NCBI GenBank assembly: GCA_947175515.1
Contig: CAMWNA010000002.1
Location: 1-52,147 of the forward strand
From: an uncultured Clostridia bacterium
Lineage (GTDB): Bacteria > Bacillota > Clostridia > Christensenellales > Borkfalkiaceae
Length of the DNA stretch: 52,147 nt
Reading direction: 5' to 3'
Position numbers and translations under genes: made by a program. This document shows, in pieces, positions 1-52,147 of the stretch. The stretch's first letter is position 1; each line of letters begins with the position of its first letter. The notes under the pieces were generated by a model. The model had not been told where the DNA came from and ran no database searches. It saw only the letters and a list, made by a program, of their open reading frames with translations.

Positions 1-3
1 CAT
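1..3 (-). CDS. start codon of a gene running off the left edge (identity not visible; a site-specific recombinase would be expected at an ICE end)
   Basis: Minus strand reads TTGACT-N17-TATAAT (54..26), then AAAGGAG and ATG at position 3. Confidence 0.45.
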
Positions 4-25
4 AGCCCGCTCTCCTTTGCCTTAT

Positions 26-54
26 ATTATACTCATTTTGCACTGAATAGTCAA
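26..54 (-). promoter_or_regulatory. sigma-A-type promoter TTGACT-N17-TATAAT for the leftward gene
   Basis: -10 at 26..31 and -35 at 49..54 with a 17-bp spacer. Confidence 0.7.
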
Positions 55-56
55 GA

Positions 57-470
57 CTAATAAGCACGCACAATACTCTTTTTAACAAGCCGAAAGCCTT
101 TTCTGAAAATCATCGGCAGCGTTTCGACATTTAGCTCTCCGTCTTTCAACGATATTATTTTCACGCCGTTCTCCGTAAGAAAGTTTACTTCGTGCGTTAT
201 CTCTATCGGGTAATTGCCAAGCACTTCAAGTTCGGGGACTACCAACACATTAAATTCACGATACTTTGCCTGCAACCTTAAATTGTTGTATGTGAGTGCG
301 TCCATTGTTCCGCTTTCCAAAATCGTCCGTATTGCCGATAGCCCATTTGCTTTTGCGAACGCTGTCAACGCTTCGCTTTGGCTTTGCAATTCCGCACGAT
401 CCCCTACTACCGAACGGCAATACAATATTGCCTTCTTCGTTGTTTCTCTGCTTACTACTTGATTGTTCAT
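57..470 (-). CDS. stand-alone serine recombinase/resolvase N-terminal-domain-like protein, catalytic motifs degenerate
   Basis: AILYCRSVVGDRAELQSQSEALTAFAKANGL resembles the resolvase N-terminal domain; no DNA-binding or zinc-ribbon domain; SD AGGAGG upstream. Confidence 0.6.
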   Translation of the reverse strand: MNNQVVSRETTKKAILYCRSVVGDRAELQSQSEALTAFAKANGLSAIRTILESGTMDALTYNNLRLQAKYREFNVLVVPELEVLGNYPIEITHEVNFLTENGVKIISLKDGELNVETLPMIFRKGFRLVKKSIVRAY

Positions 471-484
471 ATACCCTGTCCTCC

Positions 485-531
485 TATAAAAAATAAAAGA
501 GCGTTTGACTGCCTTTGCAAATCAAACCCTC
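485..531 (-). terminator. terminator/attenuator hairpin in the leader of the resolvase-like gene
   Basis: GAGGGTTTGA/TCAAACGCTC stem (one mismatch) followed by TTTTATTTTTT, directly before the SD. Confidence 0.6.
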
Positions 532-575
532 TATGTTACCCAACGGATTAAATGATTTCCTATTCAACTGCAATC

Positions 576-604
576 ATTATAGCATTTTTATTTCACTTTG
601 TAAA
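576..604 (-). promoter_or_regulatory. promoter TTTACA-N17-TATAAT for the resolvase-like gene
   Basis: -10 at 576..581 and -35 at 599..604. Confidence 0.65.
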
Positions 605-628
605 GGGGTACAGGGAAAGTTTTTATAA

Positions 629-660
629 AAAATGGGGCTTTCAAGTGAAAGCCCCATTTT
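629..660 (-). terminator. intrinsic terminator at the 3' end of the large operon
   Basis: 14-bp perfect inverted repeat AAAATGGGGCTTTC-actt-GAAAGCCCCATTTT followed by a T/A-rich tract. Confidence 0.8.
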
Positions 661-666
661 CCTTTG

Positions 667-975
667 TTATGCGGCTTTCAGTTCGTTCCTATGCCTATTC
701 AAGCAAACGCCGACATCAAAATTATTCCTTATAACGCTACGAATTTTATCTTCAATGCCGTTTTCAACCGTTGCCGGACAAGATATAATCGCCCACATTC
801 CCGCTTCCTCGTCATACCTTGTCAAATCGCCTGCGCCGTCCGCATAAACCCTTTGCAAATATTCCTGCCCATGTACGACTTCAAAACCCTCGCTTACAAG
901 TTCTTTGTTTTCGTTACACCTGCTACGCGGATAATCTGCTATCGTAAAATTATGTTTTTCAATTGCTTTCTTCAT
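667..975 (-). CDS. hypothetical protein
   Basis: ORF; internal ATG at 975 is preceded by GGAGGGGG, so it is preferred over the 1017 start. Confidence 0.65.
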   Translation of the reverse strand: MKKAIEKHNFTIADYPRSRCNENKELVSEGFEVVHGQEYLQRVYADGAGDLTRYDEEAGMWAIISCPATVENGIEDKIRSVIRNNFDVGVCLNRHRNELKAA

Positions 976-985
976 TCCCCCTCCG

Positions 986-3900
986 TTAAGCAACTTCCGC
1001 TTCGTCCTCGTCATCATCTTCGTTGAGTATTTCTACAATAGGTTTTGTTTCCGTATCTTCGTCCAAGACTATCGGCGTTTCCTGCTTGCCCAAGTCAAGT
1101 TCCGCATCTATCGCCGCAAGCTCGTTACGCAACTGCTCTGCTTCTTCTGCCTGCTCAAACGGCTTATCTACTTGCTCTTTTGCCGCCGCCAAATCTTCTT
1201 CGATACTTGCCTTTTCTGATTGTGAGCGGCGCATTTGAAGATCAAAATCATCCAAACCGTTTTCCAAGCGCATAATTGTTCCCAAACCGCTATCAGATAT
1301 TGCAATATCATACTCGCCTGCGCCTATTAGTTTGACTGAATATGTGTCGCCCTTTTTTGCTTGCGGAACAATCTTGAATCCTTTTATAAATCCAACAGTT
1401 TTACCAACATACTCGCCCGACTTTACAACTCGAATCAACAACGCACCCGCATCTTTTCTTTCTTCGTAGCTGTTTTTGCCGATACGAATTAAATCCTTAT
1501 CATGTTCGTTACGAAGTTGAATATCGTCCTGCAAGTTCTTTATTTTTACTTCACGAGCGTTTATTCTTTCGGGTGCGTGATAAATCTGCGCCTGTAAAGC
1601 ATATCGGTTATCACGGTAAACTTTTTCCAAATCGCTCAACTGTCCTAACCGTACCTCGATTTCCATTTTCCTCTTGATTTTCGGGTTGTCGGAAGTTATG
1701 GCTTTTATTTCGGCAAATGACAATGTTGCATCGTCAATATCTTCCGCAACTCTTACCGATAAATCGCCGCGGTTGATTTGCGATATAAACCTTTGCTTCG
1801 TTTCCAAAATCTGATATGAGTACGCATCGAATGTACGCTTCGTAACATAGGTAAACAGAAATACTTCTTTGTTCTCGTTACCCTGTCTTACTATGCGCCC
1901 CTCACGCTGTTCCAAGTCGCTCGGTCTGAACGGTGTGTCCAAGTGATGCAACGCTATTAACTTGTTCTGAAAGTTTGTACCCGCACCACACTTTTCGGTA
2001 GAGCCGAGAAACACTCGAACTTCGCCGTTCCTTACCCTGTCGAAAATATCTTGCTTCTGCTGATCGGTTTTGGCTTCGTGAACGTAGGCGATTTCTTCTT
2101 CGGGTATTCCGCACTCGATTAGTTTGCGCTTAATATCGTTGTACACATCGAAGTCCTGTTCAGGCTTATAATCGCCGTACATTTTCTTTGGGGTTGACAT
2201 ATCACAGAATACAACCTGCGTACAACGCTGTTCTGCCGTTTCCGACCAAATTTTATAGATATTATCTACACAACGGTTAATTTTACTGTTGCTATCGTCG
2301 GGTATCGTCGAATCAAAGCATCTCGGATCAAGCGCAATCATTTTGCCGTCATGGGTAACGCATAGCATATTATCTTCCCACGGCTCAACCGCACCCGCCG
2401 ATATTTTCTCTGAACGTTCAACTATCTGATCGTTCAATTCCAATATCGTGTCCGTCGGCTCTAACTGCTCAACAATCTTTTTTGCTTCCGGCACGGGCAA
2501 GTTCAGCATATCCGCCGTTTTAACGTCTGCGAAACTGCGATACATTTTCAAGAGTTCGGGCAAGTTCGTAAACTTTGCAACTCTCGTCCTCGTCCTATAA
2601 CCCTGACCACTTGGCGCAAGCTCTAATGCCGTTATCGTTTCAGTATATAAAGCCGCCCACGAATCGAAAAATTGTAACCCGACTTCCCTTAAACCGTTTC
2701 TCTGCAAATAGGTCTGCAACGTGTACATCTCTACAAGTGAGTTACTTATAGGCGTACCTGTCGCAAAGACTACACCCCTGTCGCCGCCGCGCACTTCGCC
2801 TATGTATTCGCACTTCAAGTCCATATCCGATGAACGTTGCGACATTGCTCTGCTTATGCCTGAAACATTGTTCATCTTCGTAAAGATAAACTTGTTCTTG
2901 TACTTATGCGCTTCGTCTACGAATATATAATCTACGCCCAAATCCTCAAACTGCAACAAATCGTCTTTCTTTTCTGCACTCGTCAATTTTTCAAGCTGCG
3001 CTCTTTTATTTTTTAAGGTGCGTTCCAAGTCTTTAATACGCAATCTTTCGCCCCTTTCATCTTTTGTCTGACGAATACCTATCTCAATTTCGGCTATTTC
3101 TCTGTTCAGTCTTTCTTCCTGTCTTTGCCGTGAAATGGGTATCTTCTCGAAACTCGACATAGCGATAACTACCGCATCCCAATCGCCCGTTGCCACCTTT
3201 GCGACGAACCTTTTACGGCTCGTCTTTTCAAAGTCTTTCTTTGTTGCCATAAGCACGTTGGCGTTTGGATATAGAGTTCTAAACTCGTTAGCCCATTGAA
3301 CGACCAAGTGATTAGGCACAACGATTATAGGCTTCTTTGCCGTACCGCACTCTTTGAGCTTCATACAGGCTGCCGCAATCTCGAATGTCTTTCCTGCGCC
3401 TACCGAATGATGCAGCAATACGTTGTTGCCTTGCAACATTCTCGCAACTGCATCTTTCTGATACGGCTTCAAGGTAATTTCGGGATTCATACCCGGAAAC
3501 TCTAAATAGCTTCCGTCGAACTGTGGTACAACCGTTGTATTGTATATTTCGTTGTATTTATTTACAAGGTGTTCTCGTCTTTGCGGCTCGTCGAATATCC
3601 ACCGCTTGAACTCGTCGTATATCTTTCTTTGCCTTTCACGAACTGCGACAGTCTCTTTCTTGTTCGTTACGCGCTTCTTCTTGCCGTCCTCCTCAACCTC
3701 GTCCGTTATTGTCGGTGTTTGCTGATTAAGGCAACGCTCGAATACCTGAAATGCGTCCATTCTCTCTGTTCCGAATACGGAACGCGCTTTTACGCTTTGA
3801 CGCATCCATGCAGGTCTGTCAACCCGCCATTCGCCCGTTATAGCGTTAAACACAACTTCAACGTAGTTGGTATAAGCCGGATTAACATCAAGTAGTTCGC

Positions 3901-6799
3901 AAATGAACTGCTTATAGTATTTTGTATCAACCCAATTTACGCCGATTTTGACAGAAATATCATTTGCTTCCAACGGCGCGGGCTGTGCAAGCCGCAAGGC
4001 TTCCACATTCCTTTTGAACGCATCGTTATGTTCGGCAATCCATTCCGCTTGTTCTAACTTTTTACGGACATTTCCCGACAAATATTCAGATGCGTCCTCC
4101 CAACCCAAGTACGGATCATTCTCGTCCATTACGCACTTTGCAGGATTACGGTAAACCTTATCGCCAAGTTCTTCCACAACCTCGTCATAGGTCTTTCCCG
4201 TCAACTGCTCGATAACGCGCAAGTCAACCACGCCGCGCTCGCTCTTACAAACGTTAAGCGCGTCCATCACGCTGTTACAATGCGTAACTCTCTGATACGG
4301 CTTTATTGTGCGTTTAGAGAAAATGTCCGTCTTTTCCGCTGTGCCTGTTTTTTCGTCTACTTTCTCTATGGAAATCAACAAAGCATAATCGGCATCTTCA
4401 CGGAACAGACTGCGGTTGAGTTTGGAATTGACTATGCCGTATGTCTTAACGAACTTATCATACTCACGGTTAAGCGTTCTCTGCTCGTTTCTCAAAACCT
4501 CGTCTGTACAGTTTTCAAGCTGAACGCTCAATACCTTTCTTACCTGTTCGCGCAAACCGATAAGCGCACGCATACGATCTATATTCGTTCTCGAAATATC
4601 CCTTGCATACAGCGTGTCCTGCTCTCTCTGATACAGCGTATTTCCGATAAAGGTATAGCAATAATTCTTTAAGTCCTTGTGTTCTTCGTCAATCGGCAAT
4701 TCCGCTTCCGCAACCGCTTGTCCGACAGGCACAGCTTTCTTTTCGTCATACACGCTTTCGGGCAGCATAGCAACCGCATCTGCAATCGCTTTGCCAAGTT
4801 CCCTATCGTCGGGTAAAAGTTCAGTCTCGTCATCGCCGCCGTACATTGACTTATGCTGTACCATTGTGCCGAGCAACATTTCGGGGTGTTCGATAAAGTA
4901 TTGGTTGACGGGAACGCCGTTATCGTCAACGCCAACGTTAATCCAACTATCCTTTGCCTTTTCAACGATTTTATCTCGTTTCTGAAAGAACAAAATGTCT
5001 GCCGTTACTTCCGTTCCCGCACTCGTCTTAAACGCATTGTTCGGTAAACGGATTGCGCCCAACAGTTTTGCACGGTTAGCTATATACTGTCTTACATCGC
5101 TGTCCTTTTTGTCCAACGTTCCTTTGGTTGTAATCGCCGCGATAATTCCGCCCGGTCTAACCTTATCTAACGACTTCGCAAAGAAGTAGTTATGTATGTA
5201 AAAGCCGAATCGGTTGTATCTTGGATCGTGTACTTTGAACGCGCCAAACGGTACGTTTGTAATTACACCGTCGAAAGAGTTATCAGCAAAATTCGTTTTT
5301 TCAAAGCCCTGAACTTTGACTTTCGTTTCGGGGTACAGAAGATTTGCGATATTTCCTGTTATCTCGTCAATCTCCACGCCGTATGTTTCTTTTGCGTTGA
5401 ACGTGTCGGGCAACAGTCCGATAAAGTTTCCGATACCCATTGCAGGTTCAAGGATTTTACCGCGCTCGAAGCCTATGCGTTTCAAGCCCGCGTATATGCC
5501 GTCTATTACCGTCTTGGGCGTGTAATGTGCCGACAACACGGACTCTCTTGCCAAACGGTATTCGTCCGTATCAAGTAAATCCAAAAGTTCGTGATACTCT
5601 TTGTTCCATTCAGGCTTATCAGGATCAAACGCATAAGCAAGACCTCCCCAACCAACGTACTTGGAAAGAACGCGCTTTTCTTCGTCCGTTGCAATTCTGC
5701 CCGCCGCACGGATTTCGTGCATCAGCTTTATTGCTTCTACGTTCTGACGAAAACGTGTTTTTGCGCCTGTGGCATATTCAAAGTTCTCGTCTGTTAATCG
5801 GTAGTTGTGTACGGCTGATACACTACTTCCGCCAACACCGTTTCCTCGATTGTATGTTCGGCTTGACGAAGGCTCTGCACTCTCAATAGGAAGCTCGAAG
5901 TTGAGTTGTTCGCTTCCGACGTCTTTTCCAACTGCGCCCGCAAGCTCATCGCCTGCTTCTGTATCGCTGTCAAGTGCTGTGAGAGTTGCCCCGTCATCAA
6001 CAATATCTGATACTCTCTCGGATACTCCGCTTTCAGATATTCCCGACGCAAGTTCCCATAACGAAAGTTGCGAATAGTTTCTTGTTTCATTGTTATCTTC
6101 CTCCAAACGAAAACTTTGCTTTGCCGTTTTCTGCCGTTCTTTTTCTTTCTTCTTTTCTTCCCGTGCCTGTTCTTCTTCGATTATCGCTTCGCGCAAGCCT
6201 TCCGATATTTCCAAGACTTCCATACAAAGCCGGAAGTTCGTATCGTCATCAAACGGTAACGGGGCTATATTTACGCCCTTATTGCCTGTGTAAGTTGCCA
6301 AACATTGCGTTACGCCCTCGGTTAGACAAGCAAGATATTCTTCGGTGTATTCATCGGTGTCGCCGTCGGCAACGTGTTCCTGACAATACCGATACACCGC
6401 TGCTTGCACTTCGCTCTCGCCATTTTTCGGAACGCCGAATAAAACGTTTTGCCGATTTATACAATTACTCAACTGACTTTCACGCATTTTGTGCTGTACG
6501 CCGTGATAACGCTCACTACCATATGTCTGCGAAATATCAAATACATACACTTTGCGATTTGGTCTGTTTTCGTCGTAATAAACAATACCGTGTTCGCCGC
6601 GTTTTATTCTGCGGTTGTCTTGGTCGTGCCAATCGTCAAAAGTTTTACATACCGTTACGCTCGGTCTCGCCGCATAAATCTGAACGCCGTTCCAAAACGA
6701 TATATGCGGATTGTTTGTGAGAAAAGCGTAAAAGCCCGCCAATCTTGCACCGCTTTGAAAGATGCTGTTTATTCTCTCACTTGCTTGTTCTGCTCTCAT
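986..6799 (-). CDS. giant ArdC-like / N6-adenine methylase / SNF2-like helicase fusion (ICE helicase-methyltransferase family)
   Basis: ArdC-like N-terminus (LTNNPHISFWNGVQIYAARPSVTVCKTFDDW...RGEHGIVYY); YVGWGGLAYAF; MTase motifs EPAMGIGNF and TNVPFG; Walker A VGAGKT; DEAH in DYIFVDEAHKYKN; C-terminal REGRIVRQGN. Confidence 0.9.
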   Translation of the reverse strand: MRAEQASERINSIFQSGARLAGFYAFLTNNPHISFWNGVQIYAARPSVTVCKTFDDWHDQDNRRIKRGEHGIVYYDENRPNRKVYVFDISQTYGSERYHGVQHKMRESQLSNCINRQNVLFGVPKNGESEVQAAVYRYCQEHVADGDTDEYTEEYLACLTEGVTQCLATYTGNKGVNIAPLPFDDDTNFRLCMEVLEISEGLREAIIEEEQAREEKKKEKERQKTAKQSFRLEEDNNETRNYSQLSLWELASGISESGVSERVSDIVDDGATLTALDSDTEAGDELAGAVGKDVGSEQLNFELPIESAEPSSSRTYNRGNGVGGSSVSAVHNYRLTDENFEYATGAKTRFRQNVEAIKLMHEIRAAGRIATDEEKRVLSKYVGWGGLAYAFDPDKPEWNKEYHELLDLLDTDEYRLARESVLSAHYTPKTVIDGIYAGLKRIGFERGKILEPAMGIGNFIGLLPDTFNAKETYGVEIDEITGNIANLLYPETKVKVQGFEKTNFADNSFDGVITNVPFGAFKVHDPRYNRFGFYIHNYFFAKSLDKVRPGGIIAAITTKGTLDKKDSDVRQYIANRAKLLGAIRLPNNAFKTSAGTEVTADILFFQKRDKIVEKAKDSWINVGVDDNGVPVNQYFIEHPEMLLGTMVQHKSMYGGDDETELLPDDRELGKAIADAVAMLPESVYDEKKAVPVGQAVAEAELPIDEEHKDLKNYCYTFIGNTLYQREQDTLYARDISRTNIDRMRALIGLREQVRKVLSVQLENCTDEVLRNEQRTLNREYDKFVKTYGIVNSKLNRSLFREDADYALLISIEKVDEKTGTAEKTDIFSKRTIKPYQRVTHCNSVMDALNVCKSERGVVDLRVIEQLTGKTYDEVVEELGDKVYRNPAKCVMDENDPYLGWEDASEYLSGNVRKKLEQAEWIAEHNDAFKRNVEALRLAQPAPLEANDISVKIGVNWVDTKYYKQFICELLDVNPAYTNYVEVVFNAITGEWRVDRPAWMRQSVKARSVFGTERMDAFQVFERCLNQQTPTITDEVEEDGKKKRVTNKKETVAVRERQRKIYDEFKRWIFDEPQRREHLVNKYNEIYNTTVVPQFDGSYLEFPGMNPEITLKPYQKDAVARMLQGNNVLLHHSVGAGKTFEIAAACMKLKECGTAKKPIIVVPNHLVVQWANEFRTLYPNANVLMATKKDFEKTSRKRFVAKVATGDWDAVVIAMSSFEKIPISRQRQEERLNREIAEIEIGIRQTKDERGERLRIKDLERTLKNKRAQLEKLTSAEKKDDLLQFEDLGVDYIFVDEAHKYKNKFIFTKMNNVSGISRAMSQRSSDMDLKCEYIGEVRGGDRGVVFATGTPISNSLVEMYTLQTYLQRNGLREVGLQFFDSWAALYTETITALELAPSGQGYRTRTRVAKFTNLPELLKMYRSFADVKTADMLNLPVPEAKKIVEQLEPTDTILELNDQIVERSEKISAGAVEPWEDNMLCVTHDGKMIALDPRCFDSTIPDDSNSKINRCVDNIYKIWSETAEQRCTQVVFCDMSTPKKMYGDYKPEQDFDVYNDIKRKLIECGIPEEEIAYVHEAKTDQQKQDIFDRVRNGEVRVFLGSTEKCGAGTNFQNKLIALHHLDTPFRPSDLEQREGRIVRQGNENKEVFLFTYVTKRTFDAYSYQILETKQRFISQINRGDLSVRVAEDIDDATLSFAEIKAITSDNPKIKRKMEIEVRLGQLSDLEKVYRDNRYALQAQIYHAPERINAREVKIKNLQDDIQLRNEHDKDLIRIGKNSYEERKDAGALLIRVVKSGEYVGKTVGFIKGFKIVPQAKKGDTYSVKLIGAGEYDIAISDSGLGTIMRLENGLDDFDLQMRRSQSEKASIEEDLAAAKEQVDKPFEQAEEAEQLRNELAAIDAELDLGKQETPIVLDEDTETKPIVEILNEDDDEDEAEVA

Positions 6800-6817
6800 T
6801 ATCCCCTCTGTCTTTTC

Positions 6818-7342
6818 TTACTCGGCTTCTGCACTCACATACTTTTTTTGTTTCTCGTCATAGACAAAGCCGCCGTCGCCCCACAGCTCACGATAGAGCG
6901 TAATTGCATCTTGACTTAACCGCTCGTATTTTTCGCTCTCAACTTCATAGCCGCCGTAAAACACCTTATAACCTGCCGCCGTAGCCGAATTGTCGCAGTA
7001 CTCATATCTCACGCTGAAATCGGGTTGCGCTTCCGATATTGCCTGTGCAATCTTCTCAGCCGTATCGTGCGAATCAAAGTAAATCAGATTACCGAGCGTG
7101 GGCGGGTTGCCCTCGCCCTCAAAGTATATCTGTGTATTCGACGCACCGCGTATCGTTCCCCACTTTTCCAAGCACTCTTGCTCGTTGTGTTCGTCCTTGA
7201 CAGGAATTATTTTCGCAAAGTCAATTACCTTATCGCTGTCGCTTTCGGGATCAGTCTTTAATATGCTCTCGATATACTCTTTTATCTGCGCATTGTAGTC
7301 GCCCGTGATACACAGTAAATTGCCCATTGTATCTTGTTTCAT
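6818..7342 (-). CDS. YubB/Api92-like ferredoxin-fold-domain protein
   Basis: Layout 'CLEKWGTIRGASN...FYF(T)...' and C-terminal GGYEVE; weak family recognition. Confidence 0.5.
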   Translation of the reverse strand: MKQDTMGNLLCITGDYNAQIKEYIESILKTDPESDSDKVIDFAKIIPVKDEHNEQECLEKWGTIRGASNTQIYFEGEGNPPTLGNLIYFDSHDTAEKIAQAISEAQPDFSVRYEYCDNSATAAGYKVFYGGYEVESEKYERLSQDAITLYRELWGDGGFVYDEKQKKYVSAEAE

Positions 7343-7596
7343 TGCTCGTATTCCTCGCCCTGCATATCTATAATTTCTGACAGTATGTAACCGCGCAAAT
7401 CAAACAGCGACTCGTAAACGTCTTGTGTGAACTCGTGATTTTTTACAAGACGATAAGCGCAAAGATACTGCATGATAAGCGGGCTGTCCTCGAAGATTTC
7501 TTCGGGCGTTTTCGCCGTTTCCGTTTCTTTGAAAATGCGGTATTCTTCTTCCACGCTTTTCAGCACTTCGGCTTTATAGTCAATCTGTTTTTTCAT
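7339..7596 (-). CDS. small DUF3848-like protein (paralog A)
   Basis: IDYKAEVLKSVEEEYRIF...EEIFEDS; similar to ORFs at 10673 and 14186. Confidence 0.55.
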   Translation of the reverse strand: MKKQIDYKAEVLKSVEEEYRIFKETETAKTPEEIFEDSPLIMQYLCAYRLVKNHEFTQDVYESLFDLRGYILSEIIDMQGEEYEQ

Positions 7597-7601
7597 TTCT
7601 G

Positions 7602-7844
7602 CTAATTCATCTCCGATTTTTCTTCAACTTGATAATCGTCTGCAACATCGTAAACCTCATGACCGCACGATATAAGCTGCAAGCCACATACAGGGCAACA
7701 TTCCTCATCGCAACCCGCATGATGCTGTTCCCCGAATTTTGCGGCGCAATCGTGGCATACTCCGTCAGGATTTCCCTCGTTCCAATCGCCGACATCGCCA
7801 ACCTTTATCGGATCGTATAGCTTTCCGTCAATTAAGTATTTCAT
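7602..7844 (-). CDS. small Cys-rich zinc-binding-like protein
   Basis: Start MKYLIDGKLYD; CHDCAAKF...HHAGCDEECCPVCGLQL. Confidence 0.6.
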   Translation of the reverse strand: MKYLIDGKLYDPIKVGDVGDWNEGNPDGVCHDCAAKFGEQHHAGCDEECCPVCGLQLISCGHEVYDVADDYQVEEKSEMN

Positions 7845-7845
7845 C

Positions 7846-8256
7846 TTACATCTCCAATTCTTTTTTGTTTGCCCGTTGCAACGCTTGGTTTGCATCGTAG
7901 GCATACAGACTTTCGCCGACATACGGATTTTGTCCGAACTCGTCAAGCCAATTCTGCAATTCGGTCTTGCTCATATACTTGAATCTATGCCGTGATGCAA
8001 GCTCGCTTTTGATAAAACTCTTTACGCCCTCAAACTCTTTCTTGGCGGTGGTCTCATCGTAGAAAAGCCGCTCTGCTTGCGGCATCTCGCCCTTTTGCAA
8101 ATTGCCGATATACCAAACATTTGCAACTTTCGATTTCAGAAGCGGCACGTCCGAAACGTACTCAAAGTATTCGTAACTTGTTTCGGCATAACCGCCTTTG
8201 GCAACGTCTACCGTTTCCCAACCTTTCTTCCACTTAAAGTTCAGCTTCACTTTCAT
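7846..8256 (-). CDS. hypothetical protein
   Basis: ORF in operon, overlaps the upstream gene. Confidence 0.6.
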   Translation of the reverse strand: MKVKLNFKWKKGWETVDVAKGGYAETSYEYFEYVSDVPLLKSKVANVWYIGNLQKGEMPQAERLFYDETTAKKEFEGVKSFIKSELASRHRFKYMSKTELQNWLDEFGQNPYVGESLYAYDANQALQRANKKELEM

Positions 8257-9049
8257 GTTTTATTGCCTGTTCTACCGTTTTGCCTGTAAATTCTGCAAAC
8301 GCTTCTTTTGCATCGTAAAAGCCAAGCGATTCCCACAACTCGTTACCTTCGTGCGTTCCGTCAGCTTCGGGGTGTATGTTTCCGACAAGAATAAAGGTCT
8401 GTGCGGGTGAACAATGCTTTTTCATAAGCGTTACATTAACCGAAGAATCGGTTTTTAGCCGCGCCGAACACATAGTGGTATTTTCTATGCTTGCATATTT
8501 GATTGTCTTGCAATTATCGTCAAGCAATACTTCTTGCGGCTTTTCCCCGCTTACGCCCCAATCCTGTAAAACATAAAGCATTTCGTTTTGTTGATCGCCA
8601 AACGCTTCGCTTAATACGCCGCATAACGCATTGCTTTTATACGTTTCGTTCTCGCCGATTTCCAAGATGTAGTTATACGTTTCAGGCGAAAACCTAATCA
8701 AACAGATGCCTTTATGCTCTATTTTTTTGTTCTTGTTGAGTACAAAAACATCAGTAGTAAATACTTGATTTGCCTGCAAACGTTCTTCCGCATCGTCATA
8801 ATGGTTACTGTTATATTCCAAAGGAATCATATTTTTACCGTGTCGGCACTTAAAGTCATGGAACATATATGTATGCCAACAACTGCAATCGTCCGAAAGA
8901 AAATGAACGGGATCAATTATTTGCTTAATACCGATTTTCTTGTTTCCCCTGAAAAAACTGTCTCCGACTTGGTAACGCACTCTGCCCATATATACAAAGT
9001 CTTTACCTTCAATTAACTTCTTTTCTTCAACTTCCTTTCTTGTTAGCAT
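8234..9049 (-). CDS. hypothetical protein
   Basis: 271-aa ORF, GGGAGAACAATG start context. Confidence 0.7.
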   Translation of the reverse strand: MLTRKEVEEKKLIEGKDFVYMGRVRYQVGDSFFRGNKKIGIKQIIDPVHFLSDDCSCWHTYMFHDFKCRHGKNMIPLEYNSNHYDDAEERLQANQVFTTDVFVLNKNKKIEHKGICLIRFSPETYNYILEIGENETYKSNALCGVLSEAFGDQQNEMLYVLQDWGVSGEKPQEVLLDDNCKTIKYASIENTTMCSARLKTDSSVNVTLMKKHCSPAQTFILVGNIHPEADGTHEGNELWESLGFYDAKEAFAEFTGKTVEQAIKHESEAEL

Positions 9050-9058
9050 TGTTCTCCC

Positions 9059-9748
9059 TTACATCTCAGGCTCGTCAGGCTCACGCTCTTTTTCCGCACA
9101 GCCGCTTGCGCCGCCCGTCCAACCCGCCTCAAGTTCCTCGGCGATCTTCTCTGCTTCGGCATTTGCTACGCCGAGAAAATTGTATCTTTCCCAACGGCAA
9201 CGTTCGCCGTCAGCGCAAAAGTAACCGTAACAAGCATTACCCGACGCACTTGGTTTTACACCGAATCCCGACTGTACACGAAACAACTGATATTCGGGCT
9301 TGCGGTATTTCTCGCATAATTTATCAAGCGGAATAATACAAACTTTGCCCGAATTGTCCAACGCACCGTCGGCAGGTGCTTCATACATTGTTCTGCAACA
9401 GTCCGCTTTCGTAAACTCACTTAATCCCTTGTCTGCCAATACCGCGTTTATAGCTTTAATGCGTTTATCACATACAATAAGGTCTTTTTGCAATTCCTGT
9501 TTACAGTCTTTGAGATACTTTTTTTGATCTCTTATAAACTCGCCGACTTTTTGATCAATGGCTTTTGCATCATTTAAGGTTGTTTCAACAAGTAAGTTTT
9601 CATTCGCTTCGTCATAACCAACGTAGAAATTGCGAAGTTCCTTCCCGTTTTTATCGTACAGATGCGGGTAGGCATTCTGCATTTTGTTGACTTGTACAAT
9701 GCCGTTTTCGTCTTTGAGATTGTCTAACTGCTTATTTATGAAAATCAT
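9059..9748 (-). CDS. hypothetical protein
   Basis: 229-aa ORF with SD. Confidence 0.7.
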   Translation of the reverse strand: MIFINKQLDNLKDENGIVQVNKMQNAYPHLYDKNGKELRNFYVGYDEANENLLVETTLNDAKAIDQKVGEFIRDQKKYLKDCKQELQKDLIVCDKRIKAINAVLADKGLSEFTKADCCRTMYEAPADGALDNSGKVCIIPLDKLCEKYRKPEYQLFRVQSGFGVKPSASGNACYGYFCADGERCRWERYNFLGVANAEAEKIAEELEAGWTGGASGCAEKEREPDEPEM

Positions 9749-9756
9749 GTTCCCCC

Positions 9757-10113
9757 TTACATTTCCGCTTTGGAAGTTTGTTCGCCGCTCATTCTAATAC
9801 GTTCTTCTTCCTCGCGTTCCAAATCTTCGTCAAGCGGCTCATAGTTCTCAACGTAGTTCGTATAATAGTTGACATCAAAACCGCTTTCATCTTCCAAAAC
9901 ATCAGAGACTTCTTCGCGGCTTACAAGTTCAGTGATTATCTCATCGGTATGCTCACGCGCAAACTGTTCGTCCTCGCCAAAATTTTCATATTGCGAAATC
10001 CAATTACCGTATGTAGAATGGCTTGTACCTTCTTTTATAATCGCATCTGCAATTTCTTTTATCTTGACTTGTTCGGGCGAAAGTTGTTCCGTCTGCTTGT
10101 TATCTAAACTCAT
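9757..10113 (-). CDS. hypothetical acidic protein
   Basis: 118-aa ORF in operon. Confidence 0.6.
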   Translation of the reverse strand: MSLDNKQTEQLSPEQVKIKEIADAIIKEGTSHSTYGNWISQYENFGEDEQFAREHTDEIITELVSREEVSDVLEDESGFDVNYYTNYVENYEPLDEDLEREEEERIRMSGEQTSKAEM

Positions 10114-10122
10114 AGCCGTCCC

Positions 10123-10680
10123 TTACATTTCCGCTTCGGGTTTACTCTGCAACGCCCGCTGTCCGTCTATAAAACGGTTAGCCGCCCACCTTGCGTTTTC
10201 GTTCAACTGTCTTTGGAACGCTTGATTGGTTTTAGAGAAAACAAAGCCGAGATGTCTCAACTTCTGATAAGTCGCATTGTCTACTCTGCCGCCGCCCTCG
10301 AAAATAATCTGCAATCTTTTAATTTCCTGATTTTCCACGACCTCGAAGCCCAAGCCGTCCGTATTGTATGTAGCTTCCTCACGGCTCTTTTCCGCTTCCA
10401 ACTGCTTGATGCGCTGTTTCGTTCTTCTGATTTCCTGATTTGAGTTCTGCAACTGCCATGCGGGGTGCGGCTGCTTTTCCCATGAATAGCCGCCCGCAAT
10501 TTCCTCGTCCAACCTTTTCGCTTTTTCTTCGGGCATATCTGGATAACCGACCATAGTGCCTTTTTTGCGAAAATACTCGTTTCGCTTCTTCATTTTCTCG
10601 TGATTGGCTTCCTGCTCTGCCAACCTTTCTTTCAACGCTTCCAATGCGTTATCGTCCGTCGAATAAATTACCTTACCCAA
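10123..10680 (-). CDS. hypothetical protein with DUF3560-like C-terminal region
   Basis: GFEVVENQEIKRLQIIFEGG...LGFVFSKTNQAFQRQLNENARWAA; TTG start overlapping the upstream stop. Confidence 0.6.
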   Translation of the reverse strand: MGKVIYSTDDNALEALKERLAEQEANHEKMKKRNEYFRKKGTMVGYPDMPEEKAKRLDEEIAGGYSWEKQPHPAWQLQNSNQEIRRTKQRIKQLEAEKSREEATYNTDGLGFEVVENQEIKRLQIIFEGGGRVDNATYQKLRHLGFVFSKTNQAFQRQLNENARWAANRFIDGQRALQSKPEAEM

Positions 10681-11035
10681 GTTCGCTTTCCTCCTCTAAA
10701 ATGTCGCTGTGATATTTTTTGTTGTATCGTTTGATGAAGTCGTTTATTTCTTCCCAATTAACCGTGCTTGCATATTCGTCTTTCAAGTAATAATCATACA
10801 AACGCGCTAACACGCTTTTTCCGTTCTCATACAGACAACGGAACCCGTCTGCATCAAGATAATGCGTTTCACTGTCTGCCGTAAGAAAGTCCTTTAACTC
10901 GTTATAGAAATGAATTTGATAAGCATCGTTAAAGATTTCTTCTTTTGACTTTTGCATTTCGGCGGCATAGAAATCGTTATATTCCTGCGTAACATTTTCC
11001 GCTACCGCCGCACGATAATCTATTTCTTCCGTCAT
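10673..11035 (-). CDS. DUF3848-like protein (paralog B)
   Basis: Start ATGA overlaps the upstream stop (MTEEIDYRAAVAENVTQEYNDF...KEEIFNDAYQIHFYNELKDFL). Confidence 0.6.
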   Translation of the reverse strand: MTEEIDYRAAVAENVTQEYNDFYAAEMQKSKEEIFNDAYQIHFYNELKDFLTADSETHYLDADGFRCLYENGKSVLARLYDYYLKDEYASTVNWEEINDFIKRYNKKYHSDILEEESELG

Positions 11036-11628
11036 TCCATTTCCTCCTCTGCCAAAGCGTTCTTTATAGACTGCGCATTTTTTTTCGATATGCAACCTAT
11101 TTCCGTTAAGCGTTTCAGACAATAGTTTCTATATTCTTCGTCCTGCCATTCAACGTGGAAAAACTCATCGCCACATACAGGCTCTTGTCCTTTACGATCC
11201 ACGCCGTCCGCAAATTCGGGCAAGTACACTTTTTCATACGCCCACCGTGCTTCAATCCAATAACCGTTTTCGTCCGAATCGTTACACCACTCGTTCCATA
11301 ACGTATCAGGGTTTTGCCATGTCAGCTCGTCAAATAGCTCTGCTGCCAAGCTCTCGCTATTTGTAAGATTGATTAAGTCCTGTCGGGTATATTGCGCCTG
11401 CAATTCGTCCGTAGGTACTCGCTCGGCTTTGCCGTCGGGAAAGCCGTATTCGGGAATATAGACTATTTCGTTTTTGTCCTTATACCGCCACGGCTCGTGA
11501 AACGCTACGCTGTTCTTATAGATAAAACCGTCGCTGCCGCCGTTCGCACAATATTCGCTTGAATACAGATATTGTCCGTCTTTACTCTTTTCTTTTCTGC
11601 CACGATTTTCGTCCTTATATCTTGCCAT
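11032..11628 (-). CDS. hypothetical protein
   Basis: 198-aa ORF; start directly after the upstream stop. Confidence 0.65.
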   Translation of the reverse strand: MARYKDENRGRKEKSKDGQYLYSSEYCANGGSDGFIYKNSVAFHEPWRYKDKNEIVYIPEYGFPDGKAERVPTDELQAQYTRQDLINLTNSESLAAELFDELTWQNPDTLWNEWCNDSDENGYWIEARWAYEKVYLPEFADGVDRKGQEPVCGDEFFHVEWQDEEYRNYCLKRLTEIGCISKKNAQSIKNALAEEEME

Positions 11629-12249
11629 TTACATCTCCGCTTCGCTCTGCATAAACTTATCGAAAGCACGTTTATCTGCGCCTTTAAGGTATTGGGAAAA
11701 GTTCTTTAACGCCGCTTTGAGATTGTGTTCTTCATAAGATACACCGCAGATGTGCCGCTCATTTATTCCCATTGCCGTACACGCATAGCTTTTCCACTCG
11801 CCCTTGTAATACACTTCACCGATCTCGATTTTTCTGTCGTTTTCTTCGTCCGAAAACTCATTGATAGTAACGGCTTCCATAATGTTCCAAAGCGTTCCGT
11901 TAGTATGCCCTTGCATTAGATAGTCGTAAACCTCTTTCGGCTCATACTGCTCTTTCATACAGTCAAGGAAATGCAAAGCATTGTCCTCGGTTAAATGCGC
12001 TATGTATGCGGCATCGTCTTTCATATCGGGCAGATAAGCATACAGCGGCATTACACGCCCGTCGCAAAACGGCTCTTGCTCTGACGTAGGGGCAGATACA
12101 ATAAGACCGTCGCCGCACTTTACCACGTTGCCTTTATCGGGTATGCCTTCTTTTGCCTTGCAGATAAAAACATCGTCGTTAAGCAATTCGTAAAAATATT
12201 CCTTTAACGTATCATCCAACTGCTCAATGATTTTATTCTTAACTTGCAT
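11629..12249 (-). CDS. hypothetical protein
   Basis: 206-aa ORF. Confidence 0.65.
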   Translation of the reverse strand: MQVKNKIIEQLDDTLKEYFYELLNDDVFICKAKEGIPDKGNVVKCGDGLIVSAPTSEQEPFCDGRVMPLYAYLPDMKDDAAYIAHLTEDNALHFLDCMKEQYEPKEVYDYLMQGHTNGTLWNIMEAVTINEFSDEENDRKIEIGEVYYKGEWKSYACTAMGINERHICGVSYEEHNLKAALKNFSQYLKGADKRAFDKFMQSEAEM

Positions 12250-13357
12250 CCCTTTCTTGCCCCCTCATAAAGTCAAATAACGGTAGTTCGTATATTAACT
12301 GCTCAGGCGTTTTCTTTCGTGCTTGGTACACTTTTTCTTCCCAATTCTCAACGCCGTACAGCACACCGAATATCGCCATTAAAGCCGTTACAACAATGCT
12401 ATTCCCTGCCTGCGCATACAAGTCGGCTTCCTTTACATTGTCAGTCCTACTTCCGTCTACGACCTTATAACGGCACTTGCCGTAGTCGTCGTCTGTAAAA
12501 CCCATAAGCCTGAAACTTTCTAATGGCGTTACGCGCCTAATGATCGGATTGTCTTTATCTCGGTCATCATAGATTTTTACTCCGTGCGTTGCATCGTTTG
12601 AACACAACAAACAAGCCGCAATACCGTCAATCGAAATGATGATATTGTCTTGTCTGTAATTCGTCCAATTCAGTTCGCCGCAACGAATAATGTAGTGCGT
12701 ATTGCCGTATAATGTCGGCTTTTCGATAACCGCATTTTTTATGATTTCTTCCGTAAGTTGCGGCACGTCTTTATCTAAAACGTGTTTTAAGCGCACACCT
12801 GAATCGTACCCTATTGGAAACTCAAACCCGCAATCGACGTCTTTCCGAATAGCAACCACAAACAGTCTTTCCCTGTTCTGCGGAACATTGAAATACTTTG
12901 CGTTTACGACTTCGGAATATACGTTGTAACCGTAAGCCAACAACATAAAATAAAACCTGCGGAAATTATGTAAGTGGTTTTGCGTGAGTACCCCCGGCAC
13001 GTTTTCCCAAACGACAACCTTTGGCTTCGATATGGCAATAAATTGTAAGTAACTCCACATAAGACTCGATTTCGTTCCGCTACCCTCGTCTCCGCCTTCG
13101 CCTTTGCCTGCCGTTGAGAAGCTCTGACACGGTGTTCCACCAACAAGCAAATCAATATCAAGCGGCACAGGCTTTTCGTTGACTTCCGTAAGGCTTCCGA
13201 AATTCTTATCTCTGCCTACTCCGTGAATTGCACAGTATGACTTTATCGCCGCTTCGTCGATCTCGCTGAAACACGCAAGTTCATACGGTATTCCGAGCCT
13301 TGTTAAAGCCTTTTCGGGCGCACCGATTCCACTACATACCGTCGCTATTTTAAGCAC
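12239..13357 (-). CDS. DNA (cytosine-5-)-methyltransferase
   Basis: Motif I VCSGIGAPEKAL, motif IV GGTPCQSFSTAGKG, motif VI WENVPGV, QNRERLFVVAIR; GTG start. Confidence 0.93.
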   Translation of the reverse strand: MLKIATVCSGIGAPEKALTRLGIPYELACFSEIDEAAIKSYCAIHGVGRDKNFGSLTEVNEKPVPLDIDLLVGGTPCQSFSTAGKGEGGDEGSGTKSSLMWSYLQFIAISKPKVVVWENVPGVLTQNHLHNFRRFYFMLLAYGYNVYSEVVNAKYFNVPQNRERLFVVAIRKDVDCGFEFPIGYDSGVRLKHVLDKDVPQLTEEIIKNAVIEKPTLYGNTHYIIRCGELNWTNYRQDNIIISIDGIAACLLCSNDATHGVKIYDDRDKDNPIIRRVTPLESFRLMGFTDDDYGKCRYKVVDGSRTDNVKEADLYAQAGNSIVVTALMAIFGVLYGVENWEEKVYQARKKTPEQLIYELPLFDFMRGQERDAS

Positions 13358-13773
13358 TATCCCGCCTCCGCTTCACTTTCTTCCAAAGTTTCGTCATCGC
13401 CCAAAGCATCATCTTCGGGCATAGGAAAACCGTCTCTGTCTTGATATTTAAGACCGTTCTTTTTATCGTAGGTAACGGATTCCTCATAGTGTCCGTCTAC
13501 TCTGTACATCGTAAGTCGTTTTACTCCGTACTCTCGACAAACGGCTTCTAACGACTTTTCGCAAGTTCCCAAGCCCATAACAATATCGTCCATCAAGCCT
13601 ATGCGCGGTTGAAAACTTATACAGCGAAAAGCTAAACCATGTTCGTTGTCGTAGCTTTCAATTTCGTCTCTCTCCTCAACGTTAAAACCGTCCATATTGT
13701 TCGGGTAAAACAAGTCCATAAACTCGTCGGCTTTCTCTATCGGCAACACAACCGACATACTGCTATCGAACAT
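13357..13773 (-). CDS. hypothetical protein, tandem paralog of the 13773..14186 product
   Basis: Start MFDSSMSVVLP with GGAGG upstream; shares VVLP.E....F and Y/F-x-ES-(V/I)-T-(Y/F)-D-x-K with its neighbour. Confidence 0.6.
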   Translation of the reverse strand: MFDSSMSVVLPIEKADEFMDLFYPNNMDGFNVEERDEIESYDNEHGLAFRCISFQPRIGLMDDIVMGLGTCEKSLEAVCREYGVKRLTMYRVDGHYEESVTYDKKNGLKYQDRDGFPMPEDDALGDDETLEESEAEAG

Positions 13774-14186
13774 TATTCCGCCTCCGCTTCCGATTTCGCC
13801 TTTAATTCGTATGATGTATTCCCTTCTATCCACGCATCCGAATCGTATCTACAAACTTTGTCTTTTTCATCGAACGTGATACTTTCGTTAAAATCTTCTT
13901 CATCATTTCGCGCATCAATATCCAAAGACGCAAGACTGAGATTGTAACAAACATCTCTTATGTCATTATCTTGGCTTTCAATTAGACACGCTTCCAAACT
14001 CGTATTACACGAAATATCGTAAATGCGTTTTTGATACCCTGATTTCTCTGCGCTCTCGCTTTCCGTCAGCGTTATTTCGGTATTTGGAAAACTGTATTCA
14101 TAGTCTTGGTCGAAATATCGTTCAAACTCTCCAATATGTTCTTCAGGAAGCACTACTACCATACAGCCATTTGCGTATGTACTCAT
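13773..14186 (-). CDS. hypothetical protein, tandem paralog of the 13357..13773 product
   Basis: MSTYANGCMVVVLPEEHIGEFERYF...FNESITFDEKD. Confidence 0.6.
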   Translation of the reverse strand: MSTYANGCMVVVLPEEHIGEFERYFDQDYEYSFPNTEITLTESESAEKSGYQKRIYDISCNTSLEACLIESQDNDIRDVCYNLSLASLDIDARNDEEDFNESITFDEKDKVCRYDSDAWIEGNTSYELKAKSEAEAE

Positions 14187-14515
14187 TACGCCGCCTGCCT
14201 TTGCCGCTCGTTATTCTCACGATGCAACTTGATAAGCTGACGAAGGTAGTCTCTTGTCTGTCGCGGCAATTCACTCACTACGAATACGTCCCAAAGTTTC
14301 TGTATAATCTTTTCGCCCAAAAACTCAACATATTCTTCGTCGTGCAATACGTCGTCCATAAGGTACTTATGCACTTCTTTATAGAACGTAATTTTGAGCG
14401 AATTATCGTAAACCTTTTCGATACCGCCGCGCACTTGAATACGTCGAAAATCGTCATATTCTTTTTGCACTTGTACAAAAAATGCTCTGCGCACTTCTTC
14501 TATATCTTGTTTCAT
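14186..14515 (-). CDS. DUF3848-like protein (paralog C)
   Basis: Start MKQDIEEVRRAF (overlaps upstream TGA); VQKEYDDF...IEKVYDNSLKITFYKEVHKYL. Confidence 0.55.
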   Translation of the reverse strand: MKQDIEEVRRAFFVQVQKEYDDFRRIQVRGGIEKVYDNSLKITFYKEVHKYLMDDVLHDEEYVEFLGEKIIQKLWDVFVVSELPRQTRDYLRQLIKLHRENNERQRQAA

Positions 14516-15333
14516 TCCTGTTCCATTTCCTTTTGGTTTTTGATATACACTCTGCGCTTCATCATGATTTCTTCGGTCTGTTCCTCGATATAAAAGTCGA
14601 TATTGTCTTTCAATTCGGGAAAACTGTCCATACACTTCTGCGCTTCTTCTTCCGTCGCAAACGGTTTGGCTTCCGATAAATCTTCGGTAACTAATAACCG
14701 CTTATTGGAACGCCTGCGGAAATACACCTTTTTCGGCTCGTCGCCCTCTCGGATTAACATTCCCGATATGGTGTACCATTGCGCCGTCTGCTTATACAAT
14801 TCCTTGAATTGTCCTTTGATGTGCAAGGCATTCAGGTTTCTGTTATTAAAACCGATATACACACCGTCGCCAAGTTTTTCCTGCATATCGGCAACCGTTG
14901 ACAAAAGTTCTTCTTCGCCCTCGATAAGCATTTTCATTTCATCGGAAAAGCCTTCTTTGCGACATCCGACATACAAACCGTTTTTGGCTTCTTCCAACTG
15001 CTCGACTGTTACGGCATTTTTTAATCCGGTAGTAAAAAACCTGCGCAGATCATTCGGCGTCTCAAAGAACTGCCCTTTGCCGTAAGCAAGCATTGTTGAG
15101 CCGTCCTCGTTGATGCTATCGGCTATGCGACGGAATATCTGATACTGCAATTCGCCCATAGTGAAGAACATTTTTTGAGACTTCTCATCTTTCAAAACCG
15201 TCCACTTTTTCTGCGGATAATATCTGCCGTTTATTCGTTCCTTTACGTTGCTTTCGCCTAATTGCAACATAAAGAAATATCTGCCGTCGCTTAACTGAAC
15301 AAGCCTTTTGTCGTAGAGAATTGTATAGCCCAT
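14512..15333 (-). CDS. hypothetical protein
   Basis: 273-aa ORF. Confidence 0.7.
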   Translation of the reverse strand: MGYTILYDKRLVQLSDGRYFFMLQLGESNVKERINGRYYPQKKWTVLKDEKSQKMFFTMGELQYQIFRRIADSINEDGSTMLAYGKGQFFETPNDLRRFFTTGLKNAVTVEQLEEAKNGLYVGCRKEGFSDEMKMLIEGEEELLSTVADMQEKLGDGVYIGFNNRNLNALHIKGQFKELYKQTAQWYTISGMLIREGDEPKKVYFRRRSNKRLLVTEDLSEAKPFATEEEAQKCMDSFPELKDNIDFYIEEQTEEIMMKRRVYIKNQKEMEQE

Positions 15334-15340
15334 ACCGTCC

Positions 15341-15931
15341 TCACATCATCGCTGCATACGCCGACGAATGCTTTTCCATTTTCTCGAATAAGCCGCCGAA
15401 CTCGTCATTGCACGACTCGCGCATCTCACTCAATACGTTAGTTAAATCGTCGCCGAAAAAGCCGGAACAAGTATCTACTTCTTCCCCCTGTCCGTCCATA
15501 ATCTTAAAAGCATAACAATCGCCTTGAAGATATTGGTCGTACATTTTGGTTTCGGCTATGAGCATCTCACGGATACGGTCTGCTAACTTTTCGTCCAACT
15601 CGCAATGATACTCTTTCTGCGCCTGCTCTTTCGTAACGTATATGTAGCCCACCTGTCCGCTGTCAAAGCGGTCTCCGAAATCCGTGTTTGACATAGTAAT
15701 ACCGGAATGGTCGTACAGGTAAAGCGGCAGAATGACAAATGCGTTTTTATATTCGTCGCTTTCCTTAAACGCCTGTGGATCTTCGTACTCGTGTTTATCG
15801 CCGAGATTATAACGTCTGTGCCAACAAACCATTTTGCCGAGATTGTCCCACTCGCGGGGGCTTTCCGCATCTTCGTCGCGGAATACTTGCAATTTATATC
15901 CGCCGTCCGATACTGTCATTGAATCTTCCAT
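15341..15931 (-). CDS. hypothetical protein
   Basis: 196-aa ORF, SD GGAGG. Confidence 0.7.
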   Translation of the reverse strand: MEDSMTVSDGGYKLQVFRDEDAESPREWDNLGKMVCWHRRYNLGDKHEYEDPQAFKESDEYKNAFVILPLYLYDHSGITMSNTDFGDRFDSGQVGYIYVTKEQAQKEYHCELDEKLADRIREMLIAETKMYDQYLQGDCYAFKIMDGQGEEVDTCSGFFGDDLTNVLSEMRESCNDEFGGLFEKMEKHSSAYAAMM

Positions 15932-15942
15932 AAATTCCTCCC

Positions 15943-16818
15943 TTACATTTCTGCTGTGTTATGTGCCAAGCTCAAAGCCATATTAATTGTTCGTCTTGCA
16001 TAGTAGCCGCCGCTGTGATCCCACTTCGGTCTGTATAGTCCGCTTGAACGGAATATACTGTCTATCTGCCCTTCGTCTTGAGTCCAATACGCTAATATTC
16101 TCGCAAGCGCGAAATCTGCCGAGCTTTGCGTTTCATAACTGCCTTGCCAATCGCCACGGTAAAGCCGTTCAAACTTTGCGCCCTGCCGACTGTTGCGTAT
16201 TTTATCTATGAGTTCTCTATCCGTCTTTGTAGCTTGCTTGCGGACTATGGGCTTATATTCGACAGGCTGTCCGAGATACTGTTTATTCAGTTCCCCGATT
16301 CTGTCCGACAAGTCTCTTATTTCGGTGCTATCGCCCACAACGTTGCCCGTCATACAAACAAACCGTCTGTTGTCGTACATTTCAAGACCGAGCGTGTCAT
16401 TTTTCTTTCTTGCGTTTTCAGGCAGACTGCCGTAACACAGAAAGTGCAGCCCTTTACCGCTTACCGATGTTTCGCAATAGGTATCAAGACTTGATGCAAG
16501 TTCGAGCATCTTTTCTCTGACTTCGGCAGGCTTTTCGTCAACCTCGTCAATGTCAACGAAAACGATACCGCTTGTCAGCACAAAGCTCAAACCGTCCTGT
16601 TCGTGTGTCTGTGCATATCTTAATGCCGTATCAAAATCGCCCCACGTTGTCGGCTCATTGCTTTTCGCATAATCGCCTGTGATCGGCGAAATCATTGCTT
16701 TGCCCCAATGCCCTTCCTGCGGTTTAGCCTTAAAACACACCCATTGCTTTAACTTCTTTAATTCATCGGGTACGCTTTCAAGCTGCTTCCATTTCCGAAT
16801 GCTTGGCGTTCCCTTCAC
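15943..16818 (-). CDS. DNA primase-like / phage NrS-1 polymerase-like (PrimPol-type) protein
   Basis: LKQWVCFKAKPQEG...SFVLTSGIVFVDIDEVDE...ETSVSGKGLHFLCYG...DFALARILAYWTQDEGQIDSIFRSSGLYRPKWD; GTG start overlapping the upstream gene. Confidence 0.75.
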   Translation of the reverse strand: MKGTPSIRKWKQLESVPDELKKLKQWVCFKAKPQEGHWGKAMISPITGDYAKSNEPTTWGDFDTALRYAQTHEQDGLSFVLTSGIVFVDIDEVDEKPAEVREKMLELASSLDTYCETSVSGKGLHFLCYGSLPENARKKNDTLGLEMYDNRRFVCMTGNVVGDSTEIRDLSDRIGELNKQYLGQPVEYKPIVRKQATKTDRELIDKIRNSRQGAKFERLYRGDWQGSYETQSSADFALARILAYWTQDEGQIDSIFRSSGLYRPKWDHSGGYYARRTINMALSLAHNTAEM

Positions 16819-17809
16819 GAAAGGAATCGGGGGCTACCTCAACCCCGACGCCGACGGCGGTAGGGTTGGGCGCAGCCTGCGCTCTCTGCTGTTGGTCTTT
16901 GTAAAAGGCGCGGGCAACCTTGTCCATCACAAGTTTGGTACTTGCGCAGATAAGGTTGAGATTGTCGCGGAAAAGTCCCGTCTGTTCTTCGGTCATATTC
17001 TGCATATAGTCGAATTTATAACCGCTCGTATCGAGACCGAAGTGCGCCGCAAGAATACAACCTCTGCTGTCGGCTTCAATCTTCTCGGCGTTCTCGCCCG
17101 TCATGCCTTCAAAACTTCTGCCCTTGTAGTTGTCGTTGATTGCCTTGCTTGCCGCTTCGATTGCCGTCAGAGCCGTCGTTGCATTGTCCATGCCCTTGCA
17201 GATTTTAATGGTCTTTTTCTCTTTGTCGATTTTGTAATTTTCGTCGGCGGCAAACTCCGATTCGTCCGTGAATTTGTACTTCCAATGCTTTGCCGAGAGA
17301 GCGGCGAACACGCCGTCGAGAATGTTTTTCTTTTCCAAGTCGGATACTTTTTTGCCGATTGCATAAGGCTTATAGTCCGTTCCTTCCGTTGCCGAAATAT
17401 CGAATACAAAGACGGGATGAAACCCTACCGTTCTTTCGCGCGTGCGCACGATTTCGTTGCCGCTCTCGTCGAGCTTCGGCTGGTCGTTTTCGTCCTTTAC
17501 CGTTACCTGATATTCCTCTTTGGTAGGCGCAATAATTTCCATATTCGCCGCACCCTCTTTGATGTGTCTGCCCTCACGCGCCCACTCGTTCATGCCTTTG
17601 GCAACCGTCATATCGGGATTTTGTTCGAGCATAAGCATAATGTTGCTTACCGAATACTTGCTGTTTGCGCCGCATTTCAAAAGCAAGTCTTTATACTTGC
17701 CCTCGGCGATAATCTTCTTGTACTGCTCGTCGATTCTCTCGTTAATCGCATCGCGTTCTTCTACCGTGTAATCCGCTGCCACCGTTACCGCTTCTTTGTT
17801 CTGTTCCAT
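16778..17809 (-). CDS. ArdC-like antirestriction/ssDNA-binding-domain protein
   Basis: YSVSNIMLMLEQNPDMTVAKGMNEWAREGRHIKEGAANMEIIAP, FHPVFVFDISATEG; SD AAGGAG. Confidence 0.7.
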   Translation of the reverse strand: MEQNKEAVTVAADYTVEERDAINERIDEQYKKIIAEGKYKDLLLKCGANSKYSVSNIMLMLEQNPDMTVAKGMNEWAREGRHIKEGAANMEIIAPTKEEYQVTVKDENDQPKLDESGNEIVRTRERTVGFHPVFVFDISATEGTDYKPYAIGKKVSDLEKKNILDGVFAALSAKHWKYKFTDESEFAADENYKIDKEKKTIKICKGMDNATTALTAIEAASKAINDNYKGRSFEGMTGENAEKIEADSRGCILAAHFGLDTSGYKFDYMQNMTEEQTGLFRDNLNLICASTKLVMDKVARAFYKDQQQRAQAAPNPTAVGVGVEVAPDSFREGNAKHSEMEAA

Positions 17810-17833
17810 TTCTAACTCCTTAAAGATGATTTT

Positions 17834-18649
17834 TTACGCGCTCAGGCGTTCTTTTAGTTGGGAATAAAAATCCCTGCCCTTGATGGGCAAATTGTGTTTT
17901 GTCCTTTCTTCTTCAAACTGAAATCTCTTTTCCAAGTCCTTTACGGAATAGTTTACTTGAAACTTTCGCCAAGTTCTTGAGTCCATATCTTTCAGTTCTT
18001 CCCACAGTTCGGGAAAGTTGATACGCAAGCTGCGCAGACTTTTCAACGATTGCAACGGACAGCACCAACACGAAGCTCTGTCATATATTTCGTATAAGCC
18101 CTCCCAATCGTAACCTTTTTCGTAACAGTATTTCAGACAGTCCGCTTCACTCCAACCCCACTCAACCAACGGTAGCCTTTTATTCTTTTCCTTGTTGCTT
18201 TTCCGTTCAAGCCGATGTGTTTCGTCGGCAGCAATACCTACGCATTGTATGATGTCGTATTGCTTCGACAATTCCCGAAGATGTGCGTTGATTATCCGTA
18301 TCTTCATTTCTTTGGTACACCAACGCACTTTCGACGTCGCCCATGATCTGCCTTTAATGTTCTGATACTTTCCGAAAAATCCTGTCGGCTGTTCGGGGCG
18401 AAACTCAAACATATAGTAGTCAAACGACTTTTCGTTTTTTAATGCCGTGAACTTTATGCCTGCTTTTTCTACCACCGCTCTGATTTTGTCGAGATGCCGA
18501 TACATAGCGGGAAACTCTTTATATGTGTCGCACGATATAACCTCGTCTATGTGTTCGCCCAACTCAATCAATCTCAAAAGCATTGCCGTACTGTCTTTAC
18601 CGCCGCTGAATGATACAACTATGTAATCCTGTTTTTTCTTTTCGCTCAT
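17834..18649 (-). CDS. phosphoadenosine phosphosulfate reductase-family PP-loop protein (DndC/CysH-like)
   Basis: VVSFSGGKDSTAMLLRLIE PP-loop; RWCTKEMK; CWCCPLQSLKSLR. Confidence 0.85.
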   Translation of the reverse strand: MSEKKKQDYIVVSFSGGKDSTAMLLRLIELGEHIDEVISCDTYKEFPAMYRHLDKIRAVVEKAGIKFTALKNEKSFDYYMFEFRPEQPTGFFGKYQNIKGRSWATSKVRWCTKEMKIRIINAHLRELSKQYDIIQCVGIAADETHRLERKSNKEKNKRLPLVEWGWSEADCLKYCYEKGYDWEGLYEIYDRASCWCCPLQSLKSLRSLRINFPELWEELKDMDSRTWRKFQVNYSVKDLEKRFQFEEERTKHNLPIKGRDFYSQLKERLSA

Positions 18650-18658
18650 TTTCCTCCC

Positions 18659-19600
18659 TTATGCAACTGCAACCTTTTCAATACGCATTTGCGCCTTACC
18701 GCAATAGCGTGAATTGATGTCAATGCCGATATATTCCCTGCCCAACCGCTTGGCTACCGCACCTGTCGTGCCACTTCCGAAGAACGGATCTAATACCGTG
18801 CCGCCCACGCGACTGCCCGCCAAAATACAAGGCTCTACAAGTTTTTCAGGGTACATCGCAAAATGCTCGTCCATTTTGTAGGTGTTCGTACTGATTTCCC
18901 ATACGTCTCGCTTACGCCTGTATTCCTGATCGAACTCCGAGAAATCTTCGTGCTGCTTATTTATTCCCTGCCGCATATTCTCGCCGTAATACTTTGATTT
19001 GTCCGCCCTACCACGCTTATACCGCTCTTTACTTACCTGTTTTAACGGCTCTTGTATCGCTTTGTAATCGTAATAATATTTAGGCGATTTCGATAGCAAG
19101 AAAATATGCTCGTATGTCTTTGTCGGTCTGTCCTTTACGCTTTCGGGCAAACAGTTCAGCTTGTGCCATATTATGTCCGAGCGCAAATACCAACCGCTAC
19201 TGCGCAACGAAAACGCAAGCATCCACGGTATGCCGATAAGATCTTTCGGCTTTATGCCTTCCCATGTTTTCGGCACTTCGTATATTCGGTTTTGCATATC
19301 GAACACATCTTTGTTCTTGCCGTTTGCGGAAATCGTCATCGGGCCTTTTCCGCTGCCTGCATAACTGTCGCCTATGTTTACCCAAAGTGTTCCGTCCTTT
19401 TTAAGCACTCGGCGAACTTCCGAAAAAATGTCCGTCAATCTCGCTATGTACGCTTCGGGCGTTTGCTCAATGCCGACTTGTCCGCTTACACCGTAATCAC
19501 GCAAGCCGTAGTACGGCGGGCTTGTTACGCACATATCTACGCTCTCGCTCGAAATTGTTTTCAATCCGTCAAGCGCATCTGCGCAAATTATCTTGCTCAT
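18659..19600 (-). CDS. beta-class DNA methyltransferase (N4-cytosine/N6-adenine)
   Basis: TSPPYYGLRDYGVSGQ, DPFFGSGTTGAVAKRLGREYIGID; start at MSKIICADALDGL with SD AGGAGG. Confidence 0.92.
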   Translation of the reverse strand: MSKIICADALDGLKTISSESVDMCVTSPPYYGLRDYGVSGQVGIEQTPEAYIARLTDIFSEVRRVLKKDGTLWVNIGDSYAGSGKGPMTISANGKNKDVFDMQNRIYEVPKTWEGIKPKDLIGIPWMLAFSLRSSGWYLRSDIIWHKLNCLPESVKDRPTKTYEHIFLLSKSPKYYYDYKAIQEPLKQVSKERYKRGRADKSKYYGENMRQGINKQHEDFSEFDQEYRRKRDVWEISTNTYKMDEHFAMYPEKLVEPCILAGSRVGGTVLDPFFGSGTTGAVAKRLGREYIGIDINSRYCGKAQMRIEKVAVA

Positions 19601-20165
19601 TTTTTTCCTCCTGACATTCGTTTCCCCAACAATCCCACCCCGCAGCCCATTGTCTTGCAAATAGCTCAATCCTCGGTACGTTGCCAAACAGTTCAACAAT
19701 GCGCACTCTTACTTCGTCGGGCTTCTTGCTGTGTTCCTGTCTCGGTGATAGAATACAACTTGATACGCTATTGCTTATAGGCTTCATTTTCCCTTTAACA
19801 CCCATAAGGCAAATTTCACAGTTGCTTTTCGCATAATATCCGATACCGAAAAAAGGCTTATTGTTTTTCGGGTTTGTCTTTACCCAACTGAAACCCAACG
19901 TTGTATAGCGGAATCCCCAATATTCAAACAGTTTTATTTGCTCTTTCAGATATGGGAATGTTACCCACAGGAACAGCACACAGTTTTCTGCCGCAATTTC
20001 AGGCACCGGCAAATTTGTTATGTCTTGCATCGTCATTAAACTGTAATGTCCGTATGCGCCCTTGCCGAACTTCGTATTAGGATTGTTGCGCTTGTTGTAC
20101 TGCCACGGCGGATCTGCGTAAATCACGTTGTACTTTTTGTCTGTGTTATAGATGTCTGTAAACAT
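19569..20165 (-). CDS. MT-A70-family adenine methyltransferase
   Basis: NVIYADPPWQYNKR, NCVLFLWVTFPYL, SWVKTNP, EVRVRIVELFGNVPRIELFAR. Confidence 0.92.
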   Translation of the reverse strand: MFTDIYNTDKKYNVIYADPPWQYNKRNNPNTKFGKGAYGHYSLMTMQDITNLPVPEIAAENCVLFLWVTFPYLKEQIKLFEYWGFRYTTLGFSWVKTNPKNNKPFFGIGYYAKSNCEICLMGVKGKMKPISNSVSSCILSPRQEHSKKPDEVRVRIVELFGNVPRIELFARQWAAGWDCWGNECQEEKNEQDNLRRCA

Positions 20166-20174
20166 TGTCCCCCT

Positions 20175-20594
20175 TTACATTTCTGCTACCTTTTCTTTCT
20201 GCAACGCTTCCTGCACGTCTTGAAATTTTGATCTCGGTTGCCATAGGTTGCAATACCGCCATTTACCGTCCAACCCGAATACATACATAAACTTGATCCC
20301 CGACTTCCGCGCACTTCTTAACCGAACAATTTTCGGTTTATTGTGTTCGTAGCTCTCGCCGTTATCTCGGCAATACGCATAGCAAGCATTAGAAAAATCG
20401 TCGGGGGTATCAGGCTCTAAATTCGGGGCAAGGTTGCTTATATCTCCAAGCGCAAGTAGTTTGTCTATCTTGGCTTCGTTGGTATAATGCTCACACAACA
20501 TTTTTCCGTTCCGTCCAACCTCGCCCGAACTATGGCAATAAATACCGTAATAGCTGCCGTCTGCTAACTCTTTACATATATAGCTTGCTGTCAT
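20175..20594 (-). CDS. hypothetical protein
   Basis: Start at MTASYICKELADG overlapping the upstream ORF. Confidence 0.6.
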   Translation of the reverse strand: MTASYICKELADGSYYGIYCHSSGEVGRNGKMLCEHYTNEAKIDKLLALGDISNLAPNLEPDTPDDFSNACYAYCRDNGESYEHNKPKIVRLRSARKSGIKFMYVFGLDGKWRYCNLWQPRSKFQDVQEALQKEKVAEM

Positions 20595-20817
20595 CTTTTT
20601 CCCTGTCGTTATCAAGTTCTTCCAAGCAATCAAGAAAGTCGTACAAGAATTGGGCGCACCATACTAACTCGTTTTCTTCGATTTCGCCATTCTCAAACTT
20701 TTCAAGCACTTCGCCCAAATAGTCTTTATGAAAACCATAGGTTTCTTTGAAATCATCAAGTGTCCAACCTTTGTTTTCCATTTTGTCGAATGTCGCCTGC
20801 AATATCTTCTTGTTCAT
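20572..20817 (-). CDS. hypothetical protein
   Basis: 81-aa ORF in operon. Confidence 0.55.
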   Translation of the reverse strand: MNKKILQATFDKMENKGWTLDDFKETYGFHKDYLGEVLEKFENGEIEENELVWCAQFLYDFLDCLEELDNDREKDDSKLYM

Positions 20818-20832
20818 TTTGCTTACCCGCCG

Positions 20833-23451
20833 TTAGAACAAGCTCTCGATAAAGTTGCTTGTTACGATGTCGATATTCGTTCTGTTCTGCGACGACGAAA
20901 TAAAGAAAGCCGTACCGCGTTTGTTGTGCATTATGTAGTTCTGCTCGGCTTCGTTAATCTGTCCTGCGTGGGCGTACAAATCGCACAGGTCGCTCATATC
21001 GTTAGGCGACAGACTGAATATCAGCGAATACTGACATACGTCTATAAGTGCCTGACTTTTTCTCGCAATTTCGGGCGTACCCGCTACGTCCTTGACGCTC
21101 TGCGTAATCGTGATGAGCATACCTTCGTACTTACGAATACGCTTCGCAAGGCTCGCCATAAAGTCAAGCGCAATCGGGTATTTTTCGTCGATAAATAAGT
21201 GCGCTTCGTCCACCGCTACAACCAACTTTCTCGCCGTACCGTGCTTCGTGTTGTAGTCCTTGTTCTTTACGACTTCGTTTTCAAGCCACTTTACAATCAA
21301 AAGCATCTGCGCATTGGCAACGATATTGTTCTTGTTTGCAAGTAGTTTTTGGAAATCGAATACGACAAAGTTTTCCTGCGGGTTAAACGAAGTTGCGCCG
21401 TTCCAAAGGTTGCTGTATCTGCCGCCCTTGCGGAACTTTGCCACATAGTTCATAAGCACTTTCAGACAACCGCGATTGTAATCGTCTTTCTCTTTCTTCT
21501 CGCGCTCGTCAATGAGTTTGCCGAGATCGTCAAATGTCGGGTACTGCTTCGCCGTTATTTCCGATAAATCGGAATATGCCGTGATGCCGCTCTTTTCGTA
21601 TAACTCCTGTGTCAGCTTGTTCAGAAGTTCCAACGAATCGGAATTTATCCCCGGCAACACAACGCGGTAGAACTCCTCCAAGAATTGCAGATGCGCAAAG
21701 TAGTCGTTGCCCGTGCCGTCGCTGTTCTCGTCATCTTCCGTTCTGATGATATGGAACGGATTGAGCTTGCCGAATTTCCCACTTGATACGTCCAACACTT
21801 TACCGCCGAAGCTCTGACACAGTTTGCCGTATTCACTTTCGGGATCAAGTACGAAAACACGGGTATTGCAACTTGCGATATTCGCAATGATGCTTTTGCA
21901 AGCGTAACTCTTACCGCTGCCCGGCTTACCGAGAACTATCATGTTTGACGATAAGTGCGCTTCATCTCTTTTGGTAAAGTCCACGAATACAGGCAACTTG
22001 TTCTCGCCGATAAGCAAGCCCTTATCGTCTACTATGGCATTGCTTATGAACGGGAATACTGCCGCAATACTGCTCGTCTGAATACCGCGGGTAACATTGA
22101 TTTTGTCCGTAATACAGATTTGGCTCGTGAGATATGCGTCCATTTGTCTGCCTATCATCTCGTTATAGCCAAAGCCCATTTCACGAAGCCTGCGGCGTAC
22201 CTGTTTCTTTACCGTGTTCTTGCCCTTTTCGTCATAGGCGGTCAGAATAATCGTCGTATCGAAAAGCACGTCGTTCTCGTTCTGCAAGTCCAACAAAAGT
22301 CTTTGCAAACTTTCCAAATGCGTGTCTTTCTCAATGACGTCGCTTGCGCGGTTTTTCATATTCTGCGTTTGTACTTCCAAAATCGCATTGTCGATGCGGC
22401 GTATTGCCTTGAACTTTTCGACGGGCTTCATCTTCATTACGACTTTCGTATTCGGAATATCGAATAAGCCCTCGCCCCAACCGTTACACACCCTCAACGG
22501 ATAATTGTTGATTACAAAATGCGATAAGGTCTTGCCGTTCTGCTGCGTGGTCGTTAGTCCGAAAAATACGTTTTCAGGCGTGAAATATTCTTCGTACTTC
22601 TTGTCGCCTATTTTGCGTTCGTCGAACTCGCTGTCTATCGAATATCTGATGAACGCCGCAAGCTCTCTGCTGTTAAGCGTTCTCGCATTGATGCCCGACG
22701 ATTGCAACGTTACGGTTGCAACCTGCAACTGCGTTTTCAAATCCCTCTCGCTTCCGCTCTGCAACACAAGGTAGTACCTTGCATACAAAATCGGGTTACT
22801 GCTGTTCATCTCGTCAATGGTCGTGATGCGGTCTTGGATTACGTCCACTCTCGTCATGTACTCGCCGTCGCTCAATTCGCCTTTCTCTTTGCTCTCTGCG
22901 ATTTTTACGATACGATCCATTTCGTCCGCAACAAAGTTATCCAAGATTAAAGGTCGTTCCAACTTCACAATGTCCGCTTCGTTCCCGACTGTAACGTTAT
23001 TCAGCACACGCGATAAAGCACCGTCTATAAGCTCGTTTTGGTCGAACTCGCCGAGCATACGGAAATCCACAGGGTGGATTTCCATAACGCCGATATAGCG
23101 AGAATCTTTCAACGCTATGATGCCGTTGCCGCATACTCGGTCATAAGCAATAATGCTTTCTACGTCGTTCTTTAACTGTTCGCCCTTCTTTGCCTTTTTG
23201 AATTTCTTACGGCTTACCAAGTGCTTGAAAAAGTAACCGACAATCTTGTAGAGCCTGTCGCCGTTTATCGAAATGAACAGCGGAATAAATGCAATCATTA
23301 TGCCGCCCGCAATCAGAAAACGGAATGACAGGTTGCTTGAAAGTGCTATTGCGACAAGTACCAAGACTATAAACCCGACTATAACATCGGAAAGTGTAAC
23401 GCCCTTATAAAAGGTCATTTTAATCTTTGTTTTCTTCGGAATTATCCTCAT
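20833..23451 (-). CDS. virB4: VirB4/TraE-like conjugation ATPase with N-terminal PrgI/VirB3-like membrane segment
   Basis: Walker A VLGKPGSGKSYACK; FVLDPESEYGKL; VVAVDEAHLFID; N-terminal YKGVTLSDVIVGFIVLVLVAIAL... Confidence 0.93.
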   Translation of the reverse strand: MRIIPKKTKIKMTFYKGVTLSDVIVGFIVLVLVAIALSSNLSFRFLIAGGIMIAFIPLFISINGDRLYKIVGYFFKHLVSRKKFKKAKKGEQLKNDVESIIAYDRVCGNGIIALKDSRYIGVMEIHPVDFRMLGEFDQNELIDGALSRVLNNVTVGNEADIVKLERPLILDNFVADEMDRIVKIAESKEKGELSDGEYMTRVDVIQDRITTIDEMNSSNPILYARYYLVLQSGSERDLKTQLQVATVTLQSSGINARTLNSRELAAFIRYSIDSEFDERKIGDKKYEEYFTPENVFFGLTTTQQNGKTLSHFVINNYPLRVCNGWGEGLFDIPNTKVVMKMKPVEKFKAIRRIDNAILEVQTQNMKNRASDVIEKDTHLESLQRLLLDLQNENDVLFDTTIILTAYDEKGKNTVKKQVRRRLREMGFGYNEMIGRQMDAYLTSQICITDKINVTRGIQTSSIAAVFPFISNAIVDDKGLLIGENKLPVFVDFTKRDEAHLSSNMIVLGKPGSGKSYACKSIIANIASCNTRVFVLDPESEYGKLCQSFGGKVLDVSSGKFGKLNPFHIIRTEDDENSDGTGNDYFAHLQFLEEFYRVVLPGINSDSLELLNKLTQELYEKSGITAYSDLSEITAKQYPTFDDLGKLIDEREKKEKDDYNRGCLKVLMNYVAKFRKGGRYSNLWNGATSFNPQENFVVFDFQKLLANKNNIVANAQMLLIVKWLENEVVKNKDYNTKHGTARKLVVAVDEAHLFIDEKYPIALDFMASLAKRIRKYEGMLITITQSVKDVAGTPEIARKSQALIDVCQYSLIFSLSPNDMSDLCDLYAHAGQINEAEQNYIMHNKRGTAFFISSSQNRTNIDIVTSNFIESLF

Positions 23452-25144
23452 TGTTACCGTCCTCCCCGTTATCTATCGGCGTTAAAGTTGTTCTGCCGCT
23501 CGTTTCTCTCATTGAGCCTGTATCAGCTTCCGTATTCTTACCTGTTGTATTTGCCGCGCTTGTATCAACGTCAGCCTTGCCCGTCTCTCTCGTAGAACTC
23601 ATATCGCCACCGCCCGAATTATCGTTACCTGAGGGCGGTGTATTGGGCGGAACATTTCCTTCGCTCGTGTCTGTATTTCTTTGAGCATCGTTCGTCTTGT
23701 TCACTACTTCTTCCGCTTTCTTTGCCGCCTGATTTGCCTGCGCCGTTGTTTCTGCTTTCGGCTTTTTCGGTTTAACGTCGGCACGGTTAGTCAATGTCTT
23801 ACCTACTGCCACATTCTTCAATCTCGGAACAAAGTTTTTACCTGCCGTAATCACGCCGCCCTGCAATAAGTCTTTGACAACCCCGACAGGCAGCGTCGCC
23901 AAACGTAACGGCGCACCTGCTATCTGCTTTGCTTTATCTGCTTTCGGGTGTTTGCTCTCTTGTTGCATAACTCTCTGATTGCGGTTACTGTGTACGCTCA
24001 TATTCAAGCTCTCACCTTTCGTGTGTCCTTGCTTTCTATGCTTCAAATAATCCGAGCCGCCCACCGCACCGCCGACTACTGCACCGACAGCACCCGTCGT
24101 AGCTTTTGCAAACGCAAGTCCCGAACGGAAGTTGTAAATCATCTGTGCGAACTCTCTGCCGCCTGCCTGACTTCCGCACAACTGCGAAATAACAAGATTT
24201 GCTTTCGTGATTGCAAACGCACCGCCGATCATAAACAGGAAATACACTAACCCGTTTTGGAATCCGTTATCGAAGAAAGTCATTCGGTTGATTTGCGGCA
24301 TTATCAGGAAAAACAAATTCATTACCAAGATGATGCCGTATGCGCCGAGTATTTTGGAAATGAGCATATCTTTCCAAACACGGAAACGGTTGCCTTCGTC
24401 AAGCGGTATTGTGCTTGTGGTTATCGGCGAAACAATATAGAGCAAAATAATATCGAAAATTCTCTGAATGAACGTGATGCTTGAAATTACGAACATAACG
24501 AGCATTACAAGTCCACCCAATATGCCTACGACGTAGTTCATTTCCGAAATGTCATAATATTGCTTTACTACCGACAGTTTGTTATAGTCCAATTCGCCCG
24601 ACAGGAACATTCGCTCAATCGCTTCCCGCTCTCCCGACGAACCGATAAAAGCGTTGTTGCCTGTCGTTATCAGCATCTGCCCGCCTATCGACGATTGCCC
24701 TTCCGTTATGTAAATCTGCATCGAAGAATTGATAGACGCCATTATTGTGTTTACAAGTGTCATACCTGCAAGAAGCAAGAACGGAATCAGCAAAAATATC
24801 AATAGGCTCTGCCCCGCTTTCGCTATAATCGCACCTCTCGTTTTTCTCTCATTCGATTGATAGTTCGCGCGGATAAGCGCGATGATTAAGAAAATCGTCA
24901 GCAAGATCACGCCGATTAGCATAATCGTTAAGAACACTCTGTGTATCGTGTTCGACTGTACAAGGCTTGATACAAGGTCAACATTTTCGCCGTCCACAAT
25001 TACCGTATCAAGTCCGCAGAGCTTGTAAAAGATTTTTTTGATGAAATCTATGATGTAACAAATTCCTGCCTGAAACTTATAAAGAACGCTGTAAAACCAA
25101 TCTTTAATTGCGCTTACGACAGGTTCAAATATCCAATCAAAAAT
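23420..25144 (-). CDS. VirB6/TrbL-like polytopic conjugation protein; start probably AUU at 25144
   Basis: Multiple TM segments, Gln/Asn/Thr-rich tail; reading frame extends to ATT preceded by GGGAGG with 6-nt spacing. Confidence 0.85.
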   Translation of the reverse strand: MFDWIFEPVVSAIKDWFYSVLYKFQAGICYIIDFIKKIFYKLCGLDTVIVDGENVDLVSSLVQSNTIHRVFLTIMLIGVILLTIFLIIALIRANYQSNERKTRGAIIAKAGQSLLIFLLIPFLLLAGMTLVNTIMASINSSMQIYITEGQSSIGGQMLITTGNNAFIGSSGEREAIERMFLSGELDYNKLSVVKQYYDISEMNYVVGILGGLVMLVMFVISSITFIQRIFDIILLYIVSPITTSTIPLDEGNRFRVWKDMLISKILGAYGIILVMNLFFLIMPQINRMTFFDNGFQNGLVYFLFMIGGAFAITKANLVISQLCGSQAGGREFAQMIYNFRSGLAFAKATTGAVGAVVGGAVGGSDYLKHRKQGHTKGESLNMSVHSNRNQRVMQQESKHPKADKAKQIAGAPLRLATLPVGVVKDLLQGGVITAGKNFVPRLKNVAVGKTLTNRADVKPKKPKAETTAQANQAAKKAEEVVNKTNDAQRNTDTSEGNVPPNTPPSGNDNSGGGDMSSTRETGKADVDTSAANTTGKNTEADTGSMRETSGRTTLTPIDNGEDGNNEDNSEENKD

Positions 25145-25163
25145 TTTACACCTCCCGTCTCAA

Positions 25164-25451
25164 TTAAATTTGAGACTGTACCCAATCCTGCAAAATCGGT
25201 AACGAAACTTTCAATGCAACAATCAATACGAAGATTGCGACAAAGCCTATGATTGCGCCGATTAGGTCTTTCTTCGCTTTCTCTCTGCTGTTCTGCTCAT
25301 CGCTCTTTGCGAGCTTTACGCCGAGTACAATACAGTAGATTGTGCCAACCGCCCCAACGATTGCGATAGCGGGCCACAAAATTGCGTTCAGCACTTCGAG
25401 AATGGGTGCGATTACGGGTGCGAAATCCACCGCTGCCAATAAATTTGCCAT
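25164..25451 (-). CDS. pilin-like VirB2/TrbC-type conjugation protein
   Basis: 95-aa two-TM protein between virB6 and the surface protein: ILWPAIAIVGAVGTIYCIVLGVKLAKSDEQNSREKAKKDLIGAIIGFVAIFVLIVAL. Confidence 0.8.
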   Translation of the reverse strand: MANLLAAVDFAPVIAPILEVLNAILWPAIAIVGAVGTIYCIVLGVKLAKSDEQNSREKAKKDLIGAIIGFVAIFVLIVALKVSLPILQDWVQSQI

Positions 25452-25610
25452 TTATTTTCCTCCATTTTTTAATCTTTTTAAGTTCTTTCAGAACGAAGGC
25501 GGGTATCCCGCTTCCGTTGTTTTTTGTGTGGGCGCAACCGTCTCTGACGGCAAAATGCGCCTACACCTTAACCTGCTCACCTTTTGGGTAGTTTGTCCCC
25601 TTGTTTGCGG

Positions 25611-28600
25611 TTATTCCGCACTTGAATCCTCGTCCGTCTCGTCATCGTTTTGGGCGTACTGCGCTTCCGGTTGCATTAGTTCTTCGTCCGTCAGTTCGGG
25701 TGCATTTTTGAACTTTCTTTTGTACACCGCTTTCTTGCCGAAAACGATTGCAATCACAACGCCGACCGCAAGTAAAATCCCGATTATGATCAGGGCTATT
25801 GCGCCGCCGTTCATTTGGTATTCGAGTGTAAAACTGTAAGTCCTTTCGTTGCCGAGTTCGTCTCGTACCTTGACTTCATATCTGCCGTACTCTTTGAGTC
25901 CGTCGCCCAAGTTGTATTCGATTAGCTGTCCGTCTTTGTAAACCTCAACCATTCCTGCTTCGGATAAATCGGTAATCGTTACGGTTACGTTGCCCTTGCC
26001 GCCGTCCGATATTCCGTTAAGTTTGATTGTAGGTGCGGTGGTATCGAGCGAAAGCATAAAGGTGTATTCCTTGCCGTCTGCATTGCAAACTACGGTGTAT
26101 GTTCCGTCCTCGGTAAAGTTGAGTCTGTTGCCGTCAGCCGCCGAAACTGCTTCGCCGTCGTGGTCTATGGATTTAATTTCAACGTTCGTTCCAAGTGTAT
26201 AATCGAGCTTCGTTTTCGTACCCTTTACAATTTGGAACGATATGGTTTTCTCGTTGCCGTAAAGGTCGTATGCCGTAAGTCTGTAAAGCCCTTCTTCCGT
26301 CAGCGGTGTTCCGATTTCGTACACATACTCTGCGCCGTTCTTCGTTACAATGAGATTGACTTTTTCCGACGATGAAACGATAACGTCTTCGTTTGAAATT
26401 ACGCCGTTGCCTGTCGTTACGTTCAAGTCAACCGACTTGTCGATAACGACGGAAAAGGTTGCGGTATTGCCGTATTCGTCAAAGATATGGAAAGCATAAT
26501 GCCCTTCGTCCGAAATAATTTGTCCGAACTCAAACTCAAAAGAGTTGCCGTTTCTCTTTACCAAAACAGACAATGGCTCGTTGTTGACAACCGTTATATC
26601 TTTGTTCGTCGTATCAATGCCAACCATTTCCATGTTGTTTATGTACACATCGTAATCAACCGTCTTGTCAATGGTAAAAATTTTCACGCTCTGCGTTCCC
26701 AAGTCGTTCGTTGCCGTAACGGTGTAAACGCCTTCGGCGGAAAGAGTATCGCCGTTTTTCAGTTCTACGAGTTCGCCGCCGTTCAATGAGTATACAACGC
26801 TAACAACGTCGCTTGCCGTCCAAGATACGGTAACGTTCTTGTTTGTGGTTACGCCGTTTTCAACGCTCAATGCAAAATCGGGCGCAAGCGTATTTACGGT
26901 AAAGCCGTAGTCGGTAAAGTTTTCTTCATCGGTCAGACGGATAAGGCGGATAGAATAGATTCCGCTGTTTTCGTCGCTTGCCGTGAAAGTAATTTCGCCG
27001 TCATAATCGGTTGTAAATGCTTGTCCGTCTTTGCTAACAACGGCGTAATACTTCTCTCTGTCGTAGGTAAACGTAACGTCGGATTTTGTTTTGCCGCCGT
27101 CTTCCACTCCCGAAAATTCGCCGTTCGGTTTAGCCTTGTTGAACGTGTATTCTTTCGAGATAATGCGCCCGAAGTTGTCGCGTAAGAGAACAGTATAAGT
27201 TCCCGCACGGTCAAACACATAGGAAAGAGTATCGGTAGAAACGCCGTCAATAAGTTTTCCGTCCTTGCGGATTTCAAGCGAAACGAGCGTATCGAATTTC
27301 TGCTCTAACTTAATCGTAAGTCTGAATTCGGTGTCGTCCGAATTGTTCTTAAAATCAATCGTTGCGGGGTTGCCGATAATGTAGACGGTAAACGAATAAC
27401 CGTTGCCGAGCCTGTCGTAAACGGTAAGCTGATATTCGCCGCCGACATTCAAGTAAGGCAATACGTCGCCGTAGGTGTAACAACTCTTTTTGCCGCCGTT
27501 TACAACGGTAAGTACCGACCATTTATCGGCGTCAACGATTTCGTTTACAGAAAAACTCTCGTAATAGAACGCTGCGCCGCCGGTAAGACTATTTTTCGAG
27601 ATAACAAGTTCGGCAGGGCTGTCGCTTCCGATAACGGTTGCCGTTACTTTGAGTTCGGGGGCGAGTACGTCCGTAAATCCGTAGAACACGGTTTCGTTGC
27701 CCGCTTCGTCAAGTTCGGTCAGTTTGTAAAGACCGCCTATGGTAACTTGCTTGTCGAAAGCAATCCCGTATTCGATTTTTACCTTTTCGCCGTTACCGCC
27801 GACGAGTTCTGCAAATAATTCTGAACCGTCCGCTCTGTCGAAAATAAAGTCGTTGAGAACGGGTGCTTGCGTTCCGTCGGGGGCGGTAAATACATTGTCG
27901 GTCATGCTGTCCGCAGGTTCGCCGTAAACGTTGTCGCCGTCAAGGTCAAAATAGTTCACGGTCGATACGTTTTCCTTTGCGTAATGAGCAACCACTTCAT
28001 CCAATGTAGTGCGGTCAAAGTAGTACAAAAGACTGTCTGCGTTCGCTTTTGATTTGTAGAGCCAATATTCCCCTACTCTTACCTCTCCGCCGTCGGCTAC
28101 AAGGTGATGCTGATTAAAGTGAGCAACGTCGTCGAGAAAGAGAACCGTAACGCTCTTTCCGAATTCCTTATCGCAGGCGAAAGCAAGAGCTTCGTTATAG
28201 GTTGCGAACGAAAAGTCCTCTCCGTCGATATTCGCAACGTACCATTTAGATATTAACTGTTGCGATCCGTTCAATTTGTCTGCGTTATAGGTCGGGGCAA
28301 CGGTGTCGATAGTTACCTTGTATTCGGTCTGATTGCCCGCAAAATCGGTAAGCACAAACTTGTAAACTGCATCTTCCGAAAGTACGCTGTTCTTCGTATA
28401 GGGCGCACCGTTTACGGTTGCGGTAATATCGCCGTCCCAAGAGAAGAACACGCTTTTGTTCGTGATAGTTCCGCTCTGTACGGGTTTGTTGTTCGCATAG
28501 ATTTGTCCCGTAGGCGCAACCGTGTCGATATAAGCGGTAAACGTGCTTTTGTTACCCGCAAGGTCGGTCAATACAATGTTGTAAGTTCCGTCTGCCATAA

Positions 28601-30575
28601 AGGTCTTGCCGCTCGTGTAGACAGCGTATTCGCCGCCGTTATGAGAGTACGTTGCCGTAACGCCCGCTTCGGTAATATTGAACGATAAAGGCTTGTTAGT
28701 GTAGCCGTTGTTCGCTAAAACTTTGCCGTCCGTTTTCCATACGCCAACGGGCGCGAGCTTGTCGATAAACACGGTAAAACTGCTTTCGTTGCCCGCTCTG
28801 TCGTTGAGCGTAAGAATGTACTTCGTTTCCGTTCCGCTTGCAGTAGTTAAAGTCTTTCCGTTGCCGCTTGCATAGGTAATGTGTTCGTTGAGATTGACAT
28901 TGCCCTCCGAGCTTATAGTCGCGCCTGTATTGCCGCTGTTCGTAATGACGGAATCGTCGTTAAACGTAACGGTCTTAACCGAATTAAAATGCAGCGTGCT
29001 TCCCGAAGAATATGTCCTTCCGTCGATCGTTATCGTGGGCTTACTGCGAACGATGTGATAGACAAAGTTGCTCGTAATTCCCGTTGCGCTCGTAAGCGTA
29101 ATCGTGTAATTGCTACCTGAATATGCGCTGCCTATCGTGATATTCGTGTCAAGCGCATAATTGCTCGTTACCTTGCCCGAAGACGTGTCGCAGGATATTC
29201 TCAACTTGTCGTTGGGGTTAAGATATATGTCGGTATCGAACGTTCCCGCACCCGTAACCGTCTTGCTGTATGCAAGCTCGTCGTTACGGTAAATCTCAAC
29301 GAGCGGGGCTTGCGTTTCGAGATAAACGCTTGTCGTTGCCGACTGATTGCCGCAGCGGTCAACCGAGTAGAAATAGTACCAACCGTCGCCCGAATTTGCG
29401 GGAATAACCGTACCTGATGAATACGGCTGATAAGTGCCGCTTACGGGTGTCTTGTAGTAGATATTCGCTACGCCGCTGCCGCTGTCTGTTGCCGAATAGG
29501 AAAACGCTTTCGAGATATATGCGCCGCTATTCACACTCGTTCCGTTAGAGTAAACTTTGCCCGTAGGCGCGGTGCTATCGTAATAGAACGAGTATTCGGG
29601 GCTGCGGTGTCCCATAGTGTCTTCCGCATAAACGTAATACCAACCGTTCGCCGTTCCGCTCGTATAGGTGTTTCCCGTCGTGTAGGAATAACTGCTGTTT
29701 GTGGGCGTCTTGTAGTAAAGCCTGTAATTGTTTCTGTCAGACGCCGTAATCGTTACACGTTCTTTCGTATATGCGCCGTTGGAAATTGTGCTTCCGCTTG
29801 TATAGCCGCGCATAGCGATTGTAGGCGAAGTCGTATCTACAATGAGCGTTCCCGTCAAGGTCGAACTTGTATTGTAATATCCGTAAGCGGGAAAAATAAC
29901 CCAAGAGCTTTCAAACTTTTTACCCCAATGATAAGAACGGCTGATTTTCAATGTGTATGTTCCGTCGCTTAAAGAGATAATGTTTGCGCCGAAGTCCGCA
30001 GGCGAAAAGTGGCGTAACGAACTGCTCGTGCTTGTGGTAGTTGTGGATTTGCCGTTGACGTTTATCACCTTTTTGTAATAAGTCGTGCTTACGTCGTTAC
30101 CGTTTTCATCCTTGCCCGTTACTTCGCTGTAACTTGAACCGGTATAAGTGGCTTGCCATTTAACCGTACTGCCGCTTAAAATCTGAAAGGAATAAGTCTT
30201 ATCATAATAAGACGAATAGCCTGACGGCACATAAAGTTGATTAGCGTTAGTAAAATCAACGCATATCGTAGAACTGTCCGATTTGATAACGCTTGTAGCC
30301 GATGCGCTGCCGTTGTTGGTCGTTCCGTAGATTTTAATGCCCGTATTTTTTCCGATAGTTTCCGTATAATTCGTTGGCGGATCCTTTACCATAGAATTGT
30401 AAGACGCAACTAGATGGCTGTGCGTTTCGTTATTTGATAATGTCTGAATTCCCGTATTGCTTGCGGCGTGTGCAGTTGTTCCCGATCCCGTGAAAATCAA
30501 TGCGATTCCACAGGAAAATAGAATTGCCACGGACAATATCAAAAGACCGATTTTCTTTTTTGCTTTTATTTTCAA
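25611..30575 (-). CDS. giant Ig-like-repeat cell-surface protein, signal peptide plus C-terminal TM anchor
   Basis: TTG start at 30575 preceded by AGGAGG; signal peptide KKKIGLLILSVAILFSCGIALIFTGSGTTAHAA; repeated '(I/V)DT.APTG..Y.NG' units; C-terminal GGAIALIIIGILLAVGVVIAIVF. Confidence 0.88.
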   Translation of the reverse strand: MKIKAKKKIGLLILSVAILFSCGIALIFTGSGTTAHAASNTGIQTLSNNETHSHLVASYNSMVKDPPTNYTETIGKNTGIKIYGTTNNGSASATSVIKSDSSTICVDFTNANQLYVPSGYSSYYDKTYSFQILSGSTVKWQATYTGSSYSEVTGKDENGNDVSTTYYKKVINVNGKSTTTTSTSSSLRHFSPADFGANIISLSDGTYTLKISRSYHWGKKFESSWVIFPAYGYYNTSSTLTGTLIVDTTSPTIAMRGYTSGSTISNGAYTKERVTITASDRNNYRLYYKTPTNSSYSYTTGNTYTSGTANGWYYVYAEDTMGHRSPEYSFYYDSTAPTGKVYSNGTSVNSGAYISKAFSYSATDSGSGVANIYYKTPVSGTYQPYSSGTVIPANSGDGWYYFYSVDRCGNQSATTSVYLETQAPLVEIYRNDELAYSKTVTGAGTFDTDIYLNPNDKLRISCDTSSGKVTSNYALDTNITIGSAYSGSNYTITLTSATGITSNFVYHIVRSKPTITIDGRTYSSGSTLHFNSVKTVTFNDDSVITNSGNTGATISSEGNVNLNEHITYASGNGKTLTTASGTETKYILTLNDRAGNESSFTVFIDKLAPVGVWKTDGKVLANNGYTNKPLSFNITEAGVTATYSHNGGEYAVYTSGKTFMADGTYNIVLTDLAGNKSTFTAYIDTVAPTGQIYANNKPVQSGTITNKSVFFSWDGDITATVNGAPYTKNSVLSEDAVYKFVLTDFAGNQTEYKVTIDTVAPTYNADKLNGSQQLISKWYVANIDGEDFSFATYNEALAFACDKEFGKSVTVLFLDDVAHFNQHHLVADGGEVRVGEYWLYKSKANADSLLYYFDRTTLDEVVAHYAKENVSTVNYFDLDGDNVYGEPADSMTDNVFTAPDGTQAPVLNDFIFDRADGSELFAELVGGNGEKVKIEYGIAFDKQVTIGGLYKLTELDEAGNETVFYGFTDVLAPELKVTATVIGSDSPAELVISKNSLTGGAAFYYESFSVNEIVDADKWSVLTVVNGGKKSCYTYGDVLPYLNVGGEYQLTVYDRLGNGYSFTVYIIGNPATIDFKNNSDDTEFRLTIKLEQKFDTLVSLEIRKDGKLIDGVSTDTLSYVFDRAGTYTVLLRDNFGRIISKEYTFNKAKPNGEFSGVEDGGKTKSDVTFTYDREKYYAVVSKDGQAFTTDYDGEITFTASDENSGIYSIRLIRLTDEENFTDYGFTVNTLAPDFALSVENGVTTNKNVTVSWTASDVVSVVYSLNGGELVELKNGDTLSAEGVYTVTATNDLGTQSVKIFTIDKTVDYDVYINNMEMVGIDTTNKDITVVNNEPLSVLVKRNGNSFEFEFGQIISDEGHYAFHIFDEYGNTATFSVVIDKSVDLNVTTGNGVISNEDVIVSSSEKVNLIVTKNGAEYVYEIGTPLTEEGLYRLTAYDLYGNEKTISFQIVKGTKTKLDYTLGTNVEIKSIDHDGEAVSAADGNRLNFTEDGTYTVVCNADGKEYTFMLSLDTTAPTIKLNGISDGGKGNVTVTITDLSEAGMVEVYKDGQLIEYNLGDGLKEYGRYEVKVRDELGNERTYSFTLEYQMNGGAIALIIIGILLAVGVVIAIVFGKKAVYKRKFKNAPELTDEELMQPEAQYAQNDDETDEDSSAE

Positions 30576-30588
30576 ATGTTTCCTCCTC

Positions 30589-32805
30589 TTATTTCCTTTC
30601 CAAACGGATTTCTCCGTGTTGCGCTTCTTCGAGCCGTGCGATTGCTTCTTGTATTGCACCTATTCGCTCAACATCGCCGTTAGCGCGTTCTTTGATTTGC
30701 TTTAACTGCTTGATTGCTTTGTCGTATTCAGCGGATTTGACTTGCACAAATATATCTGCTGTTTCCTGCTCAGTAGCAAAGCCTTGTAAACTGCGGGCAA
30801 CAATCATTTGTAATTTTTCCGTCATACTTGCCTGCCTGCGCCGTTCCGCAATCTGCTCTCTGACAGTTCCACCGCCACCGCCGATATTCCTGCGGCGCGA
30901 AGTGTTCACAATAGCGTTTCGTGCTTTCATATCGTAGAAAGCCGCCGCTTCATCGAAGTATCTGCCCGTCAGAAGTTCCTGTTCGCTCATCTGCAAATTA
31001 TAGAAATGGCTTTGATAACTCGGCGTGAACTTTGCTTTAATCGGCTGATACCCGAACACCGTTACAATGGCGTTGCCCATATTGCCTTTACTGTTGAGCT
31101 GTTGCAATTCCGACGGATAGATAAGCGGACGTTCTTTTACGCTTGTGTTTGAGTTCACATCGTCGGCACGGACTGTATTAAACCCTACCGAACGCTGTAC
31201 GATACTGTAATTGCCGCAACGCTTGGAAAATTCCTCAATCGTCTTGTAGTCCGTCGTGCCTATGAATATCTGCGTGTTACAGTTCGATTTGATAATGTCT
31301 GCCGATTTATCGTCATACACTTTTGCAAGCTGCGCATAGCTCTGAACGACAAGGTTAAGCCAAATATTGCGGCTTCGCCCGACGGTTATCATCTGTTCCA
31401 ACTTGTGTATCTGCGGCAACTGTCCGAACTCATCCAATATGAAATAAACAGAGCGCGGTAATGATAATGTCGGATAATCGTTTGCTTTGCGCACAAGTTC
31501 CTTGTACGCCTGCAATATAACCATTGCCGCCAACGTGTGCCTTGTTTCCTTTTCATCGGGTATCTGCAAGAACAGCGCGATAGGCTTTTCCCCCATTTCC
31601 GCAAACTCAATTTCGTTTTGGCTTGTTAAAGCGCAAAGCGAAAGATCTGCGAACATAGAGAGTTTGTCAAACGTGCTTGAAAGATAACTGCCCCTCGTCT
31701 TTTCCGAACTGTCCAACACCTGCTTTGAAAGCGATACTGCCTTTGAAAGCGGGCTTCGTCCTCGGAAATAATTGAGCATTTCCGCACAATCATCGTCCGT
31801 GTTGGTTGCGACTTTCATTAACGAATAGAAATTGTATTTTTCTTTCGACATATTCAGTTCGGGGTTGGCGCAATCTTCAAGCATTGCAAGTGCGATTGCA
31901 AGCACAAAGTTCCTCGCACCGCTTTCCCACATAGGCTCGTTCTTGTTCGTTACAGGGCATAGCACCGTCGTTATGTCGTGCAAATCTTCGTACACTATGT
32001 CGTTGAGTTGCTGTTTCTTTACCTGTATCGCCGCATCTTTATCTTTTGGATCGTAATACTCTTTGCCGTCGAACTCATACGTTCCCCTGTCCTCGTGAAT
32101 GATGACTTCCTTTTCCAAGTTCAACATTCGGGTGTAGTTCACATACGCGCTTTCCATTGGATTCCAACGTACCGAATTGTACGGGTTACGCAAGTCCAAA
32201 ATCTTAACAGTGTACCCCTCGTCTTTCAGCTTCTTTGCGTGCATTTGGTACAGTTCGCCTTTGGGATCGGAAATTATCATCGACGGCTTTGTTTTGCTCG
32301 TCGCAAGTATCTGAACAGTCGGATTCACAAATGTCGTAGTCTTACCGCTGCCCGTTGTTCCGATTGCCAATGCGTGTGTCGGGGGCGAAAACGTAATCCT
32401 TAACCTTTTCTTTTCCTCATGCGCAATAATCGGTATGCCCTTTACTTCTGTCTCGGCAAGCTCGTCATAGTAAACGGTCTGAAAGTTCTTCGCTATTTCC
32501 TTTTCCGATTCAAACCGTGCCTGTTCAAGATTTGCCGCGATATGTTTGTCGCGTTCCTTGCCCTTTATGATGTTCTTTGAGTTGAACAGCCAATAATGGG
32601 TGTAGTAGTAGCTTGCCGCTATGAAAACCGCCACAAGCAAAATCACGCCCGTAAACATAAAAGTTTGACCGTCAAATAACCAATGCGCCGAATATTTCAG
32701 GTGGTAGCCACCTTTTATAAAACAGTTAAGAGAATAGCCGAAGAAATAACAGCAGAGTACCGTTACCCCCAAGATAATCGCCCATTTTATTATTTTCTTT
32801 TTCAT
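30589..32805 (-). CDS. virD4: VirD4/TraG type IV coupling protein
   Basis: AIGTTGSGKTTTFVNPTVQIL; SMIISDPKGELY; FILDEFGQLPQIHKLEQMITVGRSRNI. Confidence 0.95.
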   Translation of the reverse strand: MKKKIIKWAIILGVTVLCCYFFGYSLNCFIKGGYHLKYSAHWLFDGQTFMFTGVILLVAVFIAASYYYTHYWLFNSKNIIKGKERDKHIAANLEQARFESEKEIAKNFQTVYYDELAETEVKGIPIIAHEEKKRLRITFSPPTHALAIGTTGSGKTTTFVNPTVQILATSKTKPSMIISDPKGELYQMHAKKLKDEGYTVKILDLRNPYNSVRWNPMESAYVNYTRMLNLEKEVIIHEDRGTYEFDGKEYYDPKDKDAAIQVKKQQLNDIVYEDLHDITTVLCPVTNKNEPMWESGARNFVLAIALAMLEDCANPELNMSKEKYNFYSLMKVATNTDDDCAEMLNYFRGRSPLSKAVSLSKQVLDSSEKTRGSYLSSTFDKLSMFADLSLCALTSQNEIEFAEMGEKPIALFLQIPDEKETRHTLAAMVILQAYKELVRKANDYPTLSLPRSVYFILDEFGQLPQIHKLEQMITVGRSRNIWLNLVVQSYAQLAKVYDDKSADIIKSNCNTQIFIGTTDYKTIEEFSKRCGNYSIVQRSVGFNTVRADDVNSNTSVKERPLIYPSELQQLNSKGNMGNAIVTVFGYQPIKAKFTPSYQSHFYNLQMSEQELLTGRYFDEAAAFYDMKARNAIVNTSRRRNIGGGGGTVREQIAERRRQASMTEKLQMIVARSLQGFATEQETADIFVQVKSAEYDKAIKQLKQIKERANGDVERIGAIQEAIARLEEAQHGEIRLERK

Positions 32806-32808
32806 GTC

Positions 32809-34026
32809 TTACTCCGCTTCTATAACTCCTTCGTCTATCAATCTTTCGTAATTCGCTCTCGCCAATCGCCGCCTGTATTCCTCAAAGCAATTTATCGCTT
32901 CGTCGTCAACGTCTGCGCCAATCCGTAATGCTTTGCTCAACAGATAACCTCTGTGCGCTTTGTCTGCCCGCTTCTTTGCCAAGTCTGTCTTACATTTCTT
33001 TACCTCCCTATCGCCCTTTTGCTTTATATGCAAAGCGGCTTTAATTACCTTGTCGCCAAGCCGCCTGTATATGTCCGTTATGTATTTTTCGCTTACAAGA
33101 TACTTTCCTGAGTCATCGATTTTCTGATCTTCGCAAATACGTTTGCGGTTAGCATCGAATCTTGCCAAGTCAGAACAGAACGTGTCAAAGTCCATTTTTA
33201 AGTTTGGATTGTTCTTGATAATGAAATTAACTATGTCGTTCACTTGCGGACGAAGCGCGTCCATATTCTTGCTTCCGTAACTCACTCGTCCGTCTAACGG
33301 CAACGCTCGATATAAGGCAAGCAAACGCTTTTTCAGCTCTCTTTCGTAATCGTTCACGCCTTGCAAATGGAACAGCGTATCTTGTGCCGAATCGGTCAAG
33401 TTTCGGCGGCTACGCTTTAAGTCAAAACTCGCATCTGTCAAACGTTCCTCGATTTTTATGCGAAACGAATTGAGTGCTTCTTGTCCTATCGTTCCAAAAC
33501 GGTATCGCTTCTCTTTACTGTTTTCGGTTGTGAACATCGGCTCTTTCTCGAAGAATCCCAAGTGTATGTGTTGGTTGTCTGTGTTTTCGTGCAACCCCGC
33601 ATACCACACAACGTTGTCAGCGGCAATACCTACACTTTTGAAAAATGCGGGTAATTCTGCTTTCAACAATTCCATAGCATCTTGATAAGATGTCATATAT
33701 TTCCCGCCGAAATCTTCCGTAAAGCTGATGACTGCGTGCCATATATTGCTGTCCGTTGTCCGTAGCATAGATCGTAAATCTCGTATGGCTCTTTTCGTGA
33801 GTAGACCGTTTGCCCCGAATAGACCGCTACTCTTTTCTCTATTGCCCGCATAACCAAGAAAGTCTCCTTCGTCTATGCCACGGTTGACATATCTGATTAT
33901 GTCGTTGTGCTGTCGGCAAGAGTAAAACTTTCGTTCCGCAATGTATTTCGGCTTCATGGGAAAGCGGCTCATAGCATCACTATTTGGGGCATAGCCGATA
34001 CTCACAAGCACATTGGGAACGCTCAT
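32809..34026 (-). CDS. MobP-type (MobP3-like) relaxase
   Basis: FYSCRQHNDIIRYVNR; AVISFTEDFG; WYAGLHENTDNQHIHLGFFEKEP (HxH motif). Confidence 0.88.
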   Translation of the reverse strand: MSVPNVLVSIGYAPNSDAMSRFPMKPKYIAERKFYSCRQHNDIIRYVNRGIDEGDFLGYAGNREKSSGLFGANGLLTKRAIRDLRSMLRTTDSNIWHAVISFTEDFGGKYMTSYQDAMELLKAELPAFFKSVGIAADNVVWYAGLHENTDNQHIHLGFFEKEPMFTTENSKEKRYRFGTIGQEALNSFRIKIEERLTDASFDLKRSRRNLTDSAQDTLFHLQGVNDYERELKKRLLALYRALPLDGRVSYGSKNMDALRPQVNDIVNFIIKNNPNLKMDFDTFCSDLARFDANRKRICEDQKIDDSGKYLVSEKYITDIYRRLGDKVIKAALHIKQKGDREVKKCKTDLAKKRADKAHRGYLLSKALRIGADVDDEAINCFEEYRRRLARANYERLIDEGVIEAE

Positions 34027-34032
34027 AGTTTA

Positions 34033-34563
34033 TCAGTTCAGTACGCCCGGTATATCTTCCGAATCGCCGTCGTCATCATCGTCCTCGTCAAACAGCGCGC
34101 CGAGCAATCCGTTCAAAAACTCGATAAACCTTTTCGGCACGTCGTCCATGTATCCGATTTCCACCTGAGTCTTGGTTATCGGCTCGTCCGTAGCAATCGC
34201 CAAGAGAATGTTGTATATCGACGATGACATACGTTCCGACATTTTCAGGTGTGCCAACAGCCCCTCAACGTGCTTCTTGTTGTATTCGTGCATATCGGCA
34301 ATCATATCTTTGAGTTGTTTGAGCGTCGCCGCCATTTCGTCCTTGTTATTAAACGAAGGCGGGATTGCGCTTGCGCCTGCGGGCGAATCGGGCGGCGTAG
34401 GAAAGTCCTTCATCTTGTCCTTGATACCGCGTTCCAAAAGCTCGACGAGTAACTGATTCTTTGTCTGATAGCGATTTTTGTTCATCTTAAAAATTGTGTT
34501 CAAGCTCTCAATGAGCTTCGTGTCGTAGATCCTTACGGTCAACTTGGTTTCAAACTGTTTCAT
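34033..34563 (-). CDS. putative relaxosome accessory protein
   Basis: Basic RHH-like N-terminus (KLTVRIYDTKLIESLNTIFKMNKNRYQTKNQLLVELLERGI), adjacent to the relaxase. Confidence 0.55.
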   Translation of the reverse strand: MKQFETKLTVRIYDTKLIESLNTIFKMNKNRYQTKNQLLVELLERGIKDKMKDFPTPPDSPAGASAIPPSFNNKDEMAATLKQLKDMIADMHEYNKKHVEGLLAHLKMSERMSSSIYNILLAIATDEPITKTQVEIGYMDDVPKRFIEFLNGLLGALFDEDDDDDGDSEDIPGVLN

Positions 34564-34574
34564 ATTAAATCTCC

Positions 34575-34973
34575 TTAAAAAATAATTTTTTTTAACACTT
34601 CAAAAAAGTTACGGATTATCTTTTGCAACTGTTCCTGTGGGTACTCGCAAACCGCTATAAGATAGCGTACCGACTTATCGTCGCGGAACAGGTCATAAAG
34701 GATTTTGCCTTCTTCTATCGGACTTTTTTGTATCTGACGATGAATTATGTCGCCGTAGCCTTTTTCTTCCATGACATCTTCAAGCGCATACATATAGTCC
34801 GAATCCATAACTACAACTTCGCTCTCGATTTTGCCTTTATACGCTTTACGCATTTTCGCTATATGTTTTTGATAGTTCAATCTTCTGTGCGCAAGCAAAA
34901 TCAAATCGCCGAGCTTATCATTTACGGGAACGTACATTTCCATATCCCCGATTACTGCATTTAAATATTCCAT
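34575..34973 (-). CDS. hypothetical protein
   Basis: 132-aa ORF, SD AGGAGG. Confidence 0.65.
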   Translation of the reverse strand: MEYLNAVIGDMEMYVPVNDKLGDLILLAHRRLNYQKHIAKMRKAYKGKIESEVVVMDSDYMYALEDVMEEKGYGDIIHRQIQKSPIEEGKILYDLFRDDKSVRYLIAVCEYPQEQLQKIIRNFFEVLKKIIF

Positions 34974-35059
34974 ACCGTCCTCCTGATCGGGAATTTATTA
35001 GTCCCTTCACTTATTAGAGAAAAATCGCCATATCTGCACCCACCTTTTTTGAAAATTTT

Positions 35060-35485
35060 TCAAACTTTTTTTATCAGCACCTTTAATTGGGCATAAATAC
35101 GAGCTACACGCTTATTGATTACTTGATGTGCCACACCTTCTTCTCGCGCAATATCCGACTGCGACATATTCAGAACAAAGAGCTTATGTATCGTCTTGCG
35201 CTGCAAATCCGTAAGGTACGGTAATGCCGCCCTCAACTTACGCATTAAAACTTTCCGTTCCGCTTTCGCTTCCCTTGCAAGATACAATTCCTCCGTGTCT
35301 GCTTCCTCGTCTGCAAAGTCGTGTCCTGCTTCCGTGATGCTTTCAAGCGAAGTCGAATAATAACTCTCATACGCATCGCCACGCCATTCTTCCTGTAAGC
35401 TCTCACGGTATTGCTTTGCAACTTCGTCCGTTACTTCTACCGAAACCTTTTTGCCATGCTCATTTTTGAAATAAATCTTTTCCAT
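35060..35485 (-). CDS. sigma-70 family RNA polymerase sigma factor-like protein
   Basis: Start MEKIYFKNEHGKK; region 4-like LPYLTDLQRKTIHKLFVLNMSQSDIAREEGVAHQVINKRVARIYAQLK. Confidence 0.75.
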   Translation of the reverse strand: MEKIYFKNEHGKKVSVEVTDEVAKQYRESLQEEWRGDAYESYYSTSLESITEAGHDFADEEADTEELYLAREAKAERKVLMRKLRAALPYLTDLQRKTIHKLFVLNMSQSDIAREEGVAHQVINKRVARIYAQLKVLIKKV

Positions 35486-35550
35486 TTTTGAAATCCTCCG
35501 ATTTTTGATTTTGTTTTTGAAAATCGCAATCGGGTGATTTTGCCCCAAAT

Positions 35551-35591
35551 GAAAAAAGCCCGACTGCGTGGATAACTCCAAGCAATCGGGC
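35551..35591 (-). terminator. intrinsic terminator 2 in the sigma gene leader
   Basis: GCCCGATTGC...GCAGTCGGGC (arms 35582-35591 / 35558-35567) followed by TTTTTT. Confidence 0.75.
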
Positions 35592-35600
35592 ATAAACGGC

Positions 35601-35661
35601 AACAAAAAAGAAGCCTGACAAACAGAATAAACCCTATGCAGGAATTATCTGTCTGTCAGAC
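35601..35661 (-). terminator. intrinsic terminator 1 in the sigma gene leader
   Basis: 14-bp stem GTCTGACAGACAGA / TCTGTTTGTCAGGC (35648-35661 / 35613-35626) followed by TTCTTTTTT. Confidence 0.7.
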
Positions 35662-35768
35662 TCCTCTTGACCTATCTCATCAAGTCCAATCTCATAACAA
35701 GACGTTAGCGGTGGCATTCAACGGAATCCCGCCGCCCAAAATATTCTTATGTAGTGAATTGCACCTTT

Positions 35769-35945
35769 TTAGGCGCGTTGGCGTAAAGGCTTGTCCTCTA
35801 TCGGCTTTTTGCTTATGTGCATACTGTCATCACTGATAATGACCGAAGCAAACTCTCCGCACTTCGGACACTCAATTTCCACTTTTGTTCCTGCTTCGCC
35901 CTTGCAAAGCCGTTTTCCGCATTTCGGACACATAACAAATCTCAT
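35769..35945 (-). CDS. small zinc-ribbon protein resembling phage Mu Com
   Basis: ATG at 35945 with GGAGG; MRFVMCPKCGKRLCKGEAGTKVEIECPKCGEF. Confidence 0.65.
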   Translation of the reverse strand: MRFVMCPKCGKRLCKGEAGTKVEIECPKCGEFASVIISDDSMHISKKPIEDKPLRQRA

Positions 35946-36098
35946 AGCAATATACCTCCATTTCCCATAGGCAAGCACCCTTGAATTTAACTAACTACTT
36001 TGTTACGGTTTGGGCATCCTATAACGTAGTAAGTCAAATGCTTGTCCGATAAAATTTATATTCAGTTGCAACGGGGCTGTGCGCAACTCAATACCGAT

Positions 36099-36695
36099 TT
36101 AATAAGTTTTGATACAACCCACTAATACACCTTGTATTTCGCAGTTGCTAACGATTATATCTTTCATTGTTTTATTTTCGGGGTGTAAGACGATTTTGCC
36201 GTTCCTATGATACAGGCGTTTCAACGTATTGTTACCGTTTGTCAAGGCTACGACTATATCTCCGTCGTCTGCGTGGTCTTGCTTTCGTAAGACAATCAGA
36301 TCGCCGTCGTTGATTCCTGCTTCTACCATACTGTTACCGCTCGCGTGTAACATAAACAGCTTTCCGCTACCGAACAGCGAACGCGGCAATTCAAAGCTGT
36401 CCTCGATATGCTCAACCTCAAAGCTCGGCTCTCCGCAAGCAATCGCCCCGATAAGCGGCGCAATCGTTGTTTCGCCTTTATCGAATCTTGACGGAAGCTC
36501 TATATTGCCGAGCCTTGTCCGCTGTATTCTGCCCTCACTCTCCAAAGCAAGCACATACCGCTGAACAAGGTTGAGCGAACTCATACCCATATAGTGCATA
36601 ATGTTCCGATAGCTCGGCGATCTTCCGTTATCCGCTTGGTATTCCTTAATGTACTTCTCCATTTTACATAAAGTATTTGGGTTGAGTGTTCTCAT
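36099..36695 (-). CDS. lexA: LexA-like repressor (S24 autoprotease)
   Basis: N-terminal wHTH-like; cleavage-region AIACGEPS; catalytic Ser in HASGNSMVEAGI and Lys in NNTLKRL. Confidence 0.88.
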   Translation of the reverse strand: MRTLNPNTLCKMEKYIKEYQADNGRSPSYRNIMHYMGMSSLNLVQRYVLALESEGRIQRTRLGNIELPSRFDKGETTIAPLIGAIACGEPSFEVEHIEDSFELPRSLFGSGKLFMLHASGNSMVEAGINDGDLIVLRKQDHADDGDIVVALTNGNNTLKRLYHRNGKIVLHPENKTMKDIIVSNCEIQGVLVGCIKTY

Positions 36696-36711
36696 CTGTA
36701 TCAACTCCCTT

Positions 36712-36732
36712 AATTGAACGGCGCGTTCAATT
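36712..36732. promoter_or_regulatory. palindromic operator overlapping the lexA 5'UTR
   Basis: AATTGAACG-GCG-CGTTCAATT, 9-bp perfect arms. Confidence 0.7.
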
Positions 36733-36746
36733 TAGATTGTGAGCGC

Positions 36747-36775
36747 ATTATAGCACAAAAAAACAATCGTTTCAA
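36747..36775 (-). promoter_or_regulatory. lexA promoter TTGAAA-N17-TATAAT
   Basis: -10 at 36747..36752, -35 at 36770..36775. Confidence 0.75.
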
Positions 36776-36840
36776 ATTTTCATTGCCCGTTTATGGGCAG
36801 TGAACGACTTTTTTGAAAAATATTTGTTCCCAAAAGCAAA

Positions 36841-36883
36841 AAAAAGACCGACAAGACAATGATTTGCCTTATCGGTCTTTCTA
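36841..36883 (-). terminator. terminator downstream of lipoprotein copy A
   Basis: AAAGACCGATAAG...CTTGTCGGTCTTTTTTTT on the minus strand. Confidence 0.75.
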
Positions 36884-36888
36884 CGCTA

Positions 36889-37923
36889 ATTTCGCTTAAT
36901 AAACGTAAATCTCAATTATATCGCTCTTTACTTGCGGATCACGCTTATTGATAACTTGCACATAAATCAAGTCGCCTGACTCTGCTTTATCTGTTATCTC
37001 CAAATATCTATGGTAAAAATATGCTACTTCCTTAATTAATTCTTCATCAAGGTCATACCCATTTCTGCTAATAGATAATATACGGTACTCACATTCAGTA
37101 TAGGATGTGTTATCCGGATTTAAAGTTACATTAAACTGACAAAGCCCGCCTATTGATACTACATTATTACCCTCTTTTGTCCACACATCAACCAATATAC
37201 TTTCTGCCGGTATACGATTACGAACAAAATGCAATTCAAAATTTGCTACTATATTATATATCGGATTTTCTATCGTAACTTTCGCAGTAACATCAAGCTC
37301 ATATGGTTGTGTGGGTGCATGAAAACAACTACCATTGTCATTATAATCCGTTGTTATTGGACTATTATCCAATTTGATAGAATCATTACCAAAATATTCT
37401 ACATTTACATTTTCACTACGCAAATCAACAACTTGTTTTTTTTCATTATTAGTCTGTAAGTTCGTAACCTTACTAATTACATAAGGACCATCCTGTCGAC
37501 CTTGTTCAAAAACATAAACGTCTTTTACTTCGTTCAAATAATACTCAATATGTTCATATTGTGCTTTACATACAGATTTTTTTCCTTCTTTTACAGGCTC
37601 ACTCCAACCTAAAAAGCGATACCCCTCTTTACACTTGACACTTGGTTCATTCGCAGACGAATCAACCACTTCGCCATATTCTCCGGCATCATAAGTAACT
37701 TTATTGCTATTACAAGCCGTAAGCGTCATAAAAGACATTGTAATCAACATAATTACTAATAAAGCAATGCCAAAAACCTTTTTACTTTTCATTTTGTAAT
37801 TCTCCTTTTAAGTTACTGTTTATTGCTCTATGTGAGCAAATATATTATAGCACTTTTGTATCCGTTTTTCAAGCACTACAAAGGGCTATTATATTTTATG
37901 CTTTACGACGGTAGATAAAAAAT
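36889..37923. repeat. segmental duplication, copy A
   Basis: Near-identical ends with 42291..43316, divergent centre. Confidence 0.85.
36896..37792 (-). CDS. lipoprotein with InlB/Listeria-Bacteroides-like repeat, copy A
   Basis: Lipobox MTLTACNS; VTYDAGEYGEVVDSS...GYRFLGWSEPVKEGKKSVCKAQYE; paralog of 42298..43185. Confidence 0.8.
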   Translation of the reverse strand: MKSKKVFGIALLVIMLITMSFMTLTACNSNKVTYDAGEYGEVVDSSANEPSVKCKEGYRFLGWSEPVKEGKKSVCKAQYEHIEYYLNEVKDVYVFEQGRQDGPYVISKVTNLQTNNEKKQVVDLRSENVNVEYFGNDSIKLDNSPITTDYNDNGSCFHAPTQPYELDVTAKVTIENPIYNIVANFELHFVRNRIPAESILVDVWTKEGNNVVSIGGLCQFNVTLNPDNTSYTECEYRILSISRNGYDLDEELIKEVAYFYHRYLEITDKAESGDLIYVQVINKRDPQVKSDIIEIYVY

Positions 37924-37967
37924 TATTGATAAATATCCTTTGCTTTTCGTTTTTGCTAAATTGAAAT

Positions 37968-38669
37968 TTACGCTTTCCCCGAAAAGAAACAAACCGCATA
38001 TACAATGCCGCAAAGCAGATTTACACCGAAACAACTTGCAACACCAATAATCAAATATAAGTTATTAGTCGTAGCAATAGTTAATGCTATACCGCCCAAC
38101 ACAAATGCTACACTAATAGCACCTATAACATACCAAACTTTAATGAATATACGCACAAATTTTGATTCAATATTTCCGTGTGTTGTTAAATCTTTGTATA
38201 TCTTTTCGGGAATTGTTTCAGTAACAAACAGTGTATCGTTAAGAATACGGCATTTTATCTCTTTAAGTCCTTTCAAATATTCGTATTCAGCTTCATAAAA
38301 GTCATAACCTGTTGTGTAACTTCTTTCTACACCATTATAAAAGTAATGCAAAACGAGTGCAAATTTGGTGTTCCATTTTTTATTATTATACTTGATTTGC
38401 TTAAAGTCAAAAAGCGTACATAAAATGTCAGTTCCGTACTGCATTACTTTATTGTATTTTTGATAAGTTAAACAATACTTGATATTTCTTACAAAAACAA
38501 CTATTGCCATAACTAAAACAAGTCCACCAGCCACAATTACTGCCATCACAATACGGTCTGAACGGTGAGCTTGTGCATAAGTAACGAAAAAAATCACATA
38601 AGCTAAAATATAGATTGCACATAAAATTGCAAATACCAAAGTTGATTTAGGAAATTTCTTTTCGCGCAT
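37968..38669 (-). CDS. membrane protein (4 TM)
   Basis: Two hydrophobic hairpins flanking a soluble domain. Confidence 0.65.
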   Translation of the reverse strand: MREKKFPKSTLVFAILCAIYILAYVIFFVTYAQAHRSDRIVMAVIVAGGLVLVMAIVVFVRNIKYCLTYQKYNKVMQYGTDILCTLFDFKQIKYNNKKWNTKFALVLHYFYNGVERSYTTGYDFYEAEYEYLKGLKEIKCRILNDTLFVTETIPEKIYKDLTTHGNIESKFVRIFIKVWYVIGAISVAFVLGGIALTIATTNNLYLIIGVASCFGVNLLCGIVYAVCFFSGKA

Positions 38670-38745
38670 TTCTAAATTTATTCTCCGCTAAATTACTGTT
38701 TATCGTACAGTCAGTATATCAAAAATTTACGATTATATCAATCGT

Positions 38746-39726
38746 TCAGTATTCCTCTTTGATTTTCGTTACAAACTCTTTGAACTGCTCACAAACGATC
38801 TGCGGCGCAAGTATTCGCATTTTGCCCTGCGTTCCTACCACCCACGCAAAAAAGGTTTTGCTGACTTGTATAGGTACTTTCAAACGGTAAGTCGTATCGT
38901 CCACCTTGACAATGTTCACTTCTTCGCCGAACTTGTCATACACGTCGTCAAGCATAGCGGAATCGAACTGCAAGTCAACATCTTGTTCTTCGCCGCCGAA
39001 CATAGAGAAAACACGCTGACGATAATTTTCAATGTCAAAGCCGTCCAACTCTTTTCGATACACACGCTCGGTTGCTTCTTCTTGTGCTTCTGACATCCTA
39101 TCTATACGGTAAGTTGCCGTTCCGTCGTGCTTATCATAATAGCAAACAAGATAATAATTGTCCTTGTTCCATACGACTACAAGCGGATTGACAAAATATC
39201 GCTTGCCGCCGTTCCGATATACCTTATTCTTCTGATAGTCCAATGAATAATACTTGAACGATACTTTTTTATTATCCGCTATGGCTTGTTTTAATGTATC
39301 AATGGTGTAAATGATGTGCCTATTGTTCCGCTTGGGCATTGTACCGAATCGGGCGGCGGCAGTCAATTCCGATGCTTGAAAGTCGCCCATTGTAGTCATA
39401 AGTTTATTTGTGAGCGTTTGCTTTTGCGTTGCGCTCAACTTTGAAGCCTGCACAGCATCTGCAAGAAAAGCAATCTCGGCACTATCAAAATGACGGTTGA
39501 CAACGTAGTAAAAGTGATATTTTTTCTTATATGTAAGCACCTCATAGCCGTACTCGTTCAGAAGTGCAATATCTTGTAACAGAATTTTACGCGACACCGC
39601 TATCTTCTTTTCGGCAAGCAAAGCAATAATCTCGTCCGTATTAAGGGCGTGATCTTCGTCGGTTAGCCGACAGAGCAAGTCATACAAGACAAGCAATTTG
39701 ATTTTCTGTTCGGTAGCGTGTGCCAT
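38746..39726 (-). CDS. WYL-domain transcriptional regulator
   Basis: HTH N-terminus plus KKVSFKYYSLDYQKN...YFVNPLVVVWNKDNYYLVCYYDKHDGTATYRIDRM. Confidence 0.88.
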   Translation of the reverse strand: MAHATEQKIKLLVLYDLLCRLTDEDHALNTDEIIALLAEKKIAVSRKILLQDIALLNEYGYEVLTYKKKYHFYYVVNRHFDSAEIAFLADAVQASKLSATQKQTLTNKLMTTMGDFQASELTAAARFGTMPKRNNRHIIYTIDTLKQAIADNKKVSFKYYSLDYQKNKVYRNGGKRYFVNPLVVVWNKDNYYLVCYYDKHDGTATYRIDRMSEAQEEATERVYRKELDGFDIENYRQRVFSMFGGEEQDVDLQFDSAMLDDVYDKFGEEVNIVKVDDTTYRLKVPIQVSKTFFAWVVGTQGKMRILAPQIVCEQFKEFVTKIKEEY

Positions 39727-39739
39727 AAAACTTCCTTAT

Positions 39740-40267
39740 TTATGAGTTTGGTTGTTCTTCTATATTCTCATTTTCAGCTAATGTTTTTCGATTATCAAAA
39801 CAATATTTTTTGACGATTATTACAATTATTCCTATAATGCCAACAATAATGAATATCCCTCGCGGTAAAAATATCCATTGTATTAAATCAAACGTCATAT
39901 CGCGTTCCGCCATACAATGCCCATACTTATCAATGACTAATTCGATTGATGTACCAATCTTACTTTCGCACCACTCTTTGGACTCTGTTTTATTTGCTAC
40001 GGGATAGGAAGTAGTCGCGGAATAATGCTTACCGCTTTCTGCATCTACATATTCACATTTGAAAAAGCATTTATCTGACTTAGAACTTGAAGAAACTCTT
40101 CTAACCTCATAACTCACTATCGTCCCCTCTACACTCCAACCGCTTTTATGGATTTCCAAATCGCTATGACGAAAAATCATTCCGCCGACACCTAAAAGGA
40201 TAAGTAGGATAAAAATAGCAAGCAAACTTGAATATGAAATTTTTCGTTTTTTTACTTTATCGTCCAT
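39740..40267 (-). CDS. DUF3592-like membrane protein, paralog 1
   Basis: WSVEGTIVSYE...CESKIGTSIELVIDKYGHCMAE flanked by TMs. Confidence 0.6.
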   Translation of the reverse strand: MDDKVKKRKISYSSLLAIFILLILLGVGGMIFRHSDLEIHKSGWSVEGTIVSYEVRRVSSSSKSDKCFFKCEYVDAESGKHYSATTSYPVANKTESKEWCESKIGTSIELVIDKYGHCMAERDMTFDLIQWIFLPRGIFIIVGIIGIIVIIVKKYCFDNRKTLAENENIEEQPNS

Positions 40268-40277
40268 AATTCGTTCC

Positions 40278-40811
40278 TTATAAACGGTTTCCCAAGTGGT
40301 CTTTTACTTTGACTTTGAAAACTATAACAAGCAAAATTATCAACAATACTACTTCAACACCTATCAAAATTCCACCGCGCAACCATACAAAATTGTATTG
40401 ACCTTGATAAACGGACTGCAATTTATTGGCGACCTCACAATGCCCTTTGTCGTCAATAATCAGTTTTACGGTTTTTCCAACTTGATTTTCACACCAAGTG
40501 CGCCTTTCATTTAGCTCATCTGTCTTATCTTCACGAACTTGCCAATAATCGCTTGCCTTCCATACGTTTCCGTTTTCTTCATACTGATAATAAAGTTTGA
40601 AACTATAATGTAACCAACCACTATTGTTACTGTAACCTTCGCCCGTTTTAAGTTCTATAATATCGCCGTCAACTTCACGTCCGTTAGACATAAGGTAATT
40701 CAAATCCCGTAAATATGTAATACCGCCAATAGAAGAAGTCAAAATAAGAGTGGATAACGCCATTAAAAATATGATTGTAAGTATTAAGCCTGTTTTATTT
40801 TTCCTTGTCAT
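40278..40811 (-). CDS. DUF3592-like membrane protein, paralog 2
   Basis: Start MTRKNKTGLILTII; REVDGDIIELK...CENQVGKTVKLIIDDKGHCEVAN. Confidence 0.6.
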   Translation of the reverse strand: MTRKNKTGLILTIIFLMALSTLILTSSIGGITYLRDLNYLMSNGREVDGDIIELKTGEGYSNNSGWLHYSFKLYYQYEENGNVWKASDYWQVREDKTDELNERRTWCENQVGKTVKLIIDDKGHCEVANKLQSVYQGQYNFVWLRGGILIGVEVVLLIILLVIVFKVKVKDHLGNRL

Positions 40812-40840
40812 ATTTTTGTTCTCCGTAGAGCAACTTCGTG

Positions 40841-41617
40841 TTATTTTGTCGTGGATATTTCTTCTAAAATGCCGTAGGTGTTTTTGTAGGGTACGATATT
40901 GATAGTTTTCTTTTGCTGTAAGTATTTCGCTTCCTTGTGCGTAAACCAAGACCGCGCCCATTTCTCTCTCGTTGCGCCGTTCTCGTCTTGATACTTAACC
41001 TTAACGTAGCAAACTATCCATTTTACAACCTTTGTTACTTCGCCTTGCGTAACGGTATTCGGTAGCGGCGTGTGAATAATTCTGTCGTTGTTATATGTGC
41101 TGCCGTAAACTTTCTTCTTGATTTTCTTGTTCAGTACGTTACGGTAGATACAACGGTATATAAGCAAATACAATACAATGGGAACAGGGAAACACCATAT
41201 TATCGCATTTTTTAATGCTCTTTCATAATTAACAACAGGAAAATAAGCAGACGACCATGTACCGTTTGGATCAATATAAATTTTTAATTTTTTGCCGATT
41301 TGGGCTTTTGCGTCGCTCTCGTTTGAATATGTTCCTCTGTGCATACTATAAACAGTGCCCCATTCACTTTCATATTCGTAGTAAGTCCAATATTCTGTTT
41401 CCCGGGAAGCGCCTACATGTCCCTTATAATGTATTCCGTATTTTGTTATCGTCGCTTCAACTTCAATCGCATTTTCACTCAAATATTTATAAATGTCTTG
41501 ACTTGCGTATTCCCACCACATAAAAATGAAAGTAAGCAGAAAAGCAAGAGTAGCCAATATCAACAGGAAAGATATTAGCACTCTATTCTTTTTTATTCCT
41601 ATATCTTTAATGTCCAT
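40841..41617 (-). CDS. DUF3592-like membrane protein, paralog 3
   Basis: AIEVEATITKYG...QIGKKLKIYIDPNGTWSSAYFPV. Confidence 0.6.
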   Translation of the reverse strand: MDIKDIGIKKNRVLISFLLILATLAFLLTFIFMWWEYASQDIYKYLSENAIEVEATITKYGIHYKGHVGASRETEYWTYYEYESEWGTVYSMHRGTYSNESDAKAQIGKKLKIYIDPNGTWSSAYFPVVNYERALKNAIIWCFPVPIVLYLLIYRCIYRNVLNKKIKKKVYGSTYNNDRIIHTPLPNTVTQGEVTKVVKWIVCYVKVKYQDENGATREKWARSWFTHKEAKYLQQKKTINIVPYKNTYGILEEISTTK

Positions 41618-41633
41618 AGATACTCCGTGTTAT

Positions 41634-41672
41634 TTTGTCGCCAAGATTTCTTCCAAAATGCCGTAGGTGTTC
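41634..41672 (-). pseudogene. 3'-terminal remnant of a DUF3592-like gene (WNTYGILEEILATK*)
   Basis: Matches the C-terminus (KNTYGILEEISTTK*) of 40841..41617 and continues past the stop (TAACACG). Confidence 0.7.
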
Positions 41673-41681
41673 CATACCTTA

Positions 41682-41710
41682 ATTATAGCACTATTTTACC
41701 GTGTTTGCAA
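41682..41710 (-). promoter_or_regulatory. promoter TTGCAA-N17-TATAAT upstream of the DUF3592-like array
   Basis: -10 at 41682..41687, -35 at 41705..41710. Confidence 0.6.
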
Positions 41711-41761
41711 GCAACCATACCCAAGAGCGAATAAAGTGCATACATTGCCAAGTTTAGCAAA

Positions 41762-41792
41762 AGAGCCGAGCTGAATTGCTCGGCTTCTAATG
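41762..41792 (-). terminator. terminator after lipoprotein 41797..42234
   Basis: GAAGCCGAGCAATTCAGCTCGGCTCTTTT. Confidence 0.7.
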
Positions 41793-41796
41793 TTCT

Positions 41797-42234
41797 TTAA
41801 GATAATGTTGAATCGTAAGCCCCTCGCGCCGTAGCAAGCTCAATGATCTTTGATTGCAAATCAAATGAATAACCATAGTAAACATCTTTTTCGCTGTTAT
41901 ACCGCACCGACAGTCTATATGATTTTTCGCCCTGATGAATTATAATCCAAGTGTTGTCGCCAACGGGCGGATAATCTTTTCCCATATTAGCCAATTCTTC
42001 GGTTAAAACGATATTCATTATTTCGGCAATATCGTTTTCATCTTCAATCGTGAACTTAAACGGCTTGCCCGTATGATTGTCAAACTCGACTTCAATGCTG
42101 TCGGCTGATTCCTGCATATCGGCAAATCGTTCCATATCGGTTATGTGCTTGATAGGATTAGAACAACCTGCCAAGGATACTATCGTTATCACCAAACATA
42201 GAAAGCATATAATCGCCGATATGATTTTTTTCAT
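41797..42234 (-). CDS. lipoprotein
   Basis: MKKIISAIICFLCLVITIVSLAGCSN; SD AAGGAG. Confidence 0.75.
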   Translation of the reverse strand: MKKIISAIICFLCLVITIVSLAGCSNPIKHITDMERFADMQESADSIEVEFDNHTGKPFKFTIEDENDIAEIMNIVLTEELANMGKDYPPVGDNTWIIIHQGEKSYRLSVRYNSEKDVYYGYSFDLQSKIIELATARGAYDSTLS

Positions 42235-42261
42235 ATACTACTCCTTACTGTTACAAGCAAA

Positions 42262-42293
42262 ACTATGTGGTTTTATAGGGGACGATAGTTATT
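42262..42293 (-). pseudogene. remnant of a DUF3592-like C-terminal region (ITIVPYKTT*)
   Basis: Minus-strand ATAACTATCGTCCCCTATAAAACC, similar to INIVPYKNT of the 258-aa paralog. Confidence 0.5.
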
Positions 42294-43316
42294 TCGCTTA
42301 ATAAACGTAAATCTCAATTATATCGCTCTTTACTTGCGGATCACGCTTATTGATAACTTGAATATAAATCAAGTCGCCTGATTCTGCTTTATCTGTTATC
42401 CTCAAAAAATCCCAGTCAAAATATGCTATTTCCTTAATCAATTCTTCATCAAGGTCATATCCATCTCTACTAATAGTTAATATACGATATTCACACTCTT
42501 TGAAAGATGTATCGTCGGGGGTAATAGTAACATCTATACGACAAGGTTTATCTTTGGATACAACATTTTTTCCATTTGCCGACCACGCCGAAACAGATAT
42601 ACTTTCCGCAGCAATACGATTACGAACAAAATGCAATTCAAAATTTACTATGATGTTATAATCAGAATTTTCTATACTAACTTTTGCAGTAATGTCAAAT
42701 TCGTATGGTTGTATATTTACCCAAAAACAATCACCACTAAATGATAGTTTTACAGGGCTATCTTCTGGTTTAATCGTTTCATTTCCAAAATATTCAATAT
42801 AAGCACTTGAACGCAAATTAACCGTTTCTACTGTTTGTTTTTGAGTCTGCAAATTTGTAACCTTACTTATTATAGAAACGCCATCTTGTATTCCTTGTTC
42901 AAAAACATAAACGTCTTTTACTTCGTTCAAATAATACTCAATATGTTCATATTGTGCTTTACATACAGATTTTTTTCCTTCTTTTACAGGCTCACTCCAA
43001 CCTAAAAAGCGATACCCCTCTTTACACTTGACACTTGGTTCATTCGCAGACGAATCAACCACTTCGCCATATTCTCCGGCATCATAAGTAACTTTATTGC
43101 TATTACAAGCCGTAAGCGTCATAAAAGACATTGTAATCAACATAATTACTAATAAAGCAATGCCAAAAACCTTTTTACTTTTCATTTTGTAATTCTCCTT
43201 TTAAGTTACTGTTTATTGCTCTATGTGAGCAAATATATTATAGCACTTTTGTATCCGTTTTTCAAGCACTACAAAGGGCTATTATATTTTATGCTTTACG
43301 ACGGTAGATAAAAAAT
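42291..43316. repeat. segmental duplication, copy B
   Basis: Near-identical ends with 36889..37923. Confidence 0.85.
42298..43185 (-). CDS. lipoprotein with InlB-like repeat, copy B
   Basis: Same first ~98 residues as copy A; divergent middle; similar C-terminus. Confidence 0.8.
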   Translation of the reverse strand: MKSKKVFGIALLVIMLITMSFMTLTACNSNKVTYDAGEYGEVVDSSANEPSVKCKEGYRFLGWSEPVKEGKKSVCKAQYEHIEYYLNEVKDVYVFEQGIQDGVSIISKVTNLQTQKQTVETVNLRSSAYIEYFGNETIKPEDSPVKLSFSGDCFWVNIQPYEFDITAKVSIENSDYNIIVNFELHFVRNRIAAESISVSAWSANGKNVVSKDKPCRIDVTITPDDTSFKECEYRILTISRDGYDLDEELIKEIAYFDWDFLRITDKAESGDLIYIQVINKRDPQVKSDIIEIYVY

Positions 43317-44548
43317 ATTGTTAAGGCTACCCCACCAATTAAAACAATGCCGCCAACAGCAATACCCACAATCAAGCCCGTTCTATTTATTCCGTTGTCT
43401 ATATTGGTTGTTGTACTTGTCGGATTTTTGGAAGAGCTGAATACAAAGTAAAAATCTTCCGTCGTTTCTGCTGTATAACCTAACCCCTTGTTGTCTGTTT
43501 CAACACTTGATTCTATTATGTGCGGAATATTATTATTCAGTTCTATGGAATAACTCGTATTGTAGCTTCCTACTTGTTTTTGCTCTACCAAATATATTAG
43601 CGGCTTAAAAGCATAATTCCGCTGTACGCTTATAGGCAATTCATAGCTTATGACCGAATCGGCTTCTATTGACATAGAAAACTTATAGGCGTTCAGTTGC
43701 ATTGTATCAACAGAATTAAAAAACAGGTCATTATAATCCAAATTCAAATTGCTTTGCAATACTTGATTTATAATCGAATAGAAAAACCCAATCGGTACTC
43801 CGCCATAATAATCATAATACTCCTCATATATTTTATATTGACTGTCTATAAAATCTTTGCACGTTACAGTTTCAGTCTGATACTCGCAACTACTTTCAAA
43901 CGAATGTCCCGTTCCATCATCAAATACAAAAAAGGTGTAACTCGATTTAGAGAGTGCGTTCCGCAAAGTCCAAATATGCTTTCCGTCTGCCGAAAGAGAT
44001 GACGAGTAGTTATTAGATGTTTCATATATAAAACTTTTTCTTTCGTTGTACGATAATGAAATGGTTATTGTATTGTTATCCGGAATAATCGTGTAAAGAG
44101 TTCCCTTGATGTTCTCGTCAATATCAGATGAATATATATTGCTTGTATCAAAGTTAGTGTCTATCCAAAATGATTTATCGCCAAACCATACCGAGCCTTC
44201 TACCGCTTGACCGTTTACCGTAACAGATATTTGCGGAAGCTCACACGCTTTCGCCAAAAACGGAATAGCAAATTCCACTTCGCCATCATTAGCCGCAACT
44301 TCGTATTCATATTGCGCTACACCTTTCCCATGCGACAATAACTCTGTGTCGGTTAAATCAAATTTTACTTTACCGCTTGTTATTGTTTCGGAATCATTGC
44401 AATACAACCCATACGTTGGAAAATGTTGCTCGAATGTTTGCGCTTGCGCATTTTGGTGTGTGTTAGCTGTCAATGCCATAAACGCCATTAAAAGCGACAA
44501 GAGCATAACCGTGAACATCATAGTTCTCTTTTGTATTTCAGTAAACAT
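43289..44548 (-). CDS. secreted/TM-anchored surface protein
   Basis: Start MFTEIQKRTMMFTVMLLSLLMAFMALTANTHQNAQA signal peptide; C-terminal TM VGIAVGGIVLIGGVALTIFFIYRRKA. Confidence 0.75.
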   Translation of the reverse strand: MFTEIQKRTMMFTVMLLSLLMAFMALTANTHQNAQAQTFEQHFPTYGLYCNDSETITSGKVKFDLTDTELLSHGKGVAQYEYEVAANDGEVEFAIPFLAKACELPQISVTVNGQAVEGSVWFGDKSFWIDTNFDTSNIYSSDIDENIKGTLYTIIPDNNTITISLSYNERKSFIYETSNNYSSSLSADGKHIWTLRNALSKSSYTFFVFDDGTGHSFESSCEYQTETVTCKDFIDSQYKIYEEYYDYYGGVPIGFFYSIINQVLQSNLNLDYNDLFFNSVDTMQLNAYKFSMSIEADSVISYELPISVQRNYAFKPLIYLVEQKQVGSYNTSYSIELNNNIPHIIESSVETDNKGLGYTAETTEDFYFVFSSSKNPTSTTTNIDNGINRTGLIVGIAVGGIVLIGGVALTIFFIYRRKA

Positions 44549-44549
44549 A

Positions 44550-45035
44550 TTATTCTCCTGCGGCTTTATGGGTAAATAGATTAACGATACGCTTATGCTT
44601 CTTAACGGCATATTGATACGTTTTGTATGCACCGCTATTTTCACGTTCCTCTACCCAAAACAAAATCAAATCGCTTTGGTCTATCATTGCAAGGTTACGA
44701 TAATAAATTGCCGTGTACCAATAGTCAAAATCCTTTGTCGGACACTCCAATGCTTCATACTCTTTGCGGATAAACCATCTCGGCGGCTTTCGCAACTGCT
44801 TATCAAGTGCAAAACAAAATACCCTTTTGACATTGAGTTGCGGGTTAGCGTTTCTTTTTTCGGTTACAATGTCATAGCACAAATCATCAAAATCACTTCT
44901 ACCGCCGAATAGAAAAATTCTCACACCGTCCTCTATCGCCTTGTCGATTTCTATTCTCGTTCTTGCTATTAGGTCATCTGTTATATTGACGTCTGAATGC
45001 CCAAAGCACGAACAAGTCTTTTCAACTGTTGACAT
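44550..45035 (-). CDS. SLOG-superfamily (DUF1273/YpsA-like) nucleotide-sensor-type protein
   Basis: TCSCFGHSDVNITDDL...DKAIEDGVRIFLFGGRSDFDDLCYDIV...RNLAMIDQSDLILFWVEERENSGAYKTYQYAVKKHKRIVNLF. Confidence 0.75.
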   Translation of the reverse strand: MSTVEKTCSCFGHSDVNITDDLIARTRIEIDKAIEDGVRIFLFGGRSDFDDLCYDIVTEKRNANPQLNVKRVFCFALDKQLRKPPRWFIRKEYEALECPTKDFDYWYTAIYYRNLAMIDQSDLILFWVEERENSGAYKTYQYAVKKHKRIVNLFTHKAAGE

Positions 45036-45243
45036 AAAAAAAGATGCCGCTCCCTTGCGAGAGCGACACCATAGCATACACATCTCGCGTAGTTGCGACA
45101 CCACATAAAACTCGACCTCAAGGTAAACCTCTCTGTACAAAGCCTGCGATAGTGTATTGCTACCTATTTTAAGCCTTGCACAAAGCATAACAAAATATAC
45201 CTTTGGTGAGATCGAGTCCAAAGGTTGTTTTATATGATGTCGC
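45036..45243 (-). ncRNA. candidate structured cis-regulatory/stand-alone RNA upstream of the SLOG gene
   Basis: ACCUUUGG-ACUCGAUCUCA-CCAAAGGU hairpin; loop complementary to UGAGGUCGAGU; antiterminator GCGAGA/UCUCGC; terminator GGUGUCGCUCU/GGAGCGGCAUC + U7. Confidence 0.7.
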
Positions 45244-45249
45244 ATTGCT

Positions 45250-45278
45250 ATTATAGCACAATCAGTAGAAAATATCAA
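45250..45278 (-). promoter_or_regulatory. promoter TTGATA-N17-TATAAT for the candidate RNA
   Basis: -10 at 45250..45255, -35 at 45273..45278. Confidence 0.8.
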
Positions 45279-45299
45279 GAATTATCAAAGAGAGAAATG

Positions 45300-45332
45300 A
45301 AAAAGCCGCTACATAAAGTAACGGCTTTCAGT
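45300..45332. terminator. hairpin with flanking A/T runs, likely bidirectional terminator
   Basis: AAAGCCGCTACATAAAGTAACGGCTTT. Confidence 0.6.
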
Positions 45333-45475
45333 TCATCTATTTTGATAGTTATTCTACGTTAAATTAAAATTTATATTGCTAATTCAAAGACTATTTTCTT
45401 ACATTAGCAAGTAACATATATCCATTTGACAACAAAGCGCATACAATATTATATATCTCAAAAAGGAATGTACCT

Positions 45476-45925
45476 ATGAAAAGAACAACTAAAATAATTT
45501 TGCTACCCCTTGTTATTGCTGTTCTATTACTGTCTTTATGTTCGTGCAATAACGACAATCAAGAAATCTATACGCTAACCGAAATAAGCATTGTTAGCCA
45601 AACCAATTACGAAGAAATAGAGCGTTTAGATACAAGCGAATTTGAAGAACAATACTATCAAATTCATAGTGATTTAGGTAAAACCATTACCATTAAAAAC
45701 CAAAATGAAATTACCTTTTCGGGAAGCAAAACAGCTGAATATAATGGTAACGTAAAAATATATGATGCAGGGTTAATGACCTATGCAACGATAGAAAACG
45801 CCGACTTTTATTCTTCCTATGACAATATCAGCATTTTTCAAAATAGCCTATATGTAGAAAGTTACTTTATCGAAATAGACGGCAGTTACATAAAATTCAC
45901 TTTTAAGTTTGAGAAAAACAGTTAG
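45476..45925 (+). CDS. lipoprotein, remote paralog of 49686..50096
   Basis: LLLSLCSCNND lipobox; SD AAAGGA. Confidence 0.75.
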   Translation: MKRTTKIILLPLVIAVLLLSLCSCNNDNQEIYTLTEISIVSQTNYEEIERLDTSEFEEQYYQIHSDLGKTITIKNQNEITFSGSKTAEYNGNVKIYDAGLMTYATIENADFYSSYDNISIFQNSLYVESYFIEIDGSYIKFTFKFEKNS

Positions 45926-45941
45926 CAAATAAAGTTTTAGC

Positions 45942-45980
45942 TTTTTATAAAAGCCGAGATAAACTCTCGGCTTCTTTTAT
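45942..45980. terminator. bidirectional terminator between convergent genes
   Basis: AAAGCCGAGATAAACTCTCGGCTTCTTTT. Confidence 0.75.
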
Positions 45981-45985
45981 ACTTA

Positions 45986-46381
45986 CTATTGGTTAAGTAG
46001 TTCTTTGATTTGTTCTTCCGTATATGGACTTACATAATCAGGGGCGCATAAATGCGCTTGACTCCACATCATCATTTGCGTTAAGACGGGAACAAAACTT
46101 TTACCAAGCTCAGTCAAAGTATATTCCACATGGGGCGGCATTTCTTTGTAAATCTCACGATGTATAAAACCGTCATCCTCCAATTCACGCAACTGCTTTG
46201 TAAGTGTTGATTGCGTTATTCCGTCAAGCGATCTTAATAGCACACCGAATCGTTGTACCTTATTGATTGCTATATACCACAAAATAAGGAATTTCCATTT
46301 GCCGCTTAAAACGGTTTGCAATGTACTCATTGGTACACACCGTGCCATTACTTCTCTTTTCCTGAATTTGTTGTCTGTCAT
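45986..46381 (-). CDS. HxlR-family transcriptional regulator
   Basis: VLSGKWKFLILWYIA...RFGVLLRSLDGITQSTLTKQLRELEDDGFIHREIYKEMPPHVEYTLTELG. Confidence 0.92.
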   Translation of the reverse strand: MTDNKFRKREVMARCVPMSTLQTVLSGKWKFLILWYIAINKVQRFGVLLRSLDGITQSTLTKQLRELEDDGFIHREIYKEMPPHVEYTLTELGKSFVPVLTQMMMWSQAHLCAPDYVSPYTEEQIKELLNQ

Positions 46382-46390
46382 TGTCTACCT

Positions 46391-47467
46391 CTATTGATAC
46401 ATAAACGAAAATTTTTTAGACATACGCCCTACAAGCTGCCATTGCCGTTGCATATAGTTTTTTACTTCGGACACGTTTCGTTTATAGATTTCTATTACGC
46501 CTTGTCTATTGTTAAAGTCAGATATAATCGCAAGCGCAGCATAATATCCGCTTTCCATACCACACGAAATGCCTTCGCCCATAGGATTCAAAAAGCCTGC
46601 ATTCTCACCCGCCATCAAGATACCGCTCTCACCGTAATCAATTTCAAACGGCGGCTCTATATTGCGTATTAGCCACTTATCCGTTCTTAACTGTTCGCTC
46701 ACACAAAGTCCGTGCCTATCTCGCATATACGTTTCAAACGCTTCATAATACTTCCTGATGTCGCGCTGTTCAACACTCGCAACACCTAACACAAGCATAT
46801 CGTCTTTGACATTAAACCAAGCATCATAGCCCGACAATTCGGGTTGCAGATACGCATAAAAATAGTGCGGATCCAAATCTATAACACCTTTATTATACGT
46901 CTGAAACGTAATAACATTCTTATGCGACGATTTGCAAATACCGTTTTTACCACCAATCCGTTTTACACCGTTTGGTAACAATATCGAACTTGCTTCATCT
47001 CTTTTATTTATACCAACCACGCCCGAACAGTCAATTACATATCGCGCCTGCTCTATATTACCGTTTACCAATACTTCGACTATTTCTTCCGCTTCCTGTA
47101 TTGACGTAACGCTACTCTCAGCTCTGATTTCCGTTCCCGCTTCTTGCACAAACGATAGAAGCCAATAATCAAACTTGTCCCGCCATATATTCAGACCGCG
47201 ACTTGTAAACCGATATTCGCGCCCTACATCGTCCGTTAAAATCATACCACAATTATCGACGGGCGTACAAGTAACGGATTGCGGAACACTACACCCAAAC
47301 TGTTGCTCAATAAATCGCATCGACTTCTCTATCAAAATTCCCGAACAGCTTTTATATCTCGGCAACTTGCATTTTTCCAAAAGCAAAACCTCGAGTCCGC
47401 TCTTGGATAATGTCCTTGCGGCAATACAACCACATGGGCCTGCACCGATTACAATTACATCATACAT
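46391..47467 (-). CDS. FAD-dependent oxidoreductase, geranylgeranyl-reductase-like
   Basis: MYDVIVIGAGPCGCIAARTLSKSGLEVLLLEK; GILMAGENAGFLNPMGEGISCGMESGYYAA. Confidence 0.88.
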   Translation of the reverse strand: MYDVIVIGAGPCGCIAARTLSKSGLEVLLLEKCKLPRYKSCSGILIEKSMRFIEQQFGCSVPQSVTCTPVDNCGMILTDDVGREYRFTSRGLNIWRDKFDYWLLSFVQEAGTEIRAESSVTSIQEAEEIVEVLVNGNIEQARYVIDCSGVVGINKRDEASSILLPNGVKRIGGKNGICKSSHKNVITFQTYNKGVIDLDPHYFYAYLQPELSGYDAWFNVKDDMLVLGVASVEQRDIRKYYEAFETYMRDRHGLCVSEQLRTDKWLIRNIEPPFEIDYGESGILMAGENAGFLNPMGEGISCGMESGYYAALAIISDFNNRQGVIEIYKRNVSEVKNYMQRQWQLVGRMSKKFSFMYQ

Positions 47468-47535
47468 TTTGTTATCGTTCCTCAACTTGTTCACACCCAT
47501 ATTATAGCTATTTCTCAAGGTTAAGTCAATCGCCA

Positions 47536-47555
47536 TAGTATCATTTTTGATACTA
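47536..47555. promoter_or_regulatory. inverted repeat in the divergent intergenic region (candidate HxlR operator)
   Basis: TAGTATCA-TTTT-TGATACTA. Confidence 0.6.
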
Positions 47556-47575
47556 CTACTAAATAAAGACAGTAC

Positions 47576-47605
47576 TTGAATTGCAATACTATTCGGATTT
47601 ATAAT
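47576..47605 (+). promoter_or_regulatory. promoter TTGAAT-N18-TATAAT of the radical SAM gene
   Basis: -35 at 47576..47581, -10 at 47600..47605. Confidence 0.6.
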
Positions 47606-47633
47606 AAGAAAAAAACAAAGGACGGTGTTTATT

Positions 47634-48518
47634 ATGCACTATACAGGCACGGTTTGGCGTCCACCCTACGAAGCGTGGTCGGCTTTATTACAAGTTACGG
47701 CAGGCTGCACACATAATAGTTGTAAGTTCTGCACGTTATATGACAATGTTCCATTCAAGTTCCGTATGTCCCCTATTGACGAAATCGAAGATGATCTGAA
47801 AGAATTGTATCTCTACACCCCTGATGTAACAAGAGTATTTTTAGTTGGGGCAAATCCTTTCGTGCTTTCTACTGAAAAGTTACGGCATATCGCATATATG
47901 GCAAAACAATATCTTAATCGACTGAGAACTATCGGCTGTTTTGCTCGAATAACTGATATTACCCCGAAAAGCATAGAAGAATTAAGGCAACTACGAAGTT
48001 GTGGATATAACGGCATTACTATCGGTGTAGAAACGGGCGATGACGAAGCATTGACCTTTATGCACAAAGGCTATACATCTGCCGATATATTAGAACAATG
48101 CCGCAAGCTCGACGAAGCAGGAATTGAATACAACTTCTTCTATCTAACAGGAATTTACGGTAAAAACAAAAGTAAACAAGGCGTTGAAAATACGGTAAAA
48201 GTATTTAACCAACTAAACCCTAAAATCGTCGGGGCGTCAATGCTTACCATTTACCCCACTTCGGAATTATATACTGAGATACAAAACGGAAATTGGGTTG
48301 AAGAAAGCGAAACGGAAAAATACAACGAGCTGAAAATGCTTATAAACGGTTTGTCAATCAAAACGCATTTTGCCGCTTTGGGCGCATCTAACGCCGTACA
48401 ACTGCATGGCAATCTTCCCTCTGACAGAGTGGAACTAATTTCGATAATCGACGAAGTGATCAACCGCTACGGCGAAAGCGAATTGAAGCGGTACAGAAAA
48501 AACTTGAAACATCTTTAA
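47634..48518 (+). CDS. radical SAM protein
   Basis: VTAGCTHNSCKFCTLYDN (CX4CX2C), GITIGVETGDDEAL; SD AAAGGA before ATG 47634. Confidence 0.9.
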   Translation: MHYTGTVWRPPYEAWSALLQVTAGCTHNSCKFCTLYDNVPFKFRMSPIDEIEDDLKELYLYTPDVTRVFLVGANPFVLSTEKLRHIAYMAKQYLNRLRTIGCFARITDITPKSIEELRQLRSCGYNGITIGVETGDDEALTFMHKGYTSADILEQCRKLDEAGIEYNFFYLTGIYGKNKSKQGVENTVKVFNQLNPKIVGASMLTIYPTSELYTEIQNGNWVEESETEKYNELKMLINGLSIKTHFAALGASNAVQLHGNLPSDRVELISIIDEVINRYGESELKRYRKNLKHL

Positions 48519-48523
48519 TGGAA

Positions 48524-48550
48524 AAGCCGAGATTTGCTCTCGGCTTTATA
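48524..48550. terminator. bidirectional terminator between convergent genes
   Basis: AAAGCCGAGATTTGCTCTCGGCTTTAT. Confidence 0.75.
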
Positions 48551-48580
48551 TGCTAAATTGAAATTTATCTGATGATTCTT

Positions 48581-49231
48581 TTAAGTTTTATTTTGTAAAC
48601 GAAGCATAACGGAATCTATGTTGCCTTCCTGTATATCATTTATGATTTTACTTACTGTTTCGGGCGACAAGTCCCACCACTTCAAACTCAATAAGCGTTC
48701 AATAACATCTTCCGAAAACCGTTTACGAATAGGCTTTGCAGGAACACCGCCTACAATCATGTACGGCGGCACATCTTTAGTAACAACTGCGCGTGCGCCG
48801 ATAATTGCCCCGTCACCTATTGTTACTCCTGCCATAATGACAGCTTCGTATCCTATCCATACATCATTGCCTATTACAATGTCGCCTTTATTGTCCCATG
48901 CTTTGTCTGCCCATATACCGTGTTCCCACTCATCATAGAAAATAGGGAACGGATATGTTGACAATGAGCGCATTGTATGATTTGCGCTATTAAACAAGAA
49001 TCGTGCGCCACAAGCAATCGAGCAATACTTTCCGATAATCAACTTATCGTGGTTAATCGGGTAGTGATAAAGTACATTGTTCTTTTCAAAGTCTTTTGGA
49101 TCATTTACAAAATCATTATAGAACGTAAAATCTCCGACCTCTATCTTCGGGTTTGTTATCACATTTTTCAGATATACAATCTGAGTGTCACCTTCACGGG
49201 GATATATCTTTTTACCGTCCGGAATAGCCAT
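48581..49231 (-). CDS. CatB/Vat-like hexapeptide-repeat O-acetyltransferase
   Basis: [98 protein letters not shown]. Confidence 0.9.
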
Positions 49232-49252
49232 TTTTATAATCTCCTTATAATT

Positions 49253-49297
49253 TTATTTTGTTAAGACTATTCCGGCAAATACAATGCAGAGCTTCAT
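49253..49297 (-). CDS. 14-codon leader peptide (uORF) MKLCIVFAGIVLTK upstream of the acetyltransferase
   Basis: ATG at 49297 preceded by AAGGAG; stop 21 nt before the acetyltransferase ATG, which has its own AAGGAG. Confidence 0.6.
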   Translation of the reverse strand: MKLCIVFAGIVLTK

Positions 49298-49340
49298 TTA
49301 ATGCCCACTCCTTATATAAATTACTGTTTATCGTACAGTC

Positions 49341-49369
49341 ATTATATCATAAATAAAGACTAAAAGCAA
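49341..49369 (-). promoter_or_regulatory. promoter TTGCTT-N17-TATAAT for the uORF/acetyltransferase
   Basis: -10 at 49341..49346. Confidence 0.65.
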
Positions 49370-49421
49370 GAATACCGCCAATGAAAAAGCCACTACCACA
49401 ATGTAGCGGCTCTCAATACTA

Positions 49422-49556
49422 TTCCATTACTCTATTGCTTGCAAAATCAAGAGTAATGTACTTTTTTCGTGCTTTTAGGACTTCTCTATTGATAATTTCT
49501 TTTTCTTCAAAGTATTCAATAACTATTTGTGGGATGTAAATCGCTGATACTTTCTC
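49422..49556 (-). pseudogene. 3'-terminal gene remnant (EKVSAIYIPQIVIEYFEEKEIINREVLKARKKYITLDFASNRVME*)
   Basis: Translates to the same C-terminal region as the partial CDS at the right edge; in-frame stop just upstream. Confidence 0.65.
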
Positions 49557-49685
49557 TGCTAACGATAATCATTTTACAACCATTTATGTATTTCAAAATA
49601 ATGCTCTACTAATCTTTTTTCTATTCACTATACCCAAGAGACAACGCCGTGCATAGTATGTAATATCTATAAAAGGGATTTGCCT

Positions 49686-50096
49686 ATGAAAAGACTATTA
49701 TTATGCTTTGTTTGTGTTCTCTTATTATTTGTAACGGGATGTTCGTCCGATAAAAATACCTATGTCGTCAAAAAGATAATGATTGATGTGAACGGAGAAG
49801 CGATCTTACGCAATATTGATAAAGAAACGTTGAAAGAATATACAGACGTCGCTTATGTAATAGATTATATCGGTAACAAAATAGTTGTTAAGGACAATGA
49901 AGTGATATTCAATGGAAGCGAAATGAAAAATATAAAAGGTGTAATAGATTATGATGAAAAATATGATGAATATTATATAAATTTTTCAGAGTTGCCTCCG
50001 ATCCTATATAAAGGCTCAAAAGTTTTTGATAACGAAATCCATATATATATTCCAATTCAAAAAAAGCTCTCTTATCTGATTTTTGAAAAGAAGTAA
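49686..50096 (+). CDS. lipoprotein, remote paralog of 45476..45925
   Basis: MKRLLLCFVCVLLLFVTGCSSD; shares (D)-(L/I)GxxIxxKxxxxxFxGS pattern. Confidence 0.75.
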   Translation: MKRLLLCFVCVLLLFVTGCSSDKNTYVVKKIMIDVNGEAILRNIDKETLKEYTDVAYVIDYIGNKIVVKDNEVIFNGSEMKNIKGVIDYDEKYDEYYINFSELPPILYKGSKVFDNEIHIYIPIQKKLSYLIFEKK

Positions 50097-50152
50097 AGTT
50101 GACTATTCAAAACTCATTTTGATAATCTCAGAAACGATTAACCAAATAACGG

Positions 50153-50728
50153 CTAATGAATAGCCGTTTCTAATAAATCGCGTTTCATTTTCGCGCTGAT
50201 AGAATTATTAACCATAGTCCAATCGGGAAAGGACTCATTTTCTTTACTTTCGATAAAATTTATCTTTAAATAGATTTCATCAACAGATATTGTTTCAAAT
50301 TCCGTATCATGATAAATCCATATTTTTGTATCGCATAATTCCAACCTATCGTTTGTCTGCAAACTATTGGCATCTTCAATTATTACGCTATATTTCAAAA
50401 AAGAAATATAATAATCGTCGCACTTCTCGTTTAGCCTATCCTGCGTTTCGGATTTTAATGTTACTTTTCTACTTTCACCTGACGGGAAATAGGCGGCTAC
50501 TCCGCCCAATTCCGTTCCCGTGATTTCTTTATTCGTTACGGTGGGAAAATAAACGATAATCGGATATCCTATTTCATATAGGTTGTATTCCTCTACGTCG
50601 CAATATTTCTTTACGTCTAATTTTTCAAATCTTTCGCTTTCGCCGTTCTCATTCGGCTGAGATGCGCATCCGCTCAATAACGCAACGGTAACGCCGAGAA
50701 TAATCATTAAAAGACATTTCATTTTCAT
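50153..50728 (-). CDS. lipoprotein
   Basis: MKMKCLLMIILGVTVALLSGCASQ; SD GGAGGAAAG. Confidence 0.75.
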   Translation of the reverse strand: MKMKCLLMIILGVTVALLSGCASQPNENGESERFEKLDVKKYCDVEEYNLYEIGYPIIVYFPTVTNKEITGTELGGVAAYFPSGESRKVTLKSETQDRLNEKCDDYYISFLKYSVIIEDANSLQTNDRLELCDTKIWIYHDTEFETISVDEIYLKINFIESKENESFPDWTMVNNSISAKMKRDLLETAIH

Positions 50729-50790
50729 ACGCTTTCCTCCACTATGATTTATGCAAAACAGGGCAATCATAGAACAGAAAAAAACGGCGA

Positions 50791-51264
50791 TTAAACGCCG
50801 TTTTTGATATTATAACGTTTTTGTTTATAATAAATAATGCAATATGTGATACCTGCGCCTGATAACAAAAACATAATTACCGCAGGCACAACGTATTTGG
50901 CATACCCTGTAACGCGGTACGAATTGACTTTGACCTCAAACTTAACGTTAGAATAGTTGCCATAATAAAATTTCTGTGCTTTATAATAAACGATGTCAAA
51001 CGTATCTTCAAACGTTCCCCGTTCCGTTATCAATTTGACAGTTATGTTTCCTTCTTTAAACGTAAATCCCTCTTTCGTATAAATTTCGCAATTAAAATTG
51101 ATTCTATCGCTGGATATTTCATTTTTTGAAGTATAAGAAACTTTTGTGATTTTGTTCCCGAACGTCGGACTCAATACGCCGAATGCGACAATAAATAAAA
51201 TAACACTGATTACGGCGATTATCTTAACAATAGTTTTCTTTTCGATTTTGATTAGTATTTCCAT
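50791..51264 (-). CDS. membrane protein (N- and C-terminal TM)
   Basis: IVKIIAVISVILFIVAFGVL ... YVVPAVIMFLLSGAGITYCIIYY. Confidence 0.6.
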   Translation of the reverse strand: MEILIKIEKKTIVKIIAVISVILFIVAFGVLSPTFGNKITKVSYTSKNEISSDRINFNCEIYTKEGFTFKEGNITVKLITERGTFEDTFDIVYYKAQKFYYGNYSNVKFEVKVNSYRVTGYAKYVVPAVIMFLLSGAGITYCIIYYKQKRYNIKNGV

Positions 51265-51346
51265 GCCTTATTATATGCGAATAAAAAATATGTTGCTTTA
51301 TTTAACTTTAACGTTTCATATTTTTTGATAATGAAATTCGTCTCTT

Positions 51347-51841
51347 TCAGTCTTTCCAAACGCCATATTCAAGCGAACAGTAAATCACTCCACAAAATAA
51401 AAAATATAGATACAGCACTACTAATACGGCTAACAAAGACATTAAAACAAATTGCTTATTCTTAAATAGCAAAATAACTAACCATAAAGAAAAAATTATT
51501 GATAAAGCACTGCTAACCGCCGCCAATATATACGCAGAGAAGCAGTAAATTGAAATAACATAAACGGCAAATGTAAAAATTTGAATTGCAAACAAAAACA
51601 AATAATTGCTGTCCTTTTTATTAGATTGCCATAAACAAAATAGACAAATTCCGTAATAGACGAACAATAAAAACCAACTGATTATGGTTATTTGTTTATG
51701 CGGAGCGTATGCACTGTTTAACCAATTTTGAAAATATTGTCCATTGTAAACGATAAGACTCAAAATTAGACACGTCAAAGTTATAATGAAAAATGAACTA
51801 ACTAATCGTCCGAAAGTTTTGCTTTTAATAAATTTTGCCAT
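51347..51841 (-). CDS. polytopic membrane protein
   Basis: Four to five hydrophobic segments. Confidence 0.6.
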   Translation of the reverse strand: MAKFIKSKTFGRLVSSFFIITLTCLILSLIVYNGQYFQNWLNSAYAPHKQITIISWFLLFVYYGICLFCLWQSNKKDSNYLFLFAIQIFTFAVYVISIYCFSAYILAAVSSALSIIFSLWLVILLFKNKQFVLMSLLAVLVVLYLYFLFCGVIYCSLEYGVWKD

Positions 51842-51959
51842 ACTAAATTATATTTTCAGAATAGAAAAATTATAAATTGGAGTTCAAACCCCAATGTCTG
51901 TCTGCTACCCCTTTCGGCGTTTTACTACGCTACTTTTCATTCATTGATACTGCGCTTAA

Positions 51960-52147
51960 CTCATTTCATCTTTTTGTTTGAAGTCCAATGTAATATACTT
52001 TTTTCGTGCTTTTAAGACTTCTTTATTTATAATTTCCTTTTCCTCAAAGTATTCAACAACTAATTGTGGGATGTAAATAGCTGATACTTTCTCTATTGGG
52101 TATGAACAGCCTGTCCAGCGTCGTACACATTCCGAACGCGTTTGTGC
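51960..52147 (-). CDS. 3' end of a gene running off the right edge
   Basis: Open frame AQTRSECVRRWTGCSYPIEKVSAIYIPQLVVEYFEEKEIINKEVLKARKKYITLDFKQKDEMS*. Confidence 0.65.

Follow-up and report, generated by a model that had tools for sequence, protein, structure and literature searches.

An undescribed family of structured leader RNAs ahead of surface-protein and SLOG genes in gut Clostridia

Features of the locus

The window, the 52,147-nucleotide stretch of clostridial DNA analysed here, carries on its minus strand a structured RNA that runs from about 45244 to 45036 and leads directly into a gene of the SLOG fold. All features described below lie on this strand. The unit is bounded upstream by a terminator (AGCCGUUAC..GUAGCGGCUUUUU, 45300..45326) that is 99% identical at a locus in another bacterial family, L098; a similar terminator stands ahead of several other copies of the RNA. 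A sigma-70-like promoter, TTGATA-N17-TATAAT, follows at 45250..45278 (TTGATA at 45278-45273, TATAAT at 45255-45250). At about the predicted +1 begins the 5' strand of a long closing stem, P1 (UGCGACAUCAUAUAAAAC, 45227..45244). Its 3' strand (GUUUUAUGUGGUGUCGCA) lies at 45094..45111, and the two strands are supported by the same comparisons (z=-32, n=97).

The strands of P1 enclose a long rod. In the minimum-energy fold the rod is lengthened by a side hairpin at 45199..45225, ACCUUUGG-ACUCGAUCUCA-CCAAAGGU, whose 11-nt loop is complementary to UGAGGUCGAGU at 45120-45110. Comparison across the family identifies an apical element, B (GUAGCAAUACAC, 45152..45163), with a conserved G ahead of it that completes the motif GGUAG. 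On the 3' side of B, the sequence UCGC (45146..45149) recurs by inspection in many members and may possibly form part of a sensor core.

Downstream of P1 lie the parts of a putative switch. The hexamer GCGAGA (45083..45088) is the 5' strand of an antiterminator and pairs with UCUCGC at 45062-45057; it is supported by the fold and by comparison with the terminator region (z=-15.4). Segment C (GUGUAUGCUAU, 45071..45081) can pair either with B, forming a pseudoknot, or with the 5' arm of the terminator, forming the antiterminator. The intrinsic terminator itself, at 45036..45070, consists of two arms, T5 and T3, and a U7 tract: GGUGUCGCUCU-CGCAAG-GGAGCGGCAUC. The window pseudoknot, GUAGCAAUACAC with GUGUAUGCUAU, has 11 base pairs and one bulge. 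The RNA as a whole folds at -89 kcal/mol (z=-9.7), and none of 200 shuffled sequences folds equally well.

The SLOG gene (44550..45035) encodes 161 amino acids and a stop, and its AUG at 45035 abuts the U tract. The only Shine-Dalgarno-like stretch before this codon is GGGAGCGG, within the 3' arm of the terminator. From its sequence alone the protein matches no Pfam or NCBIfam model. Its AlphaFold model (pLDDT 89.8) matches Bacillus subtilis YpsA (2nx2, TM 0.70), DprA, the LOG-AMP/LOG folds and the SLOG domain of ThsA, and also resembles ShosA (8zva); these matches bear out the name SLOG given to the gene in a preliminary description of this DNA. The YpsA/SLOG family (PF06908; 2nx2) shares its fold with this protein, a gene partner of the RNA, and the window protein falls below Pfam detection. 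The SLOG frame stays open upstream across the whole RNA (44550-45278, a 242-aa ORF from a TTG), probably by chance, because the length of the open frame differs among other copies.

Extent of the family

Searching 61 related genomes at the DNA level turned up additional copies. Two other contigs of the window's genome, C93 and C99, carry the RNA ahead of other SLOG genes, and copies L004 and L006 occur without a SLOG gene. Six copies share the closing stem P1 (GCGAC...GUCGC), the apical GGUAG and the 3' domain with its terminator; the rod between them varies. A fourth, different copy in the window's genome (L243, G000:C62:6917-6980) is of a GAAUUUGAUAAAAA subtype and precedes the reading frame MATKTLSNAKK.

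We then describe the spread of the family through a covariance model of the 3' domain, whose E-values are rough. Within the genus it matches 66 of 94 genomes (E <= 0.5) and within the order 88 of 200 (E <= 0.1), often in tandem, the weakest matches being ordinary terminators. Genomes of the order hold up to 10 copies each. A related form occurs elsewhere in the same class: 38 of 392 genomes match at E <= 5e-4, and in nearly all those inspected P1 is present, accompanied by an apical element of a related type, GGUAAAAAUGCAUGCUC. Beyond the class, the phylum yielded three matches (L210-L212); none has a proper P1, and they were set aside as chance terminators. A pattern derived from the class-level type retrieved 27 stretches from 264 Gb of GTDB genomes, nearly all with P1; their titles all name Clostridia, Oscillospiraceae/Ruminococcaceae, Ruminococcus, Eubacterium or Monoglobus, and it is such titles that suggest a setting among gut Clostridia. 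One locus (L131, G104:C27) has four RNA copies in tandem, 257-282 nt apart, each with its own promoter and terminator.

Is this a known RNA? At gathering thresholds, Rfam 15 has no match over the RNA in the window or at 40 member loci; an E-value search with the window RNA itself returned matches at chance level only, and further members gave none over the RNA at E <= 0.05. Assignment to a known Rfam class was accordingly rejected, in keeping with the preliminary description, which had proposed this search. A match to RT-14 RNA (RF02921) lies near one class-level copy but outside it (L199:2392-2568). The open-licence papers that we searched contain no description of the RNA family, and PMC11109978 is silent on all the gene types looked for. 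The RNA belongs to an undescribed family of structured RNAs of about 140-260 nt, found in gut Clostridia at the head of many genes for surface proteins and for SLOG proteins.

Conserved pairings and the proposed switch

Six elements are conserved throughout the family: the promoter, the long closing stem P1, the apical GGUAG element B, segment C after P1, the antiterminator and the terminator. We located the outer stem in each member and compared the energy of its own pairings with that obtained when parts were exchanged between members, over 20000 permutations. P1 pairs at -17.4 kcal/mol with its own partner and at -6.7 kcal/mol when swapped (z=-32.3, n=97). The antiterminator, formed by the segment after P1 and the terminator, gives z=-15.4, and the pseudoknot between B and C gives z=-11.8 in the 71 members with GGUAG and z=-9.8 in the 26 without it. 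For none of the three did any of the 20000 permutations do equally well. B and C covary visibly, as in GUAGUAAUGUAC/GUACAUUCUAC (L070), GUAGUAAUACC/GGUAUUCUGC (L004) and GUAGGAACCCCUAUC/GAUAGGGGUACUGC (L182). An equivalent promoter is present in 103 of 110 members, its -10 element ending 1-7 nt ahead of P1 (most often 5); a control region further upstream gave 9 of 106.

An alignment of 19 sequences from a compact subfamily gives a similar picture. Paired cells amount to 98% in P1, 94% in the pseudoknot and 97% in the terminator. Both sides have changed in 12 of 33 pairs, against 6.4 in shuffles, and in P1 this is true of 5 of 9 pairs. In a blind screen of all column pairs the terminator, the antiterminator, P1 and both halves of the pseudoknot rank near the top. 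The antiterminator varies little within this subfamily, where its covariation is slightly above that of shuffles; most of its support comes from comparisons across subfamilies. As far as sequence comparison goes, then, the mutually exclusive antiterminator and terminator are conserved by covariation, as expected of an intrinsic attenuator, with a weak signal in the compact subfamily alone. Two further pairings were considered. The 5' end of the RNA can be paired by eye with the terminator arm in the window (11 bp), but this is not general: just 49 of 97 members pair better with their own parts than with the median swap. A small hairpin between the inner 3' strand of P1 and the nucleotides after it has weak support (z=-4.5).

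The preliminary description had pointed to the promoter, the hairpin, the loop complement, the terminator and the antiterminator strand, and all are present on the minus strand. Its picture of a structured leader with a pseudoknot and exclusive terminator and antiterminator folds is backed by about 100 non-redundant homologues, and the covariation that it called for is strong, both in own-versus-swapped pairing and in pair counts. Homology likewise favours the 3' edge and the start, near 45244, that it gave (it had 45243). Its pseudoknot is another matter. The conserved one joins not the hairpin loop and its complement but the GGUAG element (45163-45152) and the segment before the terminator (45081-45071). 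When the downstream strand was shuffled 20000 times, a complement of 11/11 arose 22 times, so that it is unlikely to be chance, but the loop pairing is lineage-specific: in the nearest divergent homologue (L100) the complementary site pairs over 4 nt only, and we rejected this pairing as the conserved core.

How might these pairings be used? C is common to the pseudoknot and the antiterminator, and T5 is used by the antiterminator; therefore B:C, C:T5 and T5:T3 form a relay. When transcripts are folded as far as the terminator loop, C and the 5' arm of the terminator form a hairpin in nearly every member. In 70 of 71 members this hairpin engages 30% or more of the paired bases of C, and it takes up a median of 79% of the 5' arm. 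Median energies are -17.4 for the terminator, -13.9 for the antiterminator and -12.2 for the pseudoknot. Because the terminator is energetically favoured over the antiterminator in 85 of 97 members, a switch would need either kinetic control or a ligand to drive it.

We propose that the RNA is a cis-acting, riboswitch-type transcription attenuator of an orphan class absent from Rfam, a reading to which we give a probability of roughly 0.8. Judged from sequence, it has the architecture expected of a riboswitch: a conserved structured leader upstream of genes, with an expression platform. Transcription would begin at the base of P1, and the rod would fold and display B at its apex. Polymerase completes B and C ahead of T5, which gives the pseudoknot the chance to form first. 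With C held by B, the 5' terminator arm would be free, the terminator would form and transcription would stop before the gene (OFF). Alternatively, C would pair with the 5' terminator arm and polymerase would read through (ON). A signal acting on the rod, perhaps a small molecule, would decide the outcome by holding or breaking the pseudoknot. In the SLOG copies, whose starts have no Shine-Dalgarno sequence apart from the 3' terminator arm, read-through might also release GGGAGCGG to serve in this role.

Several known systems have comparable designs. The fluoride/crcB, ZTP/pfl and preQ1-I riboswitches are 5' leaders in which an apical loop forms a pseudoknot with a downstream strand beside an intrinsic terminator, an arrangement that the present family shares. 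Unlike them, it has no Rfam match and a much larger rod (in an RNA of about 140-260 nt), and its pseudoknot strand competes with an antiterminator that in turn competes with the terminator. The overlapping pairings recall trp-type attenuators, in which a relay of 1:2, 2:3 and 3:4 ends in antiterminator or terminator. Here, however, the part of segment 1 falls to the apical element of a long rod, and the 1:2 pairing is a pseudoknot; no leader peptide was found. The c-di-GMP riboswitches of Clostridia (GEMM-I/II) control surface proteins, occur in tandem and are present in many copies per genome. The family likewise has tandem and numerous copies and would control surface proteins, but differs in structure and in matching no Rfam model.

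The same attenuator could instead be triggered by a macromolecule, such as an RNA-binding protein, a tRNA or the RNA of another copy, and we regard this as plausible, though less likely than not. The rods are large and variable, and with many copies in one genome their B and C sequences could cross-pair. The T-box provides a precedent for long leaders with antiterminators, and like the T-box (RF00230) the RNA is a long leader that would choose between antiterminator and terminator. Against such a trigger, Rfam finds no match to the T-box or to any other leader that binds protein or tRNA, and no conserved protein gene is linked to every copy. The RNA differs from the T-box also in that by inspection the alignment contains no T-box sequence, and in that the pseudoknot is internal and not a tRNA contact.

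Downstream genes, recombination and significance

What might the leader control? Among 133 copies in the order, 99 have a same-strand ORF within 130 nt: 35 are SLOG genes, 30 encode lipoproteins, 8 encode further proteins that carry a signal or membrane segment, and 26 are others. A further 20 have no close gene, 10 face a convergent gene and 4 lie at contig ends. Measured from where the matched terminator ends, 26 of 35 SLOG start codons lie at -5..+2 nt; lipoprotein starts lie mostly 5-36 nt past that end. Pfam matches in 100 downstream proteins include BspA LRR_5 (20), LRR_8 (13), YpsA SLOG (PF06908, 10), List_Bact_rpt (9) and zinc ribbons (7), with an EcoRI-type methylase, LicD and HTH among the singletons. 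The preliminary idea of a leader for SLOG genes therefore survives in part: such genes follow many copies, but the RNA is not specific to them and also precedes lipoprotein, BspA-LRR, zinc-ribbon, modification-enzyme and other genes. So mixed a set of gene classes does not name the ligand. At two class-level loci (L187, L202) short Cys-rich peptides (MIIDITGIELIPGNGGKDCPGNGENGNECCC...) follow the RNA and may be of the ribosomally made kind. Four copies of the RNA (L006, L049, L124, L145) face convergent genes that all belong to one small HTH family (MxxSxxFQxRxxxLV...).

These arrangements bear on whether the RNA might be a stand-alone structured small RNA, with the gene behind its terminator incidental. 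Nearly all copies have their own promoter and a strong terminator, about a quarter of the order-level copies face a convergent gene or have none within 130 nt, and tandem arrays occur, as in G104:C27. We nevertheless consider this unlikely. Antiterminator and terminator covary (z=-15), which would be needless for a fixed 3' end; the start codons of SLOG genes keep a constant position where the terminator ends, and those of other genes lie just past it; and SLOG, LRR and zinc-ribbon genes recur downstream in many genera.

At L098 the promoter and RNA are 99-100% identical to those of the window over about 229 nt and the SLOG gene is 86% identical. At L070, in the same genus, the SLOG gene is 89% identical and the rod 48%. 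It follows that the sensor rod recombines separately from the 3' domain with its gene. These identities would also suit a mobile repeat, or a cassette that recombines, in which an inverted repeat gives rise to the folding as a by-product, as would a truncated copy in G012 (L064, contig C36), where the promoter and 5' half of the RNA stop just past GGUAGCAAUA and unrelated sequence follows, and assembly breaks within the RNA in G008 (the end of L065 and the start of L063, contigs C17/C8). Such breaks would be expected if the rod exists in nearly identical copies or varies between strains. That the pseudoknot, antiterminator and promoter position are kept in very diverged copies is unlike a by-product and makes this reading very improbable. 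Plasmid origin was rejected for want of a plasmid match. Phage origin was rejected as well: the single 'phage' match is MT835511, and no viral contig carries the SLOG gene. That unverified GenBank record (L242, MT835511.1, 'Bacteriophage sp.') is probably bacterial DNA, in which the RNA-SLOG unit lies beside a gene for pyruvate phosphate dikinase.

Least credible of all is a type III toxin-antitoxin pair in which the RNA would be the antitoxin and the SLOG protein the toxin, despite the order of promoter, structured RNA, terminator and gene and the resemblance of the SLOG model to ShosA (8zva): the RNA is one long rod without tandem short repeats, it also precedes lipoproteins, LRR proteins and zinc-ribbon proteins, and the downstream fold is SLOG, which is not an endoribonuclease fold, with no ToxN-like ribonuclease.

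In its fullest form, the riboswitch-type attenuator would be a class spread over many families of gut Clostridia, one that responds to a signal and controls surface, zinc-ribbon, DNA-modification and SLOG genes, with a rod sensor swappable by recombination and a relay of pseudoknot, antiterminator and terminator; the chances of this whole picture seem to us evenly balanced. If it is true, a major group of gut bacteria has a numerous class of regulatory RNA, up to 10 copies per genome, that is absent from Rfam, and a SLOG family is tied to surface proteins under seemingly one kind of switch. The relay and the swappable sensor lead to clear, testable predictions. The identity of the ligand would tell which signal sets the surface of these bacteria, and may show what YpsA-like SLOG proteins bind.
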